Assembly (NCBI GenBank): GCA_009917695.1 | Contig: JAACJG010000002.1 | Coordinates: 310,001 to 374,000, forward strand | Reading direction: 5' to 3' | Source of the DNA: Candidatus Rifleibacterium amylolyticum | GTDB taxonomy: Bacteria > Muiribacteriota > Ozemobacteria > Ozemobacterales > Ozemobacteraceae | DNA: 64,000 nt | In this document: positions 1 to 64,000 of the stretch, piece by piece | Numbering within the stretch: the first letter of the stretch is position 1 | Layout: each line of letters starts with the position of its first letter | Program-made: the position numbers and the translations under genes | Notes under the pieces: generated by a model | Told to the model about the DNA's origin: nothing | Databases searched by the model: none | What the model saw: only the letters and a program-made list of their open reading frames with translations

Positions 1-293
1 ATCTCGATAATGTGCTTTGCCATTTCCGCTCTGGCCTGTTCGAGAAGGTCATCGGCCGACTTTGGTGTCACGTAGGCGCCCTGACCGCGCTTGAAGTAGA
101 TAGTGCCGGCGTTTGCCATTTCCTGGTATGCTCTGGCGATGGTGTTGGGGTTAACCTTCAGTGAGATTGCGAGATCTCTTATCGAGGGAAGCCGGTCATC
201 GGCCGCGAAAACGCCCGAGAGTATTTCGCGCTGCATGCCTTCGATAATCTGTTGATAGATGGGAACCGGTGAGCTTTCGTTGATTCTTATCAT
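1..293 (-). CDS. GntR-family (YtrA-type) transcriptional regulator, 3' end outside window
   Basis: Reading the minus strand from ATG at 293 gives about 97 residues that run off the window. They begin MIRINESSPVPIYQQI and contain a GntR winged helix-turn-helix at about residues 30-75 (LPSIRDLA, VNPNTIARAYQEM, GQGAYV). The short N-terminus and the tail DLLEQARAEM fit the YtrA subfamily, which normally represses an ABC transporter operon in which it lies. The start overlaps the stop of the upstream permease gene (ATGA, 290-293), so the two are co-transcribed and probably translationally coupled. An ABC ATPase gene would be expected next, outside the window. A palindrome in the operon promoter (2351-2378) is the likely target. 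The family call is secure; the ligand is unknown. Confidence 0.9.
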   Translation of the reverse strand, partial: MIRINESSPVPIYQQIIEGMQREILSGVFAADDRLPSIRDLAISLKVNPNTIARAYQEMANAGTIYFKRGQGAYVTPKSADDLLEQARAEMAKHIIE

Positions 294-2251
294 GATTGAG
301 CACCACCTTTCACCATGCGTGTATACAGAGATTCAAAAGAAGTTCGCCTGATGACCTGCATACTGGCAATATCGATTTCATGAATCTCGTGGGCGGTTTC
401 GATCATAAAGCGGTTGCCGGAAAGATGAAAAGCGCGATCCATCGGCAGGCCTATTCTGCTCGAACTGTCATTTTTCGGGCTGTTAAAGCTTGTAAACTCG
501 CGAATTTGCCCGCTGGTAAAATCCAGCGCCAGATGTTTGCAGATCAGTGGTTCGGTCGAATGTGAATTGTAATAGACAAATGCCTGGTCGCGATTTTCTG
601 TCAGCATGACTTCTATACGACCAGGCTTTTCTGGCCTGAAAAGTTCATCAGCACTGCCGCCATTCGGGTCGATCTCGACAATACTTTGCATGGTTGAATT
701 AAAATACGCGGCATCGCCAGGCAGGTACCGGGTGGCGACGATTTTACCGGCCGCATTTATACCGGCTACTTCAACTCTTTCGGTGATATGGTCAAGATAA
801 CGGGTTCTTCCGTCAAGCCAGGCAACGACCAGCATGTGGCTACCAGTCTTGCTTTCTCGATCCCAGCGATAATCATCGAAAACAATGTAATCGCTGCAGA
901 CGGCGACCACTTCAACTTCAGGATTAACCGGCAGAAGAACGCGTTTACCGTCTTTTACCGATACGAGAGTCAGTTTATCCTTTGCATCTTCAGATTTTCC
1001 GCAGATATAAACATCTGCGGGCCTGCCAGCTTCTTTTGCCGGCATGACGATGAATTCTCTGAAATTAAACCCCTTCTGTACACTGAACACGACCTTGTTA
1101 CCGCGCTCTTTTTCGTAAAGGTTGAATTCGGTAATTACGCTCGGACCGTTGATAATTCTCTCAACATAGACAAAGCGCCTGTCATCTATCAGTTTGCAGA
1201 ATTTGAGGTTGTCTCGTGCCGGTGAGGGCAGTTTTACCAGCGGATTGCCATTATGATCGTAGATCGTATCGTCAAGACCACGCAAAAGCCCGGCGAAAAA
1301 ACTTGCCGACTTGATATTGACGAAGCCTTCATTGGCAACTTTCTCATAACTCGTAAAGCTGCTCAGACGGCGACCGAGCTGTCTGACTTCGCCGGATTCG
1401 AGATCCTGCAACAACAGGCGACGCGAATAATAGCGGTCAGTATCGACGATATCCCACCAACGCGGAATCTCAGACACACGCCAGAGTATCTGACGGCCGC
1501 CGTTAAGAGGAACCCAGGTCGGATTGCTGACTTCATCCATCTGCCATGATCTTTCTGCGAAGGCACCAAGCAGCGACCAGCAGAGAGAAAGCGCGAAGGC
1601 AGCGGCAAGCAGCAGCAGAATTCCCTTGACTCCACGCATCTGTGAAGTCATGGTGCGGTCAGACATGAATACTATAATCGAGAGCGACAGAAAAATTACC
1701 ACCAGAAAAACCATCAGCAGGCCCAGATTGATAGTGGTTACCGTCAGAAGGCTGCTGGCAACGGCAACCGCCAGCGAACCGGTGATAAGAGTAGCGATAG
1801 TGGCAAAGCCTCTCGGCAACATGCTGGTAAAATAACCATAAGAAACGACAACCAGAGGCAGACCTATAGCCAATGCCGGGCTGGAGCGGAAAAACTTGAA
1901 AAAATCAATAGCAGACATACCGCACACCAGAGCCAGAATAAAATAGAAAACATAAAGGAGAACTGCATAAGCGACAGCAAAAAGAAGCTTGGCGAGCCAG
2001 AGTCGCCCTCGACTGACCGGAAGCGACAACAGAAAGGGGAAAGTGCGGTTGTTCACTTCGGAGCTTATCTGGTGGTTGGCGGCGAGATAGACAAACAGCG
2101 GCCCCTGCAGGACGAAGAGAAGGAACATGGCGATGCCGGAATCGAGCTGTTTGAACCAGGCTGCGACAAGCAGAGATACGACAGCGACAGCGAGAATGAT
2201 CAGGAAGTACATTCTTTGTTCGAGGAAGTCCTTGTATAATATCGATCTCAT
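290..2251 (-). CDS. ABC-2 type permease with a large extracytoplasmic, propeller-like domain
   Basis: 653 residues. The N-terminal 240 or so residues are an ABC-2 permease: a cytoplasmic start (KDFLEQR), then about six hydrophobic segments and the usual motif region NRTFPFLLSLPVSRGRLW. The remaining roughly 400 residues are not membrane-spanning. They contain repeated beta-strand-turn patterns such as DLESGEVRQLG, VSVKDGKRV, AWLDGRTRYLD and EIDPNGGSADEL, which resemble a WD/TolB-like beta-propeller. ATG at 2251 is preferred because AAGGAG lies 6 bases before it; a longer frame starting at 2281 has no such site. Co-transcribed with the GntR gene. The permease call is good; the propeller fold is inferred from sequence rhythm only. 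Substrate unknown. Confidence 0.82.
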   Translation of the reverse strand: MRSILYKDFLEQRMYFLIILAVAVVSLLVAAWFKQLDSGIAMFLLFVLQGPLFVYLAANHQISSEVNNRTFPFLLSLPVSRGRLWLAKLLFAVAYAVLLYVFYFILALVCGMSAIDFFKFFRSSPALAIGLPLVVVSYGYFTSMLPRGFATIATLITGSLAVAVASSLLTVTTINLGLLMVFLVVIFLSLSIIVFMSDRTMTSQMRGVKGILLLLAAAFALSLCWSLLGAFAERSWQMDEVSNPTWVPLNGGRQILWRVSEIPRWWDIVDTDRYYSRRLLLQDLESGEVRQLGRRLSSFTSYEKVANEGFVNIKSASFFAGLLRGLDDTIYDHNGNPLVKLPSPARDNLKFCKLIDDRRFVYVERIINGPSVITEFNLYEKERGNKVVFSVQKGFNFREFIVMPAKEAGRPADVYICGKSEDAKDKLTLVSVKDGKRVLLPVNPEVEVVAVCSDYIVFDDYRWDRESKTGSHMLVVAWLDGRTRYLDHITERVEVAGINAAGKIVATRYLPGDAAYFNSTMQSIVEIDPNGGSADELFRPEKPGRIEVMLTENRDQAFVYYNSHSTEPLICKHLALDFTSGQIREFTSFNSPKNDSSSRIGLPMDRAFHLSGNRFMIETAHEIHEIDIASMQVIRRTSFESLYTRMVKGGAQS

Positions 2252-2350
2252 AATGTGCTCCTTCAGAAGAAAGTAGGGCATAATACCGATAATCTCAGGC
2301 CTCTACAGTTAACACCGGTCACTGTGCACCGCGACTTGCGTTTTACTGTT

Positions 2351-2400
2351 TTAGCGTATTACTCTACTAATACACTAACCGATTTTTGCAATTGTGTCAA
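2351..2400 (-). promoter_or_regulatory. Promoter with palindromic operator for the permease-GntR operon
   Basis: On the minus strand TTGACA (2395-2400) is followed after 17 bases by TAGTGT (2372-2377). An inverted repeat overlaps the -10: TTAGCGTATTA (2351-2361), a 6-base spacer, TAATACACTAA (2368-2378). Ten of eleven arm positions pair. Its size and placement are what is expected of a GntR dimer repressing its own operon. Confidence 0.7.
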
Positions 2401-2583
2401 CTGCCCGCTGATGTTTTTTTATAATTCTGCCTGACTGATTCTGCATCAGGGTTTAAGAGTTGCTGCAAAGCCCGGAACATGGCAATTGTTACTAAATCAG
2501 GAATTCTGAAGTGTAACGAACAGCCGGAAATTTTCGTAGTTATTGTGGTTGTACAGACCAACACACTCTTATCATTCAGATTT

Positions 2584-2612
2584 TTCAGCATTCTGCCGAT
2601 TCGTGATACAAT
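2584..2612 (+). promoter_or_regulatory. Probable extended -10 promoter for the pilT-like operon
   Basis: TGATACAAT at 2604-2612 is an extended -10 element (TGn + TACAAT). The -35 position (TTCAGC, 2584-2589) is poor. The ATPase ATG follows at 2655, after GGGAG at 2641-2645. Confidence 0.45.
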
Positions 2613-2654
2613 TATTTTATCTGGTTGTATTTTTGCGCCCGGGAGATCTGACCT

Positions 2655-3731
2655 ATGGATGAGCAACTTGCCGACATTCTCAAACTCGGCCACAAGATGG
2701 GAGCTTCTGACGTACACCTGCACTCCGCAATTCCTCCGGTTTTCAGAGTGGCCGGCACTATCCAGATTTCTTCAAATCTGCCGTTGACAGATGAGGAGCT
2801 GCGACGTTTTTTTGAATCAACCGCTACTCCCACTATTCGTAGAATTTTCGAAGCCCGCAAAGACGTCGATTACTCTGTTTCTGTGCCAGGCATCAGCCGT
2901 TTCAGAGTGAACTGTTTTTTACAACAGGGGACTCTTGCCTTCGTTTTCAGGCAGATTCCATTTGAATTGCCAACAATAGATTCAGTGCAGATTCCGAGCA
3001 TAATCGTCGATTCGATTCAACGCCGACGCGGACTATTTCTACTATGTGGCCCAACCGGCTCGGGCAAGAGCACGACAATCGCAGCACTGCTACAGTTCAT
3101 CAACGAGAATTATCAGGTTCGAGTAGTTACGCTTGAAGATCCGATTGAATTTCTGTTTCGTGATGCCAAAGCAGAGTTTCTACAACGCGAACTGCGACGA
3201 GATTTCATGAGCTTTCCGGAAGCATTGCGCGGTGCTTTGCGCCAGGATCCAGATGTCATACTGATCGGAGAGATGCGTGAAGCAGAAACGATGGAACTTG
3301 CTCTTACTGCCGCCGAGACCGGACATCTCGTCATTTCGACGCTGCACGCCAGCAGCTCAGCTTCAGCCGTTGCCCGTATCATGGGTGTTTTTCCCACAGA
3401 TGCCCGCGAGTTCATACGCGACCAGCTGGCTTCTGTGCTGATAGGAATAGTCTCGCAGGCTCTGATACCAAAAAAGGATGATCCCAGCAAGCGTGTCGCC
3501 GTCAGAGAAATACTGCTCAATACGCCTGCCATGGCGAATCTGATCAGAACCGAGAAGCACGAGCAGATTCCGATTTTTCTCGAAACAGGCTCTGATATCG
3601 GCATGATCTCGATGAATGCAGCCCTTGAAGACTTGATTGTCAAAAAACTTATCTCCAGCGACCAGGCCTTTCCATACAGCCCTGAACCCGAGGCTCTCAT
3701 GACGAGGCTCGAAAGGAAAGGACTGTTATGA
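2655..3731 (+). CDS. PilT-type pilus retraction ATPase (first of two)
   Basis: 358 residues, the usual PilT length. Visible motifs are Walker A GPTGSGKST (132-140), the Asp box TLEDPIE (159-165), the Walker B region DPDVILIGEMRE (198-209), the His box TGHLVISTLH (222-231) and a version of the PilT C-terminal signature (AMANLIRTEK; family consensus AIRNLIRE). PilT hexamers at the inner face of the cytoplasmic membrane power retraction of type IV pili. GGGAG lies 9 bases before the ATG. The stop overlaps the next ATPase start by 4 bases (ATGA). Paired PilT homologues are often called PilT and PilU, but the sequence does not say which this is, so no symbol is given. Confidence 0.9.
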   Translation: MDEQLADILKLGHKMGASDVHLHSAIPPVFRVAGTIQISSNLPLTDEELRRFFESTATPTIRRIFEARKDVDYSVSVPGISRFRVNCFLQQGTLAFVFRQIPFELPTIDSVQIPSIIVDSIQRRRGLFLLCGPTGSGKSTTIAALLQFINENYQVRVVTLEDPIEFLFRDAKAEFLQRELRRDFMSFPEALRGALRQDPDVILIGEMREAETMELALTAAETGHLVISTLHASSSASAVARIMGVFPTDAREFIRDQLASVLIGIVSQALIPKKDDPSKRVAVREILLNTPAMANLIRTEKHEQIPIFLETGSDIGMISMNAALEDLIVKKLISSDQAFPYSPEPEALMTRLERKGLL

Positions 3732-4771
3732 GCAACCCCCTTTTGTCACTCATAGAAGAAGCACTCAAACATGGCGCCTACGACCTGCACATCAAATCGG
3801 CTTTTCCGCCAATCATGCGAGTTGCCAATGAAATCAGACGCATGGATCTGCCGGCATTCTCGCCAAAGGAAATGGAACAGCTCGTCATTTCGCTGCTTGA
3901 CGAAAACCAGCGCAAGGCATTCAAGGCGAGGGGCCAGATCGACTGCTCGTTTACCATTCCAAATGTGATCAGAGTGCGTGCCAACATATTTTTTCAGCGC
4001 AACAGCCTGGCGATTTCATGCCGTCTGGTACCGCCGTCACCACCTGAAATGGCCACCCTCGGCTTCACTCAGGAAGTCACCGATACCATGTTGAAAATCA
4101 ACAATGGCATGATACTTATAACCGGCGCCACCAACTCCGGCAAATCAACGACAGCGGCCAGCTTCATCGATCTGATCGCGCGCAATCATGCGCTGCACAT
4201 CATTACCATTGAAGACCCGGTCGAGTATGTCTTTCCCAAATACCCGAAGTCAATTATAAGTCAGCGCCAGATCGGCGAAGACACGCCAGACTTTCACAGC
4301 GGTCTTAACTCAGCCCTGCGTCAGGATCCCGACGTTGTACTCATCGGTGAACTGCGCGATATCGAAACGGTAGAAACCTGCCTTAAAGCAGCAGAGACAG
4401 GGCATCTTGTCGTCGCCACCCTGCACACATCAAATGCAGTACAGAGTATAACCCGCATGATCAATATTTTTCCGTCACATCAGCGCGACAATATACGTTT
4501 TATGCTCTCAAGCTCGTTAAAATGCGTGCTGTCACAGGTGCTGCTGCCATCTGCCGACCACAAGAAACGTGTGCTGGCATACGAGATTCTACCTATGCTG
4601 CCATCGGTCAGCAACCTTATCAGACAACGCAAGATTCACGAAATTCATTCGGTCATGCGCCTCGGCCAGAGATCTGGCTGCATCCCGATGAGCACTGTCG
4701 TTAGAGACCTGCTCAAACGAAAACTGGTGCGGCATGAAGATGTGCCGCCAGAATTCCTCGAGGAGAAATAG
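3728..4771 (+). CDS. PilT-type pilus retraction ATPase (second of two)
   Basis: 347 residues, homologous along its length to the preceding protein but clearly diverged. Walker A is GATNSGKST (133-141), the Asp box is TIEDPVEY, Walker B is DPDVVLIGELRD (201-211) and the His box is TGHLVVATLH. The C-terminal signature reads SVSNLIRQRK. The gene starts inside the end of the first ATPase gene, so the two are probably made in equal amounts and may form a mixed complex, as known for PilT/PilU pairs. AGGAG near its 3' end (4761-4765) serves the following cyclase gene. Function as a retraction motor or its accessory is inferred from family membership. Confidence 0.9.
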   Translation: MSNPLLSLIEEALKHGAYDLHIKSAFPPIMRVANEIRRMDLPAFSPKEMEQLVISLLDENQRKAFKARGQIDCSFTIPNVIRVRANIFFQRNSLAISCRLVPPSPPEMATLGFTQEVTDTMLKINNGMILITGATNSGKSTTAASFIDLIARNHALHIITIEDPVEYVFPKYPKSIISQRQIGEDTPDFHSGLNSALRQDPDVVLIGELRDIETVETCLKAAETGHLVVATLHTSNAVQSITRMINIFPSHQRDNIRFMLSSSLKCVLSQVLLPSADHKKRVLAYEILPMLPSVSNLIRQRKIHEIHSVMRLGQRSGCIPMSTVVRDLLKRKLVRHEDVPPEFLEEK

Positions 4772-4772
4772 T

Positions 4773-6146
4773 ATGGGACTTCTCGACAGCCTGACAGGCG
4801 GCGGTGCCAGCAAAGAGCTCGAAGATCTGCGCCGCGAAATGGCAACTCTTAAAAACCAGCTGCGCCTGAGCGAAAACGAAAAGACACTCAATCACCAGAA
4901 ATACCTGGCCATAATCGACAAGACACATGCGTTCATGGAGCGACTGAAGATTCTCGTCGGTACTCTTGAAGACACCTATATACTCGAGCGCTGCTGGGAT
5001 CTTCTCGACCTGGCGCTGGGGATAAAGAAGGGTGCAATATACCAACACAGTGATGAAGGCTGGGTTGCAGAGCATTATGTCGGTTTCAAAGACGAAGAAA
5101 TTCCGGTCATTCCGCTCAACGAAGACTCGTTACCCGGGTACGTCGCAGAAACCGGTGCCGTTTTGAGTCTCGCTCACCTGCGCAAACAGGACGATCTTGC
5201 CTATCTCGAACGCCGCGGTGTAATTCCCGACTGCAAAATTGTCTGCCCGGTGCGTGTTGACGGCAACATCGAAAAGCTGATCATCATCTGTACCTATGCC
5301 GGCAACGTGTTTACCGGCGAAGACGATCTCGACACCGTTAACATGGTGGCTACTCTGCTTGGCCTGGTGCTCAGCAACACCAAAGCTCTGACGGCACAAA
5401 AGAGTGAGTTCGAAAAAATGCGAAAACTCTTCTCAAGCATGGTCGCCCCAGAGGTTATCGAACTGCTTGAGCAGAACCCTGATGGCATAACCCTGGGCGG
5501 CGAACGCAAACAGATCGCGATCTTGTTTGTCGATATACGCAATTTTACTGCGCTTGCCAAAACGATTACACCTGAACAGACGGTTGAGCTGCTGAATCGT
5601 TACTTTGCCATCATCACTGAAATCGTTCTGAAAAACCGTGGAACACTCGACAAATTCATGGGCGATTCAGCCATGGCTCTTTTCGGCACACCAAATATTC
5701 ACGCCAACCCATCTCTTTCGGCGGTTCAGGCTGCCATGCAGATCCAGCGAGCATTCGAAGTAAAGATGCCACAATGGGTTGCCGAAGGCTTTCCCCAATA
5801 TGGAGTCGGAATAGGAATAAATTTTCAGGAAGTAATTGTCGGAAACGTTGGCTCAACCAAGCTTTCGAATTTTACCGCAGTTGGCGATGGTGTCAATATT
5901 GCATCGCGACTGTGCCATGTCGCCAAACCCGGCGAAGTTCTCATTACCGGCTCATGTTACGAGAACATACCTGACTGGCCCGGCGCCGTCGAAGAACGCT
6001 TTGGTGTAACAATAAAGGGCAGTGAATCTATCACTGTGTTTTCACTTGAAGATGCGCCAGGCGACAAAGCCTGCTGTCCGCAGTGCGGACTGCCATTGCC
6101 TCTCGAAGCCAGATTCTGTGGCGAATGTGGTTTCAAGAGAACATAA
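4773..6146 (+). CDS. Class III adenylate/guanylate cyclase with GAF domain and C-terminal zinc ribbon
   Basis: 457 residues. Order: short coiled coil (about 12-45), GAF-like sensor (about 55-205), class III nucleotide cyclase catalytic domain (about 245-420) and a CxxC...CxxC zinc ribbon at the extreme C-terminus (CPQCG, CGECG). The catalytic domain keeps both metal aspartates (FVDIRNF and KFMGDS) and the transition-state Asn/Arg pair (VNIASR). The lysine in DKFMGDS fits ATP as substrate, so cAMP is the expected product. ATG at 4773 is chosen because AGGAG lies 7 bases upstream; an in-frame ATG at 4734 lies inside the pilT gene. It follows the two PilT genes by one base, implying linked pilus retraction and cAMP signalling. 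Confidence 0.88.
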   Translation: MGLLDSLTGGGASKELEDLRREMATLKNQLRLSENEKTLNHQKYLAIIDKTHAFMERLKILVGTLEDTYILERCWDLLDLALGIKKGAIYQHSDEGWVAEHYVGFKDEEIPVIPLNEDSLPGYVAETGAVLSLAHLRKQDDLAYLERRGVIPDCKIVCPVRVDGNIEKLIIICTYAGNVFTGEDDLDTVNMVATLLGLVLSNTKALTAQKSEFEKMRKLFSSMVAPEVIELLEQNPDGITLGGERKQIAILFVDIRNFTALAKTITPEQTVELLNRYFAIITEIVLKNRGTLDKFMGDSAMALFGTPNIHANPSLSAVQAAMQIQRAFEVKMPQWVAEGFPQYGVGIGINFQEVIVGNVGSTKLSNFTAVGDGVNIASRLCHVAKPGEVLITGSCYENIPDWPGAVEERFGVTIKGSESITVFSLEDAPGDKACCPQCGLPLPLEARFCGECGFKRT

Positions 6147-6175
6147 TCTTGTGTATCGCTCAACCAGGAAAGTAA

Positions 6176-6212
6176 ATGGGCTGCTGCAATTCAGCAACAG
6201 CCCATAGTTTTG
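6176..6212 (+). terminator. Terminator after the pilT-cyclase operon
   Basis: Stem ATGGGCTG (6176-6183) pairs with CAGCCCAT (6198-6205), extended inward by TGC/GCA across one mismatch. AGTTTTGTT follows. Confidence 0.65.
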
Positions 6213-6292
6213 TTATACAAATGCGTTCTGATTTTTGTTAAATCCAGTGGCTTCAGCCATCAGACAGGATGCTGATTTAGAAAGCGAAACAT

Positions 6293-7060
6293 TTAACCCG
6301 CCGACATCAGCCAGTAACTACGGCAATCCGAGGTACGATCCATAAAACCATATTCGATCAGATAACGACGCAAAGTTGCATGGTCGTCGAAAACCTGTTT
6401 GAGAATCGCAGTGACTTCTTTTTCCGTGTATTTGCGACCAGACTCGAATCGACTGGCAATATGACGCAGCACCGCCAGCTTGCATTTTTCCTTTATATAA
6501 AAGGTAGATAATCGCCCGTCGAGACCATCGGGAAAATACTTCTTAAGAATTTTTTCATTTTCTTCGAGCGTGATTTTGTAGCGGTCATCGACCATGGTTG
6601 CGGTCGCGTGCGGCTCAATATACTTTACCGGCGACACCTCGTTTTCTCTGATAAGTTCACATACTGCCATAAGAATTTTAGCCTGCCTTTCTTTCTCTTT
6701 GAGTGCGAATCGATGATTGCGAATGGTCGATGCACTGCCAATTCCAAGTTGCTGCTGTATCTGAGCATCCGGCATACGGTTGTAGAAGCAGCGCAACAGC
6801 TTACACATGTGCTCTGAAAATCCCGTCGACTTTTTGTCGAGGCCAATCAGATATTCGAATACAGAACCATGTGCCCGGGTGATGTGCAGTTCCATGAAGC
6901 GCCGCGCCTCATAGAGATCCGCGCCATCTTTGTAAATCATGCCTTTTTCAATTTCACGACCGCAGATTATGCACTCGTAGAACTGCCGGTTTTCGGTAAA
7001 ACCCTGCTTGATAATTTCCATCGGCAACTCCTGCCAATTTGTTAAACTTTTCATAAACAT
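6293..7060 (-). CDS. DUF2087-containing putative regulator with a zinc-finger-like N-terminus
   Basis: 255 residues. The C-terminal 80 or so residues match the DUF2087 pattern (KYFPDG, RKYTEKEVTAIL, DHATLRRYLIEYGFMDR, YW), a small domain commonly fused to helix-turn-helix regulators. The middle (AQIQQQLGIGSASTIRNHRF) reads as a helix-turn-helix. The N-terminus has CIIC followed by HITRAH, a possible CCHH zinc site. ATG 7060 is chosen because GAAAGG lies 5 bases before it and because a good promoter (7088-7116) lies just upstream, ruling out the longer frame from 7195. Role as a transcriptional regulator is an inference. Confidence 0.75.
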   Translation of the reverse strand: MFMKSLTNWQELPMEIIKQGFTENRQFYECIICGREIEKGMIYKDGADLYEARRFMELHITRAHGSVFEYLIGLDKKSTGFSEHMCKLLRCFYNRMPDAQIQQQLGIGSASTIRNHRFALKEKERQAKILMAVCELIRENEVSPVKYIEPHATATMVDDRYKITLEENEKILKKYFPDGLDGRLSTFYIKEKCKLAVLRHIASRFESGRKYTEKEVTAILKQVFDDHATLRRYLIEYGFMDRTSDCRSYWLMSAG

Positions 7061-7087
7061 TTTAACCTTTCGTTTGTTTATAAATAG

Positions 7088-7116
7088 ATTGTAAACAATA
7101 TATCTATAAAAAGCAA
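7088..7116 (-). promoter_or_regulatory. Promoter for the DUF2087 gene
   Basis: Minus strand TTGCTT (7111-7116), 17-base spacer, TACAAT (7088-7093). The 5' leader to ATG 7060 would be about 20 bases. Confidence 0.6.
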
Positions 7117-7268
7117 GGCAGTTCAGAAATAACGAATTGCATTTCTCAGCGATGAGCCAGATCTGTGCAAGGCCGCGCAAGAACAGCAAGAACAATTGCT
7201 GCTCTGTGAGATCCTGCTACTTCGCGCAGGACAGCTAAGCTATTGTATAAGGCCATCCATGGCCAAAA

Positions 7269-7327
7269 AGCCAGCTCTGAGCTAATCTCAGCTCCCGGGG
7301 GGATTGCTTCGCCGTGCTCGCAATGAC
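7269..7327. repeat. Degenerate copy of a dispersed palindromic repeat
   Basis: Shares AGCCAGCTCTGAGCTAATC (7269-7287) and GATTGCTTCG...GTGCTCGCAATGAC (7302-7327) with the complete element at 42058-42160. The 5' inverted end (GTCATTGCGAG) is not recognisable here. The copy lies downstream of the glycerate kinase gene, 11 bases past its stop codon. Confidence 0.7.
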
Positions 7328-7338
7328 AAAAAATTGAA

Positions 7339-8712
7339 TTACCGGTCAGAAGAGCCAGCAGAAAGAATCATATAGATATCGTTGACATTGCTGCCGGTGT
7401 AACCAGTATGAACCAGGTCGCCAAGAGCCTTAAAAAAGCTGTAAGAATCGTTGTTCTGCAAAAACGTTTCCGGCGTCATAGCGAGCTTTTGGGCGCGCGC
7501 CAGGGTGGTGCCGTCTACAATAGCGCCACAGGCGTCGGTCGGCCCGTCTATACCGTCAGTCGCCAGCAGAGCAACCAGAAGGTTCGCGTGGCCCGCCAGC
7601 TCTCGCACAGCGGCCAGGGCCGCCTGCTGATTACGGCCGCCGCGACCATGGCCAGCAACCTGAACGGTTGCTTCACCGCCCATCAAGACTGCTACAGGAG
7701 CTGCGGAGTCGGCGGCGGCAATCGCTCTGACTGCGAGATTTTGCCCAAGCTGACAGGCATCACCCTGCCATGGTTCATTGACAACATCTACCTTAAAGCC
7801 GGCAGCGGCAAGACTGTTACTGGCAGCAACGAGTGCCAGATGATTATTGCCGACGACCCGGTTGAAAACCCCGGCAAACGAGACATCGCCCGGCTTTGGC
7901 GTTTCTTCGACCAGGCCGGCGGCACCATCAGTCAAGAGTGTTTTTACTGTTTCCGGCACGTCATCCCATAGTCCGTAGCATCGCAAAACTGCTGCTGCAT
8001 CAGCGAATGTCGAGGTATCCGGCACCGTCGGCCCCGAAGCGATCACATCGAGCGGGTCACCGATAACGTCTGAAAGAATGAGATTAAGCAGTCGAGCCGG
8101 GTATATCCGTCGCGCCAGCCGGCCGCCCTTGCTGCCGCTGAGATGCTTGCGTACAACGTTAATTTCACTGATAGAAGCACCTGACTTGAGCAGCAACGAG
8201 GTCACCTTCTGCTTGTCGGCCAGAGAAATGCCATGAACCGGCAAAGGCAACAAACTCGAACCGCCTCCCGAAATCAGGCAGATCACAAGATCTTCCGCTT
8301 CTGCCGCATCTGCCAGTTCAAGAATCCGTCGACAGCCCTCTACCCCACTCTCGTCCGGCACCGGATGCCCGGCGTGATTGAGCATGGTAATTCTGGTGCT
8401 GCACTCAGTTTCATGCGGGATATTCACGCAGCCGGCGGTTATTCTGTCGCCAAGCAAGTCTTCGAGCGCACCAGCCATAGCACCGCTGGCCTTGCCGGCG
8501 CCAACGACATAGACTTTGCCAGCACCAATATCAATGTGACTCTCGCCGACCTTCAGAATCTTATTGTCGAGCGATAGAAACGATCTGAGCAGTTTTGCCG
8601 GTTCCATACATTCAAGAGCCGAGTTATAAGCCAATAGTGCGGCTTTACACAGCCACGCACAGTTCTGACTCACCGCCCGTTCAGACAATTGCTGAAAATT
8701 CTTAACGAACAT
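7339..8712 (-). CDS. Glycerate 2-kinase (GckA/TtuD, MOFRL family)
   Basis: 457 residues. Family landmarks are GAGKASGAMAGALEDLL, a glycine-rich CLISGGGSSLLPLP, VRKHLSGSKGGRLAR, LILSDVIGDPLDVIASGPTVPD, the C-terminal MOFRL region with GGEATVQVAGHGRGGRNQQ, then LATDGIDGPTDACGAIVD. The enzyme phosphorylates D-glycerate to 2-phosphoglycerate in glyoxylate/serine catabolism; older entries call it hydroxypyruvate reductase. ATG 8712 gives a normal full-length protein, although its ribosome site is weak. A possible promoter upstream (TTGCGT, 17 bases, TATGCT) is marginal. It is a single-gene unit with no pathway neighbours in view. Confidence 0.9.
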   Translation of the reverse strand: MFVKNFQQLSERAVSQNCAWLCKAALLAYNSALECMEPAKLLRSFLSLDNKILKVGESHIDIGAGKVYVVGAGKASGAMAGALEDLLGDRITAGCVNIPHETECSTRITMLNHAGHPVPDESGVEGCRRILELADAAEAEDLVICLISGGGSSLLPLPVHGISLADKQKVTSLLLKSGASISEINVVRKHLSGSKGGRLARRIYPARLLNLILSDVIGDPLDVIASGPTVPDTSTFADAAAVLRCYGLWDDVPETVKTLLTDGAAGLVEETPKPGDVSFAGVFNRVVGNNHLALVAASNSLAAAGFKVDVVNEPWQGDACQLGQNLAVRAIAAADSAAPVAVLMGGEATVQVAGHGRGGRNQQAALAAVRELAGHANLLVALLATDGIDGPTDACGAIVDGTTLARAQKLAMTPETFLQNNDSYSFFKALGDLVHTGYTGSNVNDIYMILSAGSSDR

Positions 8713-8797
8713 ACTCAGCCCACCTGCACTGTTTCTTATTTTTCAGCATAAGACATTCCGCGACCAAACGCAACGCAGCCCTTCAAAGTATGGCGGT

Positions 8798-8826
8798 TTG
8801 ACACATTTCAGGCAACGGGGTACACT
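8798..8826 (+). promoter_or_regulatory. Sigma-70-type promoter for the peptidase gene
   Basis: TTGACA (8798-8803), 17 bases, TACACT (8821-8826). The GGAGG/ATG start of the next gene lies at 8848/8858. Confidence 0.7.
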
Positions 8827-8857
8827 AATAAAAGAAGCGAACACAGCGGAGGTTTTC

Positions 8858-10102
8858 ATGCTGAAAAACTACCAACGACAGCCCTTAACCCTGTTTATAA
8901 CAGTATTTCTGATAATCGTAAGCCTGGGCAGCTGCCTGCCTGCGGCCGAAACGGAACTGGCAGGGTTCACCGAAGAACGGATCGACGCAATAAAAGAAGC
9001 AATAGAACCGGTTCTCAAGGGTCAGCCGGTGACCGATATTCCCGAAGAAGACAGGCAACTGCTGTTTCTGGCCGAGATGCTTTATTCAGACTCTTTCGAA
9101 CTGTTTCTGCGACATGGCGAATACCTTGCCGATGTTAAACGCGATTATACCCAGGCTATTCCACGGCTGAAACGCGCTTACGAGCTCAAACCAAAAGAAC
9201 TCAAGATTCTCGAAAAACTGGCTGAATGCCATCAGGCACTGAAGCAGGAAGCCAGCGAGGTCTCATGCTGGGAGACCCTGCGCGAACTTCTCGAAAACGA
9301 CGAAAGCGATTCGGATCCAGAAAAACGCGATCTACGCGAACGCGTAATGGTCAATCTCGATCGCATGGCTCGCGAAAATGCCATGATGATGCGAGCCGGC
9401 CGAAGATTCATTATCTACACGCCGGTAGACAGCGCCTACGCCTATGTCACGCATGAACTGCTCGACGACCGCCTCGAAGAAATCTACCTGCAGGTAACCG
9501 GCGATCTTGCCTGTGTACCGGCCTTTCGCACTTCGATACTGGTACTTGACCCGGTCAGGTTCGAAGAAGTCAGTCCAACGTCATGGGCTGGTGGCTTCGC
9601 TTCGGGCGGCAAGTCGATGACTCTGCCTGCCGACAGCTTTCCGCGAACAGAGCCAGACACCAGGCTGCCTGCGCGCAAGCTGGTGACACACGAATTCACG
9701 CACAACATAATCTTCATCATGGGTGGTGGGCGCTGCCCAACCTGGCTCAACGAAGGTCTGGCGGTATTCTCTGAGAAGAAAGACGATGGCTTCACTGAAT
9801 TCAAACCTTACGTGCCTGCGCCGCACGAAATCATGGATATCGAAGAACTCGAAAAAGAGTTTCAGGCAATCAGAAAACTCGGCAAAGAATCGCTAGAAAG
9901 AGTTCACAAGGCTTATCAGCTCGCCGGACTTTACGCACGCTTTTTGATTCAGAACGGTACCATGGCGGCGCCAAGACAAATCATCAACAGCCTTAAAAGC
10001 GGCATGGAAATGGAAAAAGCCCTGCATACAGTTACCGGGCTCAGCGTTCGCCAGTTCGAAAACGATTTCAAGGCCTGGACAGCCGAGCTCGCCAGCAACT
10101 GA
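8858..10102 (+). CDS. Secreted MA-type (gluzincin) metallopeptidase with a TPR-like segment
   Basis: 414 residues. A signal peptide with a lipobox-like LGSC (Cys 26) suggests a lipoprotein. A TPR-like helical pair lies around 95-130 (AIPRLKRAYELKPKELKILEKLAECH). The catalytic motif is HEFTH (278-282), with the third zinc ligand in WLNEGLA (Glu 299), the arrangement of the peptidase MA clan. ATG 8858 follows GGAGG (8848-8852) at a 5-base distance; the frame upstream is promoter DNA. Expected to act in the periplasm or at the surface. Substrate is not predictable. It ends 4 bases before the converging phosphatase remnant. Confidence 0.85.
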   Translation: MLKNYQRQPLTLFITVFLIIVSLGSCLPAAETELAGFTEERIDAIKEAIEPVLKGQPVTDIPEEDRQLLFLAEMLYSDSFELFLRHGEYLADVKRDYTQAIPRLKRAYELKPKELKILEKLAECHQALKQEASEVSCWETLRELLENDESDSDPEKRDLRERVMVNLDRMARENAMMMRAGRRFIIYTPVDSAYAYVTHELLDDRLEEIYLQVTGDLACVPAFRTSILVLDPVRFEEVSPTSWAGGFASGGKSMTLPADSFPRTEPDTRLPARKLVTHEFTHNIIFIMGGGRCPTWLNEGLAVFSEKKDDGFTEFKPYVPAPHEIMDIEELEKEFQAIRKLGKESLERVHKAYQLAGLYARFLIQNGTMAAPRQIINSLKSGMEMEKALHTVTGLSVRQFENDFKAWTAELASN

Positions 10103-10106
10103 ACGT

Positions 10107-10540
10107 TCAATCTCTGCGACAGATAAAAATCATCGCCATATCGTCCTGAGCCGGTTCAACACCGATCCAGCTCTGGTATTCGGTCAGCATCGCCTCATAG
10201 AAGCGCTCGCTGTCTGGCGACCAGTTTCGCTGCAACATCTGCTGAAATCTTTCATAGCCGATTTCATCACCAGATGAATTTCTGGCTTCGATTATGCCGT
10301 CTGAATAAAGCACCAGAGAATCGCCTGCGCTCAGCTGCAACAAGGTTTCCCCAGGCATGTGTGAGCCTTTGCCATTCATCTTGAAGCCCAGTGCCAATAT
10401 TTTTCTGACCGCCAGAGAATCTACTGTGACCTGATTCCGCTCAACCAGGTCAAAATACCGATTTATCGACAAATTCAGCAGAAATAGCGGAAAAACAAAA
10501 AACACAGAACAATCATTGTCCAGAACAGCAGGAGATACAT
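10107..10540 (-). pseudogene. Remnant of a membrane-anchored SpoIIE/PP2C-type phosphatase
   Basis: The 3' part (10107-10505) encodes the C-terminal half of a SpoIIE-like phosphatase: LSAGDSLVLYSDGIIEARN, then GYERF, and the final DDMAMIFICRR. The first half of the domain, with its metal-binding residues, is absent. Just upstream a different frame starting ATG 10540 encodes a membrane helix (LLLFWTMIVLCFLFF) and stops after about 21 codons. Its hydrophobic sequence appears to continue in the phosphatase frame (FPLFLLNLSIN), so there is both a frameshift and an internal deletion. A GTG at 10505 could start a short protein of 132 residues, but it could not be a working phosphatase. Confidence 0.6.
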
Positions 10541-10632
10541 GGTTCTAAGGCTGAATTTCAAAGTACATTCCGACTGCCAGCAAACAGAATAACTCGCACC
10601 CGGCAACAAAACGCACCGATGTTTCTATGAGT

Positions 10633-10661
10633 TTGACAGAAGCCAGAATGGCAGATAGAAT
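10633..10661 (+). promoter_or_regulatory. Strong sigma-70-type promoter for the HEAT-repeat gene
   Basis: TTGACA (10633-10638), 17 bases, TAGAAT (10656-10661). The gene's ATG is at 10730. Confidence 0.75.
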
Positions 10662-10729
10662 CAACCTGAAAGATAGAAAAACTGTCTGCCTTGGCAGGCC
10701 GACCAGAACTGACGACTGAAAGCGGAACA

Positions 10730-13030
10730 ATGCAAAATTCAGATAACCACTATCTGTTGGAAATTTTTCTGGCTGATCTTAAATCTGATGAAAAATTTAT
10801 CAGAGAACTTGCCATTTTCCAGTTGCATCATCACATCGAGATCGACAAAGTGAGAGCAGAACTCAAAGCTGCCGCTGAAACCGAGAGTGATCCCTACCTG
10901 AAAGCCATGGTTGAGTCCCTTCTGGCTTCGACCAGCCAGGTTGATGTGTCGCTGGCCGGTCAGTCACCACCGCCGGTCGCCAGTTCAGACGAACTGCTGC
11001 AGCAATGGCGCTCACGTGAGTTAAGCGACTTGCCTGAACTGATCAGACAGATTGCTCTATTGCCAACAGAGCGCCAGGAATCGGCAATAAGACAGCTTAT
11101 ATGCGAAGAGAACGAAATGTTAAGGCTGATTCCGTTGTTTTCGTTCAAGCATGAGCTTATCAGAAGACCACAGACAATTGCCACTCTGGCAAAAATGCTG
11201 GTGGGCAGCGATCAGCTTTTCGTTATCAGACTCATACCTTTTCTGGCTGAACATGGTCGTGAGCACCTGATCAAGGCTTTGCCGAATCTGCTCAAGCATC
11301 AAAACTTCATGATCAGAGCAGAATCGATCAGGTTTCTCTTCAAAATTTCGCGAAAACATGCACTCAGACTTCTCGAAGAACTCATCTTTGCCAATGCGGC
11401 CAGCCGCAAGTCGGCAAGCACTTTTTTGCTGCTGTTTCCATTTGAAGATGTGCAAAACATCGTGTTAAGTCTCATTGACAGTGGATCTCTGCAGGACCCA
11501 TTTTTATATCGCCTGATAACCTATCTGGTAGCGAACAACCCCGACCCCAACTTCTTCAAAAGGCTCACTGTCATGCAGGTTCTGCGCGGTGACGATATAC
11601 CTGAACTCGAAAAGGTCAGGCGCGAAGCTGCAGAATCACTTAAAATAGCGGGTCTGATGGATGAAGATATCGAAGCCTTCTGCAGCAGTTCGCTCGAACG
11701 TGTATCAGAATATATAAAAGACCGCTCTGGTATAAAGATAGTCCCCGCAGCAGAAGGATCCGGTCAGAAAGCAGCCGCTGAAACCATCGAGGCAACTGCC
11801 ACCGTAGCAACAGAACCTGCGAAAGCAGATAAAACACCGACACAGAAGCCTGTCATGCCGGCCAAAGCTGAGCAGATCGGCGAGGCTAATGTCGCGAAAC
11901 TTCAGGAAATGCTGGCAAAATCGAGCTTGTCTGACGAGAACAGGATGATTTTTCGCAGAATGCTGATGGAAAAGCAACCAGAAAATCTTAACGAATTGAT
12001 TCTCAAAGTAATAGCGAAATTCAAACCATCTGATTCGCAGGCTATCAAATGGCTGGAAGATAATCTCGAAAGTACCACTGTCCGAGATCGTCTGCTGACA
12101 ATAAAACTTCTGGCAGACCTCAACCCGGCCCGGTTATTGCCACATCTGCCAGTATTGTGCGTCAGCGAGAATGAGATGATTACCACTCAAGCAATCAGAC
12201 TTTTCCGAAAACATAATTTAAAAGGTTTGCTCAAGCAGATCAACAACTGGCTTAATGAAGACAGAGAGCGTTCATGGAAATCAGCCCTCAACGCTCTGCT
12301 ACAGATCAAAATCGAAACATCCCGCGAAATTCTGCTTAAAACTTTCAAAACCACGAATCGCACCTCACTGATCAAGTATTTTGCGCCTGTTTTCAGAATT
12401 TCGCCCGACCACATAACCCTTTTCGAACTTGAACTCATGTCTGCCGAAAATCGCGGCAGCAAACATGAACTGCTTGAAGAAATGGTAATCGAGCTGAAAG
12501 AAGCTCTTGGGGTTGCCACTCAAAAAGATGGCGATCCCACAGATACAACCTCATTATTATCAGCTGGAATTCATGTTAAATGGAATGAACTGCGACAGAG
12601 TCTCGACAAGATCCGTTACATTTCTAAAAATGAACTGCTTGGTGAATCTCTGATCAATTTTGGCGAAAGGCATATTGCCAAAGCACTGATTGTGACAGCC
12701 ATGTTGTTTATTTATACCTTCTGGCCTGACAACAGCCTGGTCGAGAATCAGGGCCCGGAAGACCCCACAATTACTCAGAAATTCGAAATAAATCAGCCGG
12801 CCGCCGAATTAAAACCCGGTGACCACAAGATTTTCAAGCTCGAAAGCTACGATCCGATCAACCGATCATGGCGGGCTACCGGCCTCGATGGCAAGGTATA
12901 CAAACTCAAGGTTCCTGTTCCCGGCGATTTTACTGCAGGATTCAAGGGAGATTTCAAGATACTCTATTACAGCGTCACCAGGTTGGGTTACCCTGTAGTG
13001 GTCTGCGACCTGGTTTCTAAAGAAAAGTAA
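10730..13030 (+). CDS. HEAT-repeat-like protein with one C-terminal membrane anchor
   Basis: 766 residues from ATG 10730 (weak GCGGAA before it). Most of the protein is helical and repeat-like, as in HEAT/Armadillo scaffolds (FIRELAIFQLHHHIEIDKVRAEL; LIKALPNLLKHQNFMIRAESIRFL; LLTIKLLADLNPARLLPHLPVLC). An Ala/Thr/Pro/Lys-rich linker near 350-390 splits two helical blocks. One membrane segment (ALIVTAMLFIYTFW, about 650-665) is followed by about 100 residues with a beta-rich, SH3-like look (GDHKIFKLESYD, YKLKVPVPGDF). With no signal peptide, the repeats should be cytoplasmic and the tail outside. It stands alone behind its own promoter. No family name is recognised; a scaffold role is only a guess. 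Confidence 0.7.
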   Translation: MQNSDNHYLLEIFLADLKSDEKFIRELAIFQLHHHIEIDKVRAELKAAAETESDPYLKAMVESLLASTSQVDVSLAGQSPPPVASSDELLQQWRSRELSDLPELIRQIALLPTERQESAIRQLICEENEMLRLIPLFSFKHELIRRPQTIATLAKMLVGSDQLFVIRLIPFLAEHGREHLIKALPNLLKHQNFMIRAESIRFLFKISRKHALRLLEELIFANAASRKSASTFLLLFPFEDVQNIVLSLIDSGSLQDPFLYRLITYLVANNPDPNFFKRLTVMQVLRGDDIPELEKVRREAAESLKIAGLMDEDIEAFCSSSLERVSEYIKDRSGIKIVPAAEGSGQKAAAETIEATATVATEPAKADKTPTQKPVMPAKAEQIGEANVAKLQEMLAKSSLSDENRMIFRRMLMEKQPENLNELILKVIAKFKPSDSQAIKWLEDNLESTTVRDRLLTIKLLADLNPARLLPHLPVLCVSENEMITTQAIRLFRKHNLKGLLKQINNWLNEDRERSWKSALNALLQIKIETSREILLKTFKTTNRTSLIKYFAPVFRISPDHITLFELELMSAENRGSKHELLEEMVIELKEALGVATQKDGDPTDTTSLLSAGIHVKWNELRQSLDKIRYISKNELLGESLINFGERHIAKALIVTAMLFIYTFWPDNSLVENQGPEDPTITQKFEINQPAAELKPGDHKIFKLESYDPINRSWRATGLDGKVYKLKVPVPGDFTAGFKGDFKILYYSVTRLGYPVVVCDLVSKEK

Positions 13031-13063
13031 GCACGCGATGACAGATCTGCGCAAGACGTAATC

Positions 13064-13687
13064 TTATTCCTTCGGCACCCATTTGCCGTCGATTTTGAGA
13101 TAGTTGAACGAATCGCTGACCACATCAAATGGTGTGGGGCTCAGACGAATTTCTTTATCATCGGCAATTATCTTCTGTTTTGCTTCAACAATGCGCGTTT
13201 CGCCATTATTGCCGGTAAAAGAAACCTTGCCCTCTTCAACACCGACCACAGTCATGTTATCCAATATTCTGACCATGAATCTTGTGCCAAGAACGCAGGT
13301 AACTCCCTGCGGCGATTTGACCTTGAAACCACCCTTGTTTTTTTCGATTTTGTAAATCGCCATGCCGGCATTCTGAACGACATAATCCTTGCCCGGCTCA
13401 AGTTCAAACATGCTGTCTGACTTGAGTTCAACTGTACCCTGACCACTAATGTCAAGATCCGCAAACGATTCTTCACCGATCTTCACTATGCCGCCAATAC
13501 TGACAACATCATTTACAACGGCATTCTTATAAGCTGCTGTGGCTGTCTGTCTTATCTCAACCTTGCCAGAGGTGGCTATTACTGTTGCAGTCAGGATTCC
13601 GGCATCATTGCCACAACCGGAAAAAACGACGAGAGATGTCATCAACACCGCTATTAGGCAGCATAACTTCTTTGTGGAAAATGCCAT
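13064..13687 (-). CDS. FecR-domain lipoprotein
   Basis: 207 residues. A lipoprotein signal peptide ends at VFSGC. The FecR domain follows: ATVIATSGKVEIRQ, VVSIGGIVKIGEESFADLDI, GTVELKSDSMFEL, then FKVKSPQGVTCVLGTRFMVRI and VEEGKVSF. In such stand-alone secreted forms FecR domains are structural beta-repeat modules and not iron-signal regulators. ATG 13687 has AGGAGG 7 bases upstream. It converges on the HEAT gene with a 33-base gap, and its promoter lies in the interval shared with the divergent secreted-protein gene at 13939. Confidence 0.85.
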   Translation of the reverse strand: MAFSTKKLCCLIAVLMTSLVVFSGCGNDAGILTATVIATSGKVEIRQTATAAYKNAVVNDVVSIGGIVKIGEESFADLDISGQGTVELKSDSMFELEPGKDYVVQNAGMAIYKIEKNKGGFKVKSPQGVTCVLGTRFMVRILDNMTVVGVEEGKVSFTGNNGETRIVEAKQKIIADDKEIRLSPTPFDVVSDSFNYLKIDGKWVPKE

Positions 13688-13781
13688 GTCGAGTCCTCCT
13701 TTACCCTGCTATTAATAACGACAAAAGAGCCGACTTTGTAATTTTCCTGGCTCTATCGCAACAATTAGCGTGATGTGAGGT

Positions 13782-13790
13782 ATTATAACA
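13782..13790 (-). promoter_or_regulatory. Extended -10 element upstream of the FecR gene
   Basis: Minus strand reads TGTTATAAT (TGn + perfect TATAAT; hexamer at 13782-13787). No convincing -35 is present, as is common for extended -10 promoters. The leader would be about 85-90 bases. Confidence 0.45.
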
Positions 13791-13938
13791 AAAAATTTTA
13801 TACTGATATGATAAAATTGGTACAAAAAACGTTATAAAAGAAAAGGTATGGATTATCAAAGGCCGGAATTGCTTGCAGAATAGGGTTGAATGACCGACAA
13901 TTACTGTCATAACATTTGAGCAAAAAGGGAGAATTAAC

Positions 13939-14805
13939 ATGCAGACTTCCAGTAGACAGTTGAGGCTCATAATTTTAGCAATTTTTCTCGTGTCAGTTGC
14001 TCTGACAACTTGGGCTCAGACGCAGGAAGCCGCTGGCGACAGCCAGCTGACGTCTGTTGATGAAGTTCTCGATGGAGACGACAGTCAGCAGGGCACCATC
14101 AACCTGACATCTGACAACCAGGGCAGCCGTACTTATACCGCGACTTCTGACTGCGAGGTCACCATAAGCTCATGCCTTGAAACCTATGGCAACGCTGAAC
14201 TGTCGGTGACCGTGAACGATGAAAAAGTTATCAGCTGGGCGCGCAGTCACGACAAAGACCCGGCCAAACTTATCGTCAACGGCAAAGAAGTTGCAGAGTC
14301 CAACCAGGATGTCGGCGGCGGCGATTTTACGCCAACTGCACAGAAGACCAAGCTCAAGCTTAAAAAGGGCGACAAAGTAACCCTCAATCTTACCGGTGAC
14401 TTTGGCCGCGCCAACCCGCACCTTTCGCTAACCGGCCCCGGCATTGAGCAAAAAGATGCAGCGCCTGGCAGTGACGCAGACCAGGGTTCCTCTGGTGAAA
14501 CAGTAATGGGTTCTGGCGGCGGCTTTTTGTGGAAGCCGATTTCTGATAGTCGCGGTGGCGTCGCAGTTATTCTGCTGCCACCCAAATATCGCCATGAGCA
14601 GTTCAACAAAAAGATCTGGATCAATGGACAGGCTGGCGAGGTGCTTGACTGGCGGCCGGATTACGCTAACGGCAACCGCATGCACATATTCCTCAAGAAA
14701 AAAGGGGCGCAATATGGCGGCCCGGTCAAGATAGAACTGGGCCTTGCCAAAGGCGGTAAAATTCAGTGGAATGTCGCCAACGGGGCTAAGCGCACCGAGA
14801 AATGA
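13939..14805 (+). CDS. Secreted protein of unknown function, related to the 18339-19073 protein
   Basis: 288 residues with a signal peptide (LIILAIFLVSVALTTWAQ). AGGGAG precedes ATG 13939. The first domain (about 50-170) has CEVTISSCLETYGNAELSV, SWAR and GDFTPTAQKTKLKLKKGDKV. The same order of motifs occurs in the C-terminal half of the protein at 18339-19073. The second domain (about 200-285) holds GGVAVILLPPKY, ING and GAQYGGPVKIELGL, a compact beta-rich module I do not recognise. It lies between the FecR gene and the STAS-pseudopilin operon, but a separate promoter probably precedes the STAS gene. Extracellular or periplasmic; function unknown. Confidence 0.75.
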   Translation: MQTSSRQLRLIILAIFLVSVALTTWAQTQEAAGDSQLTSVDEVLDGDDSQQGTINLTSDNQGSRTYTATSDCEVTISSCLETYGNAELSVTVNDEKVISWARSHDKDPAKLIVNGKEVAESNQDVGGGDFTPTAQKTKLKLKKGDKVTLNLTGDFGRANPHLSLTGPGIEQKDAAPGSDADQGSSGETVMGSGGGFLWKPISDSRGGVAVILLPPKYRHEQFNKKIWINGQAGEVLDWRPDYANGNRMHIFLKKKGAQYGGPVKIELGLAKGGKIQWNVANGAKRTEK

Positions 14806-14879
14806 CCTGTCTCAGACGATACTTCAAGCTTTGAAAAGCTGATATTCTGGCGTAAATTGGGTTGAAACGATTGCAGCAA

Positions 14880-14909
14880 TTGCCGGTTCGTTGTAAACTG
14901 GCATATACA
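14880..14909 (+). promoter_or_regulatory. Possible promoter of the STAS-pseudopilin operon
   Basis: TTGCCG (14880-14885), 18 bases, TATACA (14904-14909). The STAS gene starts at 14976. Confidence 0.45.
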
Positions 14910-14975
14910 GCAAAGGGTCTCAAAAGAAGTATTTACCCAAATTCAGCAGAAATCAGTTAGTGAAAGGTTTCAGGC

Positions 14976-15332
14976 ATGTCAGGAAATGTCAGCTACCGAA
15001 AGGCAAGCAACATATTTATTTTTGTGCTTGCCGGTTACATTGAGAAGTCGATTTCAGAGGTATTTCTCGCGGAGTTTCGTCGGCAGTGGCTAATTGGTAC
15101 GCGTCGTTTTCTATTCGACTTCACTGGAGTAACCATGATCAACTCTGTTGCATTGGCTGAGATTCTGGAAATGGTATCGGAAGGCATCGGTGAAAGTGAC
15201 TCGGCCTTTTATGTCTGTGCTGTCCCGGAAAAGTGCCACTGGGGATTGTCTGCCATAGGCCTGCTCAATTATATGTCAGAATACAGCAGCCTCGAAGAAG
15301 CAGGCAATGAGCTTGGAGTAAAGCTTGAATAA
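14976..15332 (+). CDS. STAS-domain protein
   Basis: 118 residues, the size of a single STAS domain. The fold signature is seen in IFIFVLAGYIEKSISEVF, RRFLFDFTGVTMINSVALAEIL and the later FYVCAVPEKC. The STAS phosphorylation site in anti-sigma-factor antagonists is a serine in the loop D-[FL]-x-x-V-x-x-[MI]-[ND]-S; here TMINSVAL keeps the serine. GAAAGG lies 7 bases before ATG 14976. The 3' end overlaps the next pseudopilin gene by 8 bases, so the two are co-expressed. A partner-switching role in controlling the pilus-like operon is inferred; no cognate kinase or phosphatase is nearby except the broken one at 10.1-10.5 kb. Confidence 0.8.
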   Translation: MSGNVSYRKASNIFIFVLAGYIEKSISEVFLAEFRRQWLIGTRRFLFDFTGVTMINSVALAEILEMVSEGIGESDSAFYVCAVPEKCHWGLSAIGLLNYMSEYSSLEEAGNELGVKLE

Positions 15333-15786
15333 AAAGAACAGAGGATTTTCATTTGTTGAAGTGATTCTCGGCATCGCCATACTGGCAGTTGTAGGTGGTG
15401 GTGCGCTGAAAGTATTTTCTGAAACCGGCCTGCCTCAGCAGGCAATGATCAGAGATTACACCGTAGCGATGAATATCTGCGAGCGTTTTTTGAGTTCTCT
15501 GCACAACGATCTTGCCGACGGAATGGCGATCGACAACATGGTCGACAAAGATGTGACCGACGCGATACTTGAGAATCCCAATATTCAGGACTATCTCAAA
15601 ATATTTGCCGGTGGTGTGGGTAAAGACACGACTTCGCTGACCTCCAATTTCAAAGCCCTGCTCACAGTGAGGCCAGGCCCGGGCCCACAATCCGGGGTGG
15701 TTAAGAATATTAAACTCGAATTTAAATGGCATATCGGCAGAAAGCAACACAGCTTTGCCCTTGAATCCTATGTATATACCAGGTGA
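15325..15786 (+). CDS. Pseudopilin with prepilin N-terminal cleavage motif (TTG start)
   Basis: 153 residues. The prepilin peptidase site is KNRGFSFVEVILGIAILAVV, with Gly before Phe and Glu at +5, followed by the single hydrophobic helix. The remaining globular part is small and has no named domain. The start is TTG at 15325, inside the last codons of the STAS gene, with GGAG (15315-15318) 6 bases upstream; no ATG fits. Such proteins are matured by PilD-type peptidase and build type IV pilus or type II secretion pseudopili. It is the first of three pseudopilin-like genes in this plus-strand operon. Confidence 0.85.
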   Translation: MNKKNRGFSFVEVILGIAILAVVGGGALKVFSETGLPQQAMIRDYTVAMNICERFLSSLHNDLADGMAIDNMVDKDVTDAILENPNIQDYLKIFAGGVGKDTTSLTSNFKALLTVRPGPGPQSGVVKNIKLEFKWHIGRKQHSFALESYVYTR

Positions 15787-15795
15787 TCTTGATAT

Positions 15796-16335
15796 ATGAA
15801 TAATTCACGCCGCGCCTTTACAGTGGTAGAGATGATGGTTTATGTCGGCATTTTCTCGCTGCTGCTGGCCGGGGTGGCGTCGATGTTCAAGTATCTCGGG
15901 CATTTTCAGTCGGCCACTAAAAGGCTCGATGTTCTGCATGACCTTCGTCTGAGCAGTTTCAGGCTCGCAGAAGAACTGGCTCTCAGCCAGGAGTTCCTTT
16001 TCCCGACTGGCGACAACCCGCTTGAAACAGTGCATCAGATAATTTATTTCGACAACAAGTATGAGTTGATTGGTGTATTCATCAAGAAAGACAATCCTTC
16101 TGACCGATTTGGAGAGCTGGTCAAGCTAAACTGGACCGAGCATCTGAAGAATGGCAAAAAGGGTGAACCCAGGCTTGAAAAGCTGGTAGGTGGCGCCATA
16201 GAACTTAACGTCGGTCGACCTTCGCCTGATTACATTGAATATGAGCTGAAAATAGAAGAGCTCAAGCCAGACGGGCAGCCTTCAGGCAAAGTTTTTTCGT
16301 TAGTCAATTCCGCGCGATTAAGGGGTAAACTATGA
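15796..16335 (+). CDS. Pseudopilin (GspJ-like)
   Basis: 179 residues with the prepilin motif RRAFTVVEMMVYVGIFSLLL (Ala at -1, Phe at +1, Glu at +5). The length and the following pattern LHDLRLSSFRLAEELALSQEF resemble minor pseudopilins of the GspJ/PilW type. Ten bases separate it from the preceding pseudopilin gene, and it overlaps the next gene by 4 bases (ATGA at 16332). Exported, membrane-anchored, and probably assembled at the tip of a pseudopilus; the assignment to J/W class is tentative. Confidence 0.82.
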   Translation: MNNSRRAFTVVEMMVYVGIFSLLLAGVASMFKYLGHFQSATKRLDVLHDLRLSSFRLAEELALSQEFLFPTGDNPLETVHQIIYFDNKYELIGVFIKKDNPSDRFGELVKLNWTEHLKNGKKGEPRLEKLVGGAIELNVGRPSPDYIEYELKIEELKPDGQPSGKVFSLVNSARLRGKL

Positions 16336-18335
16336 AAGACGACTTCACTGAGATGCGTGCAGATATCGGCAAAAGAGGCTTTTCGATGGTAATCGGTCTG
16401 GCCGCCGGCACTATTCTGCTACTTGCGGTTATCAGCTACGTTTACTATTCATCGAGTGAAATGCGCATAGTCAAAAGCATGCTCAACCGCAAAAAGGCAG
16501 ACTTTGCCGCCTATTCGGCCCTCAACGTCGCAAGTGCCCGCCTCATGGAAAACCGCTGGTATCAGCCAGAAAACAACCCCAATGTCGCAGAAAAGTTCAA
16601 AAGCTCGCACAGCGAAAAACTCGCCGATTATTTCAAAGACGACAAAGCGCTTGAAGCAAGCCTGTTCATCGACGAAATCCCTCACCCTAAAGCGCAGAAA
16701 TCAGGCAGCGAAAATACCGATGGCTCGATCTGGGTGAAAATCTCTCAGACAAAGAGGCAGTATCGCGCCCTGCTTGACCACATAAGAGTTCTGGCGCTCG
16801 GTACTTCCGGCGACGAAAAAGCTCTCTATTTCGGCAAATTCATTATGGTTCCAGAGCCTTATCTTGCCGACAACCTGACAACCGGGCACCTGATCGACGA
16901 CCCGCTGATGATCGATGCCGACGAAAAAATCCCCATTTACCCTGATGCGGTCTGGGACAACGCCGGCGAAGAGGGAGCTACCGAGAAGAGCAGAAAATTT
17001 GTAATCAGTGTGTCTGTAACCGCTGGCCAGAAGGTCAAGATGGGCCAGGTGATCATGGTTCTTGGCTACTACATGTCTACTGGCGAAAAGTCGACCCGCG
17101 AGGAGCAGGTAGTGTCGCCCTATTCAGGAAAAATTGCCTCGGTCGAAGTTTCGAGTGGCGGCGATGCAATCGTTGGCAAACCTGTCGCCTGGCTTGAGAA
17201 AGAGCCTGGAGACTTCTATTCGCCCAAGACCCTGCGCAAGATGGTGCAGATCACCAAGATACCTCTGTCGGTGTTCAAGGACTTCAACCTCGAGAACCGC
17301 GACGATCGCTTCAAAGTATATAACTACGTTGCGAAAACCACTCTCGAAACCGTAATCAATCGCATGCCGATGAAAACAATAAGCGACGGAACAACCGAAA
17401 GCTTTAAAAGCGTCAAAAACGAGACCAGCCTGACCGGGCAACAGGCGGTCGGGTTGTTCAATGCTGCCGGCACGCCACAATGGGGAGTCGATGATATCGA
17501 AAAGATGTTTGCGGCGCTTAACGCAAAAAGCAATCAGAATCAGGAACCAGACGTAGATGTAGAAAGCGATTACGACAAAATTTACGCAAACGCCGGTAAA
17601 GCTTACATCAGCAATCTCTGGGTCAGCTTCACGCCACCAGCACGGCTGGCCTCTTCCACCAGAAAAGATTTTTCTGGCATGTCCAGCTACAAGCTTGGAG
17701 TGCAGCCGAGTAAGGTCAGTGACGAAATGCTGTCGCTGCTCAAACTTGTTTCAACCATGCATGGAGTCGATTATCTCTCGCAGATCAGCACCAAACCCCA
17801 GGAAAACCCCAACCTGTATAACATTGCCTCGACAACCAACAGTAAAACCGGCAAAGGCTACTGGGAAGAAATGCGACACAAAGAAAATCTCGGAGCTCAA
17901 TCCGACAACGTTAAGGATTACATCAAAAGCATGTCGCAACTGCGCGATGGCGCAAAAAAAATCAAGGTTAAGCTCGACCAGGGCACGCCCTGGGAAGACC
18001 CCTATTTCAAAACACTGGTCGCCAACGGAACCTGTAACCCTGATGATTACTTCTGGTGGGAAGAAAAGCAGGGCTGGTATAAAAAAATACCCAAGGAAAA
18101 CGTTCAGATTAAGCCGATAGATGTGCCATACGGTTACACCAACGACTGTGACCCGCAGGATCCTTTCAAGATGGATACCGGCCAGCTGCTGAGCTATTTC
18201 CGCAAGCACTATACCTTTGGCACGACGCTGCCACCGCCTGAAGATATCTGGGCCGAAAATACGGTAACCGACACGCCGCAGAAACCCGGCCCGCCCGACT
18301 CGACAGGAGCTAAATACAGCGGCTTATCGAGTTAA
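16332..18335 (+). CDS. Large PilX/GspK-like protein with an internal biotinyl/lipoyl-like segment
   Basis: 667 residues. The N-terminus KRGFSMVIGLAAGTILLLAV is prepilin-like but lacks Glu at +5, as in GspK/PilX proteins, and is followed by KKADFAAYSALNVASARL. The unusual part is about residues 215-300: VSVTAGQKVKMGQVIMVLG, then VVSPYSGKIASVEV, GGDAIVGKPVAWLEKE. This is the repeat pattern of biotinyl/lipoyl or HlyD-type hammerhead domains (V..G..V..GQ......SP.SG.I..V.V..GD....G). The central lysine is not in the usual EAMKM/DKA context, so lipoylation or biotinylation is unlikely. The C-terminus is low in hydrophobicity and rich in Lys and Pro. Last gene of the operon; it converges on the next operon with 3 bases between. 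Confidence 0.78.
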   Translation: MKDDFTEMRADIGKRGFSMVIGLAAGTILLLAVISYVYYSSSEMRIVKSMLNRKKADFAAYSALNVASARLMENRWYQPENNPNVAEKFKSSHSEKLADYFKDDKALEASLFIDEIPHPKAQKSGSENTDGSIWVKISQTKRQYRALLDHIRVLALGTSGDEKALYFGKFIMVPEPYLADNLTTGHLIDDPLMIDADEKIPIYPDAVWDNAGEEGATEKSRKFVISVSVTAGQKVKMGQVIMVLGYYMSTGEKSTREEQVVSPYSGKIASVEVSSGGDAIVGKPVAWLEKEPGDFYSPKTLRKMVQITKIPLSVFKDFNLENRDDRFKVYNYVAKTTLETVINRMPMKTISDGTTESFKSVKNETSLTGQQAVGLFNAAGTPQWGVDDIEKMFAALNAKSNQNQEPDVDVESDYDKIYANAGKAYISNLWVSFTPPARLASSTRKDFSGMSSYKLGVQPSKVSDEMLSLLKLVSTMHGVDYLSQISTKPQENPNLYNIASTTNSKTGKGYWEEMRHKENLGAQSDNVKDYIKSMSQLRDGAKKIKVKLDQGTPWEDPYFKTLVANGTCNPDDYFWWEEKQGWYKKIPKENVQIKPIDVPYGYTNDCDPQDPFKMDTGQLLSYFRKHYTFGTTLPPPEDIWAENTVTDTPQKPGPPDSTGAKYSGLSS

Positions 18336-18338
18336 CTT

Positions 18339-19073
18339 TCAGAATACGGTACTGGTTGCCTTAACATAGCTGCGCGGTTCAGCGCCACCGCTGGTCGTTA
18401 GAACTACTTTCTGCCCTTTTTTTACATCGATCTTGTAAGAAATGCCGGGCGTCGGCGAGTAATCGCCGGGCGACTCTTCAAACATGCTCGATGAATCGAC
18501 TGCACCCTTGAAGCTGACCGGAGCATAAGAGGAACCATCGACACGCCGCCATGACAGCAGGGGCTGGCCGTCGAACCTGATCTCGTTGCCATCTTCGTCG
18601 TATAAACGCACGACGATGTCGGCGGGGCTGTAGGTATAAAGATACACTTCGAGCGAAACCTCGCCATCGGCCAGAGCGACCAGTTCCTTGCTGCCTTTTC
18701 CGCTCAATGTTTGGGTCTGTGGGGTTCCCTGTGTCTGCAGAACTTGTTCAACAGTTGCGTTGGGGCGGGTGCTCACTGACTCTACTGCCTGCGGGCGAGT
18801 AAAAATATGAGGATTACGCTGTGACAGCTCATCAGCCGGCTCGATGACCGGTGCGACAGTCGTGCCGGGAACAGCAGCCGGCGTGGTCTGCTCAGATATC
18901 GGCTGTTCTGTGCTGGTGCCAGACGCATTCAGCTGCTCGACAGTAAAAGTGGTAATCGCCGAGTCGATACCGATTTCGATCTGAGCTGCTTTAAGTGCTG
19001 GTAACGGCAGCAACGATGCATGAAGAAGGAGCAATAAGCTAAGGGATGATATTGAAGCTGATTTCTTTTCCAT
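18339..19073 (-). CDS. Secreted protein related to the 13939 protein
   Basis: 244 residues from ATG 19073, which gives a clean signal peptide (MEKKSASISS, then a Leu-rich core ending ALKAA). No good ribosome site precedes it; ATG 19094 and a TTG at 19124 are alternatives, all inside the end of the preceding pseudopilin gene, so translation is probably coupled. A Thr/Pro/Gln-rich linker (about 50-130) leads to a C-terminal domain with GEVSLEVYLYTYSPADIVV, SWRR, GDYSPTPGISYKIDVKKGQKVVL. This parallels the 13939 protein motif for motif. It is the last gene of the minus-strand pseudopilin operon. Function unknown; export is well supported. Confidence 0.68.
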   Translation of the reverse strand: MEKKSASISSLSLLLLLHASLLPLPALKAAQIEIGIDSAITTFTVEQLNASGTSTEQPISEQTTPAAVPGTTVAPVIEPADELSQRNPHIFTRPQAVESVSTRPNATVEQVLQTQGTPQTQTLSGKGSKELVALADGEVSLEVYLYTYSPADIVVRLYDEDGNEIRFDGQPLLSWRRVDGSSYAPVSFKGAVDSSSMFEESPGDYSPTPGISYKIDVKKGQKVVLTTSGGAEPRSYVKATSTVF

Positions 19074-19437
19074 CAGAGGCTTTTGAAAAATCATAGGTCT
19101 TTGTCTTCTCCTTCCTTGTAACACGAACCTTCAGGCGATCCTGACTGAGCTCATAAACCACGGTTTCTCTGATTGGCAGACATTCTCTGTCGGTTGAAAC
19201 TGTATCTATTTCCCATTTTCCCGGTGCTGAAGACGATATAGAAAGCGAACTGCGAATGTCTCGCCTGAGCTCACCAACAAGGCTGGCGCTCAGAGCATGA
19301 AACGACTGCTCATCTTCGATGTCGCCACTTTGCATGCGAGCCTGCATGAGAACGTAATACCACAGGGCGATCGCGCCACAGAGCAGGGCCGCGACAGTTA
19401 TCAGCTCAACGGTGGTGAAAGCTTTTCTAGCGGACAA
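19039..19437 (-). CDS. Small pseudopilin
   Basis: 132 residues with the prepilin motif RKAFTTVELITVAALLCGAI (Ala at -1, Glu at +5). The body (SFHALSASLVGELRRDIRSSL) resembles the minor pseudopilins at 21899 and 15796, which also carry an LLSDLRRDVRS-like helix. Its start overlaps the end of the large PilX-like gene by 11 bases and its end overlaps the secreted-protein gene, so the genes form one tightly packed operon. GspI/J/H class cannot be decided from sequence alone. Confidence 0.82.
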   Translation of the reverse strand: MSARKAFTTVELITVAALLCGAIALWYYVLMQARMQSGDIEDEQSFHALSASLVGELRRDIRSSLSISSSAPGKWEIDTVSTDRECLPIRETVVYELSQDRLKVRVTRKEKTKTYDFSKASDGKEISFNIIP

Positions 19438-21415
19438 AGGTAACCCCCAGCGGTTTCATGAACAGCCGAAACGCGCGACTGCAAGTCTCGGCGTCAGTCA
19501 CATCGAGATTCTGGTTATAGCTGAGTGAGCGCTTCTGCAAGTTTGCCAGACGATTCATAGCAAGATCGCGAGCAGCAATCATGCCATTGATGTCGGCTGC
19601 AGATTCGATAATAACAGAGTTTTTGAGGGCTATCAAAGCAGCGGTCAGCGGTTGCGAAGTCGATACCCGCACACTGCCGCCAAAGCTGACGATCGTAACT
19701 GGCTCGAGATCTGGCGCGTTTATGGCATCGCTGATCGTTACGTTACCATCGACAAGAATCATGCCGCCGCAACCAGACTCGGCAAGCAGCGGTCGGTCGA
19801 TAGTCAGATCGCCCATGATGTGATAGACATCTTTAATGATGAACTCTTTCTTATCTGTCTGAATCGCTTTATAGAAGTCTGCAGCCGAGTCAAATTTGTA
19901 GCCAGCCCTGGCCTTGAGATACTCGATATCTTCGAATCCTGACAGATTTCCGGCGAACAACTGCCGGCCGTCGCTGCCGGCGAGGCGGTATAAACTGCCA
20001 TGGTTCATCTCGAAGAACGAGACCGGCCGGTTGTCAACCGAAGCCCGGGCAGACCCTACAGGCAAATCAATGCCTGCCGGTAGATTACCCGGATTCAGGG
20101 CAATCTGCCAGGAAATTCTGGGATCATGAAAAGCCAGCGCTCTGAGATTGGCAGCGTTGCAGCTCTCTTCGACAATACTGGTCATGCGCTCGCGATAACG
20201 CCTGAAATCGCCGCCAAAATTATCTCTGACCCGGCGCGCCGCGGCGGCTGTCATTCCGGGCCAGTGGTCTGTTAAAAACTGCGGTTCGCCAATATTGGGC
20301 AAAGGGGCATACAGGCCGGTCCGCTCGTTTTTAAGCCCCTGCAGCAGGAGCCAACGATTGATGGCCTTGCCAAGAACGACTGTGGGAGCAGGTCGACTCG
20401 CGCTTCCGGCAATTCTTATTCTGGCCGACTGCAGATCATCAGAAGCACTTTCCTGCATTACCTCCCGGTAAAAAGGTTCTCTGAGCTCTTTGAAAAGATA
20501 TTCAGGCTGCGAATAATAAGAGATGTCAGCGCGGGCCGACAGGGCATCAGTGTCAGGAATACTGAACACCCTCAAATCGTTGCTGACCATGGAAGAAGCA
20601 TACTCATCGTCGCCGCCACCTGGCCCGGCACCCAGTTTCCAGGGGGCTTCCGAACCCAAAAACACCCAGCCCTGGCGGTCAAAGAACGAGGCACTTTCAT
20701 CCGGTGGCAGAGCAGCGGGGCTGCATCCTGTTCCAGAGTGCACCATGAGCGGCGAGTCGCTCACCTGATTTTTGCCAATGATCGAATCAGCAAGAGTATT
20801 GACGTTGGCGCCGCCCTGTTCGCGAAGAAACAGCACGAATTTGCCAAGCACCGGCGGCAAAATGTTAACCAGCTTCGCCTCCCGATAACGATAAACCCTG
20901 GCAAATGCACCATTAACACTGGCTTCGGCATGCAGAAGCACCATTGCTTTTGCCTCGCGTTCGTCTGGAATCGGCCCGGGTGTGCCTGAAGGAGCAAAAA
21001 GATTCTCAAGTTTGCGCAATTCCAGCTCTACCTTTAAGCTTGAATAGTCTTCAAAATCTTTCTGCAGGTATTTAAAAAGATCAGACTCGATTGGAATCTT
21101 TTTATTATCGAGATCGATCAGACCGTCAGGCCCCAGCATCTCTTTTATTATCAGTTTGAGCTCAGGCGGCGCTTTATCGACTTTGGGAAATGATTCGGAG
21201 CGACCGTCATTGATGAAGTTAACTGCCTTCATCAGAAGAGTATCGACAGATTCGAGCCCGCCTGTCGCCAGATGGTAGGCTTTTTCGTAATCGGCCCCAT
21301 GCGAAGCCTGTGTCAGCTGATGTTGCGAAAAAAAGTGTCGGGTTCCGGCCAGCAGCAGCAAAATACATATCAGCAGCAGAACAACCGGCAGAATCATCCC
21401 TTTTCGCGCTTTCAT
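19427..21415 (-). CDS. Large PilX/GspK-like protein
   Basis: 662 residues. The N-terminus KARKGMILPVVLLLICILLLLAG is the PilX/GspK form (Gly-Met, no Glu at +5). It is followed by EKAYHLATGGLESVDTLLMKAV, the usual A..A.ag.e.a helix of this family. The C-terminal 250 residues include a parallel-beta-like stretch (LTIDRPLLAESGCGGMILVDGNVTISD, VSFGGSVRVS, ALIALKNSVIIESAADINGMIAARDL), typical of bactofilin- or DUF-type polymer-like repeats in large pilus proteins. It overlaps neighbouring genes at both ends (TAATG at 21415; 11 bases at 19427). Probably a surface-exposed tip or shaft component. Confidence 0.78.
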   Translation of the reverse strand: MKARKGMILPVVLLLICILLLLAGTRHFFSQHQLTQASHGADYEKAYHLATGGLESVDTLLMKAVNFINDGRSESFPKVDKAPPELKLIIKEMLGPDGLIDLDNKKIPIESDLFKYLQKDFEDYSSLKVELELRKLENLFAPSGTPGPIPDEREAKAMVLLHAEASVNGAFARVYRYREAKLVNILPPVLGKFVLFLREQGGANVNTLADSIIGKNQVSDSPLMVHSGTGCSPAALPPDESASFFDRQGWVFLGSEAPWKLGAGPGGGDDEYASSMVSNDLRVFSIPDTDALSARADISYYSQPEYLFKELREPFYREVMQESASDDLQSARIRIAGSASRPAPTVVLGKAINRWLLLQGLKNERTGLYAPLPNIGEPQFLTDHWPGMTAAAARRVRDNFGGDFRRYRERMTSIVEESCNAANLRALAFHDPRISWQIALNPGNLPAGIDLPVGSARASVDNRPVSFFEMNHGSLYRLAGSDGRQLFAGNLSGFEDIEYLKARAGYKFDSAADFYKAIQTDKKEFIIKDVYHIMGDLTIDRPLLAESGCGGMILVDGNVTISDAINAPDLEPVTIVSFGGSVRVSTSQPLTAALIALKNSVIIESAADINGMIAARDLAMNRLANLQKRSLSYNQNLDVTDAETCSRAFRLFMKPLGVTFVR

Positions 21416-21876
21416 TATTTCCCTCGCAGCAGATTTCTGACCACGTAATTAACCTGGGTATCAGAATTGCGATTATGCCATTCGATCTGAACCTCGACGA
21501 TGTAAAGCCCTTCGTTTCCGGCAGAAGTAGCCGGAATTATTTCTACCTTGCGCGTGAATTCAGATGGTGCCGGCATCACACCGAGGTTTTCAAGACTGAA
21601 GGAAGCGACCAGCTGCGAATCCTGGGTCAGTGGCTGCGAACGCAGGCTTTGCCGTGGCAGTTCTCGCAAACCGGCGATCATTGAGCTGGCGAGACCGGCG
21701 GCTACCAGCGTATCTGCAGCTTTAAACATCGTCTGTCTGGTAGAAGTAAAAATCAGATACAGTGGTGCGATGACCAGCTGCAATATAAACAGGGCGATAA
21801 GCAGTTCAACCAGAGTAAACCCTGATTTTCCTGGCTTATGGCCGAAATCGCCTTTATTTCCGTGAGTTGTTTTCAT
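21415..21876 (-). CDS. Pseudopilin
   Basis: 153 residues with a 16-residue charged leader and the motif KSGFTLVELLIALFILQLVI (Gly at -1, Glu at +5), the canonical prepilin peptidase site. The globular part ends KVEIIPATSAGNEGLYIVEVQIEW, close to GspI-type minor pseudopilins. Second gene of the minus-strand operon; 22 bases separate it from the upstream pseudopilin and its stop shares a base with the start of the large PilX-like gene. Confidence 0.86.
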   Translation of the reverse strand: MKTTHGNKGDFGHKPGKSGFTLVELLIALFILQLVIAPLYLIFTSTRQTMFKAADTLVAAGLASSMIAGLRELPRQSLRSQPLTQDSQLVASFSLENLGVMPAPSEFTRKVEIIPATSAGNEGLYIVEVQIEWHNRNSDTQVNYVVRNLLRGK

Positions 21877-21898
21877 TTACAACCTGACCGAAAAAAAA

Positions 21899-22447
21899 TC
21901 AATTTACAGAACTGGCTTGATCTACCGATATCAATTTCTCTACAACCTGCAAAAGCACGTTTCCTGAGTGCTCGAGGGCATCGATCTGAACGAATACTCC
22001 AGCATCACTGCGGCGCTTATGCAATGTCGTGATCGACCAGTAATCGTCTGATTCTATCAAAGTTTTGAAAGTGAACCGCTTCGACCTGGAATCTTCTTCA
22101 CGTGTCACGCCTTCGCCACTGAAATGGTATAGAACCTCGACCTGTTCAGGAACTCCTTCCTGCGAAAGCTGTGTCACCAGCAACCTCATACCTTCTGAAG
22201 AAAAAGAAGCTTCTGTTGCTGAACGCACGTCCCGGCGAAGATCCGAAAGTAGCCGATTAGTTACGTCGTGCAGATTCTGAGTCTTGGCAAGTCTTCGCGA
22301 AGTAAGGCCGGACTGGGCAAACAGATATATGGCCATCGTCAGAACTACCGCACAAAGGGCAACCACGACGAGAAGCTCTACCAGAGTGTAGCCAAAGGCT
22401 GGCGCTCTGACGAGATAAGAATAAAATCGTCTGTCTTGATAAGACAT
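21899..22447 (-). CDS. Pseudopilin (GspJ-like), first gene of the minus-strand operon
   Basis: 182 residues with the motif AFGYTLVELLVVVALCAVVL (Gly at -1, Tyr at +1, Glu at +5). The following QNLHDVTNRLLSDLRRDVRSATEASF helix is typical of GspJ/PilW-type minor pseudopilins. It opens an operon of five overlapping or closely spaced genes (22447 down to 18339). A promoter (22486-22514) lies 39 bases upstream. ATG 22447 has a GGAGAGG at a rather long distance (12 bases). Confidence 0.85.
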   Translation of the reverse strand: MSYQDRRFYSYLVRAPAFGYTLVELLVVVALCAVVLTMAIYLFAQSGLTSRRLAKTQNLHDVTNRLLSDLRRDVRSATEASFSSEGMRLLVTQLSQEGVPEQVEVLYHFSGEGVTREEDSRSKRFTFKTLIESDDYWSITTLHKRRSDAGVFVQIDALEHSGNVLLQVVEKLISVDQASSVN

Positions 22448-22485
22448 TTGTTGTCTGGCCTCTCCGATCGTTCAAACCCTGCTCA

Positions 22486-22514
22486 AGTTTAACCTTTATC
22501 CAGCCTTTTATCAA
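22486..22514 (-). promoter_or_regulatory. Promoter of the minus-strand pseudopilin operon
   Basis: Minus strand TTGATA (22509-22514), 17 bases, TAAACT (22486-22491). Confidence 0.6.
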
Positions 22515-22811
22515 CCTGAGCCAAAGTCTCAAAGCAATCCCAGCTTAAAACCAATAGTAATTCTGCGCGAATCACAGCGAGGTCGCAGATTTCACTTTCC
22601 GATGCCTGAATGAACCGGAAAAAAAAGACCGGGAGATTATCCCGGGCTGAAAAATAAGGAGGCAAACAAATCCATAACCCTCTTCGGGCAGAATTGATGC
22701 TTTGTTTAGTACAATTTTTGCGACAAAAACAGCCTTCGGCAGACAACGACAAACGTCAGAAATCAGCAAAAGCCCTCGGTACGTACAAAAAGACAGAAAA
22801 ATATTTTTTTG
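22515..22811. other. Intergenic stretch without a recognisable gene
   Basis: Together with 22448-22514 this is a gap of about 360 bases between two minus-strand genes. Short frames exist but lack ribosome sites and coding character. A small hairpin (CCGGGAgattaTCCCGG, around 22630-22650) is present, but no T-run follows on either strand. I see no RNA gene or mobile element. Confidence 0.5.
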
Positions 22812-23279
22812 TCAGGCGGCCAGATAGTATCGAACAAAATTCAGCATGAATGCGAAAAGAAAGCCGTAGCAGAAATTGTCGAGACGGATCGGCTCTTCGC
22901 CGTTTCTGTCGCGGATACGGCCGATCAGACTCATCATCATGCCAACAGCAGTCGGTGCCAGAAAAAGCATTACCAGCCTGGCATTATGCTGTTTGACAAA
23001 CGGATGCGGAAAAATCTCGATACTCAACACACCTGAAAGCAGACCAAGCCCGCCATAAATTACCACAGCAACGACCCAGCTGAAAGGTTCCGGTTCTTCA
23101 GGTTCAGGCTCGCCGGCGGCCTGAGCCCGGGCCACTCTGCCCTCGTGCCGCTTTTTTCGAGCCTTTTTTAATGAATGACCGCCAAGCTCAACGGCTCCTT
23201 CAAAAAAGAAGCTGATGAAAACCTGCAGCAGAAATTCACCAAAGAACTCTATCAGAATGAACAGAATTTCCAAGCGCAT
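22812..23279 (-). CDS. Small membrane protein of unknown function
   Basis: 155 residues. An N-terminal hydrophobic, Phe-rich segment (ILFILIEFFGEFLLQVFISFFF) is followed by a basic, then acidic cytoplasmic stretch (KKARKKRHEGR, GEPEPEEPEP). Three further membrane segments follow (WVVAVVIYGGLGLLSGVL; ARLVMLFLAPTAVGMMMSLIG; FCYGFLFAFMLNFVRYYLAA). It resembles the many small uncharacterised four-helix membrane proteins of proteobacteria, but I do not recognise a family. Divergent from the Uma2-pro operon, whose promoter begins 70 bases away. Confidence 0.7.
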   Translation of the reverse strand: MRLEILFILIEFFGEFLLQVFISFFFEGAVELGGHSLKKARKKRHEGRVARAQAAGEPEPEEPEPFSWVVAVVIYGGLGLLSGVLSIEIFPHPFVKQHNARLVMLFLAPTAVGMMMSLIGRIRDRNGEEPIRLDNFCYGFLFAFMLNFVRYYLAA

Positions 23280-23349
23280 CCCTCCGGTAGCATTATGATA
23301 GCACGAACAATGTCGTGAATAAACGAAGAAGAGACATTGTCTGGCGGTC

Positions 23350-23378
23350 TTGCATCACATCTGATTTGAGCTTATAAT
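23350..23378 (+). promoter_or_regulatory. Promoter of the Uma2-proC-proB-proA operon
   Basis: TTGCAT (23350-23355), 17 bases, TATAAT (23373-23378). The first ATG with a good ribosome site is at 23414. Confidence 0.75.
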
Positions 23379-23413
23379 TTGCGGCAGCAGTGCTTGAACC
23401 CAAGGAGAATGCG

Positions 23414-24097
23414 ATGACGCTTCCAGTAAGGAAACACGAGGAAGAAAGGTTCACCTACGCCGATTATCTGACCTGGCCAGACGAGCAACGGTGCGAAATC
23501 ATCGACGGGCTGGTATACGACATGTCACCAGCCCCCAACACCGCCCACCAGGAATTACTATCAGAACTTTTTTATAAAATTAAGGAGTTTCTTAAGGGTA
23601 GTCCCTGTAAAGTTTTCGTAGCACCCTTTGACGTCAGGCTGGCGGAAGCGGGCGAGACATCCAGAAGCTGTTCGAATGTGGTGCAGCCCGATCTTTCGGT
23701 AATATGCGACCTTGAGAAGCTCGACGAAAAAGGATGTGTCGGAGCACCCGACTGGGTCATCGAAATTCTGTCGCCATCGACTTCATCGAAAGACCAGGTT
23801 AAGAAGCGCTATCTCTATGAAAAGCATGGCGTCAAAGAGTTCTGGCTGATTCATCCGACCGAGCGCACTGCCACGCTTTATTACCGTAAAGGCAGCAGCT
23901 TTGCGCTACAGGGAATCTACGATGAAGACGCAACTCTCAAATCACATCATTTCAAGGGATTTTCAATAAAATTCATTGAGATCCTGCCGGTTATACGGGC
24001 TGTTAAAGAAGAGCCGATGCCATATTATCCGGGCAGTGAACCTACGACTAAGACAAAAAAAGCAGCAACACGAAAAAAGGCAAAAAAAAATGAATAA
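23414..24097 (+). CDS. Uma2-family (DUF820) putative restriction-like endonuclease
   Basis: 227 residues. Uma2 signature: FTYADYLTWPDEQRCEIIDGLVYDMSPAPNTAHQ near the start, then VQPDLSVICD, GAPDWVIEILSPSTSSKD and KYLYEKHGVKEFWLIHP-like text. The PD-(D/E)xK-type residues fit (Glu in EIIDG, Asp in QPDLSV, Glu in IEILS, Lys in the following DQVKKRYLYE). ATG 23414 has AAGGAG 6 bases upstream. The Lys-rich tail (KKAATRKKAKKNE) ends in a poly-A tract that contains the proC start, an 8-base overlap. Uma2 proteins are abundant in cyanobacteria and Planctomycetes and their role is unknown; its place ahead of proline genes looks accidental. Confidence 0.82.
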   Translation: MTLPVRKHEEERFTYADYLTWPDEQRCEIIDGLVYDMSPAPNTAHQELLSELFYKIKEFLKGSPCKVFVAPFDVRLAEAGETSRSCSNVVQPDLSVICDLEKLDEKGCVGAPDWVIEILSPSTSSKDQVKKRYLYEKHGVKEFWLIHPTERTATLYYRKGSSFALQGIYDEDATLKSHHFKGFSIKFIEILPVIRAVKEEPMPYYPGSEPTTKTKKAATRKKAKKNE

Positions 24098-24890
24098 AAA
24101 AATCGCAATCATCGGTGGCGGCAATCTCGGCTCAGCCATAGCACGCGGGCTTCTCTATACAAAATCGGTCAAACCTGAGCTGATTCATGTCACCCGCCGC
24201 CGCGCCGATATGCTGGCAGGACTGGCTAACGAAGGAATTATAACCGGCAACGACAATATCTCTGCCGTAAAAAACGCAAAAATAGTGCTGCTCGCGGTTA
24301 AACCATATCAGGTCGCCGAGGTCTGCGAAGAACTCAAGGGCCATCTTGCCCGCAACGCCATTATAATCTCTCTGGCTACCGGCATCGAAAATAAGAAACT
24401 GGTCGAGCTGACGGGTGGCAAACATGCGATTTTCAGGGCCATGCCCAATACCGCTGTGGCAATCGGAGAGTCGATGACCTGTCTCGCCGCTATCAATGCG
24501 ACACCTGAGCAGGAAAAGGAAGTCGAACAGTTCTTTGCCAGACTCGGCAGCGTGCTGTTCATACCCGAAGAACTGATGGCTGGCGCTACTGTACTGGCCG
24601 CCTGCGGCATCGCCTTCGCGCTGCGCTTCATCCGCGCCGCCACTCAGGGCGGCATCGAAATCGGCTTCAGTTCAGACATGGCACTCAAAATCGCTTCGCA
24701 GACGGTCAAAGGTGCGGCTCAGCTGGTTATCGAAGGCAAAAGCCACCCCGAAGCCGAAATCGACAAGGTCACGACGCCGCGTGGCATAACTATTTCAGGC
24801 CTCAACGAAATGGAGCACCAAGGCTTCAGTTCATCACTGATCAAGGGCCTGCTCACGTCTTTTCAGAAAATCGAAAACCTCAGCAAATAG
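24090..24890 (+). CDS. proC: Pyrroline-5-carboxylate reductase
   Basis: 266 residues. Last step of proline synthesis: reduction of pyrroline-5-carboxylate with NAD(P)H. The dinucleotide-binding motif is IAIIGGGNLGSAIARGL (4-20), then VLLAVKPYQ, the conserved FRAMPNTAVAIGESMTCL, and the C-terminal signature VTTPRGITISGLNEME. ATG 24090 lies in the poly-A run at the end of the Uma2 gene, and proB follows after 9 bases. The order proC-proB-proA places the complete glutamate-to-proline pathway in one transcript. Confidence 0.95.
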   Translation: MNKKIAIIGGGNLGSAIARGLLYTKSVKPELIHVTRRRADMLAGLANEGIITGNDNISAVKNAKIVLLAVKPYQVAEVCEELKGHLARNAIIISLATGIENKKLVELTGGKHAIFRAMPNTAVAIGESMTCLAAINATPEQEKEVEQFFARLGSVLFIPEELMAGATVLAACGIAFALRFIRAATQGGIEIGFSSDMALKIASQTVKGAAQLVIEGKSHPEAEIDKVTTPRGITISGLNEMEHQGFSSSLIKGLLTSFQKIENLSK

Positions 24891-24899
24891 CCCGCCAGC

Positions 24900-25976
24900 A
24901 TGTATAGATCAATCACCGTAAAAATTGGCTCAAACGTGTTGACCAGACCTGATCGCAAGCTCGACCTCGAGCGCATTTCGCACATTACCGATCAGATCGC
25001 GACTCTGCACAAGCAGGGAATAAAGGTAATTCTGGTTTCTTCCGGCGCTGTTGCATCTGGGCGCGGCATGGTGACTCATCTGCCGAAAAAAGACCCGGTT
25101 TCTGAACGCCAGCTTTTATCGTCGGTCGGGCAGATCAAGCTGGTTTCGACCTATGCTTCGCTGTTCGAGGCACATGGCATAACCTGTGCGCAGGTGCTCG
25201 TGACCAAAGAAGACTTCAGAACCCGCGAGCATTATCTGAACATGAAAAACTGCCTGACCACGTTGCTCGAGCACAAAATAGTGCCGATCATCAACGAGAA
25301 CGACGCAGTGTCGGTAACCGCGCTGATGTTCACCGATAACGATGAACTGGCAGGTTTGGTAGCAACAATGATGAACACCGAAGCATACTTCATTCTCAGC
25401 AATGTCGATGGCATTTACACCGGCAACCCAGGCGACGAAGGCGCACGGCTCATCAGAGAAATAGCTGGCACCACAACCGACCTGTCAGGCTTTATTACCG
25501 CGAAAAAGAGCAACTTCGGGCGCGGCGGCATGCTGACCAAAGGTCGCGTGGCGCAAAACACCGCAGCGGCTGGCATTGCCGTGCATATCGCCAACGGCAC
25601 CCGCCCCAACATTCTCATCGACCTTGCCAGAAACAGCGAAAAAATTGCACATACCAGATTCGTTCCAGGTGCGCCACGACCGGCCTTCAAGAAGTGGATA
25701 GCCTGCTCGGCCGACTTCACAAGCTGGGAAGTTCACATCAACAAAGGCGCCAGCGATGCGCTGCATTCAAAAAGAGCGACCAGCCTGCTGTTGGCCGGCG
25801 TTACCAGCATGCAGGGTGACTTTAAAAAGGGTGATCTGTTGCGCATTATCGATCACGAAAAACGCCTGATCGGCATCGGCAAGGCCCAGTATGACCGTCA
25901 GAAAGCCAATGAGCACCTTGCCGACCCCAAATACAAACCACTGGTGCATTATGATTATCTCTATCTCTTTCCTTGA
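24900..25976 (+). CDS. proB: Glutamate 5-kinase with C-terminal PUA domain
   Basis: 358 residues, the length of two-domain enzymes. The amino-acid kinase domain has VKIGSNVLT, VILVSSGAVASGRG, NENDAVSV, FTDNDELAGLVATMMN and the lysine-bearing GRGGMLTKGRVAQ. The C-terminal third (ASDALHSKRATSLLLAGVTSMQGDFKKGDLLRI) is the PUA domain. The enzyme phosphorylates glutamate as the committed and normally proline-inhibited step. Middle gene of proC-proB-proA, 6 bases from proA. Confidence 0.95.
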   Translation: MYRSITVKIGSNVLTRPDRKLDLERISHITDQIATLHKQGIKVILVSSGAVASGRGMVTHLPKKDPVSERQLLSSVGQIKLVSTYASLFEAHGITCAQVLVTKEDFRTREHYLNMKNCLTTLLEHKIVPIINENDAVSVTALMFTDNDELAGLVATMMNTEAYFILSNVDGIYTGNPGDEGARLIREIAGTTTDLSGFITAKKSNFGRGGMLTKGRVAQNTAAAGIAVHIANGTRPNILIDLARNSEKIAHTRFVPGAPRPAFKKWIACSADFTSWEVHINKGASDALHSKRATSLLLAGVTSMQGDFKKGDLLRIIDHEKRLIGIGKAQYDRQKANEHLADPKYKPLVHYDYLYLFP

Positions 25977-25982
25977 GCGTTC

Positions 25983-27248
25983 ATGAAAGGCATGGAAACA
26001 ATGACAACAGGTGAACAGCTGATCAGAGCCCGAGAGGCCACGCGTCTGATGGTCAGAGTCGATGAAGACTGCAACCGCAGGGTGCTGCTCGATCTGGCTG
26101 ACCGGGCCGAAAAGAATATAGATCGCCTGCTGGCGGCCAACCGCCTCGATCTTGAGCGCATGCCGACGACAGACCCACGCTACGATCGTCTCATGCTTAC
26201 GACTGATCGCATCAAAGCCATCGCCAATGACCTGCGCAACGTTGCTGCCATGCATTCTCCAGTCGGAGAGGTTCTTGAAGAGCGCACCATGCCGAATGGT
26301 CTGCATCTTAAAAAGATCCGTGTTGCGCTGGGCGTTGTCGGCGTCATCTACGAAGCCCGGCCAAATGTCACTTTTGATGTTTTCGCTCTCTGCTTTCGAA
26401 CCGGCAATATCTCGGTGCTCAAAGGCGGCCAGGATGCAGCTCATTCTAACGAAGCGATAACCGCGCTGATTCACGAAAGTCTTGCGGCCGGCGGCATTGC
26501 GCCCGACGTGGTGCAGCTACTGCCGCCACAACGTGAGGCGGCTGCCGAACTGATGAACGCGGTCGGTCTCGTCGACGTGCTGATTCCGAGGGGTTCGCAG
26601 GGGTTGATCGATTCGGTGCGTAACGGCTCGAAAGTGCCGGTGATCGAGACCGGAGCCGGCGTCTGCCATACTTACTTCGACACTGACGGCGATCTCGAAC
26701 TCGGCCGAAAAGTAGTATTCAATGCCAAGACGCGCCGGGTAAGCGTCTGCAACGCACTTGAATGTCTTATCGTCAACAGCTCACGCCTCAGCGAACTTTG
26801 CGATCTGGTCGCGCCGATGGCTGACAAATCAGTTGTTCTTGAAGCCGATGAACGTTCATATCAGGCACTGAGCGGCAAATATCCCGGCGACCTGCTATCT
26901 GCAGCCAGCGAAAAATCTTTTGGCAGAGAACATCTCGACTATCGCCTGTCGATCAAGACTGTTGACAGCCTCGATGAAGCTATGGAACATATCGCACGTT
27001 ACGGCACCCGCCACAGCGAAGCAATAATTACCGGCAACCGGCAGACCAGCGCGAGATTTTGTAAAGAAGTCGATGCCGCCGCGGTCTACGTTAATACTTC
27101 GACTGCCTTCACCGATGGCGCGCAATTCGGCATGGGCGCCGAAATCGGCATCAGCACGCAAAAGCTGCACGCACGCGGCCCGATGGCGCTTCCCGAACTG
27201 ACCAGCTACAAATGGCTGATCGACAGCGAAGGCCTTACCCGCCCCTGA
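25983..27248 (+). CDS. proA: Gamma-glutamyl phosphate reductase
   Basis: 421 residues, as expected for ProA. Aldehyde-dehydrogenase-type landmarks: [54 protein letters not shown], the catalytic cysteine in [28 protein letters not shown] and [20 protein letters not shown]. It reduces gamma-glutamyl phosphate to glutamate semialdehyde. ATG 25983 has no clear ribosome site; ATG 26001 (seven codons in) is preceded by GGAA and GAAAGG and may be the true start. Last gene of the proline operon; it converges on the next gene with a gap of 6 bases. Confidence 0.94.
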
Positions 27249-27254
27249 CCGCCT

Positions 27255-28025
27255 TCATCCGGTGCCCTCGTTCCGGTTGTAACCCGGTACAGGTGGTTTT
27301 TTTCTGGCAAGATAAACCGCGAGTATGATCATGCCAAAATAAGCCATTGGCAGGGTCAAAACAATTGCCTTCCCAACCAGAATCAGAAGACCATAAGGTT
27401 CAGGCTCCTGTTCACGCATTCTGATACTGAGAACATAATGCTTTCCAGAAGGCACTCCCGGCGAAGCGACTTCGACCAGATAAGCCTGCCCGGGCTGCAA
27501 ACCGGCATAAACCAATTGTAGATGTCCGCCCTTTTCCTGCTCATCGCGCTTTACTGGCTTATAATCAGCGGGGCTGCTGTTATTGAGAATCTCGTCACCA
27601 CGCTGGTTATAAACCTTCAAGATCGGGTATTCATCGGCATCAGTCACTACCCTGAAATTGTAAAGAGCATAACCATGTTTAACGTTCACCAACCAGCGAT
27701 CTGGTTCAGAGCGCAAAGGCTGTCGCTTTGTCATGTGCATAAACGCGCGGGCATTGTACTTTTCGAGAAGGTCGACATCGACCAGCTGAAATTCGGTCGG
27801 CAGCTGCCCGGCGAACTCAGCGACTTCCCGGCCCAAAGGCAATTGATGGTAGCCATACACAGCAAAAACTGTTGCGTAGACGACCATGAGAAAAGCGGCC
27901 AACAGATAGAGTTTGAACAGAAAAGTTGCAGGCTTGGCCCGCTCGGGGTCATATTTGTTCTGCAGCTTGTTTATGCGTTCTTCAGCCGACTTTTTGACAA
28001 ATTCGTTGAGAGACTCTGGTTGCAT
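27255..28025 (-). CDS. Membrane protein with extracytoplasmic beta domain, unknown function
   Basis: 256 residues. A charged N-terminal region (KKSAEERINKLQNKYDPERAK), one membrane helix (LFKLYLLAAFLMVVYATVFAVYG), an extracytoplasmic domain of about 150 residues (WLVNVKHGYALYNFRVV, YPILKVYNQRGDEIL, LQPGQAYLVEVASPGVPSGKHYVLSIRM), then a second membrane helix (LLILVGKAIVLTLPMAYFGMIILAVYLA). The middle reads as a jelly-roll-like pre-peptidase or fibronectin-like fold. ATG 28025 follows AGGAG at 6-7 bases. It stands alone. No family recognised. Confidence 0.7.
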   Translation of the reverse strand: MQPESLNEFVKKSAEERINKLQNKYDPERAKPATFLFKLYLLAAFLMVVYATVFAVYGYHQLPLGREVAEFAGQLPTEFQLVDVDLLEKYNARAFMHMTKRQPLRSEPDRWLVNVKHGYALYNFRVVTDADEYPILKVYNQRGDEILNNSSPADYKPVKRDEQEKGGHLQLVYAGLQPGQAYLVEVASPGVPSGKHYVLSIRMREQEPEPYGLLILVGKAIVLTLPMAYFGMIILAVYLARKKPPVPGYNRNEGTG

Positions 28026-28094
28026 CGTGGCTCCTGGGAATGTTTATACAATTATTTCGGCAACAAACGGCCTTATAGCAACCCCGAAGAAATA

Positions 28095-29213
28095 TCAGCT
28101 GCGTTTATGGGTAAAAACTGATGCAGCCGGAACCGACTGAAGCACCCAGCTTTTTTCGGGGCCGGCGGCAGCTGTTTCACTCAAAGCCTGCAGGAGAGGT
28201 TTTTCCATCGCGGCTGGCACGCAGAGGATTCCGCGTTCACAGGAAACGCTTCTGCCGGCTTCGCTTCCCTGCATGTATGAAGTGCGCACCCGCGACACGG
28301 TGGCGCCAGCAGCTCCAGCCTGCATTGCAGCCTCAACCAGGCTGTCACCCATTTCTTCATGGCAGAAGAAGGTAATTTCGCGATGACTAAAACTGGCCGC
28401 AGCTCCGTTGCTGGAAATGTCTTCGACGCCAAAAAAACGTTTACGCCATGCCGTATTCTTCTTAAGATCATCGATGGCGGCTATGATCTGCTCTATGCTT
28501 GCAGCATGTTCCTGACGGCCAATGCGCAGCAGAGGATCGACGATTCCGGCTTGAACTGGCGTCTGGTACAAAAATCCGCCACCTGGCCTGTCAACGTGCC
28601 CCTCTTCGATGAGAAGACGCTGAAGGCCATTAGCATCATGACCCGGCACCATCAGATAAACCATCTCTTTTTCCGGCGAAATGGTAATGCGCAGTAAACC
28701 GAGGCGATCGCGAATCCCGGTGCCGATGCCGAGACCCACAACCGGAACTCCCGCTCCCAGTTTGAGAGCAACTTTATAAAGATTTTCACCACCGCCCGAC
28801 TTTGTCTGAATGCCGGTTATCAGCGTAAGATCTTTCAGCAGCCATTCTGATTTCACCTGCTCTAATTGAAGATCCGGCAGAACACGCTGACTTATTTCGC
28901 TGACATCCTGGGCATAGATGGCGCCGCGCCCGGGAGTTCGCAGTTCGAGCCCCTCAATAAGACGACAAAGCAACGGAGCGGCCAGCTCACGCTTCACGGT
29001 CAGGCGATATATTTCACTGGCTGCATCACTGAACCCCATCCGCAGGCCAGACAGGCCCCAAAAACCGGCTCTTACGTTCTGCCTGACACATCTGGCGTTT
29101 TCTACCAGAACCGCCGGTATGCCAAGCGCTGTGAACAATTCGACGACCCTGCCGCTGAGACCGTGATGAGTCATCAGGGTTATGCGTGCGGCTTCGCGCG
29201 GTTCAAACTGCAT
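28095..29213 (-). CDS. PII-like (GlnB-fold) multidomain partner of the DUF1538 protein
   Basis: 372 residues from ATG 29213 (GGGAGG 6 bases upstream), overlapping the DUF1538 gene by 11 bases. At least three segments look like diverged PII modules: residues about 10-125 (ARITLMTHHGLSGRVVELFTALGIPAVLV ... GRGAIYAQDV), 130-255 (DLTLITGIQTKSGGGENLYKVALKLG ... GGGFLYQTPVQ) and 285-372 (REITFFCHEEMGDSLVEAAMQAGAAGATVSRV ... ERGILCVPAA). The G-x-G-[FAI]-[IL]-Y pattern ending each of the first two is a PII hallmark. DUF1538 membrane proteins are often accompanied by single PII-like genes, so this is probably a fused regulator. No ligand can be inferred. Confidence 0.7.
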   Translation of the reverse strand: MQFEPREAARITLMTHHGLSGRVVELFTALGIPAVLVENARCVRQNVRAGFWGLSGLRMGFSDAASEIYRLTVKRELAAPLLCRLIEGLELRTPGRGAIYAQDVSEISQRVLPDLQLEQVKSEWLLKDLTLITGIQTKSGGGENLYKVALKLGAGVPVVGLGIGTGIRDRLGLLRITISPEKEMVYLMVPGHDANGLQRLLIEEGHVDRPGGGFLYQTPVQAGIVDPLLRIGRQEHAASIEQIIAAIDDLKKNTAWRKRFFGVEDISSNGAAASFSHREITFFCHEEMGDSLVEAAMQAGAAGATVSRVRTSYMQGSEAGRSVSCERGILCVPAAMEKPLLQALSETAAAGPEKSWVLQSVPAASVFTHKRS

Positions 29214-31281
29214 GCGTTTCCTCCCTGTCTGCCTCAAGAATCTCGCGCTGTCGCCTCTGCACCATAATGCCATAGACAAGCATTGTCAAAATTGGAAAAA
29301 CCGACGCCATGGCAACAATGCCAAAACCGTCAATAACATTGAGCCCACCACCAATACCCAGTCCCATTGCCAGAATGAGCGGCACTGTTATCGGCCCGGT
29401 GGTGACTCCGCCTGAGTCCCAGGCGATGCTGGCGAAGTCATCTTCGCTGAACCAGGTAAGAACAAGCACTGCCAGGTATACAGGAATAAGCAGCCAGATA
29501 ACAGAAAAGTTGTAAAGAATTCGAGAAACGCCGGCAAGAAGACCGATGCCAACACCCAGCGACACTGTGCGAACCACGCCGACGCGAGTCACCATGCCAA
29601 CCGTCAGTTCTTCAACCGTAGCGCCGAGCGCACTGAGAGATGGTTCAGCCACAGTCGAGCCATAGCCCATGCCAAATGCAAATATAAAAACCAGCGCAAT
29701 GCCAACCAGCGTTAATTCAGGTCCGAATAATGGCGGACGTTCAACGATGTGCTCGTATCTCCGATTTACAGCATCATAACGCTCAGACTCGAAAGGAACC
29801 GGGCGTGGGGTGCCGGTTCGATCCTTGAAATAGAAGAAACGACCAGCTTCACCATTCTGATTAAAAGCGGTCAAAACGCTTTCAGGCTCGAACGGTTCGA
29901 GAATGACTCTGCCCTCTTCGTGAGTCTCGCTCCTGAATACCTGCGGAAGCGGCCGGCCAACCTGATCGCCAAGCGGAGCCAGACCGAGCCTGATGCCGCT
30001 GGTTAAAATCGCCATACCGACAAGTGCAAACACGATTCCGAGAACAACCTCATCAGGTCGTCGTGGTCGATCTCGCAACAATACAAGAAGAACGATCACA
30101 AGCAGCAATACCAGCGGAATAATGGCTCTTACGGCGAGCCCTGACTCGTTTTTCACGACTTTGGCAAAATCGCTGTTGTTCGCTTGTTTAGCTTGGTTCG
30201 GCAAAACTTTTATAGCAGCCACAGTCGCCCGCTCATGCGACGAAGCCCGCTGTGAAAGCCATTCCTGCAGTGACATACTACCGAGCAGTTCTCGGCGCCG
30301 TTCTTGATCTGCCAGAGAATGCAACGCAGCAGCATATTTTTCTTCGCTGCCATAACAAGCGCGGCGGGCAGCTTCGTCGCCGCGTTGAAACGCAATGGCT
30401 GCCAGTTTTTCTTCGGAGGGCACCAGTTTGAGGGCATTACTGCGGTTCGCCGGTGCAAAAAAATCGGCAATTGATACAGGCTGAGGTGTCGATACATTCA
30501 GATATACACCCAGCAGCATTACCGCCAATATCGGAAACAACGAAGCCAGTGTAACCACACCAAAACCAGAGGCTGTGCCGGTATTTCGGCCGGCCGAGCG
30601 ACTGATGCCGATACCCATCGCCAATACCAGCGGAACAGTGACCGGCCCGGTGGTGACGCCGCCGGTATCCCAGGCGAGATTGATTATTCCGGCCAGGTTG
30701 GGGTCGCGCGCAAACCATACAGAAAGCCCCAGAAGCAGCGGAACCATGGTAAAGATAAAAGGCCGAATCGATATGCCAAAATGAAAACGCGCCATACCGA
30801 AGGCAACTGCTACGCCGACTCCGGCGCCAACAGCCATTACCAGACCGTTTGTTTCGAGCTCAAGCAGGCGAAACAGCAGAGGTGTTCCCCAGGGGGTTAC
30901 GGTTATGCCGGCGAGCCTGAGCGATGCGATAGCTGGCTCAGCCAGCGTTGCCCCCACCCCCAGCAGCAGGCCAAAAAACATAATGACTGCGATATTGCAG
31001 CGCTGTGGCAGCTGCAACCCGACTCTTTCGCCAAGAGGCATCAGACCGAGAAATAGTCCTTCGAGAAAAAAAGCAAGTCCGAGCACAACCATGCCAATAC
31101 CTGCTGAAAGCTGGAGCGCATTGGCAGGCGGCGTATTGAGCACCAGTATTTTAAAGGCAACGAGATAGACAATGATAAAGGCCACGGCGCGCAACTGCTC
31201 GCCGATTCTGGTTCTGGCATAGTTCCAGATCATTGGCAGAGCTGTACCTATTGGAATTTTTATGCGTCTGGGCCGGGCCAT
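29203..31281 (-). CDS. DUF1538 membrane protein with two DUF1538 repeats
   Basis: 692 residues, about 14 membrane segments. Two homologous halves each carry LGLMPLG or LGLAPLGDQVGRPLPQ, a G..ATLAEPA / GSTVAEPSLSALG motif and the signature DTGGVTTGPVTVPLVLAMGIGI / DSGGVTTGPITVPLILAMGLGI. The halves are joined by a hydrophilic region of about 90 residues (ANRSNALKLVPSEEK...). DUF1538 proteins are predicted transporters of unknown substrate. ATG 31281 has AAGGTG 6 bases upstream; a longer frame to 31350 lacks a ribosome site. First gene of a two-gene operon with the PII-like protein. Confidence 0.88.
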   Translation of the reverse strand: MARPRRIKIPIGTALPMIWNYARTRIGEQLRAVAFIIVYLVAFKILVLNTPPANALQLSAGIGMVVLGLAFFLEGLFLGLMPLGERVGLQLPQRCNIAVIMFFGLLLGVGATLAEPAIASLRLAGITVTPWGTPLLFRLLELETNGLVMAVGAGVGVAVAFGMARFHFGISIRPFIFTMVPLLLGLSVWFARDPNLAGIINLAWDTGGVTTGPVTVPLVLAMGIGISRSAGRNTGTASGFGVVTLASLFPILAVMLLGVYLNVSTPQPVSIADFFAPANRSNALKLVPSEEKLAAIAFQRGDEAARRACYGSEEKYAAALHSLADQERRRELLGSMSLQEWLSQRASSHERATVAAIKVLPNQAKQANNSDFAKVVKNESGLAVRAIIPLVLLLVIVLLVLLRDRPRRPDEVVLGIVFALVGMAILTSGIRLGLAPLGDQVGRPLPQVFRSETHEEGRVILEPFEPESVLTAFNQNGEAGRFFYFKDRTGTPRPVPFESERYDAVNRRYEHIVERPPLFGPELTLVGIALVFIFAFGMGYGSTVAEPSLSALGATVEELTVGMVTRVGVVRTVSLGVGIGLLAGVSRILYNFSVIWLLIPVYLAVLVLTWFSEDDFASIAWDSGGVTTGPITVPLILAMGLGIGGGLNVIDGFGIVAMASVFPILTMLVYGIMVQRRQREILEADREETHAV

Positions 31282-31374
31282 ATAACACCTTATAGAAACA
31301 GGCCGCCGCATGCCATCCTGGAAAACTTCACCCAGCCATGCACCGACCATGTATTTGCTGTTAACAACAAACTC

Positions 31375-31403
31375 ATTCTATCTTCTAAAACACTGATTGT
31401 CAA
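31375..31403 (-). promoter_or_regulatory. Promoter of the DUF1538-PII operon
   Basis: Minus strand TTGACA (31398-31403), 17 bases, TAGAAT (31375-31380). Leader to ATG 31281 about 87 bases. Confidence 0.75.
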
Positions 31404-31602
31404 ACCGCCAGGACCCAATAAAAATTAGTTTCAGCACGCCTATTAGCATTGCCACAAAAAATTACGGGTTGAAGCATCGGCAAAAATAGTGTTAGTCTAT
31501 TTCAGACCCATCATTTTGTCATCGGCCAGTGCCTTTTCAGGCACACCCAATCGCAGAAGCGAAATTTTACCGGCCAGACAAATCTCTTTCTGGAGGCTGC
31601 CA
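31404..31602. other. Remainder of a 320-base divergent intergenic region
   Basis: Between the DUF1538 promoter and the symporter start. The plus strand has TTGAAG (31469-31474) 18 bases before TAGTCT (31493-31498), a weak candidate symporter promoter. No hairpins or genes are evident. An open frame from 31489 into the symporter is a 5' extension without a ribosome site. Confidence 0.35.
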
Positions 31603-33066
31603 ATGTCGCTTTTAGACTATCTCATTTTTGCCGCCTACATGGCTTGCGTGCTTGGAATCGGCATTTACCACTTTCTCAGAAATAAGGATCGCGAAGATTA
31701 TTACGTCGGCGGGCGCTCGATCGACCCCAAATATGTTGGACTTTCGATTGTAGCAACGGATGTCGGCGGCGGCTTTTCCATCGGCCTGGGCGGAGTTGGT
31801 TTTGCCATGGGCCTTTCCGGCAGCTGGCTGCTGTTTACCGGTCTGCTTGGCGCCTGGCTGTGCGCCGTTCTGATTATTCCAAGAATCAAACGCATCGATG
31901 TGAACAAGTCATTTTTGACTTACCCTGACTTTCTGCGTGACCGCTACAATCAAAGCGTTGCAGTAACCGCTGCCCTGATTTCCGGAATCGGCTATCTTGG
32001 CTTTGCCGGCGCACAAATGCTGGCTGGTGCCAAACTGGCTTCTGCCACCATCTTGCAGAGCAACCCTCTCGGCATGGAGCCAATGACCTTTTCATTGATG
32101 ATTATTGCTGTAGTCACCATACTTTACACCGTTCTCGGCGGGCTCAAGGCAGTTATCTACACCGATGCCGTCCAGTGGGGCGTTTTGCTGGGCGGTCTCG
32201 TTCTGATTACCATTCCGGCAGCGTTATACGAAATCGGTGGTTTTCAGGCCCTCAAAGCCGGACTGCCTGCTGAATTCTTCACTCTCACCAATCTCAGCTG
32301 GGTGCAGTTTTTTAACTGGATGATCACTATCGTTCCGATCTGGCTGGTCGGCATGACGCTATATCAGCGCATGTATGCCTGCAAAGACGAAGCTGCTGCC
32401 AAAAAAGCCTGGTATATTGCCGGCATTTTTGAATACCCGATAATGGCCTTTGCCGGCGTTTTTCTCGGCATGTGCGCGCGGCTGGTGTTTCCTGATGCCG
32501 AAGCCGAAATGGCTCTGCCAATGCTGATAAGAGATGTGTTGCCAGCAGGTGTGGCAGGCATAGTCATAGCATCCTATTTTTCGGCAATCATGTCGACGAG
32601 CGACAGCTGCATGATGGCTGCTTCCGGCAACTTTCTCAACGACATCCTTGAACAATTCTGGCTGACCTCAGACAAAGATAAAGAATCGGTGAGATACTCG
32701 ATGCTGATAACTCTTATCGTAGGCGTTCTTGCGGTTTTGCTGGCCTCGCAGTTTACCATGGTGCTCGACGCCGTTCTCTATGCCTATGCGTTCATGGTTG
32801 CCGGTCTTTTCATACCCACCCTCGGCGCTTACTTCTGGCCGCGGGGAAGCTGTAAAGGAGCTCTTGCAGCCATGATCGGCGGTGGCGTCGTCACTCTGCT
32901 GTTACAGCTGTCTGTCATCTCACTACCCGAAAAAATCGACAAAATCGGCATTGACGCAAGCTTTTACGGCATACTCGCCGCTACCCTGTTGTATGTCTCG
33001 GGATCGCTGCTCTTTCCGGACTCTCCAAAACAGCAGCAGAATCAGTCGGAATCGCTACCGGTATAG
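31603..33066 (+). CDS. Sodium:solute symporter (SSS family)
   Basis: 487 residues with about 13 membrane helices. Family features are the start [47 protein letters not shown], the helix [22 protein letters not shown] (SSS signature GG[LMI]...I..D..Q) and the sodium-site helix [23 protein letters not shown]. The family imports sugars, amino acids, vitamins or organic acids with Na+. The substrate cannot be read from sequence. ATG 31603 follows GGAGG (31592-31596) at 6 bases. Stand-alone gene. Confidence 0.9.
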
Positions 33067-33157
33067 TTCTGCCTTTTCCCCGATGATGACTTACAGCGTA
33101 TACATATCATCAATTTTCATGGTAAATTTATGCATGAGAATTTTGAGGAGGCTTGAT

Positions 33158-34573
33158 ATGAAGAGACACCTTCTGTTGTTAGCTGTGTTTATCTGCATCG
33201 CTGTTACCGGCGCATTCGCTCAGGATGGCGCCAAAGATCTGAAATGGGCCAAGAGTCTGCTCGAGCATGGCGATTATGCGTATGCCGCCGAGAAGTTCGC
33301 CGATATCGCGGCATCGCACTACAACTCACCGGCCGTGCGCAAAGAAGCGCTGTATTATGTGGGCTACTGCCATGTCAAAAACAGCGATCCCTGGCAGGCA
33401 ATCAGGGTTTTTGAACAGTTTATCGAAAAATACGATAATGGTTCGTCTTCGGACTTTGTTCCCGACGCTCTCTACGTGCTGGGCCGGGTCTACGAAGAAA
33501 CCGGCGACAAGCGCAGCGCGATAAAAGTCTACCGACGCTGCAGCCGGGCTTATCCGCGCAGCCAGTTCGCCATAAAATCAGAAGATCGCCTGCGCCAGCT
33601 CGGAGGATCAGATAATACCGACCCATTCGATGGAGATTACAGCGGCGACGATAACTATTACCCCAACCCTGATGACGATTATGGCAATGACCATCATCAC
33701 CCCGGCAATTCCACCGGGATTTCGCGTGAAATCAGACGCCTTTTGCGTGTAGCCGAGACCGTAAACAATGATTTTACCCGCGACCAGATGCTGCTCGAAG
33801 GCTCTGACCGGGCAAGAAGCGGCGAAGATTTCGTAGCTCTGGCAAATGCGATAAAGAATACCTTTACCCGCGGTCAGTTGCTTGACAGGGTGAGCAAAAA
33901 CGAAAACTACAACAACTTCTCGACGCGCAGCATGCTCGATCTGGCAGCACTGATCAGCAACAGCTACCAGCGAGACATGTTCCTGGTCAGCTTTGGCAGC
34001 GCGATGGCAAACCGTGATTATGTAAGCAATTACGAGCTGGTAGAAGTCTCGGCAGCCATGAACAACGACTCGCTGCGGCAACAGTTGTTCGATGCAATCA
34101 GCGCAAGCAAAGCCTTTCAGTTCATCAATGCGCGCACTATGGTAGAGCTGGCTCAGACCTGCGACAACAGTTTCATTCATGACCAGTTTCTGCTCAAAGC
34201 CGCACAGAAAAACAAGTATGGCTATCGTGATCTGCGCATTCTCGCCGATGCCTGTAAGAATTCATTCACCAAAACCCAGATTATGCAGGAAGCCGACTCC
34301 GGCCATCATTCGCCCTATGGCAGAAGAACTGCGGCAATCGCACCAGAACTCGGCTCAGAAAGAGCTTTGAGCAGCGACCCATTCGCCGGCTTCAGCTTCA
34401 ACAAGGCTCAGATTGCAAGGATAAGAAGTTTCATGAAAGCCGTAGATACAAAGAAGAAGATGGCAGAATCAGCCAGACAGCTTAAATCATCTGATTTGAA
34501 GACTGCCACCGTGCGCGAATACATGGAAAAATACAAAGTTCTACAAAAATTCGAACGAATTCATCAGAGATAA
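33158..34573 (+). CDS. Secreted TPR / tol-pal-type repeat protein
   Basis: 471 residues with signal peptide (KRHLLLLAVFICIAVTGAFAQ). Tetratricopeptide repeats lie at about 25-150 (AKSLLEHGDYAYAAEKFADIA, KEALYYVGYCHVKNSDPWQAIRVFEQFIEKY, ALYVLGRVYEETGDKRSAIKVYRRCSRAYP), like YbgF/BamD-type proteins. An Asp/Asn/Tyr/His-rich linker follows (GDDNYYPNPDDDYG, HHHP). Then come about eight helical repeats of around 25 residues with a recurring [FY].R.Q or F...Q pattern (NDFTRDQMLLEG, NTFTRGQLLDRV, NSYQRDMFLVSF, NSFIHDQFLLKA, NSFTKTQIMQEA). ATG 33158 follows GAGGAGG. The second repeat type is not one I can name. Periplasmic scaffold is a reasonable guess. Confidence 0.78.
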   Translation: MKRHLLLLAVFICIAVTGAFAQDGAKDLKWAKSLLEHGDYAYAAEKFADIAASHYNSPAVRKEALYYVGYCHVKNSDPWQAIRVFEQFIEKYDNGSSSDFVPDALYVLGRVYEETGDKRSAIKVYRRCSRAYPRSQFAIKSEDRLRQLGGSDNTDPFDGDYSGDDNYYPNPDDDYGNDHHHPGNSTGISREIRRLLRVAETVNNDFTRDQMLLEGSDRARSGEDFVALANAIKNTFTRGQLLDRVSKNENYNNFSTRSMLDLAALISNSYQRDMFLVSFGSAMANRDYVSNYELVEVSAAMNNDSLRQQLFDAISASKAFQFINARTMVELAQTCDNSFIHDQFLLKAAQKNKYGYRDLRILADACKNSFTKTQIMQEADSGHHSPYGRRTAAIAPELGSERALSSDPFAGFSFNKAQIARIRSFMKAVDTKKKMAESARQLKSSDLKTATVREYMEKYKVLQKFERIHQR

Positions 34574-34593
34574 GCTGCAAACCTCGCCGACCC

Positions 34594-34620
34594 GGGCCTC
34601 TGAAAGCATTTCAGAGGCCC
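34594..34620 (+). terminator. Terminator-like perfect hairpin
   Basis: GGGCCTCTGAAA (34594-34605) and TTTCAGAGGCCC (34609-34620) pair perfectly around a 3-base loop. No strong T-run follows, so it may act as a weak or bidirectional terminator. Confidence 0.65.
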
Positions 34621-34871
34621 GCTTCATTATACCGGACTATGTTTTTAACGAGCTGAGATAAAAATCACCGGACGCCATGCCGATCTGCCAGATGCCACAT
34701 CAGCACAACAATCTGCGACAAAAAATTTGCATATTATTTGTTACATACTCAGTCTCTTTGCTCACTCTGAGAACACATAAACTGTATCTTGTGAGGTGGG
34801 CGGTTTGACGATAGATAAAGAGTATAACGCTTCACCATGAGCATATAAGAGAGTTGTACAAGGAGGCAGAA

Positions 34872-35693
34872 ATGTCGTACATGAGGAAATTTGTAAGTCT
34901 TTTCGTCGTTATGGCGCTGGTTTGTTGCGCCAACAGCCTGTCAGCCCAGGAACTGAACCAGAATTTCGCGCACTCGCTAGCTATCGGCGCATCTTCGCAA
35001 AGCTACGAGCACCGCATCGACCTTCCCGAGAGCTGGGCCGCCGCGGGCAAGTTCTTTATCGGCCGCAGCCTGAAGCTCGATGGCAAGCTGGTTATCGAAC
35101 GCGAAGAACTGACCAGAACTTATTATTACGTTAAAGTTCGCCTGCCCAAAGCCACTCTGTGGTTTGCCAAAGGCAACATCGACATTACGCTGAAGGCTGG
35201 CGATGCTGCTGCGATCGTTCCGGTTCTGGCAGCTCCGGCCAACCTTAAGGTTTATGGCGAAAGCTACCCGAAGTTTGCATGGAGCGGTGCCGGCAGCTAT
35301 TCGGCAATCAGCCTGCTCGACCGCAATAATGGCGGCACTCTCTGGGAGCGCGTCATTCTCAACGACCATGACTGTGTTATGGACGAAGGCTACGTTAAAG
35401 TTGGCGGCAAGTACACCTGGGCTGTTAAACAGTCTGACGAAACCGGCCGCTATTCGTTTGAATCTCAGGCCAATTTCCGGGTTGGCACCAAGCAGGTCAA
35501 CTGCAGTCACTGCTTTGGTCATGGCTACCTGACCTGCCGCAGCTGCAATGGCTCCGGTCACATCGTTACCACCGGCCCGAACAACACCCCTGTCTACAAG
35601 ATCTGCTACACCTGCAACGGCTCCGGTCGCGAACGCTGCACTTTCTGCAACGGCACCGGCCACGTCACCGTTCCAACCATCATTCCCGAATAA
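34872..35693 (+). CDS. Secreted protein with a DnaJ-type CxxCxGxG zinc-finger module
   Basis: 273 residues. Signal peptide (MRKFVSLFVVMALVCCANSLSAQ), a beta-rich domain, a fibronectin-like region at about 120-205 (PANLKVYGESYPKFAWSG, GGKYTWAVKQSDETG), and a C-terminal cysteine-rich module with four CxxCxGxG units: CSHCFGHG, CRSCNGSG, CYTCNGSG, CTFCNGTG. This is the zinc-binding module of DnaJ, here without a J domain and on an exported protein. AGGAGG lies 5 bases before ATG 34872. It is followed by its own terminator. Binding of unfolded or thiol-bearing partners outside the cytoplasm is a guess. Confidence 0.8.
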   Translation: MSYMRKFVSLFVVMALVCCANSLSAQELNQNFAHSLAIGASSQSYEHRIDLPESWAAAGKFFIGRSLKLDGKLVIEREELTRTYYYVKVRLPKATLWFAKGNIDITLKAGDAAAIVPVLAAPANLKVYGESYPKFAWSGAGSYSAISLLDRNNGGTLWERVILNDHDCVMDEGYVKVGGKYTWAVKQSDETGRYSFESQANFRVGTKQVNCSHCFGHGYLTCRSCNGSGHIVTTGPNNTPVYKICYTCNGSGRERCTFCNGTGHVTVPTIIPE

Positions 35694-35720
35694 CAGACCC
35701 CAGCAAAATAAACTTGTATC

Positions 35721-35750
35721 GGCCTCTGGGCATAGCTCAGAGGCCTTTCT
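35721..35750 (+). terminator. Terminator after the zinc-finger protein gene
   Basis: GGCCTCTG (35721-35728) pairs with CAGAGGCC (35738-35745); TTTCT follows. Confidence 0.7.
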
Positions 35751-35780
35751 GCATAAGAGTAATGTCACAGCAGATTTTTT

Positions 35781-35809
35781 TTGCCGTTAAAGCAAAGAAG
35801 TGGTATAGT
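35781..35809 (+). promoter_or_regulatory. Promoter for the tRNA-Ala transcript
   Basis: TTGCCG (35781-35786), 17 bases, TATAGT (35804-35809). The tRNA begins about 68 bases past the expected start, so the precursor has a long leader in which GGCAAAC and GTTTGC can pair. Confidence 0.6.
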
Positions 35810-35883
35810 GGCGATGGCAAACCTGCTGATATTGGGGGTTAGGGTCTTAAGCCGGTAAGTCTGATACAGCGAAGTTTGCATAA

Positions 35884-35956
35884 GGGGCTGTAGCTCAGCT
35901 GGGAGAGCGCGACATTCGCATTGTCGAGGCCGACGGTTCGATCCCGTTCAGCTCCA
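35884..35956 (+). tRNA. tRNA-Ala (CGC)
   Basis: 73 bases. Acceptor GGGGCTG pairs with CAGCTCC and contains the G3-U70 alanine identity pair. D stem GCTC/GAGC, anticodon stem CGACA/TGTCG with loop TTCGCAT (anticodon CGC, reads GCG) and T arm GACGG-TTCGATC-CCGTT all fold. CCA is not encoded. Confidence 0.93.
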
Positions 35957-35980
35957 TCGGGAAGCAAGTGCGTCCTGAAC

Positions 35981-36010
35981 AAAACGACCCGCAAAAAGCG
36001 GGTCGTTTTG
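35981..36010 (+). terminator. Terminator after tRNA-Ala
   Basis: AAAACGACCCGC (35981-35992), loop AAAA, then GCGGGTCGTTTT (35998-36009): a strong GC-rich stem with flanking A and T tracts, usable in both directions. It may also serve the minus-strand gene ending at 36105. Confidence 0.85.
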
Positions 36011-36104
36011 TTATGCCAGGCTTTCAGCAGGATAACTGCAACATAGTTCTTAAGCAGAAGCCTTTATCTGAGTTGCTGACGCCTGTTTTGAGGGCATCGG
36101 CTGA

Positions 36105-39005
36105 TCAGTCGAGCTTTGGCTGGGTTTCTTCAGAGGCTTTATCTTCAGGGGGAAAATGCTTTTGCAGGTTTTTAAGCCATGCCAGAAACCCTTCCATTTC
36201 TGCGCCGATAAGATTGGCCAGCAAAGCCGCGTCATTACCGGAAAAATTGCGCAGCGCATATTCCGTCAGAATATTCAGCATTCCGGCAAGGCCAAACAGT
36301 TCAACCAGCTGGCAATACAGTGCCTGATAGCGCTTCCGCCTGATCTCAATTTCCTCTGGCGTTTCCCGGCGCGAACGCCAGATTCTCTCGCCGAGAGAGG
36401 GTTTATTCAGGAGCAGCAGCCTTAGGCAGGTCTTTCCTCTTGGCGCCCGGGCCCAGATATATAACACATCGAGCATGGCTGTGATCCTCTCGTTGCGATC
36501 AGATGAATAGAGATGCGGAAGAATCTCGGTCAGATCGCGTTTGCGCAGAATGAAACGCTGACTGAATTTGCCACTTCCCTCGATAAGGCCGGCGACGACG
36601 TCAGACCAGAACTTGGCCTGGACAATGCTCGGAATGCCTATCAGATTGCCTGCAGGGGCAAAAATTGCGGCGAACGGCCACGACAGTACTGATCTGAAAA
36701 AATTAGCCTTGATGACACTGCGATCAAAATTGCGCAGCCGGTTGTGCAGCGAAATATAGGTGCCATTAGCGATACAGATAAAGAAAAACTTGCTGCCTTC
36801 AAAGAGCACACCGGTTCTGACATAAGGCCAGAGGCCATCAAAGTTGTTTTTGACCAGACCCAGAATCGGAACGCTGAAGCCTGTCCAGAAAAGAGACTGA
36901 TAGGCATTGTCGAAATTGACGTTGCGCAAACTCCACCTCTTGAAGTCGGTGCCGGATGAAGCGATGAGGTCGACAAAAATATTGCGGACAAAGGTAATAA
37001 AAAGCCAAAGTGCCGCAAAAAAAGCGCCAATAAAAGGCTCTGACTCGAACTGAAATACTGTCATCCAGTAAAGAGCAACCGCAAAACCTGTAGTCAGCCT
37101 GAACAAATTCTTGAGATCAGGGTTCAGATATCTCCAGAAGCTCGCGAAATCAATAAGCTCAACAGTCCGCTCGTCACCAACTTTGTTGGGAACCGGCGCC
37201 AGCTGCTTTCCCATGCAGACAACGGCATCATTGTCAGTTTCTTCGTGCGACAACTCATTTGTCCAGCGACCCTGGTTGATAATGAGTTTGCCAATAGGCT
37301 TGGGAAGAACAATATGTTTTTCGAGAAAGACTTTTTTTACAGCTTCAGAGATCTTCGAAGCTTTTATAAAGCCCATGCCGGGAATCAGCTTGTTGCGGCC
37401 ACTTGAATCGCTGCCACAAGCTGGAATAATTGCCCGGGCTTCGGTTATTCTGCGGGCAGATTCCAAGGCGCCTTCCGGGATATCTGTGATCTCTTCCTGT
37501 TCGAGAAACTTCTGAAGTTCTTTTACAGACCGATTATTCAGATAAAAAATAAACTTGTTAAAAACGATGAGATCAGAAGGGTCTCTTTTCGCGCTGTCGC
37601 GCAAATTCATGGTTTCAACGTGAGTGATATGCGGCGCGAAGACAATTACATGCCTGATCGCATTCTTCAACCCAAGCTCTACCGGATGCATCAGCACAAG
37701 TTTTCCGGGAAGGCTGCGCAAAGTGTCGAGCAACGGCAATTCTGTCTTAAACGCACTGTCGTAGTCGACCGAACTGCGCGAAGCCAGGTATCTGTCAGCG
37801 AGGTCTAAACGATTGAGATGAACATAGGTCTCACGGCATTCATGGTAACGCGAATGGACAGCATCCAGTTCCCATTTACTGAAAACACCCTTATTAAAAC
37901 GCTGCTCTGCGGCCATAACCTGAGTTTTGTAAAAAATGACCCGGTTATGAAAAACCTTCTTAAACCGCTTTAACAAAAGTTCGCTGAGATGCTCGCGTGA
38001 TGGCTGACCATAAGCAACAATCTTCTTCAGTTCCGACTCTAAAACAGGCGCAAACCAGCACGGACTGTCGTCGGCAAACCCCTCGTTGATCTTGGGCAGA
38101 TGCATTTCATTAAACTGTCTGATGACAGAAACAATAGATCGGTATCTGTGCTCGATATTTTGCTGCAGACCATCCTTGAGTTGAGCAATTGTATCCTCAT
38201 GCTCTTTCAAAAAGCTGAAAAATTCATTACTGCGCCTGAAGGCCGGGGGCGCGTAGAGATAATGCCTGCGAGTTCCACTCAAGCCAACGCTGAACTCCAG
38301 ACCCACTTCTACCGAGATACCGAGGATTTCTCCAGCAGTGATAGCCTCACTTATCATGCGTTCTTCGCTGATAGAATTGTAAACCAGAGTTATGCGCGAA
38401 ATGCCCTTAACAAAGGCATCCACCAAAATGCGGGTTGGCGTCTTACGCCCTTCTGTCAGGGAATCGTGAACATGGTCGTCCCAGCCAAGATCGAGAGTCT
38501 TGAGAGCCTTGCCTTCTTCTGGAACCTCGATCAAACCGTAGTCTTTAAGAAATTTTCGAATAAGCGCCTCATTGCCAAACGATGCGTGGCCAAAATCGGC
38601 AACCAGCTCCATCTGCCGCCGCCTGTCACCCTGAGATTTTATAGCTTCCTTGATCAGATATATCTGAACTCTGGCAGTGTTAATGGGCATAGTTACAGTC
38701 TTTGCGTGCATTGACTGTTCCATCAGGGTTCTCAACGCCTGCAGACGAATTTCGTATAATTCGGGATCGTGGAGATTTGTGATAATGATGTAAGCCTCGG
38801 CCATGCTCAGACGACGGCGAGAAAACTCACGACCAAATCCGCCCGGATGAGAAATATGACGATGACCAAGCTTAACTGGCGGCTCTTCAATCGCCTGGTT
38901 CAATTTATCGACAATCTCGCCGATTTCTTCATTGAAGCTGACCCAGTTAATAAAGCCGTTGACAAAGGCTTTACCCAGATCAATAAGCTTGTGTGATTTA
39001 AACAA
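36105..39005 (-). CDS. Large membrane protein of unknown function (TTG start)
   Basis: 966 residues. Residues 1-600 are soluble: helical at the start (EEIGEIVDKLNQAIEE), with a barrel-like patch (GISRITLVYNSISEERMISEAITAGEILGISVEVGLEFSVG) that recalls PHP or other TIM-barrel hydrolases but without a clear metal motif. Then about five membrane segments (about 640-790: LFRLTTGFAVALYWMTVFQF, AFFAALWLFITFV, LFWTGFSVPILGLV, RSVLSWPFAAIFAPAG), and a helical cytoplasmic tail. The first codon is TTG at 39005; no ATG fits until about residue 68. The mRNA leader holds a terminator-like hairpin (39040-39068). I do not recognise the family. Confidence 0.72.
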   Translation of the reverse strand: MFKSHKLIDLGKAFVNGFINWVSFNEEIGEIVDKLNQAIEEPPVKLGHRHISHPGGFGREFSRRRLSMAEAYIIITNLHDPELYEIRLQALRTLMEQSMHAKTVTMPINTARVQIYLIKEAIKSQGDRRRQMELVADFGHASFGNEALIRKFLKDYGLIEVPEEGKALKTLDLGWDDHVHDSLTEGRKTPTRILVDAFVKGISRITLVYNSISEERMISEAITAGEILGISVEVGLEFSVGLSGTRRHYLYAPPAFRRSNEFFSFLKEHEDTIAQLKDGLQQNIEHRYRSIVSVIRQFNEMHLPKINEGFADDSPCWFAPVLESELKKIVAYGQPSREHLSELLLKRFKKVFHNRVIFYKTQVMAAEQRFNKGVFSKWELDAVHSRYHECRETYVHLNRLDLADRYLASRSSVDYDSAFKTELPLLDTLRSLPGKLVLMHPVELGLKNAIRHVIVFAPHITHVETMNLRDSAKRDPSDLIVFNKFIFYLNNRSVKELQKFLEQEEITDIPEGALESARRITEARAIIPACGSDSSGRNKLIPGMGFIKASKISEAVKKVFLEKHIVLPKPIGKLIINQGRWTNELSHEETDNDAVVCMGKQLAPVPNKVGDERTVELIDFASFWRYLNPDLKNLFRLTTGFAVALYWMTVFQFESEPFIGAFFAALWLFITFVRNIFVDLIASSGTDFKRWSLRNVNFDNAYQSLFWTGFSVPILGLVKNNFDGLWPYVRTGVLFEGSKFFFICIANGTYISLHNRLRNFDRSVIKANFFRSVLSWPFAAIFAPAGNLIGIPSIVQAKFWSDVVAGLIEGSGKFSQRFILRKRDLTEILPHLYSSDRNERITAMLDVLYIWARAPRGKTCLRLLLLNKPSLGERIWRSRRETPEEIEIRRKRYQALYCQLVELFGLAGMLNILTEYALRNFSGNDAALLANLIGAEMEGFLAWLKNLQKHFPPEDKASEETQPKLD

Positions 39006-39039
39006 TTTACATTCCAGCCCTTATATCTATTAAACGAAA

Positions 39040-39068
39040 AACTGCTGCCCGTGCGCAGGGCAACAGTT
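39040..39068 (-). promoter_or_regulatory. Attenuator-like hairpin in the leader of the 966-residue protein gene
   Basis: AACTGcTGCCC (39040-39050) and GGGCAaCAGTT (39058-39068) pair with one mismatch. On the minus strand the stem is followed by TTTTCGTTT. It lies between the promoter (39089-39117) and the start codon (39005), so it can end transcription before the gene. Confidence 0.55.
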
Positions 39069-39088
39069 CTGCTATATGCGATAGAATA

Positions 39089-39117
39089 ATTATAGATAAA
39101 TCAGCTTGAATGTGCAA
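39089..39117 (-). promoter_or_regulatory. Promoter of the 966-residue protein gene
   Basis: Minus strand TTGCAC (39112-39117), 17 bases, perfect TATAAT (39089-39094). Confidence 0.75.
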
Positions 39118-39142
39118 CCACTTTATCTACCCGACAAATAGC

Positions 39143-39171
39143 TTGTTAATTGCAAATAGCTTGCAAATAGT
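39143..39171 (+). promoter_or_regulatory. Possible promoter for tRNA-Ser
   Basis: TTGTTA (39143-39148), 17 bases, AATAGT (39166-39171), ending 28 bases before the tRNA. Confidence 0.4.
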
Positions 39172-39199
39172 CGGATTCTGAGGTAAAAAGAATCTGACT

Positions 39200-39285
39200 G
39201 GAGAGGTGCCGGAGTGGTCGAACGGGGCGGTCTCGAAAACCGTTGAGGGCTTTGCCTTCCGCGAGTTCAAATCTCGCCCTCTCCG
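39200..39285 (+). tRNA. tRNA-Ser (CGA)
   Basis: 86 bases with the long variable arm of class II tRNAs. Acceptor GGAGAGG pairs with CCTCTCC, discriminator G. Anticodon stem GCGGT/ACCGT around loop CTCGAAA gives anticodon CGA (reads UCG). CCA is not encoded. A run of eight T (39287-39294) follows directly and probably ends the transcript. Confidence 0.93.
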
Positions 39286-39314
39286 ATTTTTTTTGCCCGA
39301 ATTTTGCTGCAGTT

Positions 39315-39770
39315 TTAGCGTGGGGCGGTGTAATTCCCGCTGGAATCGAGATTTGCCAGCTTGAGCAGGTCGGTGAGCGGGCGCGGCGCATCTATTCTGC
39401 CATGCAGACTGCATTCTAGGGTGTAATCGGTGCCGGAAGCGACAGCTGTTATGTGGCACACCGGCAAAGCATCTTTGGGAATGGGCAACTCATGAAAGTA
39501 GCCCTGAACCTGATCTTGCAAGCCTTCTCTGAGATATTTTCCCTGTATAAGATCATCCATGCGCGTGTTTATCAACTCATTTATTGAGCCGGCATTTTTC
39601 TCGATCTCTTTGTGATCGTCAAAATACATTTCAGTCGCGCCTTCAAGCACCTGCTGACTGGCAAAGCACGATTTATAAGTAGCCTCAACCCTGCCAATCC
39701 TCATTTTTTTTAAAATAATCATGCTGCCAGCCAGGGCAAGCAGCAAAAGCACTATCAAAAATCGTCTCAT
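39315..39770 (-). CDS. Small exported or membrane-anchored protein, pseudopilin-like
   Basis: 151 residues. A hydrophobic N-terminal helix (RRFLIVLLLLALAGSMIIL) without the Gly-Phe-Glu prepilin site. The body has ATYKSCFASQQVLEGATEMYFDDHKE, which matches the helix after the cleavage site in many bacterial pilin-like proteins (K.C..NQ..l..a...Y). The C-terminal part has CHITAVASGTDYTLECSLHG, again typical of pilin-like proteins that end in a C....C..HG motif. GGGAG lies 9 bases before ATG 39770. Single gene, running toward tRNA-Ser. Confidence 0.68.
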   Translation of the reverse strand: MRRFLIVLLLLALAGSMIILKKMRIGRVEATYKSCFASQQVLEGATEMYFDDHKEIEKNAGSINELINTRMDDLIQGKYLREGLQDQVQGYFHELPIPKDALPVCHITAVASGTDYTLECSLHGRIDAPRPLTDLLKLANLDSSGNYTAPR

Positions 39771-40096
39771 CGCATGATTCTCCCTCGCAGACTTAAGCTA
39801 AAACCCCTGCTTTAATTGCCTTCTGGCAATCTGGCGACCTGACCATGATAACAGAATAAACAAAACAAAAACAGACAGATGACATACCAGTTATCAATAC
39901 CGGCCTCTGCAGCCAAAACCCTTGCCAGAGTAGATTATCTGCGAAGTGCTAACTCAGACGCATCATTCAACATGAAATAGCGGTAGCCAATATTTTTTCA
40001 ATCGAGCAAAGAGCTCGGAAGCTGTTGGCAATTTTTAACTATCGGCTTTATTTATTTGCGAAAGCGTGGCAGAATTCGGTTGAGAGGTAAGATGCA
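39771..40096. other. Divergent intergenic region of about 325 bases
   Basis: It separates the pilin-like gene from the WG-repeat gene. TTGGCA (40023-40028) with a poor -10 (TATTTA) is the only promoter candidate for the plus strand. AT-rich near 39990-40075. No RNA gene or repeat seen. Confidence 0.4.
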
Positions 40097-42025
40097 TTGA
40101 ATAAAACCTGTTTGGTTAGAGTAATTTTGTTGATCGTCATGGCGGTGGTGGTGCCCTGCTTCGGGCAGGAAACACATATCACCTTTGTCGGCAGCAGAGC
40201 TGAATTCAGATTTGAGGGAATTGGCGGCTGGGAGTATAAGCCGATACAGGTCCGCAACAAGTTCGGGTTCGATATCGGCACGGCTTCGGGGCCCTGGGGA
40301 TATTTCAAGGCTGACGGAAGCTATGCAATCGACCCGCTGTTCGACAAGGTCTGCCGCTTCATGCACGGTTACGCGCCGGTCAAGGAAAACGGACAATGGG
40401 GCATTATCGACACTTCGGCTGAGTATGTTATAAAGCCGACTTTTGACCGGGTCTGGTCACCACCGGAACCGGGTCAGGGGCCTTATGGCCTTACCATGGT
40501 GTTCTATACAGACGGCATCGACCCCAAAGATCTTTACGAAGCCGACCCGCTCGATGACTGGACGAACGGCTTCAATCCGGGCATATTTCCGCTGAAGAAA
40601 GATGATCGCTGGCATCTGATCGGCAAAGATGGCGTGCAGGTCGGCTACGCCACTTACGAACATATGCTGCCGGCATCCGACGGGCGCGTGGCGGTTTTTG
40701 CCGATAAGCGCTGGGGTTTCGTCGATCTCGATGGCGAACTGGTCGTGCCCATGCAGTTCTATTCGGTCAATAGTTTCAAAGAAGGTCTGGCGGCAGTGTG
40801 CTACGAAAATTACTGGGGATATATCGATGTTTCCGGCGAATATGTCGTTAAAGTGCAATTCGATGAGGTCGAAGATTTCGCATCTGGAACAGCGATTGTA
40901 AGCCGAGATGAAAAAGTCGGGCTGATCGACAGAAAAGGTCGCTACCTGCTGAAGCCTGAATACGACGCAATCAAGGACGCACCGGGACAGAACCGCTTCA
41001 GAGTATGCAAAGACTGGTCTTACGGCGTAGTCAGCCTAGAATCAGGCGAGATACTACCGATCGAATTCAGTGATATTACTTTTCTAGCCGACGGCAGTAT
41101 GATCGCCTTTAAAGACGGCCAGGCCGAAATGTTCGACGAAAACGGCAAGCCTCTGCTGCAACAAGTATACACGCAGATGACAGATATTGGTGAAGGCTAT
41201 CTGAGGCTTTCAGGTGAAGATTCAATGACCCTCTACAAACCCTCAGAGAAAGAAATCATTCCAACCCTGTATAAAAGCATCGGCAAATTCCATAACGAGC
41301 TGGCGCCTTTTGAGACGCAAGATGGAAAATGGGGATTTCTCGACCCTAAGCTGAAAGAGGTTATTCCAGCAAGCTACAACTGGGTCACCGGTTTTTCATG
41401 GTATCAGGCGGCAGTAGAAGATGAACACGGCATAAAAATAATAGACAACTACGGACGCATCCGCGAAAAACCAAGAGTCACCAAAGTCGGGCTTTATCCG
41501 GAAGGGTGCCTGCAAATCGCCAGCTTCAACGATCATTACGGCGTTCAGGACAATGCCGGAAAATGGCTGGTGCGCCCGGAATACGACGATTACAGAGAAT
41601 TCTCAGGCAATACTGTGCTGCTGAAACGCGTCTATTCATGGTTGATCTACCCCAGCGAAAACTTTCCGGCAGGCAGCCCAGTTTTCGACAAAGTCAGCTA
41701 TCTCATCGACAACCGCTGTCTGGTCAGATTGCGCGGAAAATACGGCTACATCGATGAAATTGGCAGAATGGCCATTCCTCTCCAATACGAAGACGCCACC
41801 GATATGCACTACGGCATGGCCGCCGTCATGAAAGACGGTCTCTGGGGCTTCATCGATAAAGACGGCCGGCAGCTGCAGCCGCATATTTACACTATGATTC
41901 TCTCGCAGGGCGACGAGGGCTACGTTGTCTACCAAGACACTAAAACCGGCTTCATCAGTAAAACCGGTGAATATCTGCCGGTTGAAGCAGAAACCCTGCC
42001 GCCAGAAAGCCCAGATCAGAAATAG
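40097..42025 (+). CDS. Secreted WG-repeat protein (TTG start)
   Basis: 642 residues. A signal peptide (VRVILLIVMAVVVPCFGQ) is followed by about ten WG repeats of roughly 50 residues with the pattern G.WG.ID..G..V....F..V..F..G.A.V: GQWGIIDTSAEYVIKPTFD, KRWGFVDLDGELVVPMQF, NYWGYIDVSGEYVVKVQF, GKYGYIDEIGRMAIPLQY, GLWGFIDKDGRQLQP and others. WG repeats form beta-propeller-like structures of unknown ligand, common in exported proteins. The start is TTG at 40097 with GAGAGG upstream; the nearby ATG codons are out of frame or followed by a stop. Single gene. Confidence 0.87.
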   Translation: MNKTCLVRVILLIVMAVVVPCFGQETHITFVGSRAEFRFEGIGGWEYKPIQVRNKFGFDIGTASGPWGYFKADGSYAIDPLFDKVCRFMHGYAPVKENGQWGIIDTSAEYVIKPTFDRVWSPPEPGQGPYGLTMVFYTDGIDPKDLYEADPLDDWTNGFNPGIFPLKKDDRWHLIGKDGVQVGYATYEHMLPASDGRVAVFADKRWGFVDLDGELVVPMQFYSVNSFKEGLAAVCYENYWGYIDVSGEYVVKVQFDEVEDFASGTAIVSRDEKVGLIDRKGRYLLKPEYDAIKDAPGQNRFRVCKDWSYGVVSLESGEILPIEFSDITFLADGSMIAFKDGQAEMFDENGKPLLQQVYTQMTDIGEGYLRLSGEDSMTLYKPSEKEIIPTLYKSIGKFHNELAPFETQDGKWGFLDPKLKEVIPASYNWVTGFSWYQAAVEDEHGIKIIDNYGRIREKPRVTKVGLYPEGCLQIASFNDHYGVQDNAGKWLVRPEYDDYREFSGNTVLLKRVYSWLIYPSENFPAGSPVFDKVSYLIDNRCLVRLRGKYGYIDEIGRMAIPLQYEDATDMHYGMAAVMKDGLWGFIDKDGRQLQPHIYTMILSQGDEGYVVYQDTKTGFISKTGEYLPVEAETLPPESPDQK

Positions 42026-42057
42026 TGCTTTGTCACATTTGAATTTGGGTGTTTTTT

Positions 42058-42160
42058 GTCATTGCGAGGAGCGTAGCGACAAAGCGGTATGCCGTAGGCA
42101 TAAGCCAGCTCTGAGCTAATCCTTCTGTCTGTAAGATTGCTTCGCTGCGCTCGCAATGAC
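42058..42160. repeat. Complete dispersed repeat with 11-bp terminal inverted repeats
   Basis: 103 bases bounded by GTCATTGCGAG (42058-42068) and CTCGCAATGAC (42150-42160), a perfect inverted pair. Inside are GGTATGCCGTAGGCAT and AGCCAGCTCTGAGCTAATCC. A degenerate relative lies at 7269-7327. It has no coding capacity and sits between converging genes, like a REP or small MITE. Confidence 0.8.
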
Positions 42161-42178
42161 GGTTTTCAATGAAACTGG

Positions 42179-43450
42179 TCAGTCGAGAATAGTTACGTAT
42201 TCATCGATCTCTTTAAACAGCCTGCCGGTAAGCCTGAGCACGAAAAAATTGTCGGGCAGCGAATCGTTGGCGATAAAACCGCGTTCCTGAGCGGCCATTC
42301 TGAAAATCGACGGGTCTTTATCTTTAAAAAAGTTCTGTGTTACGTCAAGAAACTTCTGGTAGCGTTCAGCGATAACGGTCGGACTGATCTCTTCGCTGTA
42401 AGCACGATTGGCATACAAAATACGGTTGATGTTGAACAACCGCCCCACCAGCAGGCGCTGGCGCTTCTGCAGATCGGCATGCCGCAGCTGTTTTTCGTAG
42501 CGTTCCGACAGCTTTAACAGGCAGTTCAGGAAAATGCGGCGGATCTGGCGATAATACAGGCCGCCGCGGGTAATGCGGCTTTCTGCGACAAATCTTCCTG
42601 GCAGTGAAAGGCTGGGTAGAAAGTTTATGCTGTCGTTCGCTTCCTTGATATGCGGCTGCAGACTCATCATCAGATGCAGCAGATCACGAGCCATATCAAA
42701 ATAGAGCTGCGAACACAACGAATACTCATCAGAATCTGTCTGGGTATTGGCTTCAAGATTTTCAGCCTGTTGCAGTCTCTGCTTGAAATCAGGTGAGCGC
42801 AGGCAGTCGATGCACGAATAGAATATATGACCGATATGCACCAGCATATTCTGAGCACCGATGCTGCTTACCTTGGCGCCAAGATTCGCACCGGGCGCAT
42901 TGAAAATATCTGCAACCAGCCGGTCTTTAACCTGGTCGTCGGTCATTTCCCAGGTGGTCAGCACTTCTTTTTCGCCGGTGAAAGACAACACCCTGCTGCT
43001 CGACAGAATCTCGCCCCTGCCGCTCTCAGCCTTCCATTTGAAGCTGGCCTCAACCTCATAAAAACCGTCTTTTTTTTCGGTTTCGATGTTCAGCACATAG
43101 TTGTCTTTCAGTACATGATGCAGGTCTGGCGTGCGCGTCTCGGTTATGCCAGGGTTTGAAAAGAACACCGTCTCTTTATCGGTGATGCCTGTCGTAACCT
43201 CGTAAGGCGCGCCATCGGCATCGGCAAGACCGATTGCCTTCATACCGTGCGGGTTGAGCTGTGATTCCTGATAGCACTGTTCAAGCACCTTTTCGACCAA
43301 CGACGAGGCCAGGTAATTCTCGGAATTGAAGGTGCTTTCCTTGCGAAAACGATTCATGGCCTGAAAGAACATCACCGAAACTCCGGCCACCAGAAAAAAT
43401 CCGATAACCAGTTCGAGCAGAGTAAATCCCTGTCGCGGGTTGCGCGTCAT
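42179..43450 (-). CDS. Pseudopilin with long helical C-terminal domain (copy 1)
   Basis: 423 residues. Prepilin motif RQGFTLLELVIGFFLVAGVS (Gly at -1, Glu at +5). A beta-rich pilin-like part (40-165) precedes an unusual 250-residue helical region (NMLVHIGHIFYSCIDCLRS, LCSQLYFDMARDLLHLMMSLQPHIKE, RGGLYYRQIRRIFLNCLLKLSERYEKQL, RLFNINRILYANRAYSEEI). Most pseudopilins are under 220 residues, so this tail is extra. It overlaps the upstream pseudopilin gene by 4 bases. The gene at 45291 is a close paralogue over the whole length. Last gene of operon copy 1. Confidence 0.82.
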   Translation of the reverse strand: MTRNPRQGFTLLELVIGFFLVAGVSVMFFQAMNRFRKESTFNSENYLASSLVEKVLEQCYQESQLNPHGMKAIGLADADGAPYEVTTGITDKETVFFSNPGITETRTPDLHHVLKDNYVLNIETEKKDGFYEVEASFKWKAESGRGEILSSSRVLSFTGEKEVLTTWEMTDDQVKDRLVADIFNAPGANLGAKVSSIGAQNMLVHIGHIFYSCIDCLRSPDFKQRLQQAENLEANTQTDSDEYSLCSQLYFDMARDLLHLMMSLQPHIKEANDSINFLPSLSLPGRFVAESRITRGGLYYRQIRRIFLNCLLKLSERYEKQLRHADLQKRQRLLVGRLFNINRILYANRAYSEEISPTVIAERYQKFLDVTQNFFKDKDPSIFRMAAQERGFIANDSLPDNFFVLRLTGRLFKEIDEYVTILD

Positions 43451-44007
43451 TGAATCCCTCCGGTGTTCTGGAGACCGACTTCGAACATGGTTTGAAAATC
43501 CCTTTTCTCTGTGGCAAAACTGGCTGTTACATTAACTGAGTTTGCACTGGTTACCAGAAAATTGATGTTTCTTACATGATCTGCGACCAGGACACTCTTA
43601 TCTGGGTCATATACAGGATTGCTGATATTAAAAACATCAACATCTACCTTGTAATGCATGAGCTTATACAATTCTTTGCCGGTGCTGCTCGACAGATCCG
43701 CATCCTTCAGCTGATAGAGAACCTGAACATCACCCTTGAAATCTGCGAAAAACAAAGCGGAAGAAGACTCACCGACCTCAGGAAGAAGAAAATCGGTGCC
43801 TTCTCTGATAAGACGGGTAATACGATTCTGTAAGGTTAACACCTTGGACTGCATGTTCAAGTCAACCATTGCATTCTTCTGGCCGGTAGTAGATCCGGAG
43901 AACATTCTAAAAACCACGATCGAAAAAAGCGAAGCCAGAGCAATGACAACAATCAGTTCAACCATGGTGAAGGCGCGTCGCCTATTTGTGCCGCCGTTAA
44001 TCTCCAT
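43447..44007 (-). CDS. Pseudopilin (copy 1)
   Basis: 186 residues with the motif RRAFTMVELIVVIALASLFS (Ala at -1, Glu at +5). The body has VLTLQNRITRLIREGTDFLLPEVGESSSALFFAD and KELYKLMHYKVDVDVFNISNPVYDPDKS. It is strongly similar, end to end, to the protein at 46556-47101. Middle gene of the three-gene operon: its start shares a base with the stop of the OmpA-fusion gene (TGATG) and its stop overlaps the next start by 4 bases. Confidence 0.86.
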   Translation of the reverse strand: MEINGGTNRRRAFTMVELIVVIALASLFSIVVFRMFSGSTTGQKNAMVDLNMQSKVLTLQNRITRLIREGTDFLLPEVGESSSALFFADFKGDVQVLYQLKDADLSSSTGKELYKLMHYKVDVDVFNISNPVYDPDKSVLVADHVRNINFLVTSANSVNVTASFATEKRDFQTMFEVGLQNTGGIQ

Positions 44008-45047
44008 CAGGGGTCTTCTTTCAGAACGAATTCGACGCGGCGGTTTTTGGCCCGCCCTTCAGGAGTGGCATTGCTGGCAATCGGCTGTGTCTCGCCAAAT
44101 CCTCGGACAGTTATACGGTCAGCCGCGACGCCAGATGAAATGAGGTGGTCAGCCACGCTTTGCGCGCGCGCGATAGAAAGCTGCATATTAGTTTCAGCCG
44201 AGCCATCAGAACTGGCATGCCCACGCAAAACTATGCGGGTATCCGGCTGCTGTTCATTCAAAAGATCGGCGAGAGTATTCAGCAGCAGTTCCTGGTCAGA
44301 GGTGAGCTCGGTCACATCAAGACCAAAATAGAAGGATTTGATTATGTGATTCGCAGTCGGATCAACCGCTGAAATCAGCCCAGAAACTGGCTTTAACGTA
44401 AGATCATCTGGCGGAATATTAATGGTAACGACAGCAGGCCGCGGCAGATCAGCCTGATTGACGCCACCCGGATCGATACCGACAACTTCGAGAGCCTCTT
44501 TTATTGAGTCGGTTGGGCGCAATCTATCAGCAATTTCTTCGACTTTCGGCTGGTTATCTTTACGCCGCTGCATGATCTCATCGACCTTACTGTCGATATC
44601 TGAGGGCGCATTGGCCGGATCACCATATTCTTCGTAATAAACCGGTATGAACAGATTGGTAAAATCGAGCAAACTCGGGTTGTACTGCATGCGCCAGTAA
44701 AAGAGATGACTCTTTTCCTTGAATTTTACGCGGACTTTTACATTGAACATGAATTCGACCGAGGCGTGGTCTTCGACGCGCAGGTTATAACTACCGCCAA
44801 ACAAATTAGCCGAGCGGTCTTTCGGCCCGGACTTGAAGGAACGGTTACTCCACTGCCGCGACTGAATGTCGGCAAGAACCTCTACCAACGCCGAATAAGC
44901 AATGTTAAAAGCAGCCTGATAGTCATTGAGATGCTGGTATTTCTGACGGTTGGAAGACTGAAACTGCGTGAGCGTGAGCACCAGCAACCCGACTGCCAGC
45001 GACGCAAACAGAATCATCGGAAATATGTATCCGGCTCTTCCCTTCAT
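44007..45047 (-). CDS. PilX-like pseudopilin fused to an OmpA-like domain (copy 1)
   Basis: 346 residues from ATG 45047. The N-terminus GRAGYIFPMILFASLAVGLLVLTLTQF and AFNIAYSALVEVLADIQS are PilX/GspK-like. After a beta region and a Pro-rich linker comes an OmpA C-terminal (peptidoglycan-associated) domain (about 230-345): FYFGLDVTELTSDQELLLNTLADLL, VLRGHASSDGS, NMQLSIARAQSVADHLISSGV, VRGFGETQPIASN, KNRRVEFVL. The Arg that contacts diaminopimelate (SIARAQ) is kept; the Asp of the usual GHTD is Ser here. ATG 45047 is preferred over ATG 45122 because the promoter (45088-45116) lies between them. First gene of operon copy 1. Confidence 0.84.
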   Translation of the reverse strand: MKGRAGYIFPMILFASLAVGLLVLTLTQFQSSNRQKYQHLNDYQAAFNIAYSALVEVLADIQSRQWSNRSFKSGPKDRSANLFGGSYNLRVEDHASVEFMFNVKVRVKFKEKSHLFYWRMQYNPSLLDFTNLFIPVYYEEYGDPANAPSDIDSKVDEIMQRRKDNQPKVEEIADRLRPTDSIKEALEVVGIDPGGVNQADLPRPAVVTINIPPDDLTLKPVSGLISAVDPTANHIIKSFYFGLDVTELTSDQELLLNTLADLLNEQQPDTRIVLRGHASSDGSAETNMQLSIARAQSVADHLISSGVAADRITVRGFGETQPIASNATPEGRAKNRRVEFVLKEDP

Positions 45048-45087
45048 CTCTGATGCCTTTTTGTTTATTTTCAAGTCTATCTTTATT

Positions 45088-45116
45088 ATTATAACCTTTG
45101 CCGAATCCTTATACAA
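45088..45116 (-). promoter_or_regulatory. Promoter of pseudopilin-OmpA operon copy 1
   Basis: Minus strand TTGTAT (45111-45116), 17 bases, TATAAT (45088-45093). Its layout matches that of copy 2 (48233-48261). Confidence 0.75.
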
Positions 45117-45290
45117 TGCCATGCTTAATCGAACAGGAATGACCCAATTTCCTGATCAGAAGAGCTTTACGAGTTGTTCTCAGATTGTCTCATAAAACCA
45201 TCTGCGCAATCTGCAAAATCTGCGTGGAGGTATTTTTCCGCTTCTGGAATGGATGTTTCTCGCTCTGACGGAAGCAGATACAACAGCCAG

Positions 45291-46559
45291 CTAGTCGAGA
45301 ACGTTTACATACTCATCGATTTCTTTGAACAGCTTACCGGTGAGATCAAGCACAAAAAAGTTTTCTGTCAGCTTGTTCGTTGCTATAAAACTGCGCTCCT
45401 GGTCTGCCATGCGACAGATTGAAGCATCACGGTCTTTGAAGAATGCCTGAACGGCATCGAGAAAATCGATGTATCGCTCTTCGATAGTAATGGCACTGAC
45501 TTCTTCGCTGAAGGCGCGATTCGCGTAAAGAATGCGATTGATATTGAACAGCCTGACCACCATCTGCCGCTGGCTTCGTTGAAAATCGGCATATTTGAGC
45601 TGCTGCTCGTATCTTTCAGACAGCTTGAGAATGCAGTTAAAAAAGATCCGGCGCAACTGCCTGTAATAGAGACCTGACCGATTAATGCGACCTTCGACAA
45701 CAAATCTTTCAGGCAACGGTATGCTGGTAAGAAAGCTGATGTTGTCGGTGGCACCTTTGGTATGCGGCTGCAGGCTGAGCATAAGGTGCAGCAGGTCACG
45801 CGCCATTTCAAAATACAGTTGCGAGCAGCGCGCATATTCGTCTGAACCTGGTTGGGTAAAGACTTCAAGGCTTGCCGCCCGCTGCAGTTTTTCGGCGAAA
45901 TCGGGGTCATTAAGCCAGTCAAGACTGGAATACAACACATGCCCGACATGAACAAGCATGGTCTGCGCCCCGGCACTGCTGAGCTCTGCCCCGAGACTCG
46001 ATCCGGGTGCATTGAATACATCTTTGACCAGTCGCTCTTCAACCGCATCATCGGCAAGGTCAAAAGTAGTGAGAACTTCTTTTTTGCCGGTAAACGACAG
46101 CACCCGCGAGCTCGAAAAAAGTTCACCCCTGCCGGATTGCGCGTTCCATTTGAGGCCGGCAACCATCTCGTAATAGCCAGCTTTTTTTTCGGTCTCAACC
46201 GTGAGGGCGTAGTTATCTTTCAGCAGTTGGTATAGCTCAGGCGTCCGGTCTTCTGTTATCGACGGCTGCGAGAAAAACACGGTTTCCTTATCGGTAATGC
46301 TGGTCGAGATTTCGTATGGGCTGCCACTTGCATCGGCAAGTCCGATTGCCTTCATTCCGTGCGGGTTCAGCTGTGTCTCCTGATAGCACTGCTCCAGGAC
46401 CTTTTCGACGAGGGAAGAAGCAAGATAATTCTCTGAGGTAAATGTAGTTTCTTTTCTGAAACGATGCATCGTCTGCAGAAAAATGACAGATACTGAAGCA
46501 AGAAGAAAAAAACCGATCAGCAATTCAAGCAGTGAAAACCCCTTGCGGCTCTGTCTCAT
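45291..46559 (-). CDS. Pseudopilin with long helical C-terminal domain (copy 2)
   Basis: 422 residues, paralogue of the 42179-43450 protein. Prepilin motif RKGFSLLELLIGFFLLASVS. Blocks such as NPHGMKAIGLADA, ITDKETVFFS, SSRVLSFTG and NINRILYANRA are shared almost word for word with copy 1, while linkers have diverged, so the duplication is not recent. The helical tail (MLVHVGHVLYSSLDWLND, LYFEMARDLLHLMLSLQPHTK) is present in both. It overlaps the upstream gene by 4 bases (ATGA at 46556-46559). Last gene of operon copy 2, followed by a 170-base gap to the promoter of copy 1. Confidence 0.82.
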   Translation of the reverse strand: MRQSRKGFSLLELLIGFFLLASVSVIFLQTMHRFRKETTFTSENYLASSLVEKVLEQCYQETQLNPHGMKAIGLADASGSPYEISTSITDKETVFFSQPSITEDRTPELYQLLKDNYALTVETEKKAGYYEMVAGLKWNAQSGRGELFSSSRVLSFTGKKEVLTTFDLADDAVEERLVKDVFNAPGSSLGAELSSAGAQTMLVHVGHVLYSSLDWLNDPDFAEKLQRAASLEVFTQPGSDEYARCSQLYFEMARDLLHLMLSLQPHTKGATDNISFLTSIPLPERFVVEGRINRSGLYYRQLRRIFFNCILKLSERYEQQLKYADFQRSQRQMVVRLFNINRILYANRAFSEEVSAITIEERYIDFLDAVQAFFKDRDASICRMADQERSFIATNKLTENFFVLDLTGKLFKEIDEYVNVLD

Positions 46560-47101
46560 TCCGTTTCTCCGGAGTTCTGAAGCCCGACTTCGAACATTAC
46601 CTGAAAGTCCTTCTTTTCGGTAGCGAAACCGGCAGTGATGTTTACAGTATTTGCATTAGTCATTAAAAAACTTATGTCTTTGACGTAATCAGCGATCATC
46701 GCGCTTTTATCTGGATCGTAAACAGGATTGCTGATGTCGAAATTCCTGACGGCCACCTTGTAATGCATCAGCTTGTAGAGATCTTTGCCAGTGCTTTTCG
46801 AAAGTTCGGCGTCTTTGATCTGGTAAAGAACCTGCACATTACCCTCGTAGTCCGCGAAAAACAAAGCTGGCGACGACTCGCCAATTTCTGGCATAAGAAA
46901 ATCAGTGCCTTCCCTGATCATTCTTACAATGCGGTTCTGGGTGGTTAAAACCCTCGACTGCATGCTCAAATCGACCATTGCACTCTTCTGACTCGAAGTC
47001 GAGCTCGAAAACATGCGAAAAACCACTGTCGAAAGCAACCCGACCAGTCCAACGACAACAACAAGCTCGACCATGGTAAATGCGCGTCTGGTATTGGTCA
47101 T
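46556..47101 (-). CDS. Pseudopilin (copy 2)
   Basis: 181 residues with the motif RRAFTMVELVVVVGLVGLLS (Ala at -1, Glu at +5). Closely similar to the protein at 43447-44007 (QNRIVRMIREGTDFLMPEIGESSPALFFADYEG; FDISNPVYDPDKS). Middle gene of operon copy 2, with 4-base overlaps on both sides. Both copies keep an intact cleavage site and full length, so both are probably functional. Confidence 0.86.
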   Translation of the reverse strand: MTNTRRAFTMVELVVVVGLVGLLSTVVFRMFSSSTSSQKSAMVDLSMQSRVLTTQNRIVRMIREGTDFLMPEIGESSPALFFADYEGNVQVLYQIKDAELSKSTGKDLYKLMHYKVAVRNFDISNPVYDPDKSAMIADYVKDISFLMTNANTVNITAGFATEKKDFQVMFEVGLQNSGETE

Positions 47102-48180
47102 GGCTCTTCATTCAGCACAAACTCGACCCTGCGATTTTTTGCCTGTCCTTCGAGAGTTTCATTACTGGCGATTGGCTGTGTCATGCCGAAGCCTTTAACT
47201 GTTATGCGATCTGCTGCAATGCCAACGCTCTGCAGATAATCTGCGACGTTCTGAGCGCGTAGAATTGAAAAGGTCATGTTGCTTTCCGGTGTTCCGACAA
47301 TGCCGGTTGCATGGCCGCGCAATTCGATTTTGCTGGCTGGCCGGTCATTCAAAAGCTCGGCGAGGTTATCGAGCAAAAGCTTCTGGTCAGCGTCAAGTTC
47401 TGCCACATCGCCACCAAATCGCAGGTCTTTTATCACATACTTCGCCCTGGGCTCTATATCGGCGACCAACCTGGCAACAGGCTTTAACGGCAATCCAGCC
47501 ACCGGCAGGCTGATCGCGCCAGCTGTCGGACGCGGCGCATCACCCTTTTTCACATCACCAGCTTCTATTCCTACGACTTTAAGAGCTTCTTTAACTGTTT
47601 CAGCAGGTTTCAGTGCATCGGCAATTTCAGAAACTTTCGGCCGGTTTTCTTCGCGTCGGGTGATGATTTCATCGACGATGGCATCGATGCTGTCAGGATC
47701 GGCTATATCTGCCGGGTCCTGGAAATCCTTGTAAAAAGCCGGAACAAAAAGTCTGGTAAAATCAAGCAGATTCGGGTTGTAAATCATGCGCCAGTAAAAA
47801 AGATGACTCTTTTCTTTGTATTTTACTCTGACTTTAACGTTGAACACATAGTCATTCACAGCATGGTCTTCGACCTGCAGATTATAGGTTCCACCAAAAA
47901 TGGCAGCGTTCCTGTTCTGGGGTCCGGCTTTAAAAGACCGGTTGCTCCATTGCCTGGACTGGATATCGGCCAGAACCTCAACAAGCGCAGAATATCCGAT
48001 GTTGAAAGCCGCCTGATAATCATTCAGATGTCGGTATTTCATGCGATTGGATGTTTGAAACTGGGTCAGAGTAAGAATAAACAACCCGACTGCCAGCGAA
48101 GCAAACAGAATCATCGGAAAAATATACCCGCGTTTTGCGGGCAGGAACAAACGGCCGTCTATAGCTATTTTTTGACGCAT
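47098..48180 (-). CDS. PilX-like pseudopilin fused to an OmpA-like domain (copy 2)
   Basis: 360 residues, paralogue of the 44007-45047 protein. The N-terminus is KRGYIFPMILFASLAVGLFIL with the same AFNIGYSALVEVLADIQSRQWSN-type helix. The OmpA-like domain (about 245-358) has LRFGGDVAELDADQKLLLDNLAELL, ELRGHATGIVGT, NMTFSILRAQNVADYL, VKGFGMTQPIASN, KNRRVEFVL. Arg is kept but the ligand-binding Asp region reads ATGIVG, with no acidic residue. ATG 48180 follows a promoter at 48233-48261. First gene of operon copy 2. A link between a pseudopilus and the peptidoglycan is the obvious idea. Confidence 0.84.
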   Translation of the reverse strand: MRQKIAIDGRLFLPAKRGYIFPMILFASLAVGLFILTLTQFQTSNRMKYRHLNDYQAAFNIGYSALVEVLADIQSRQWSNRSFKAGPQNRNAAIFGGTYNLQVEDHAVNDYVFNVKVRVKYKEKSHLFYWRMIYNPNLLDFTRLFVPAFYKDFQDPADIADPDSIDAIVDEIITRREENRPKVSEIADALKPAETVKEALKVVGIEAGDVKKGDAPRPTAGAISLPVAGLPLKPVARLVADIEPRAKYVIKDLRFGGDVAELDADQKLLLDNLAELLNDRPASKIELRGHATGIVGTPESNMTFSILRAQNVADYLQSVGIAADRITVKGFGMTQPIASNETLEGQAKNRRVEFVLNEEP

Positions 48181-48212
48181 ACCTTAGCGAATCCAGAATC
48201 AACAGAACTTTG

Positions 48213-48261
48213 CAAAATGTATATTTTGTCACATTATACGATGAATTCGGCTCACAAACAA
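48213..48261 (-). promoter_or_regulatory. Promoter of pseudopilin-OmpA operon copy 2, with a palindrome at the start site
   Basis: Minus strand TTGTTT (48256-48261), 17 bases, TATAAT (48233-48238). CAAAAT-GTAT-ATTTTG (48213-48228), an inverted repeat, covers the expected transcription start and could be an operator. Confidence 0.65.
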
Positions 48262-48372
48262 CCCGACAACGAAAAATCACAGCAGTTCCCCTATAATCTA
48301 ACCGCTCTGCTTCAGCAGCTAAACCGACAATTACACTTAACTTATTGAATGTTTTTATTCGCCCTCCCCCTT

Positions 48373-48400
48373 TTGCAAAATCTGGATATATTTGTATAAA
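48373..48400 (+). promoter_or_regulatory. Promoter of the 48496 gene
   Basis: TTGCAA (48373-48378), 16 bases, TATAAA (48395-48400). The rest of the 315-base gap from 48181 holds only the opposing promoter. Confidence 0.6.
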
Positions 48401-48495
48401 GAAGATTTTTTACAAAAACAGATCGTACGTGAGTCCAGCTTCCAGAATAGACAGCCAGCTGGGGTTTTGCCATTTTCAGATAGCGAGGAGGGCTT

Positions 48496-48924
48496 ATGAA
48501 AGAAAAGATTGGCGTGTGGATTGACCATCGAAAGGCGTGGATAGTTATTCCTGCCGGAAAGAAAGGGGTGAATTCCAGCATAATGCAGATAGAGTCTGGC
48601 ATCGAGGATCACACCCACATAGCAAAAGGCGTGCGCACTGACATTACACCGGGATCAAACGACAGAATATCTGAAGACAACCATCAGCGCAACATTCAGG
48701 AACAACTTGCCAGATACTATGACCGGGTCATCGAAAACATGACTGAAGCGCAGTATATTCTGATTTTCGGACCGGGGCAGGCAAAGGTTGAACTGAAGAA
48801 CCGCATCAAATCGCAAAAACCGACCTGGAGCACACCGGAGGTTGAGCCTGCCGACAGAATGACTTCGCACGAAATCGTGGCACGCATTATGCAATATCAG
48901 CCGTACAAGACCATGACGGCATAG
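48496..48924 (+). CDS. eRF1-domain-like / host-attachment-type small protein
   Basis: 142 residues. The start KIGVWIDHRKAWIVIPAG and the later YDRVIENMTEAQYILIFGPGQAKVELKNRI match a bacterial family annotated variously as host attachment protein or translational machinery (release-factor-like) protein. Its fold resembles domain 2/3 of eRF1 or Pelota, where a GPG.AK.EL.. helix follows a beta strand. Function is not established. GGAGGG precedes ATG 48496. A strong terminator follows, so this is a single-gene unit. The family resemblance is from recall, without a search. Confidence 0.68.
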   Translation: MKEKIGVWIDHRKAWIVIPAGKKGVNSSIMQIESGIEDHTHIAKGVRTDITPGSNDRISEDNHQRNIQEQLARYYDRVIENMTEAQYILIFGPGQAKVELKNRIKSQKPTWSTPEVEPADRMTSHEIVARIMQYQPYKTMTA

Positions 48925-48940
48925 TATCTGTTAATCGAAA

Positions 48941-48973
48941 GGGCTGCCCGCAGACGGGGCAGCCCCTTTTTTT
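48941..48973 (+). terminator. Strong intrinsic terminator
   Basis: GGGCTGCCC (48941-48949) pairs with GGGCAGCCC (48957-48965), followed by seven T (48967-48973). Confidence 0.9.
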
Positions 48974-48992
48974 ATGTCGCGCGATAATGCGC

Positions 48993-50168
48993 TCAGATTT
49001 CGAGATTTGTGGGCAGCAGAATGTCGTCGCCACTGGCATTGTCGTCAACTTTGTTGGGCCCGACGCTGTAGAATACTGTAGAATTTTCCCTCTTAACTGA
49101 TTTCAGTGTCTCGCCGGTCCAAGGATCAAATGTATCGCCAGCAAGACCAAGACGGGCCGCCAGGGTTGCGATCATGATCGATTTCTGGCTCGCCTTTTCC
49201 CTGGCCTGAAAATTCGCCTTGCGGAAATTCGGAAAGGCGATCATCAGAACCGGGTTATGCGACACCAGATCCATATCGAATTTGAATTCGGGATTGTCAA
49301 AGGTTTCGCGGCTCAGCTTCTGATACTGATCGAAGGGTTCGCCGTAGTATCGTTCGAGAATCCACATCGCCAGGGGAGCCCGTGAAAACAAGCGACCATA
49401 GGCGTGTTTGAAGAAGATGAACTCGTCTTCCATGGCTGTTTTCATCGGCTTGTCAGTTGCCAGAGAAGTTTTCAGTTCATCGATGCAGTCTGCGGTTTCA
49501 GCATCGCTGAGTAGACCATCATTATGCAGTCCGGTGAGCTGCCTCATCGCTATACCGTCGATGGCGACCGTAATCATTTTGCCGATCAGGAAGGGGCTGG
49601 TCAGATCGTTCAAACGCGCCAGCTTTACCTGCGCCGCAAAGATGAAGGAGCTGTTTTCTTCGGGATAAAGCTGTTTGTAGCGACGATGATAAAGAGCGAT
49701 GAAACGCGAGACCGAGCGGACTTTTCGGAAGCTTTCGGCAAGTTCATCAGACAGTGGGTCTAATTGTGGGCTGGCAAATATGATCAGGTATTTCCAGTCA
49801 AGAGTGCCAAAATTCTTCAGGGCTGTGATTATTTCCTGATCATGCTCGGCAACTTTTTCGTCAAGCCGGTTCGGCTGGGCGCCATAAGACTTGATCATGA
49901 CAGTCTCTGAAAACCCCGCCAGCGCTTTCCAGCCGGCCAGAGCATTTTTCAAAGGTTCATCGATAAAGGCGTAACCCTTGCTCGCCGGGATATTTTCGAA
50001 ACCGGTTTCTTTGAACGAACTCGCTTCATTGAAGGCCTTGAGTTGAGTGGCTAGATTGTAAAAGCTGTAAACTGTCGAGGCTAACGAGATAACCAGCAAC
50101 CAGGCAACAATAGTGAACACACGTTTACCAGGGCTTTTGGCATAGAATTTTTCCATCAGGCTACGCAT
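48993..50168 (-). CDS. Membrane-anchored exported protein of the ECF-sigma operon, unknown function
   Basis: 391 residues. One N-terminal membrane helix (KRVFTIVAWLLVISLASTVYSF) and a large, mostly helical outside domain. The C-terminus WTGETLKSVKRENSTVFYSVGPNKVDDNASGDDILLP closely follows the pattern that ends many type II secretion-like and pilin-like proteins (DPF.G..L......G..F.VYSVGP...DDGG.). It overlaps the upstream gene by 13 bases, so it belongs to the sigma-factor operon. No catalytic motif is visible. Confidence 0.72.
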   Translation of the reverse strand: MRSLMEKFYAKSPGKRVFTIVAWLLVISLASTVYSFYNLATQLKAFNEASSFKETGFENIPASKGYAFIDEPLKNALAGWKALAGFSETVMIKSYGAQPNRLDEKVAEHDQEIITALKNFGTLDWKYLIIFASPQLDPLSDELAESFRKVRSVSRFIALYHRRYKQLYPEENSSFIFAAQVKLARLNDLTSPFLIGKMITVAIDGIAMRQLTGLHNDGLLSDAETADCIDELKTSLATDKPMKTAMEDEFIFFKHAYGRLFSRAPLAMWILERYYGEPFDQYQKLSRETFDNPEFKFDMDLVSHNPVLMIAFPNFRKANFQAREKASQKSIMIATLAARLGLAGDTFDPWTGETLKSVKRENSTVFYSVGPNKVDDNASGDDILLPTNLEI

Positions 50169-50593
50169 GGCGAACCTCCTGTATTTTCATTAGAGCGGCT
50201 GACGGGCATTGCTGCTGCAGTCAGAATGAAAGCCAGCACCGCAAGTAACATGAAACCGCGCATGACGCCGCGGATAAACCACAAACTAACCAGTGTCGTG
50301 TTGTCAATAATATCTCGATTATGCATCACACTGGCCTGAGCCATATCCAGCCCGGCATCTATTTCGGGCAGACTGGTAGAAACATCTATCTGCACCATTG
50401 AGACGGCAAGATAGACAATCAAGGCCGGCACAATGATTACCAGAAACTGCTGTAACAGTGCCTTTAAAGCCGCTCTCGGAACAGCAATCTTCTCGGAGCC
50501 AACCCGACTGGCGACAGCCTGTCTGAGAGTTTCATCCTTGCCGGCCTCTTCGCTGATGCGGGCAAAGGCGTTTTTCATCTGTTGAGGTTTCAT
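50156..50593 (-). CDS. Membrane protein, possible anti-sigma factor
   Basis: 145 residues. A soluble helical N-terminus (AFARISEEAGKDETLRQAVASRV) is followed by two membrane segments (FLVIIVPALIVYLAVSMVQI and FIRGVMRGFMLLAVLAFILTAAA) separated by a short outside loop. The start overlaps the ECF sigma gene stop by 4 bases, the usual position of an anti-sigma factor. The zinc-binding HxxxCxxC motif of ZAS anti-sigma factors is absent, so the role is inferred from position and topology only. Confidence 0.6.
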   Translation of the reverse strand: MKPQQMKNAFARISEEAGKDETLRQAVASRVGSEKIAVPRAALKALLQQFLVIIVPALIVYLAVSMVQIDVSTSLPEIDAGLDMAQASVMHNRDIIDNTTLVSLWFIRGVMRGFMLLAVLAFILTAAAMPVSRSNENTGGSPCVA

Positions 50594-51114
50594 GGTTCTT
50601 CCTCCTCGAACTCGAGGCCGAGACGTTCTTTAAGACGCGACAGGCGCGACATGACGGTGCCGACTTTGATCTGCATTTCGTCGGCGATCTGCTGATAGCT
50701 CATTTCGGCGCTGAAACGCAGGGTTATGATCTGGCGCTCATCATCGTCGAGCTTCGCCAGCAGCTCGCGCAGACGCGCGACATCTTCGGCGCGGATCAGC
50801 CGGTTTTCGAGCTCGCGCGCTTCGCTGGCCCCTTCCAGCCCACAGAAACGGGCGAGATAGCGCAGGCGGCTTCTCAGGCTGCGCCGGTATTTGAGAGCTT
50901 CATTGCGGGCGACCGTTACCAGCCAGGCTTTCCGGTTGAAGCCGTCATCCCAGAAGTCCGTGCATTCATAGGCCTTGACGAAGACCTCCTGGGTCAGATC
51001 CCAGGTTTCGGCGGCATCGAGGCTGATACCGTAGATTACCGAATACACCAGCCCCTGATGGCGGCGCTGCATTTCGGCGAACATCTGCGGCAGGTTGTGC
51101 GGTTTTGTAGTCAT
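50590..51114 (-). CDS. ECF-type RNA polymerase sigma factor
   Basis: 174 residues. Region 2 is seen in LVYSVIYGISLDAAETWDLTQEVFVKAYE and AWLVTVARNEALKYRR. Region 4 is ELLAKLDDDERQIITLRFSAEMSYQQIADEMQIKVGTVMSRLSRLKERL, with a clear helix-turn-helix. It directs RNA polymerase to a small regulon, often including its own operon. No ribosome site precedes ATG 51114. A TATAGA (51122-51127) only 7 bases upstream and a GGAATA at -35 distance suggest a leaderless mRNA from a self-recognised promoter; this is tentative. A 7-bp palindrome at 51199-51213 may end the upstream gene. Confidence 0.88.
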   Translation of the reverse strand: MTTKPHNLPQMFAEMQRRHQGLVYSVIYGISLDAAETWDLTQEVFVKAYECTDFWDDGFNRKAWLVTVARNEALKYRRSLRSRLRYLARFCGLEGASEARELENRLIRAEDVARLRELLAKLDDDERQIITLRFSAEMSYQQIADEMQIKVGTVMSRLSRLKERLGLEFEEEEP

Positions 51115-51216
51115 TACAATATCTATAATCCATCTGCCGCGATTTTATTCCATATTTTTTTGCGACTCGACAGGATTGCGCAGTGAACAGCCTTCTTAGC
51201 CTCTTAAAGAGGCCGT

Positions 51217-51942
51217 CTAGATAATAGACTTTATAAAGCGGATTATTTCAGGACCGTTTTTTCCGATTGTTATGAGTATAGTTACATATAAAAATGATGC
51301 ACCAACTTCGAGCGCAGACTGTCTGGTAAAATAATACCATGAGCACTCATAAAAGCTGAAACTGAGCCTGTTGTCAGCTTGTTTGGCAACAGCGTGACAG
51401 CCCGGCAAACCGGCTACATATTCAGCGCCGGTTATGGCAGCGATTTTTCTGGCGCTTCTGTTCTGCTTTTCCAGTTCTTCACGCGTTTCGTCGCTTAAAT
51501 ATATGATCTGTCCGTCATTTAAAACACATAGAACCCGATAGGTGTAATAATTATCTGCATTGTCGCTATGATACCTGCCTGAGCAGGTAACCGCGTGAAT
51601 ATCGGCGAAATTGGCAACCAGATCGACTCGCTTGTAGAAAAAAAACCTGAAATGATAAAACATCTTCTTGCCGGGCAGGTCAAAAATGTAATAGTTGTCA
51701 GTATTAAAATACAGGCTGCCAAAGAGTGCCAGACAAAAAACGGCAACAGCCATTACTGCCTGCCACTGCATGTCATATCTCTTATCGCCGGAAATAAAAA
51801 AGGAAACTCCAATCGCAACGGCGCTCAAAACAGACAACCACCAGAATGTGTTTTCCAGAGGCGTTCTCAGATCAGCCTTTATTTTGGGGTATTTATCGCC
51901 CGTAATCTCGGCTTCAACCGAAATGTCGTTAAGTTCATACAT
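51217..51942 (-). CDS. Membrane protein of unknown function
   Basis: 241 residues from ATG 51942 (a TTG three codons earlier is also possible). Two close membrane helices (WWLSVLSAVAIGVSFFISG, WQAVMAVAVFCLALFGSLYF) follow a short polar N-terminus. Then comes a PH-like beta region (NYYIFDLPGKKMFYHFRFFFYKRVDLVANFADIHAVTCSG, VLCVLNDGQIIYLSDE), and a last hydrophobic segment near the end. Such TM-TM-PH-like layouts are common in uncharacterised bacterial proteins. Separate from the ECF operon by about 100 bases. Confidence 0.65.
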   Translation of the reverse strand: MYELNDISVEAEITGDKYPKIKADLRTPLENTFWWLSVLSAVAIGVSFFISGDKRYDMQWQAVMAVAVFCLALFGSLYFNTDNYYIFDLPGKKMFYHFRFFFYKRVDLVANFADIHAVTCSGRYHSDNADNYYTYRVLCVLNDGQIIYLSDETREELEKQNRSARKIAAITGAEYVAGLPGCHAVAKQADNRLSFSFYECSWYYFTRQSALEVGASFLYVTILITIGKNGPEIIRFIKSII

Positions 51943-52015
51943 GCCTTGCAAAACCTCGAATAAATAAGTAACAAATCATCTTTGGAGTAACACTAAAAAC
52001 CGAATAAAAGCAGTT

Positions 52016-53248
52016 TTAGCTGCGGTATTTAACCAGCTCGGGTTCAGCTTCATAGACCGGCAGAGAAAATTCGGCGGCAAAATCGACGCCGGGAACCGAG
52101 GCCGAAGCCAGCAGTTTCCAGGTGATGCTCGGGTTGGCTGTGACATCGGTATTCGGCACGAAATCTTCTGGAATCTGCATTTTTACCGGAATATAGATTC
52201 GGCGATTGCGAAAACACTCGCTGCCGGCACTGGCCTGGTAGGAACTCTTGTGCAGGACATCAGTCGTAGTATGCGAATTTTTGCCGGAACCAGTTACCAG
52301 CCGGCGCTCGCAGACAAGTTCAAAACAGAATTCCTGACCACTGGCAAAGCGCTCTTCGACAGCCAGAACCGCCATAAACTCGCAACCGCCACAAAGCGGC
52401 ATCTGGCTTAACAGCAGGGCTGACTCTCTGAATTTGAAATATTGCAATGTCAGATATACCGAATGAGCCAGTAAACCAACAGATATAACAGTGAATAACC
52501 CGACGATCGCTTTTGCGAAAAACGGGGCGCTCTTATCGGTAAACATGACATAGACAAAAAATGAAATGAAAACCGCCATTACTATCGAGATCCCCCATTG
52601 ACTGCCCAGCTTTTTCCAGTTATTGGTTTTCAAGTTGAAGCCCTGCCACCTTGAATCAGCCAGCCATGGCTCTTTTGGCTGTTTCTGCAGCAATGCATCA
52701 TCTATGCTCGCGACATTCCCTATAGGTATCACGCCAGTAAGAATAAACAGGCCAACTATCGAAAAAAGACCGCCAATACTGACAAAAAGCACCATGCCCA
52801 TCGAGATATGCCTGAATATAAAGGCTTCACTCGGGTCTTCAGGATTAACAAAAGCTTCTAACAGCTTATCTTCAGCAATTGCCGCCTGCAGGGTATCTAG
52901 CATTGCCCGTTTCTCGTCATATGCCGAACTTGAACCGGATTCAATCTCAAACTGCTGCCCCGTGTAACTGCGCCCTTCATAATCATATTTGAAAGAGCCT
53001 TTAAGAGAATAGGTCGAGCCGCCCTTACTGCCACGATGCGATGCAATTTCGGCAGAAACTATTTTTGCCGGCACCTTTGGCCAGCTTTTTGACTTATACC
53101 AGGTATTGAACATATTAAGTCCGACCAGAGCAATAATGGTTCCGATCAGAAAAAATGGCAGGCCAATCAGCTTCAACGAACGCGGCACAGCAACTGATTT
53201 ATTGATGACTCTATCAGACCCTTTAAATGCAGAATTGCTGTTTTTCAA
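52016..53248 (-). CDS. DUF3592-type membrane protein (TTG start)
   Basis: 410 residues from TTG 53248, chosen because GGAGG (53258-53262 on the minus strand) lies 9 bases before it and the following residues are polar before the first helix. Helix one (LIGLPFFLIGTIIALVGLNMF) leads to a DUF3592 domain (WPKVPAKIVSAEI, YSLKGSFKYDYEGRSYTGQQF, VNPEDPSEAFI) and helix two (MGMVLFVSIGGLFSIVGLFIL). A second TM pair and a C-terminal beta domain follow (GCEFMAVLAVEERFASGQEFCFELVCERRLV), with an arrestin- or C2-like look. The last 60 residues contain IYIPVKMQIPEDFVPNT. Function unknown. Confidence 0.72.
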   Translation of the reverse strand: MKNSNSAFKGSDRVINKSVAVPRSLKLIGLPFFLIGTIIALVGLNMFNTWYKSKSWPKVPAKIVSAEIASHRGSKGGSTYSLKGSFKYDYEGRSYTGQQFEIESGSSSAYDEKRAMLDTLQAAIAEDKLLEAFVNPEDPSEAFIFRHISMGMVLFVSIGGLFSIVGLFILTGVIPIGNVASIDDALLQKQPKEPWLADSRWQGFNLKTNNWKKLGSQWGISIVMAVFISFFVYVMFTDKSAPFFAKAIVGLFTVISVGLLAHSVYLTLQYFKFRESALLLSQMPLCGGCEFMAVLAVEERFASGQEFCFELVCERRLVTGSGKNSHTTTDVLHKSSYQASAGSECFRNRRIYIPVKMQIPEDFVPNTDVTANPSITWKLLASASVPGVDFAAEFSLPVYEAEPELVKYRS

Positions 53249-53430
53249 TGTCTGCGCCCTCCATATATAGGTTGTATTCACTACAATATACATTATCCAG
53301 ACGTAATCGCCGCATTTTTTTGTCAGCTGAATCTTTACGGTTGGCAATTCAGCTGCACATTGCAAATTTATGCAGTCGTGATAGTCTGGATATTGAATTC
53401 TACAAAACGATATGAAACAGGTATAAACAA

Positions 53431-54477
53431 ATGAGCCTTTCTTCTGATGAACTTAAGAATTCACTGAAAAGACACAACGTTGCCGGCATCAGCTTCGCCG
53501 TTCTGCGCGACTTTCACCTGGCCTACGCCCAATGCGAAGGCGTCATTAACAGTGAATCGCGACAACCTCTCTGGCCTGACAGTCTGTTTCAGGGCGCTTC
53601 GATCAGCAAAATCATATCAGCTGTATTAACCATGATTCTGGTTGAAAAAGGAAAGCTGAATCTTGATAAACCGGTTAAAAAATATCTGAAATCCTGGAAG
53701 CTGCCTGAGAACGAATGGACCAAAGACACGCCGGTGACCATAAGGCATATTCTCAGCCATTTTTCCGGGATCAATGTGCCGACTTACCGTGGTTTTTTTA
53801 AAGAAGATCCGCTTCCCACATTCAAAGACGTATTGAATGGAAGCGGGCCCTGCGATGCTCCTGCCGTAATCGTCGAGGAACCGGTTGACGAGCAGTTCAT
53901 CTATTCGACCGGCGCTTTTGCCGTTTTACAGATGATTTTGGAAGATGTCGCCAACGAAAATTTTGAAACTCTTGTGCAACGCGAACTGCTGCAGCCGTTA
54001 AGCATGCACAGAACCTGCTTTTCTCAGCCACTTCCCGGGTATTTGAGTGAAAATGCTGCATGTGGACATCGGTCTGACGGCGAACCGGTCGCGGGCAACT
54101 GGTATGTTTATCCCACTCAGGCCGGCAGCGGCGTCTGGACGACTCCCACCGACCTTGCCAAATTTGCCCTGCATTTACAGCAAATCCTGCACGATGATGC
54201 GGCCGGCTTACTGCAGCCACAAACTCTCAAAGAAATGCTCTCGCCATATCGAGAACCCTTCTTCGGCCTGGGATTCGCGCTTTACAACGACAAAGGACCG
54301 GGAAGATTCTTCGGTCATACCGGCAATACCGAAGGCTACCGATCCATGTTCATCGCGCATGAATCATCCGGTTGCGGGGCATTCATTCTTGCCAACAGCG
54401 ATAACGCCGACCCGGTAATCAAAGAAGTCATCAACCAGATCGCCAGATCAGAAGGCTGGGCCAGCTTTCACTGGTAA
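53431..54477 (+). CDS. Serine hydrolase of the beta-lactamase / penicillin-binding (class C) family
   Basis: 348 residues, no signal peptide. The catalytic set is present: SISK (Ser57, Lys60), Tyr-Ser in FIYSTGAF (Tyr158, Ser159) and HTG (296-298) in place of KTG. The HILSHFSGI and GSGVWTTPTDLAKF motifs are typical of class C-like esterases, D-aminopeptidases and carboxypeptidases. With a cytoplasmic location likely, an esterase or peptidase role is more probable than antibiotic resistance. Start ATG 53431; no strong ribosome site. Its stop lies 14 bases before the hsdM tail remnant, so it marks the edge of the defence island. Confidence 0.85.
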   Translation: MSLSSDELKNSLKRHNVAGISFAVLRDFHLAYAQCEGVINSESRQPLWPDSLFQGASISKIISAVLTMILVEKGKLNLDKPVKKYLKSWKLPENEWTKDTPVTIRHILSHFSGINVPTYRGFFKEDPLPTFKDVLNGSGPCDAPAVIVEEPVDEQFIYSTGAFAVLQMILEDVANENFETLVQRELLQPLSMHRTCFSQPLPGYLSENAACGHRSDGEPVAGNWYVYPTQAGSGVWTTPTDLAKFALHLQQILHDDAAGLLQPQTLKEMLSPYREPFFGLGFALYNDKGPGRFFGHTGNTEGYRSMFIAHESSGCGAFILANSDNADPVIKEVINQIARSEGWASFHW

Positions 54478-54491
54478 AAACAGCCGGATCT

Positions 54492-54551
54492 CTGAAAAGA
54501 GAAAAAGAATTCCAGCAATGCCTCGAAGAAGTCGACGGTATGCCGGGCTAA
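54492..54551 (+). pseudogene. Remnant of an hsdM 3' end
   Basis: Reading 54492-54551 in frame gives LKREKEFQQCLEEVDGMPG and a stop. The last 20 residues of the intact HsdM (stop at 58269) are [22 protein letters not shown] agreement is high from GAAAAAGA onward. The piece ends one base before the rloB stop codon, so it abuts the inverted RloAB pair. It implies that an earlier hsdM copy stood here. Confidence 0.75.
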
Positions 54552-55265
54552 CTATTCGACCGTTTTTTGCAGATCTTGAAGAAGCTCTACGAGTTCATAA
54601 ACAGTAGTTGCCGGGTTTGCACGTGCCGGAATCAATTTTCCATTCACCTCTACCGCCTGTTCGATCAGGCGTCGGGCATTCCTTACTGCTTCTGCCGTCC
54701 GACCGGCAAGAAAAGAGTACATATCATTTCCACTCTTGTCATACGCTCTGGCCATCGCCTTTTCAAGCCGATCGATAACCTGGTCGCGATCGATTGCAGT
54801 GTTGTGAAAATGAAAATGCAACAGATACCATAGTTCAAAACTTGGGTTCGACCAGGCAACCTTGACCGGCCCGCGACACTTCGAAGCTCGTTCAATCGCT
54901 GCATTAAAGTCCTCAAGCGTATGCCCGCCACCGCCATGTCTCTCTTCATCACGATCTATCACAATCCAGCGGTGTTCGTAATCATTGCTGGTTCGCCCGA
55001 CACTGTCTTTGAAGTTCAGCAGATCATTGAGTACGCCTGTTGGGTTGGTATGCTGATGTGGCGCAAACACGCAGGAAGCAGAAGAAATTGTTTTGCGCTC
55101 TTTCAGAATGGCAAAAAATGCGTCAAAATAAAGTCGTTCAGTATTTTTGCCTTCGCAGGCAAGAAGCACCAGCAATCTTGGCTGGTAGCGATTCTCGCTC
55201 CGCTTCAGCTTCGGAGCGATCTGCCTTTTTGCCGATCTCACGTTGTAATCTTTTCGGCGCGCCAT
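54552..55265 (-). CDS. RloB-like TOPRIM protein
   Basis: 237 residues. RloB pattern: LLVLLACEGKNTERLYFDAFF near the start (TOPRIM Glu in CEG), DYEHRWIVIDRDEERH (the DxD of TOPRIM), VAWSNPSFELWYLLHFHFH and a C-terminal helix. RloB partners an AAA ATPase (RloA) in type I restriction loci of Campylobacter, and a similar pair is known as AbiL (abortive infection). It starts 2 bases after the ATPase stop, so both are one operon. Probable effector nuclease of a two-gene anti-phage system; action not shown by sequence. Confidence 0.82.
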   Translation of the reverse strand: MARRKDYNVRSAKRQIAPKLKRSENRYQPRLLVLLACEGKNTERLYFDAFFAILKERKTISSASCVFAPHQHTNPTGVLNDLLNFKDSVGRTSNDYEHRWIVIDRDEERHGGGGHTLEDFNAAIERASKCRGPVKVAWSNPSFELWYLLHFHFHNTAIDRDQVIDRLEKAMARAYDKSGNDMYSFLAGRTAEAVRNARRLIEQAVEVNGKLIPARANPATTVYELVELLQDLQKTVE

Positions 55266-55267
55266 TG

Positions 55268-56530
55268 TTATTTTCCACCCGGAAAGCGGCCAACGTAAGG
55301 AATCGCGCCGTATTTTCCCTGAATGTAATGTTTTTCGAGATTATCGGTAGCCCTGACATTTTTATAATCGACCAGAGAATGCAGATGGGTAGACCCGAAA
55401 CGGTCTTTTTCGGTAAACCAGATCTGCGACTTATGAAAGAGTTTCTGATTCAACAGGTTGGTATCGTGACTGACAAAAATCAGCTGTGCGTTCCGGGTGT
55501 TGATGTCAGGGTTGTTGAAAAGTGAAATCAGCGCCATGGTAAGTAGCGGGTGCAGGCTTGCATCCAGCTCATCCACCAGCAGAATTTTTCCGTTGCGAAG
55601 AGTGTCGATAAACGGGGCAGACAAGCAGAAATACTTTTTTGTGCCTTCGGATTCGTCGCCGGCAAGGTCGAACTCTTCAAAGCCGACCGGAGCACCAGCT
55701 TCGTCATACTTCACGTGTATGGTTCGCGCACCTAGCTTTACCAGCGGAGAAGCGTTGGCCAGCATAGTATCTCTGATCTCTTTCGGCACCGGCAAATTAT
55801 CAATTTCATTAACCGGAACTCTGTCTTCGCGATGCTTCAAATCATCGATACCAAAGTCAGCGCTCGTTACCAATCGCTTTATCTCTTCATAGAACTCCGG
55901 TTTCTTCATTTGATTAAGGGTGTATAACAGGTAATCAGATGGCCTCATGCCATTGAGAAGGTTGACTTTCTTGAACCACTCAAGAATCGAACGCGCAACC
56001 TGGCCACCTTCCTGATCGCATTTCCAGATAAACAGACTGTTGGAAAGAACTTTCAGGCCTTTGCCTTCCTTGAATTTTTCAGGGTTGACGTAGAATTCAC
56101 CTGTATCACTGTCGCGAAAAAACAGCCTGGCTTCTTTTCCCTTTTCATCTGCGAACAGCCATTCAGAGTAGACGGTAGTGCTGTCGGCTTCAAACCCATA
56201 GCGGTATTTAACCTGATTGTTTAAAAAGATGACTTCAAATGAACTCGAAGCGTTCATGGTTTCAGTCGACAGCCTGAAAGGTTCGTGATTCAGAGTGTCA
56301 GTCGATTGAAAAACCTTACGCACATTCAAAACCATTGCTTTCATGTAGTCCAAAGCCCGCACAACATTGCTTTTGCCGCTGGCATTGGCACCATAGATCA
56401 CAGCTGATGGCAACAAGCTGTAATTTCTGGCCTTTATAACTGAATGCCGGTTGTTCAGCCCTGAAACCATGCTAAAAGTTACCTGGTCTTTGATTGATCT
56501 GAAGTTATCGAATGTGAACTGCACCAGCAT
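55268..56530 (-). CDS. RloA-like AAA ATPase (SMC/ABC-type)
   Basis: 420 residues. It begins with the OLD/RloA-type LVQFTFDNFRSIKDQVTFSM. Walker A is GANASGKS (47-54), Walker B is ILLVDELDASLHP, and the His switch is LIFVSHDTNLL. The middle part carries the dimer-forming coiled insertion (FYEEIKRLVTSADFGIDDLK). The C-terminal KHYIQGKYGAIPYVGRF is a common end for this family when paired with RloB. AAGGATG precedes ATG 56530. Likely the sensor or regulator of the pair. Confidence 0.86.
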   Translation of the reverse strand: MLVQFTFDNFRSIKDQVTFSMVSGLNNRHSVIKARNYSLLPSAVIYGANASGKSNVVRALDYMKAMVLNVRKVFQSTDTLNHEPFRLSTETMNASSSFEVIFLNNQVKYRYGFEADSTTVYSEWLFADEKGKEARLFFRDSDTGEFYVNPEKFKEGKGLKVLSNSLFIWKCDQEGGQVARSILEWFKKVNLLNGMRPSDYLLYTLNQMKKPEFYEEIKRLVTSADFGIDDLKHREDRVPVNEIDNLPVPKEIRDTMLANASPLVKLGARTIHVKYDEAGAPVGFEEFDLAGDESEGTKKYFCLSAPFIDTLRNGKILLVDELDASLHPLLTMALISLFNNPDINTRNAQLIFVSHDTNLLNQKLFHKSQIWFTEKDRFGSTHLHSLVDYKNVRATDNLEKHYIQGKYGAIPYVGRFPGGK

Positions 56531-56811
56531 ATAATTTCATCCTTCCAGATAAATTCTCAAATAATAAACCGCATTTTTGCATATTTTACACAAAAACAAC
56601 TCCTATTTCCAGAATTATCTTCAAAACATGTTTTTTTACAGTCACCCTCTAAGAAGAACCTCAACATTCTTGCATTTTCCCTTTTCTGATGCCGGCTACA
56701 GGGCAAAACTTATCGACACGGATTCGTCATTTCAACACAAAATGTGCTGACATTCGCCCGGGGACGGGGTAATATGGTTCTGAAATTTTACACAAGCTGC
56801 AGAGGTAACCA
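56531..56811. other. Divergent intergenic region between rloA-like gene and hsdM
   Basis: 281 bases, AT-rich near 56531-56640. It contains the hsdM promoter (56747-56775) and an inverted repeat (CACAAAATGTG, 56735-56745) just upstream of the -35. I see no gene. Confidence 0.5.
56747..56775 (+). promoter_or_regulatory. Promoter of the hsdM-hsdS operon
   Basis: CTGACA (56747-56752), 17 bases, TAATAT (56770-56775). The hsdM ATG is at 56812 after AGAGGT. Confidence 0.65.
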
Positions 56812-58269
56812 ATGCTGACCGGGGAAATACGCAATAAAGTCGATAAACTATGGGAAGCTTTCTGGACTGGCGGCATCGCCAACCCGCTGACCGTAATAGA
56901 GCAGATATCCTATCTGCTGTTCATCAAGCGCCTCGATGACATTCATACGTTGAAAGAACTGCAGGCCAACCGAACCGGCAAGCCGATCAAGGACCCGGTA
57001 TTCAACGACAAACAGCAGCACCTGCGCTGGTCGAAATTCAAACACCTCGAACCGGGTGAGATGCTCGGGCTCTTTCAGGCCGAGGTTTTCCCGTTCATCA
57101 AGAATATGGCGACCGCCTCTGACACCACATTTGCCAGAGCAATGGCCGATGCAACTTTCATCATCCCGAAGGCCAGTCTGCTGACGCAGGCGGTTGAGCT
57201 CATCGAAGACATTCCGATGAAAGATCGCGATACCAAGGGCGACGTTTACGAATACATGCTCAGCAAGCTGTCTACAGCTGGCCAGAACGGGCAGTTCAGA
57301 ACCCCGCGCCATATCATCAGAATGATGGTCGAGCTGATGCAGCCAAAGGTTAAAGATTTCATCTGCGACCCGGCCTGTGGCACCGCCGGCTTTCTCGTTG
57401 CGGCAGGCGAATACATTAGAACCCATCAGGAAATCGACTACCATTCGGCTGACCACCGCGAGCACGTGAACGGCCGCCTGTTCAATGGTTTCGACTTCGA
57501 TACCACCATGCTGCGCATCGGCAGCATGAACATGATGATGCATGGCGTCGAAAACCCGCATATCATGTATAAAGACTCGCTTTCCGACAGCAACAAGGAA
57601 GCCGAGCAATATACGCTGATCCTGGCTAATCCACCGTTCAAGGGCAGTCTCGCCGAGAACGAAGTCTCCAAAAAGCTTCTTGAGACGGTTAAGACCAAGA
57701 AAACCGAACTGCTGTTTCTGGCTCTGATGCTGCGCCTGTTGAAAGCTGGCGGCAGATGTGCGGTTATTGTTCCTGACGGTGTGCTTTTCGGCTCATCCAA
57801 GGCCCACCTCGACATTCGGAAAGAGATAATCGACAATCATCGCCTTGAAGCAGTCATCTCGTTGCCAGCAGGCGTTTTCAAGCCTTACGCCGGCGTCAGC
57901 ACCGGAATCATGGTTTTCACCAAAACCGGCACCGGCGGCACTGACAATGTCTGGTTCTACGACATGCAGGCCGATGGTTTCAGTCTCGATGACAAGAGAA
58001 CCGAGATTTCCGTCAATGATATTCCTGATGTTATCAAGCGCTGGCATAATATTGAAGGAGAACACAAGCGAAAGCGAACCGACAAATCCTTCATGGTGCC
58101 GGTTGCCGACATCAGAAACGAAAAGTATGACCTGTCGATCAACCGCTACAAGCAGATCGTTTACGACGAAGTAAAATACGACAAGCCCAAAGACATCCTG
58201 GCCGAGATCATGAAGATGGAAAAAGAGATCCAGCAGGGCCTCGAAGAACTGGACGGTATGCTGGGATGA
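56812..58269 (+). CDS. hsdM: Type I restriction-modification system, methyltransferase (M) subunit
   Basis: 485 residues, full length. HsdM_N region 1-140 ([31 protein letters not shown]), S-adenosylmethionine site DPACGTAGF (186-194), catalytic NPPF (273-276), and [23 protein letters not shown] further on. It methylates adenine in complex with HsdS. The C-terminal LEELDGMLG is also found, copied, at 58609-58643 and 54492-54551. Its stop overlaps the start of a small repeat-bearing ORF by 4 bases (ATGA). Confidence 0.96.
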
Positions 58270-58643
58270 AGCGCATGATCAATTCGAATCCCCTCGAATT
58301 CGAGGGGTTAATGCATAATCAAAAAGTGCAGCAACCCGCCGCACAATTGCACTCAATTCGAACTGGCCACGAATTTGTGCAACAGACCGTTGCACAAATT
58401 TACAAGATCCCGCGCCACAACGATTTTGAGCAAGCACCCCTTGCACAATCACCTTCTGGCGAGAATAAAGAACGACCGCCTCTTACGATGGAACCGTCAA
58501 TTGACGACCCGCTGGCAGCAACCACCGTCACACCCGCGAAGGCGGGTGTCCAGAGAGAAAATATGGATTCCCGCCTGCGCGGGAATGACGGTATGTTGCT
58601 AAGAGAGAATAAACTCGAAGAACTGGACGGTATGCTGGGATGA
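58266..58643 (+). CDS. Small repeat-bearing ORF between hsdM and hsdS (copy 1)
   Basis: 125 codons. It begins [19 protein letters not shown] and includes an in-frame copy of the dispersed repeat (TPAKAGVQRENMDSRLRGNDG, about residues 88-108). It ends [10 protein letters not shown] with a stop that overlaps the next small ORF by 4 bases, exactly as hsdM does. So its 3' end is a copy of the hsdM tail. Residues 38-60 (GHEFVQQTVAQIYKIPRHN) faintly recall the VAQIPWGHN motif of DUF1016 nucleases and may be a relic. The frame may be translated by coupling to hsdM, but a real protein role is doubtful. Confidence 0.5.
   Translation: MKRMINSNPLEFEGLMHNQKVQQPAAQLHSIRTGHEFVQQTVAQIYKIPRHNDFEQAPLAQSPSGENKERPPLTMEPSIDDPLAATTVTPAKAGVQRENMDSRLRGNDGMLLRENKLEELDGMLG
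58372..58400. repeat. 12-bp perfect inverted repeat inside the first small ORF
   Basis: AATTTGTGCAAC (58372-58383), 5-base spacer, GTTGCACAAATT (58389-58400). It is absent from the second, otherwise similar ORF. Confidence 0.75.
58525..58591. repeat. Dispersed palindromic repeat, copy in frame
   Basis: 67 bases. The ends CCGTCA and TGACGG are inverted. Inside are two hairpins, CACCCGC-gaag-GCGGGTG and TTCCCGC-ctgc-GCGGGAA, separated by TCCAGAGAGAAAATATGGA. It is read through as part of the 58266 ORF. Confidence 0.85.
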
Positions 58644-58924
58644 GACGCATGATCAATTCTGATCCCCTCGATTTCGAGGGGTTAATTCATAATCAAAAAA
58701 TGCAGCGGGCCGCTGCACAATTACCTTCCGGCCAGAATAAAAAACGACCACCTCTTACGATGGAACCGTCAACTGACGACCCGCTGGCAGCAACCACCGT
58801 CACACCCGCGAAGGCGGGTGTCCAGAGAGAAAATATGGATTCCCGCCTGCGCGGGAATGGCAATTCTCACCGCGCAGGCGATGCTGCCAATGAATCTGCT
58901 GAACAAGGCGGTGCAGCAATATGA
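58640..58924 (+). CDS. Small repeat-bearing ORF between hsdM and hsdS (copy 2)
   Basis: 94 codons. The start RRMINSDPLDFEGLIHNQKMQ and the middle KKRPPLTMEPSTDDPLAATT match copy 1 ([41 protein letters not shown]), so this is a tandem duplicate lacking copy 1's central 40 residues. The dispersed repeat is again in frame (VTPAKAGVQRENMDSRLRGN). The stop overlaps the hsdS start by 4 bases. Retained ATGA junctions through the whole chain suggest selection for coupling between hsdM and hsdS translation rather than for the peptide. Confidence 0.5.
   Translation: MRRMINSDPLDFEGLIHNQKMQRAAAQLPSGQNKKRPPLTMEPSTDDPLAATTVTPAKAGVQRENMDSRLRGNGNSHRAGDAANESAEQGGAAI
58796..58860. repeat. Dispersed palindromic repeat, second in-frame copy, 3' end altered
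   Basis: Same unit as 58525-58591 up to TTCCCGCCTGCGCGGGAATG, after which the final GACGG is lost. Confidence 0.8.
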
Positions 58925-60105
58925 GCTGGCGAAAAGTTAAATTATCAGAAATTTTTGATATTGCTCGTGGTGGTTCGCCCAGACCAATTGATAGCTACAT
59001 ATCAGACGCACCTGATGCTGTAAACTGGGTTTCTATTAAAGATGCTTCTGAAAGTGGAAAATACATCCGCTCTACAAAGCTAAAAATAAAGCCTGAAGGT
59101 GTAAGCAAGTCAAGACTGGTCAAGCCTGGTGATTTTCTTCTGACCAATTCAATGAGCTTTGGCAGGCCATATATAATGCAGACAACCGGATGCATTCATG
59201 ACGGCTGGTTGGTGCTATCTGATAAATCAGGGGGTGTAGACCCAGATTTCTTGTATTACCTATTAGGAAGCCCAGAAATGTATCAAGAGTTTGCAAAAAA
59301 AGCAGCTGGGGCTGTTGTAAAGAACTTAAACATTGATCTGGTAAAAGGAGTTTCGGTTAGTCTCCCACCTCTGCCGGTTCAGAAGAAGATTGCGGCGGTG
59401 CTGGAGAAGGCCGATGAGTTGCGGCGCAAGCGTGAAGAGCAGATAAAGCGGCTTGATGATCTGCTGCAGGCAACCTTTCTCGATATGTTCGGCGATCCAG
59501 TCACCAACCCGAAGGGGTGGCCAATAGTGCAAATAAAGGATTTTGCTGATGTAAGGATTGGCCCTTTCGGTAGTTTGTTGCACGTAGAAGATTACGTTGA
59601 AAATGGTGTTCCCCTCGTTAACCCTTCTCATATAGCAAATGGCGTTATAGTTCCCGATCAAAAGCTCACTTTAAGTTATGAAAAATTTGATGAGCTCTCT
59701 GCTTACGCTTTGACGAAAGGTGATGTTGTTATTGGCAGGAGAGGCGAAATCGGCCGGTGTGCAGTCGTAAAAGATGAAAGATTGTTTTGTGGGACTGGCA
59801 GTATGTTTGTTCGGATCAAAAATTCGTTTATTCCTGAGATTTTGCAGAAAATTATTTCATCAGATCAGATAAAGCAGTATCTACTAAATCAATCTGTCGG
59901 AGTAACAATGAAGAACCTTAATGCTAGTATAATCAAAGAATTGGGAATACCAAAGCTTCCTTTATCTTTGCAAAATCAGTTCTACAACATTTCACAGCGA
60001 CTGATTCAGACAAAACAAAATATACAATCATCAGCAATCACTACATCAAGCATGTTCAACTCCCTCATGCAGCGGGCGTTCAAAGGAGAACTGGAGCTGA
60101 AATGA
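58921..60105 (+). CDS. hsdS: Type I restriction-modification system, specificity (S) subunit
   Basis: 394 residues. Two target-recognition domains: the first at about 1-145 (WRKVKLSEIFDIARGGSPRP ... GAVVKNLNIDLVKGVSVSLPPL), the second at about 195-350 (GWPIVQIKDFADVRIGPFGSLL ... NQSVGVTMKNLNASIIKELGIPKLPL). Between them lies the conserved helical spacer PVQKKIAAVLEKADELRRKREEQIKRLDDLLQ. A second helical spacer is at the C-terminus, shortened. It determines the DNA sequence bound by the HsdM/HsdR complex. The DNA of both recognition domains is more AT-rich than hsdM or the spacer, as is common in exchangeable hsdS segments. The stop is 3 bases before a repeat cluster. Confidence 0.94.
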   Translation: MSWRKVKLSEIFDIARGGSPRPIDSYISDAPDAVNWVSIKDASESGKYIRSTKLKIKPEGVSKSRLVKPGDFLLTNSMSFGRPYIMQTTGCIHDGWLVLSDKSGGVDPDFLYYLLGSPEMYQEFAKKAAGAVVKNLNIDLVKGVSVSLPPLPVQKKIAAVLEKADELRRKREEQIKRLDDLLQATFLDMFGDPVTNPKGWPIVQIKDFADVRIGPFGSLLHVEDYVENGVPLVNPSHIANGVIVPDQKLTLSYEKFDELSAYALTKGDVVIGRRGEIGRCAVVKDERLFCGTGSMFVRIKNSFIPEILQKIISSDQIKQYLLNQSVGVTMKNLNASIIKELGIPKLPLSLQNQFYNISQRLIQTKQNIQSSAITTSSMFNSLMQRAFKGELELK

Positions 60106-60108
60106 CCC

Positions 60109-60256
60109 TTATCCGTCACACCCGCGAAGGCGGTTCTTATTTATCGTCACACCCGCGAAGGCGGGTGTCCAGAGAGAGAAAATATGGATTCCCGCCTCCG
60201 CGGGAATGACGAGAAGGTAGAGCGGGAATGACGAGAAGGTAGCGCGGGAATGACGA
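60109..60256. repeat. Composite repeat cluster, left of the GIY-YIG gene
   Basis: A truncated unit (CCGTCACACCCGCGAAGGCGG, from 60113), then a complete unit (60145-60211), then two short units of GCGGGAATGACGAGAAGGTA type. The whole stretch from TTATCCGTCA is repeated in the same orientation at 60682-60818. Confidence 0.82.
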
Positions 60257-60312
60257 ATGAGAAAGCGGAAATGGCAGAGAAATGCAGTAATGACGAATGA
60301 GAAAGAGGGGAA

Positions 60313-60639
60313 ATGGGAAGATCGGAAAAACAGCCTTGCGTTTATGTTCTTGCCAGCAAAAGAAATGGAACTTTGTATATCGGGGTAACCAGTAATCTGG
60401 TTCAGCGCATCTGGCAGCATAAGAACAATGAAGTTGAAGGCTTTACAAAAAAGTATCAGGTTCATCTCCTGGTTTATTATGAATTGCACGAGACAATGGA
60501 ATCAGCGATAACTCGTGAAAAACGCATGAAAAAATGGAACCGGGACTGGAAGATAAATTTCATTGAAAAAGAAAACCCGGAGTGGCATGATTTGTGGAGT
60601 GGTATCGTTGAAGATAGATTCCCGCCTGCGCGGGAATGA
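60313..60639 (+). CDS. GIY-YIG nuclease-domain protein
   Basis: 108 residues, one GIY-YIG domain of the small YhbQ/UPF0213-like type. CVYVLASKRNGTLYIGVTSNLVQRIWQHK carries both Tyr and the Arg; YYELHETMESAITREKRMKKWNRDWK carries the metal-binding Glu. The C-terminus ENPEWHDLWSGIVEDR is usual, but the last five residues and the stop (FPPARE) come from a dispersed repeat unit that begins at 60618. It lies between two direct copies of a composite repeat and separates hsdS from hsdR. AGAGGGG precedes ATG 60313. Such proteins cut or nick DNA; a link to the repeats' mobility is a hypothesis. Confidence 0.85.
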   Translation: MGRSEKQPCVYVLASKRNGTLYIGVTSNLVQRIWQHKNNEVEGFTKKYQVHLLVYYELHETMESAITREKRMKKWNRDWKINFIEKENPEWHDLWSGIVEDRFPPARE

Positions 60640-60818
60640 CGGAAGAGTGCGCGGGAATGACGAGAAGGTAGAGCGAAACCTTTATCCGTCACACCCGCGA
60701 AGGCGGTTCTTACTTATCGTCACACCCGCGAAGGCGGGTGTCCAGAGAGAGAAGATAGATTCCCGCCTGCGCGGGAATGACGAGAAGGTAGCGCGGGAAT
60801 GACGAGAAGGTAGAGCGG
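60618..60818. repeat. Composite repeat cluster, right of the GIY-YIG gene
   Basis: Starts with a half unit (ATTCCCGCCTGCGCGGGAAT, 60618-60637). The segment from 60682 repeats 60109-60256 with few changes: a truncated CCGTCA unit, a complete unit (about 60718-60782) and short GCGGGAATGACGAGAAGGTA units. Confidence 0.82.
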
Positions 60819-60821
60819 AAA

Positions 60822-60830
60822 TGATATAAT
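60822..60830 (+). promoter_or_regulatory. Extended -10 promoter for hsdR
   Basis: TGATATAAT (TG at 60822-60823, perfect TATAAT at 60825-60830), immediately after the repeat cluster and 18 bases before the hsdR ATG. No good -35 is visible. Confidence 0.55.
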
Positions 60831-60848
60831 GATATTGAAAGCAGCGTG

Positions 60849-63800
60849 ATGAATAACGACAATACACAGAGTGACAAGCAGAATAATCAGAGACAGAGCA
60901 ATTTCAGCTTTATCGATGATGAACTGAAGCAGATTAGAGAGTTTGCGCAGAAAGCGGAACTGCGCGGGCGGCTCGACTCCAGATATGCCTGCTTTCAGGC
61001 CAGACTGACGGCAGAAACTGCCCTCAAATGGATATTCAAGGTTGATTCTGAGCTGTCTCTGCCTTATAACACCATGCTCAGCAGCCTGATCAATGATACC
61101 GGCTTTCAGAAAATTGCTCCAATTCAGGTTAAACGCAGCCTGACCATTATTCAGAAATACGGCAACCTGGCTGCACACAGCGAACATGCGATATCAGCCC
61201 AGGACTCGGTTCTTGTCGTCAAGCAGCTGCACAGCGTTCTTTTCTGGCTGCATCGAAACTATTTCGATGTCGATCTGCAGTCAGAATTCAACGACAAGCT
61301 TATTCCCGATGCCGGTGATATCGCCAGAACCAGTCGCAACAAGATTCTTGAGCTCGAACAGAAACACGAAGACGAAGAAAAAAAGCTCAGAGACGCCCTT
61401 GAGGCAGAAAAAGCCGACAAAGAAGCTTACCAGGCCAGACTAACCGCACAGGAAGCCGAAATCGCGCAGCTGAAGGCACAAATCGCCACAAAGAAAGCTG
61501 AAGCAGAGGCTGTTCCTGATACGCATGATTATTCTGAAGCCGAGACCAGAAAACTACTCATCGACGTGCTGCTCAGAGAAGCCGGCTGGCACAAAGGCTC
61601 ACCGAACCTGAAAGAAGAATACGAACTCGACGGCATCGACAGGAACAAGAATTATACCGGCACCGGCTTTGCCGACTACGTTCTCTTCGACGACAACGGA
61701 CTGCCGCTGGCAGTCATCGAGGCCAAGAAAACCAGCAAAGATGCGCAGCTCGGCAAATATCAGGCACTCGACTACGCCAACGCGCTTACAAAAAAGTTCA
61801 ACCAGCGCCCGTTGATCTTTTATACCAACGGCTATGAAATCTTCATCTGGGACGACCACTTCTACCCGGAACGAAAGATTCAGGGCTTCTACAAAAAAGA
61901 CGAGCTACAGCTGGCAATAGAGCGCCGAAAATCACGAAAATCCATACTCAACCCGACGATCAACCGCAAGACGGTCGAGCGACCCTACCAGCACCTTGCC
62001 ATACGGGCAGTTACCGAACATTTTGAGACGAAGAATCAAAGAAGAGCTCTGCTGGTGATGGCTACCGGCTCTGGCAAGACCAGGCTCACGATTGCTCTGG
62101 TTGAAGTGCTGCAGAAAGCCAACTGGGCCAAGCGTGTGCTGTTTCTGTGCGATCGCGATTCGCTGGTAAAACAGGCCAAAGGCGCGTTCACGAAATTTCT
62201 GCCGAACTGCCCGGCGGCTGATCTGAGAGATGCGAAGTCTGACAATCTTTCCAGAGTCTGCCTGTCGACCTATCACACGATGATGAACCTGATCAACGAG
62301 TTCAAAGACGGCGAGAGACTGTTTACACCGGGCCATTTCGATCTGCTGGTCATCGACGAGGCCCACCGCAGCATTTACCAGAAGTTCGGCGCGATCTTCG
62401 ATTACTTCGATTCTTACCTGGTCGGCCTGACCGCAACGCCCAGAGATGAAGTCGATAAGAACACCTACCAGATGTTTAACCTGACCAGAGAGACCGGCCC
62501 GGTGTTCGGTTATGACCTCGCCGAAGCCATAGAACAGGGCTATCTGCTGAACTATTACAAGGCCACAGTGTCAACCAAGCTCAGCCGCGAAGGCCTCACC
62601 TACTCGCAGCTCAGTGATGAAGACAAAGAAGAGTATGACAAACACTTCGTCGATGAAGTTACCGGTGAAAGGCCCGAGAAAGTCGGCAAGGAAGCGATCA
62701 ACAAGTGGTTGTTCAATACCCCCACGGTCGATAATTTCCTGAAAGATCTTATGGAAAAAGGCATCAAGATCGATGGCGGCGACAAGCTCGGCAAAACCAT
62801 CATATTTGCGCGCAACAGCGACCATGCGAAGTTCATCGTCACTAGATTCGACGCCAATTACCCGCAACACAAGGGGCATTTCTGCGCACAGATCGACTAC
62901 ACCCTCGGCAAAGATGCAGAAGGCATGATCGACAAGTTCAAAAAGGCAGACGGTATGCCTCAGATAGCGGTCTCGGTCGATATGCTCGATACCGGGATCG
63001 ATGTTCCTGAAGTCGTGAACCTGGTATTTGCCAAGCCAGTGTATTCGAAAGTGAAGTTCTGGCAGATGATCGGCCGTGGCACGAGAAAGTGCGAAGACCT
63101 GTTCGGGCCCGGTGACGATAAAAAGTGCTTCTATGTATTCGACTACTGCGAGAATTTCGAATTCTTCGAAACCAACCCCGGCGGTGTTGAAAGTAACGCC
63201 GTGATTCCGCTAAGCCAGCGAATCTTCAGAAACCGCCTGGTATTGGCTGAAATGTTGCAGGATAACGACAGCGAAGAGTCAGCGGCGATCAGAAAAGAGT
63301 TTCTCGACAACCTGCACGAATACGTGTCAGGCATGTGCGATGAGAACTTTCTGGTGCGGCCATACCTGAAAAGTGTAACGAAACTGAAGAGCCGTGAGGC
63401 CTGGGAAAATCTCGACTCTGAGCTGAGAGCTGAAGTAGCGAAGAACATATCAGGATTACCCAGTCAGATCGAACAAGACGATGAATACGCCCGGCGCTGG
63501 GATCACCTGCTGCTGAAGACCGAACTGGCATTGTTTGAACATGAAGCCATGAAAAAGCTCAATAGATCTTCGGCTGAATACATATCTCTGATGAAAAAAA
63601 TCAGAAAAATTGCAGACAGGCTCGAAGACAAGACGACGATACCTGACGTCAAGAAGCAGCTGGAATTCATTCAGGCGATACAAACAGATGAGTTCTGGGA
63701 AGGCATGAACATCAAGGTTCTCGAAGAGATCAGAAAGCGCCTCAGACTGCTGATCAAATACATCGATCAGGCTGATAAGAAAATCGTTTATTCGAACTTC

Positions 63801-64000
63801 AGCGACACCCTGACCCAGCCCGCAGCATTCGAGCCAGGCACCGAGGTATTCAAAAACGATGAGCTTGCTGCCTACCGGCAGAAAATGAGCGCCGTCATCA
63901 ATGAAAACCTTGATAAAGAAGTGATCTGGAAGGTTCGCTGCAATCGCCCGCTTACTGATTCCGATCTCAGGCAGCTCGAAGAGATTCTTGACCTGAGCAC
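60849..64000 (+). CDS. hsdR: Type I restriction-modification system, restriction (R) subunit, 3' end outside window
   Basis: At least 1050 residues, open to the window edge. Residues 15-135 form a DUF4145-like domain (ELKQIREFAQKAELRGRLD ... NLAAHSEHAISAQDSVLVVKQLH), and a coiled coil follows (about 165-215). The PD-(D/E)xK nuclease has Asp276 (GFADYV) and Glu291-Ala-Lys293 (VIEAKK). The helicase has ATGSGKT (405-411), DEAH (503-506), LTATP (527-531) and later motifs SVDMLDTGIDVPEVVNLVF and QMIGRGTR. It translocates DNA with ATP and cuts when the HsdM/S complex meets unmodified sites. ATG 60849 has only GAAAGC before it. Cut off from hsdS by the repeat/GIY-YIG insert, it seems to have its own promoter. 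Confidence 0.95.
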   Translation, partial: MNNDNTQSDKQNNQRQSNFSFIDDELKQIREFAQKAELRGRLDSRYACFQARLTAETALKWIFKVDSELSLPYNTMLSSLINDTGFQKIAPIQVKRSLTIIQKYGNLAAHSEHAISAQDSVLVVKQLHSVLFWLHRNYFDVDLQSEFNDKLIPDAGDIARTSRNKILELEQKHEDEEKKLRDALEAEKADKEAYQARLTAQEAEIAQLKAQIATKKAEAEAVPDTHDYSEAETRKLLIDVLLREAGWHKGSPNLKEEYELDGIDRNKNYTGTGFADYVLFDDNGLPLAVIEAKKTSKDAQLGKYQALDYANALTKKFNQRPLIFYTNGYEIFIWDDHFYPERKIQGFYKKDELQLAIERRKSRKSILNPTINRKTVERPYQHLAIRAVTEHFETKNQRRALLVMATGSGKTRLTIALVEVLQKANWAKRVLFLCDRDSLVKQAKGAFTKFLPNCPAADLRDAKSDNLSRVCLSTYHTMMNLINEFKDGERLFTPGHFDLLVIDEAHRSIYQKFGAIFDYFDSYLVGLTATPRDEVDKNTYQMFNLTRETGPVFGYDLAEAIEQGYLLNYYKATVSTKLSREGLTYSQLSDEDKEEYDKHFVDEVTGERPEKVGKEAINKWLFNTPTVDNFLKDLMEKGIKIDGGDKLGKTIIFARNSDHAKFIVTRFDANYPQHKGHFCAQIDYTLGKDAEGMIDKFKKADGMPQIAVSVDMLDTGIDVPEVVNLVFAKPVYSKVKFWQMIGRGTRKCEDLFGPGDDKKCFYVFDYCENFEFFETNPGGVESNAVIPLSQRIFRNRLVLAEMLQDNDSEESAAIRKEFLDNLHEYVSGMCDENFLVRPYLKSVTKLKSREAWENLDSELRAEVAKNISGLPSQIEQDDEYARRWDHLLLKTELALFEHEAMKKLNRSSAEYISLMKKIRKIADRLEDKTTIPDVKKQLEFIQAIQTDEFWEGMNIKVLEEIRKRLRLLIKYIDQADKKIVYSNFSDTLTQPAAFEPGTEVFKNDELAAYRQKMSAVINENLDKEVIWKVRCNRPLTDSDLRQLEEILDLS

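Follow-up and report, generated by a model that had tools for sequence, protein, structure and literature searches.

A three-module PII protein with complementary loss of cleft residues, encoded beside a fused DUF1538 membrane protein

The window, a 64,000-nucleotide stretch of DNA from a genome of Candidatus Riflebacteria, carries two overlapping minus-strand genes that are the subject of this analysis, and every feature located below lies on that strand. The first (29203-31281, stop codon included) encodes a 692-residue membrane protein in which two DUF1538 units of the UmpA-UmpB type are fused, and the second (28095-29213, stop codon included) encodes a 372-residue protein recognized, from its reading frame and from profiles, as a three-module PII protein. 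The genes overlap by 11 bases, and the putative ribosome-binding site of the PII gene, GGGAGG as read from the sequence (29220-29225), is located within the DUF1538 gene. The DUF1538 gene was taken to begin with the ATG at 31281; a longer frame from 31350 is also possible. In the window the pair is flanked by proC, proB, proA and an SSF symporter gene. The pro genes adjoin the pair only in L015, another gene comes next in L070, of the same genus, and none of the four was matched in the short stretches around the pair in more distant relatives. Because the flanking genes differ between relatives, a proline or osmotic-stress neighbourhood was dropped as a functional hint.

The Pfam model PF07556 (DUF1538) matches the 692-residue protein twice (E 8.2e-107). 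The first, UmpA-like half (30481-31233) was placed by its HMM domain, with the NCBIfam UmpA model extending over residues 26-259, and the second, UmpB-like half (29242-30174) likewise by its HMM domain, the loop inserted in it being recognized from hydropathy. Each half contains a version of the same motif, AWDTGGVTTGP at residues 203-213 (30643-30675) and AWDSGGVTTGP at residues 620-630 (29392-29424), which bears out the view, taken in an earlier note on this DNA, of a two-fold DUF1538 protein with a conserved DxGGVTTGP. Scores against the NCBIfam models were 193.3 bits for UmpA (cut-off 490) and 153.8 bits for UmpB (cut-off 500), so by the NCBIfam rule the two halves are homologous to UmpA and UmpB, as judged by sequence, without being equivalogs.

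Evidence for PII modules in the 372-residue protein comes from searches built on relatives. Eight single PIIs of other DUF1538 loci, with no three-module protein among them, were made into an HMM. It found three consecutive copies in the chain, scoring 11.1, 52.0 and 22.3 bits, at a whole-protein E of 1.0e-26, and the same threefold arrangement in another 16 proteins about 370 residues long. When modules were compared profile to profile with the single PIIs of DUF1538 loci, E values of 9.3e-15, 2.6e-29 and 1.8e-17 were obtained for modules 1, 2 and 3, and controls made of reversed or column-shuffled modules reached at most 5.1% probability. A profile of the 17 three-module proteins retrieved 32 PDB sequences at E <= 1, 31 of them named PII or GlnK, the best at E 1.2e-4. 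Searches of the 372-residue protein by Pfam, NCBIfam, PHROGs or single-sequence PDB comparison found no PII, and no Pfam or NCBIfam model scored above its cut-off. Among three single-module relatives, PF00543 exceeded its 25-bit cut-off in two (31.7 and 37.6 bits) and gave no match for the second gene of L011; PIIs at the DUF1538 loci of three plasmids are annotated 'P-II family nitrogen regulator'. Module 1 is weak alone in the HMM search, with a domain E of 0.017 in the window protein and of 1.3e-9 to 0.87 across the 17, and module 2 alone reaches only 21% profile to profile against canonical GlnB/GlnK. The canonical comparison set comprised 25 rows, five of 30 being empty when cut from their loci. 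That three diverged PII-like segments are joined in one chain, as the earlier note had proposed, is thus confirmed by sequence comparison beyond what chance would give.

Profiles and alignment place module 1 at residues 6-112 (28878-29198), module 2 at residues 124-226 (28536-28844) and, together with a structure model, module 3 at residues 272-372 (28098-28400). An AlphaFold model of the whole chain, made with one relative, was unusable (pLDDT 34). Module 3 modelled alone has the correct ferredoxin-like beta-alpha-beta-beta-alpha-beta order (pLDDT 62); Foldseek returned two rows at E <= 0.001, the better one being CutA1 (E 4e-4), and VIA gave Z values up to 10.4. The check on ferredoxin-like folds therefore bears on module 3, predicted to adopt the PII/CutA fold, and modules 1 and 2 are assigned as PII modules from their profiles. 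Modules 2 and 3 are joined by a linker (residues 227-271; 28401-28535) with the signature AASxxQI...TxWR, which is conserved across the 17 three-module proteins and was found strongly only in them. The whole protein is under purifying selection (dN/dS 0.105 against L015), and the linker is its most constrained part (dN/dS 0.027), exceeding any cleft in this respect. The alignment of the linker drew on 10 of the 17 proteins.

The three modules have lost different parts of the PII ligand cleft. In the following, positions are those of canonical PII, in which Lys58 has a role in the cleft. According to an extract of PMC8395244, the cleft is lined on one subunit by the B-loop and the T-loop base and on the next by the C-loop and Thr29'. 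The single PIIs of DUF1538 loci keep both sides (G35 24/24, K58 20/24, G87 23/24, G89 24/24, T29 22/24). Module 1 retains the B-loop only: both glycines of its PGRG (residues 94-97; 28923-28934), G87 and G89, are present in 17/17 proteins, G35 in two, and G37, K58 and T29 in none. Module 2 has kept the B-loop/T-loop-base side, with a T-loop base GTGIR (residues 164-168; 28710-28724), a Lys58 equivalent at Lys182 (28668-28670) and a B-loop PGGG (residues 210-213; 28575-28586); G35, G37, K58 and G89 are found in all 17 proteins and G87 in 15, and T29 in two. Module 3 has kept the opposite side, in a GAT (residues 303-305; 28299-28307) that places the Thr29 equivalent at 305: G27 occurs in 17/17 and T29 in 16/17, G89 in seven, and G35, G37, K58 and G87 in none. 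T-loop length, taken as the median number of residues between positions 37 and 58, is canonical only in module 1 (21, against 20 in canonical PII), the loops of modules 2 and 3 being short (15 and 11).

By the features of canonical GlnB/GlnK (Q39, K90, R101, R103 and T-loop length) the chain is not canonical. In module 2 the canonical Q39 is replaced by R in 17/17, K90 is absent from all three modules, and R101 and R103 are absent from modules 1 and 3, the alignment of module 2 ending before them. Lys90, Arg101 and Arg103 are already missing in the single PIIs of DUF1538 loci, which leaves room for a ligand other than ATP or ADP, or for one that is no nucleotide at all. On one account the chain binds no ligand and serves the antiporter as a subunit for structure or assembly, its degenerate PII folds used for packing and docking only; the missing canonical phosphate-binding residues, the loss of most ligand residues from modules 1 and 3, and the tightest constraint falling on the linker rather than on a cleft are what it would lead one to expect. 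It is nevertheless judged unlikely, because the invariant residues of module 2 and the Thr29 equivalent of module 3 show a loss that is complementary rather than general.

The chain is closely tied to DUF1538 genes. At 43 of the 44 DUF1538 loci examined, the start of a PII module lies no more than 163 nucleotides downstream of the DUF1538 stop codon, L084 being the sole locus without a PII; a genome with a DUF1538 match below cut-off (G204) and a plasmid match (H5, a second Methylocystis rosea record) stand outside the counts. The full-length three-module protein occurs in 17 of 381 genomes, spread over six family-level groups, adjoins a fused DUF1538 gene in every case, and was not found away from DUF1538 among the 381 genomes. 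Multi-module PIIs were seen at none of 10 loci with separate or single DUF1538 genes and at 29 of 33 fused loci with a PII (Fisher p = 5e-7, a descriptive value only, the counts having been entered by hand and shared descent ignored). A search of genome contigs with the 372-residue protein alone recovered one relative, and one of viral contigs with the 17-protein alignment gave 57 pattern matches, none confirmed as a relative. In a tree of DUF1538 proteins, built without two loci with a single DUF1538 (L073, L101) and one with an incomplete half (L042), 16 of the 17 three-module loci fall in one clade; the proteins are therefore related and do not represent 17 events. The remaining locus, L105, stands apart at nodes with support of 44 and 48. 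In our judgement L105 carries the same fusion, since the linker is common to it and the other three-module proteins.

A second account, also unlikely and put slightly lower than the ligand-free subunit, sees in the chain a cytosolic sensor for targets other than the antiporter, with only the operon in common. Canonical PIIs have a wide range of targets, and this genome yielded none of them, PF00543 matching once, at 28 bits; the three-module chain could therefore have wider roles. Against such roles stand the near-constant presence of a PII at DUF1538 loci and the invariable adjacency of the three-module protein to DUF1538, while the remaining neighbour genes vary between relatives.

The preferred explanation, given an even chance of being correct, is that the pair is an antiporter with a dedicated sensor, namely a covalent PII pseudo-trimer with one composite site at the module 2/3 cleft that sets antiporter activity. 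The transporter would consist of UmpA-like and UmpB-like halves joined in one chain as a cation/proton antiporter. Its sensor would be a covalent PII trimer, three modules per chain with the conserved linker between the second and third, in which the modules need not be identical and the work could be divided among them. Of the three clefts of such a trimer, only that between module 2, which contributes B-loop, T-loop base and Lys58 equivalent, and module 3, which contributes the Thr29 side, would have both walls. The chain therefore probably binds one ligand there, an adenine nucleotide being the likeliest candidate. How the chain seats against the fused antiporter at its cytoplasmic face would depend on the state of this one site, and with it whether the antiporter is held back or released. 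Bicarbonate, prompted by the SbtA-SbtB system, was dropped as a ligand, the sequence offering no pointer to it. A hint of c-di-AMP through diadenylate cyclase proved non-discriminating, since all 17 three-module genomes have a match (16 above cut-off) as do 11 of 14 controls.

Reading the pair as a probable PII-regulated antiporter follows from what DUF1538 pairs can do. UmpAB of Halomonas zhaodongensis is a Na+(Li+,K+)/H+ antiporter, and its ORF3-4, cloned alone in Escherichia coli, exchanged Na+, Li+ and K+ for H+, according to an extract of PMC5484666; the PII should thus regulate rather than transport. The antiporter function of DUF1538 pairs is based on this one Halomonas pair. The earlier note considered plausible a covalently built pseudo-trimer gating a transporter. 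The presence of exactly three modules, the complementary cleft loss and the ever-adjacent transporter speak for it, and gating is plausible given the antiporter activity of a DUF1538 pair (PMC5484666, extract) and the docking of PII proteins on AmtB and SbtA (PMC8395244 and PMC8352866, extracts). The modules are not equivalent, however, and with short T-loops in modules 2 and 3 it is improbable that all three would turn a long T-loop toward the membrane partner.

The same modules could instead assemble across chains, three chains forming three stacked homotypic PII trimers with nine modules in all. PII modules trimerise readily even when inserted in larger proteins, the SA1388 NIF3 protein being an example (PMC1779786, extract), but a homotypic trimer needs both cleft sides in each module and none of the three has both, and three modules per chain are just what a single closed trimer requires; this arrangement is considered improbable. 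That the protein is a PII-superfamily enzyme rather than a regulator, of which the SAM-AMP lyases are a precedent (PMC12255297, extract), is very improbable given its constant pairing with a transporter and the 17-protein alignment, in which no conserved catalytic-looking residue set was seen.

The PII trimer is the textbook example of communication among three identical sites, the purpose of which is hard to test since one mutation affects all at once. A natural one-chain trimer in which two of three sites have apparently been given up would allow each site to be altered separately. More tentatively, and with somewhat less than an even chance, DUF1538 antiporters as a class may be PII-controlled, the PII trimer having been made asymmetric in several lineages by a second gene, a tandem fusion or, here, a three-module chain with a single composite site. 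On this view one such chain would replace graded sensing at three sites by a one-site switch acting on the fused antiporter. Tandem PIIs of two modules, present at four further loci with DUF1538s that branch far off in the tree, also count toward the dedicated-sensor reading, since they lean toward the same loss, a parallel that is partial: G89 is kept in 4/4 first modules and T29 in 1/4, with G87 lost from two of the four, and the second modules have T29 in 4/4 and G87 in 0/4, yet keep G35 and K58 in 4/4. The survey provides DUF1538 transporters with a probable dedicated regulator at almost all loci covered, and their control can thereby be tested directly.

Several known systems share elements of this arrangement. 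The single, paired and tandem PIIs of other DUF1538 loci occupy the same gene position and belong to the same PII subfamily, but have one or two modules per chain and lack the AASxxQI...TxWR linker. NifI1 and NifI2 of nitrogen fixation are unlike PII subunits acting together, although they are encoded by separate genes and their target is nitrogenase. UmpAB comprises two separate homologous DUF1538 proteins of seven predicted transmembrane segments each, both required for full activity, whereas here the halves are fused, with a 108-residue stretch between them and a 77-residue loop in the second; PMC5484666 contains no mention of 'PII' or 'P-II'. PII-NG proteins, defined by adjacency to a CzcABC-type RND pump (PMC7726332, extract), are set aside, the neighbour here being DUF1538. 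The SA1388 NIF3 protein resembles the present chain in having a PII-like domain inside a larger chain, but has one such domain per chain and requires three chains per PII trimer (PMC1779786, extract). In GlnK-AmtB, too, a PII with ferredoxin-like modules and inter-subunit clefts acts on a transporter, but GlnK assembles from three identical chains and has a canonical T-loop as well as Q39, K90, R101 and R103, in contrast to one chain with R39 in module 2 and no K90 (PMC8395244, extract). In cyanobacteria the operon of SbtA and SbtB likewise pairs a secondary transporter with a member of the PII superfamily, SbtB attaching to the cytoplasmic face of SbtA and holding AMP where adjacent subunits meet; SbtB, however, forms homotrimers whose T-loop is structured and extended, unlike the three dissimilar modules described here, two with short T-loops, and SbtA carries bicarbonate, the transporter here being DUF1538 (PMC8352866, extract). 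The conserved transporter-PII neighbourhood of these pairs recurs in the 43 DUF1538 loci with a PII. What is proposed as new, from sequence comparison, is the complementary degeneration of modules within a candidate asymmetric covalent PII of three modules beside a fused DUF1538.

The pair lies on the minus strand. One gene (29203-31281) encodes a membrane protein of 692 residues that carries two DUF1538 domains (PF07556, E 8.2e-107), and the other (28095-29213) its 372-residue partner. Translation of the two is probably coupled, since their overlap is 11 bases and the sequence GGGAGG stands six bases upstream of the second gene's start. The membrane protein is UmpA-like in its first half and UmpB-like in its second, with both matches under the NCBI cut-offs, and about seven hydrophobic stretches per half are compatible with a simple hydropathy scan, seven being the number predicted for each of UmpA and UmpB (PMC5484666). 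A search of genome contigs matched the partner over its full 372 residues, at 78% identity, to the Candidatus Riflebacteria contig HGW-Riflebacteria-1. The pair is flanked on one side by proC, proB and proA (23976-27248, plus strand), which also adjoin it at L015, another DUF1538 locus, and on the other by an SSF Na+/solute symporter (31489-33066, plus strand); at locus L070 a different gene follows the pair. Directly downstream in the window, a 256-residue protein (27255-28025, minus strand) has no Pfam or NCBIfam match.

Direct database scans of the 372-residue protein, including Pfam and NCBIfam, gave no PII match. Two genomes from the window's phylum, G025 and G035, each have a fused DUF1538 gene with two small genes after it. 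The first small gene matches module 2, which is the window protein's middle PII module (E 2.5e-11 and 6.9e-11); that of G025 reaches the Pfam P-II family at 31.7 bits (cut-off 25), and the second small gene of G025 has no Pfam match. With an HMM built from eight single-module PIIs of DUF1538 loci, the window protein and 16 others each show three modules in a row; all three are plain at L092 (29.8, 62.5 and 41.3 bits), and module 1 is weak in several of the 17 (domain E up to 0.87). In profile-profile comparison, modules 1, 2 and 3 match 24 single PIIs with 98.4, 99.8 and 98.9% probability, versus at most 5.1% for the controls (reversed modules, ten shuffled versions of each module, and the linker, a conserved AASxxQI...TxWR stretch between modules 2 and 3). 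Against 25 canonical PIIs the modules reach 92.3, 21.2 and 87.3%, and the single PIIs themselves 97.4%; module 2, at 21.2% versus canonical PIIs but 99.8% versus single PIIs, is therefore near its own subfamily and not by itself near GlnB. The earlier note's proposal of three PII-like segments in one chain beside a double DUF1538 protein is thus borne out by the HMM, the controlled profile comparisons and the PF07556 match.

Whole-chain structure prediction of the 372-residue protein yielded no usable model. A profile of the 17 proteins matched 32 PDB sequences at E <= 1, of which 31 are named PII or GlnK (best E 1.2e-4), mostly over module 1. A model of module 3 by itself, built from two sequences, shows the ferredoxin-like succession of elements with moderate confidence (pLDDT 62). 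Foldseek ranks CutA1 first (E 4e-4), with two rows at E <= 0.001, and the best 50 rows are PII, CutA, SbtB, CPII or NIF3 entries, the Thermus PII TT1020 among them; VIA on this model gave Z up to 10.4, with 95 residues and an rmsd of 3.0.

Lys58 has a part in the PII cleft, and the single PIIs of DUF1538 loci retain K58 (20/24) together with G35 (24/24), G87 (23/24), G89 (24/24) and T29 (22/24). In a PII trimer, one subunit contributes its B-loop and the base of its T-loop to the cleft and the adjacent subunit its C-loop; in one GlnK structure the neighbouring subunit supplies Thr29', Arg101' and Arg103' (PMC8395244). Module 2 retains G35, G37, K58 and G89 in all 17 proteins and G87 in 15, with T29 in only two and a proline at position 28 in every one. 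Module 3 retains G27 (17/17) and T29 (16/17), with G35, G37, K58 and G87 in none and G89 in seven. Module 1 has G87 and G89 throughout, G35 in two proteins, and G37, K58 and T29 in none. Since the two sides of the cleft are retained on different modules, both walls would meet only at the interface of modules 2 and 3. Canonical K90, R101 and R103 are absent from the single PIIs, and the module 2 alignment ends before positions 101 and 103. The idea that the three modules would pack as a covalent pseudo-trimer is well supported at the sequence level, by the modules themselves and by the complementary loss of cleft halves.

The two-module tandem PIIs of four other loci, whose DUF1538 proteins occupy a distant part of the DUF1538 tree, lean toward the same split, though incompletely. 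Their second module has T29 in 4/4 and G87 in 0/4, yet G35 and K58 in 4/4, and the first has G89 in 4/4, G87 in 2/4 and T29 in 1/4. Among nine modules of PIIs encoded by second genes, T29 is replaced in all (N in four, S in two, M in two, Y in one) and G35 and G89 are kept in all; their partner PIIs have T29 in 8/8.

Relative to L015, the window three-module gene has a dS of 1.35 and a dN of 0.14 (ratio 0.105), and by part the ratio is 0.027 for the linker, the most constrained, 0.057 for module 2, 0.111 for module 3 and 0.151 for module 1. It follows that this is a working gene, in which modules 1 and 3 are more than decaying remnants.

DUF1538 occurs in 13 of 39 genomes of the phylum, of which ten encode the three-module protein, two have a pair of PII genes and one has a lone PII. 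Across a broader set of 381 genomes, DUF1538 is matched at E <= 0.001 in 36 (above the cut-off in 35), and 17, in six family-level groups (f1, f43, f105, f107, f133 and f146), encode the full-length three-module protein; the linker is strongly matched in the same 17, and two more matches are weak and partial (E 0.001 and 0.006). Across 44 DUF1538 loci (37 regions, one with two loci, the window, L015 and four plasmid records), a PII module starts at most 163 nt from the DUF1538 stop in 43; L084 has no PII at its locus, nor does its genome by PF00543. By manual count, the ten loci whose DUF1538 genes are separate or single all have one PII module, and the 34 fused loci have one (4), two (11), three (18) or none (1). 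Seventeen of the 18 three-module loci encode a single chain, and L097 has one module plus a tandem pair. A tree of 41 loci, built on their concatenated DUF1538 halves, unites 16 of the 17 single-chain loci in a clade (UFBoot 100); L105 is placed apart from these at weakly supported nodes and nevertheless has the linker in common with the other 16.

A single DUF1538 gene and PII at L073 (1859-3966, minus strand) adjoin a YitT protein with a DUF2179 domain, and a Borrelia DUF2179 protein is predicted to be PII-like (PMC6516651). At L081 and L103 the PII gene is followed by one for a small protein that carries two CBS domains (2798-3187 and 2782-3186, respectively, both on the plus strand). In two f43 genomes the gene after the two PII genes encodes a DUF1646 membrane protein (L082, 2150-3208, minus strand; L104, 4609-5664, plus strand). 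At L145 (3294-3608, plus strand), a PII of the DUF1538-linked subfamily has other genes as neighbours, and the surrounding 7 kb yielded no DUF1538. The only PF00543 match in the window's own genome is a 96-residue PII (contig C3, 71500-71787) directly after an RND-type transporter frame, an arrangement described for PII-NG (PMC7726332).

A DUF1538 pair acts as an antiporter of Na+, Li+ or K+ against H+, an activity also seen in E. coli when only its two genes were cloned (PMC5484666), so that the PII is expected to regulate rather than to transport. In AmtB-GlnK (PMC8395244) a PII protein binds its transporter from the cytoplasmic side, and in SbtA-SbtB (PMC8352866) a PII-like protein does likewise. 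The simplest reading would be a fused antiporter restrained by a ligand-controlled PII chain. The T-loops of modules 2 and 3 are short and that of module 1 is long, so if a T-loop makes the contact, module 1 would be the better candidate.

Within the literature collection covered, a search of the main texts of the DUF1538 papers and most of the UmpAB papers for 'PII' or 'P-II' gave one match among the DUF1538 texts, inside a sequence motif, and a search for fused, tandem or multiple PII domains found no such protein. Others may have noticed the PII-DUF1538 neighbourhood, since it is visible in RefSeq annotation. What is new, as read from the sequences, is that the modules have lost complementary halves of the cleft, a pattern that partly recurs in other PIIs linked to DUF1538. 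The window pair is a variation on the PII-transporter pair rather than a system of a new type.

Follow-up and report, generated by a model that had tools for sequence, protein, structure and literature searches.

On the plus strand of the window, a 64,000-nucleotide stretch from Candidatus Riflebacteria, lies a complete type I restriction operon in the order hsdM, ORF1, ORF2, hsdS, a GIY-YIG ORF and hsdR, the last gene running past the window end. Pfam and PADLOC found hsdM, hsdS and hsdR present together, in keeping with a type I restriction-modification system. The features of the operon are as follows.

56812–58269, plus strand: hsdM, type I methyltransferase subunit, 485 aa (Pfam HsdM_N and N6_Mtase; PADLOC MTase_I, 2e-193)
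58240–58269, plus strand: hsdM tail, source of the copied segment (sequence; BLAST of the window against itself)
58266–58643, plus strand: ORF1, 125 aa, first spacer copy, ATGA overlap with hsdM; no Pfam match
58290–58307, unstranded: palindrome CCCCTCGAATTCGAGGGG in copy 1; perfect matches in the genome are the two spacer copies only
58326–58344, 58375–58397 and 58425–58449, plus strand: three VQQxxAQ motif units in ORF1, the middle one a 13-pair hairpin
58467–58581, plus strand: stretch 92% identical, in the same frame, to the DUF1016–hsdS spacer of the relative G004
58525–58591, unstranded: CGTC-REP dimer 1, in-frame reading TPAKAGVQRENMDSRLRGND; fold −43 kcal/mol, z −8.1 (definition from PMC3733652)
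58614–58643, plus strand: copied hsdM tail, which ends ORF1 and supplies the ATGA start of ORF2 (sequence, self-BLAST)
58640–58924, plus strand: ORF2, 94 aa, second spacer copy, ATGA overlap with hsdS
58700–58718, plus strand: the one VQRAAAQ-type palindrome of copy 2, sharing 20 identical nt with that of the G004 DUF1016 gene
58797–58860, unstranded: CGTC-REP dimer 2, with GGC in place of the second tag; fold −40 kcal/mol, z −6.7
58921–60105, plus strand: hsdS, specificity subunit, 394 aa, intact (Pfam, PADLOC)
60144–60211, unstranded: CGTC-REP dimer 3, in the interval from hsdS to the GIY-YIG gene
60313–60639, plus strand: short GIY-YIG nuclease ORF (PF01541, 2e-17)
60618–60782, unstranded: single CGTC REP (60618) and CGTC-REP dimer 4 (60722/60759)
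60846–64000 in the window, running on to 64367, plus strand: hsdR, type I restriction subunit, 1173 aa (L051, Pfam, PADLOC)

A minus-strand pair of AAA ATPase and RloB genes (window positions 54552–56530), classed as AbiL-like by PADLOC, adjoins the operon. In the relative G003 (HsdM 90% identical), hsdM is immediately followed by sequence similar to this stretch; as no hsdS was found after hsdM, this genome is uninformative on the junction.

The initial annotation had described two tandem ORFs between hsdM and hsdS joined by ATGA junctions, and the sequence bears this out. Both ORFs are open, and the overlapping stop and start of a translationally coupled pair were found at all three borders, at 58266 (hsdM/ORF1), 58640 (ORF1/ORF2) and 58921 (ORF2/hsdS). 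Its proposal that DNA from the hsdM stop region had been duplicated was likewise confirmed. BLAST of the window against itself revealed two duplicated blocks, one of 109 nt with 90% identity (58240–58348 versus 58614–58722), which includes the hsdM tail, and one of 146 nt with 96% identity (58442–58587 versus 58714–58859), which includes the repeat. The block offsets of 374 and 272 nt leave a net difference of 102 nt (34 codons), which is in frame. Copy 1 ends in the copied hsdM tail, as had been claimed, and the ATGA between ORF1 and ORF2 is an automatic by-product of that tail whenever the frame is right (1 in 3).

Both ORFs also carry the translated palindromic repeat reported at the outset, read as TPAKAGVQ..DSRLRGN, with stem-loops at 58530/58567 in copy 1 and 58802/58839 in copy 2. 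The initial annotation had missed that this repeat is a CGTC-REP dimer and that such repeats also flank the downstream GIY-YIG gene. The repeat consists of two stem-loops in opposite orientation (translation PAKAGVQRENMDSRLRGN), the first unit being CGTC-ACACCCGC-GAAG-GCGGGTGT-CCA and the second TGG-ATTCCCGC-CTGC-GCGGGAAT-GACG. The reverse of 58567–58586 with its flanks reads CGTC-ATTCCCGC-GCAG-GCGGGAAT-CCA and thus shows the CGTC tag, 8-bp stem, 4-nt loop and CCA tail of a CGTC-1 REP; pairing in opposite orientation and readability in frame are further likenesses to the published elements (PMC3733652). The stems of CGTC-1 REPs almost invariably start with A and T (PMC3733652), a feature that each dimer shows in its second unit but not in its first, where the stem is ACACCCGC instead of ATTCCCGC. 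A high copy number per genome is a further CGTC-1 feature; the present genome holds only about ten perfect-stem copies, another difference from the published elements, and the host ORFs here are short and without a Pfam match. Neisserial dRS3 and rickettsial RPE-6 are members of the CGTC-1 family of tagged REPs, for which locations inside ORFs have already been described (PMC3733652). Rickettsia palindromic elements (cited in PMC3733652) resemble the present repeat in being palindromes translated within an ORF, but they sit in recognisable functional proteins, whereas Pfam recognised neither ORF1 nor ORF2 as such.

Within the 64-kb window, CGTC REPs are confined to this operon, where four dimers and one single were found: two dimers in the hsdM–hsdS spacer, and two dimers and the single around the GIY-YIG gene. 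The whole genome yielded 15 matches at ≤2 mismatches, ten of them with a perfect stem and half of the latter in this operon. At ≤2 mismatches, G004 yielded 66 matches and other genus members 2–3, of which 0–1 were perfect. More CGTC REPs of this genome lie near another methyltransferase-like match and a DUF1016 gene (G000:C1:571936–574847). A wider repeat family for the palindrome CCCCTCGAATTCGAGGGG was considered and rejected; beyond the two spacer copies, relatives gave only scattered imperfect matches.

The VQQ..AQ palindromes of the spacer belong to the DUF1016 family, which had also escaped the initial annotation. Across 22 relative genomes, the 23-bp palindrome of ORF1, TTGTGCA(A/G)..TGCACAA, was found at five other sites, each within a DUF1016 gene and in the frame used by ORF1, where it is read as VQQ/VQR/VQG..AQ; the hairpin at these sites measures 9–12 bp, against a background of about 4 bp. 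The in-frame VQQxxAQ motif, which ORF1 and ORF2 both contain, is our own marker for DUF1016 and not a published defining feature. DUF1016/YhcG accessory genes of hsd operons (PADLOC PDC-S02) share with the two ORFs the hsdM–hsdS slot, the motif and its frame; unlike them, ORF1 and ORF2 lack both domains, as neither DUF1016_N nor YhcG_C was found by Pfam. DUF1016 homology over the whole of ORF1 and ORF2 was rejected, the protein alignment not being significant outside the motif. In the DUF1016/YhcG genes L163, L165, L166, L168 and L151, a perfect 9–12 bp hairpin lies exactly at the VQ(Q/R/G)xxAQ codons, which makes it another translated palindrome besides the REPs, and the DUF1016 genes of G002 and G003 contain a second VQQ unit.

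Among the relatives, G004, whose HsdM is 91% identical, is the nearest to have a comparable operon. Its slot, overlooked in the initial annotation, holds a full DUF1016/YhcG nuclease gene (YhcG_C, 3e-63) followed by a REP-bearing spacer ORF that overlaps the end of the nuclease gene and meets hsdS at an ATGA. This spacer ORF is homologous to the window ORFs, with 92% identity over 115 nt in the same frame (MISNKIKKRPPLTMEPSIDDPLAATTVTPEQAGVQ...GGAIA). No spacer homologue was found outside G004 among 40 genomes of the phylum.

Comparison of 80 named hsdM loci revealed hsdS nearby in 72, with a direct 4-nt hsdM/hsdS overlap in 38 of the 72. An hsdM–hsdS insert of at least 250 nt was present in 12 of the 72 loci and contained DUF1016 in six; the contents of other inserts were a schlafen-like protein (L079), a GIY-YIG protein (L074) and a 23S rRNA-intervening-sequence protein (L146). 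Five of the 12 inserts finish in a 4-nt overlap with hsdS, among them those of L074, where the tail of the insert protein contains in-frame repeat-like sequence, and L146, which has an N-terminal repeat extension. In the operons L119, L133 and L007, hsdS lies behind an uncoupled gap. In L074 and L077 (7500–8100; Geobacter and Desulfuromonadaceae relatives), hsdM does not stop at its usual end but continues into repeat-like sequence; the GIY-YIG ORF that follows has a tail of repeat-like character and, in L074, the 4-nt overlap with hsdS. A Bacteroidetes MAG (L087, 1859–5690) carries three tandem DUF1016 ORFs between hsdM and hsdS, the first of them short and their N-termini near-identical, and a further DUF1016-like ORF in the same interval.

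The initial annotation held that ribosomes can pass from hsdM to hsdS through the insert. Translational coupling of hsdM and hsdS is published for EcoKI (PMC3510504), whose junction shares with the present one a stop/start overlap, a frame change at the border and cotranscription of the genes; unlike in EcoKI, two extra ORFs lie between the genes here, and coupling would have to cross three overlaps. Dinucleotide shuffles stayed open in 1.8% of cases for the ORF1 interior and 4.7% for the ORF2 interior, two tests that are not independent, given the homology of the copies and the frame that part of ORF1 inherited from a coding motif. Between the copies we counted 6 synonymous and 11 nonsynonymous substitutions and no stops, about the neutral expectation, and the chance of no stop after 17 neutral changes is about 0.56. 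The window and G004 spacers differ by 2 synonymous and 7 nonsynonymous changes, again with no stop and neutral in appearance. No purifying selection on the spacer peptides was seen in either comparison. The sequence AAGGCGGTG inside the end of ORF2 is a possible Shine-Dalgarno of hsdS (anti-SD pairing −10.5 kcal/mol), and hsdS may therefore not need coupling. No internal promoter for hsdS was found on the coding strand within the insert, and the terminator-like matches there are all on the minus strand.

Ribosome passage is possible and draws some support from the EcoKI precedent, from the frame kept through the duplication junction and the change in length by 34 codons, from the G004 ATGA overlap and from the five of 12 inserts that overlap hsdS. 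The lack of detectable selection, the non-independent 2–5% openness of shuffles, the ORF1/ORF2 overlap gained with the copied tail, the Shine-Dalgarno of hsdS and the uncoupled gaps of some operons weigh against it. A bridge is moderately supported as a possibility and little supported as a proven selected function.

We lean slightly towards reading the insert as a remodelled accessory-gene slot that was duplicated in tandem and would still be readable for ribosomes from hsdM to hsdS. The DUF1016-filled slots of G004 and other hsdM loci make a remodelled accessory-gene slot the best reading of the spacer, and since ORF1 and ORF2 carry the VQQxxAQ of DUF1016 genes in the same frame, the slot can be read as decayed and duplicated. 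The ancestor shared with G004 would have had hsdM, a DUF1016/YhcG nuclease gene, a CGTC-REP spacer ORF and hsdS, every junction being a stop/start overlap. The lineage of the window would have lost the nuclease gene except for its palindromic VQQxxAQ motif, a loss that is an inference, as no DUF1016 sequence is left outside the palindrome. What remained, together with the hsdM end, would have been duplicated in tandem. As the insert is readable end to end, ribosomes leaving hsdM could re-start at each ATGA and reach hsdS. Such passage would keep the message translated across the strongly folding repeats, and selection may have maintained the openness.

It is a serious possibility, short of probable, that the insert is noncoding repeat debris open by chance, with overlaps that go back to the ancestral hsdM/hsdS junction and were multiplied by the duplication, and with hsdS using its own Shine-Dalgarno. 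The insert would then be open because the CGTC REPs and the coding-derived motif hold few stops in that frame. The neutral-looking substitutions fit this account, as do the openness of 2–5% per ORF expected by chance with strong non-independence, the anti-SD pairing before hsdS and the origin of the ORF1/ORF2 ATGA in the copied tail. It sits less easily with a frame preserved despite 102 nt of length difference, across the duplication junction and in the differing 3' parts of G004, with the G004 spacer ORF, likewise open and overlapping hsdS, and with the 4-nt overlap often kept by insert ORFs of unrelated operons. We think it unlikely, if compatible with the slot history, that the hairpins are RNA or DNA elements (acting in mRNA stability, or as putative GIY-YIG nuclease sites) and the openness incidental. 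The strong folds of the REP dimers (−43 and −40 kcal/mol; z −8.1 and −6.7), the same REPs around the downstream GIY-YIG gene and the cognate REPs flanking its homologues elsewhere agree with such elements, but a nuclease-site role explains neither the position between hsdM and hsdS nor the kept frame. That ORF1 and ORF2 are functional small proteins, for example restriction enzyme regulators or remnants with a DNA-binding role, is highly improbable: both starts lie in ATGA context and the stretch KRPPLTMEPSxDDPLAATTVTP is common to the window and G004, but translated repeats dominate the composition, and the idea was rejected because neither ORF has a family match in Pfam and synonymous changes are not in excess. 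The spacer peptides are probably filler without function.

Extending the remodelled-slot reading, we raise as a doubtful generalisation that openness and overlap are the condition for repeat DNA to persist between hsdM and hsdS, with REP dimers and gene scars serving as selected bridges whose peptide drifts freely. If so, inserts in many phyla should show frame conservation without amino-acid conservation. Were the bridge real, an operon needing balanced HsdM and HsdS could absorb insertions provided that the insert is readable, its peptide being meaningless; this demand would be a selective filter on repeat DNA, and one of potential relevance to the many hsd operons with slot inserts; and short ORFs of translated REPs could matter without a functional protein. 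The initial annotation had regarded the use of translated repeats as a bridge in a restriction operon as new. Each ingredient is already known, be it coupled hsdM/hsdS overlaps (PMC3510504), in-frame REPs (PMC3733652) or accessory genes of hsd operons, but their combination is unusual, and what is new is a tandem pair of REP-filled filler ORFs preserving every overlap.

The GIY-YIG gene of the window (60313–60639) has CGTC REPs on both sides (60144–60211 and 60618–60782). A 2013 survey described no dedicated enzyme for CGTC REPs (PMC3733652). CGTC-type REPs were found near the gene in 13 of 17 other GIY-YIG homologue loci (L198, L201–L209, L211, L213 and L214), from alpha-, beta- and gammaproteobacteria; resemblance to the window gene was the basis for choosing the 17 loci, related rhizobia contribute several of them and some genomes are REP-rich, so the association carries no formal null. 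REP flanks were absent at the more distant GIY-YIG relatives scanned within the phylum (L184–L186, L188, L195 and L197), and a search of viral contigs gave a single homologous locus, without REPs. Ssn, a GIY-YIG family of site-specific single-strand nucleases with a repeated target in Neisseria, was reportedly described in 2025, and that report may well cover the link between GIY-YIG genes and CGTC REPs already. In most of the REP-flanked loci, a REP lies about 45–110 nt before and 25–60 nt after the matched region, with heads outward in the simplest cases, and the REP type varies by lineage (stem 8/loop 4, 8/5 or 9/5).
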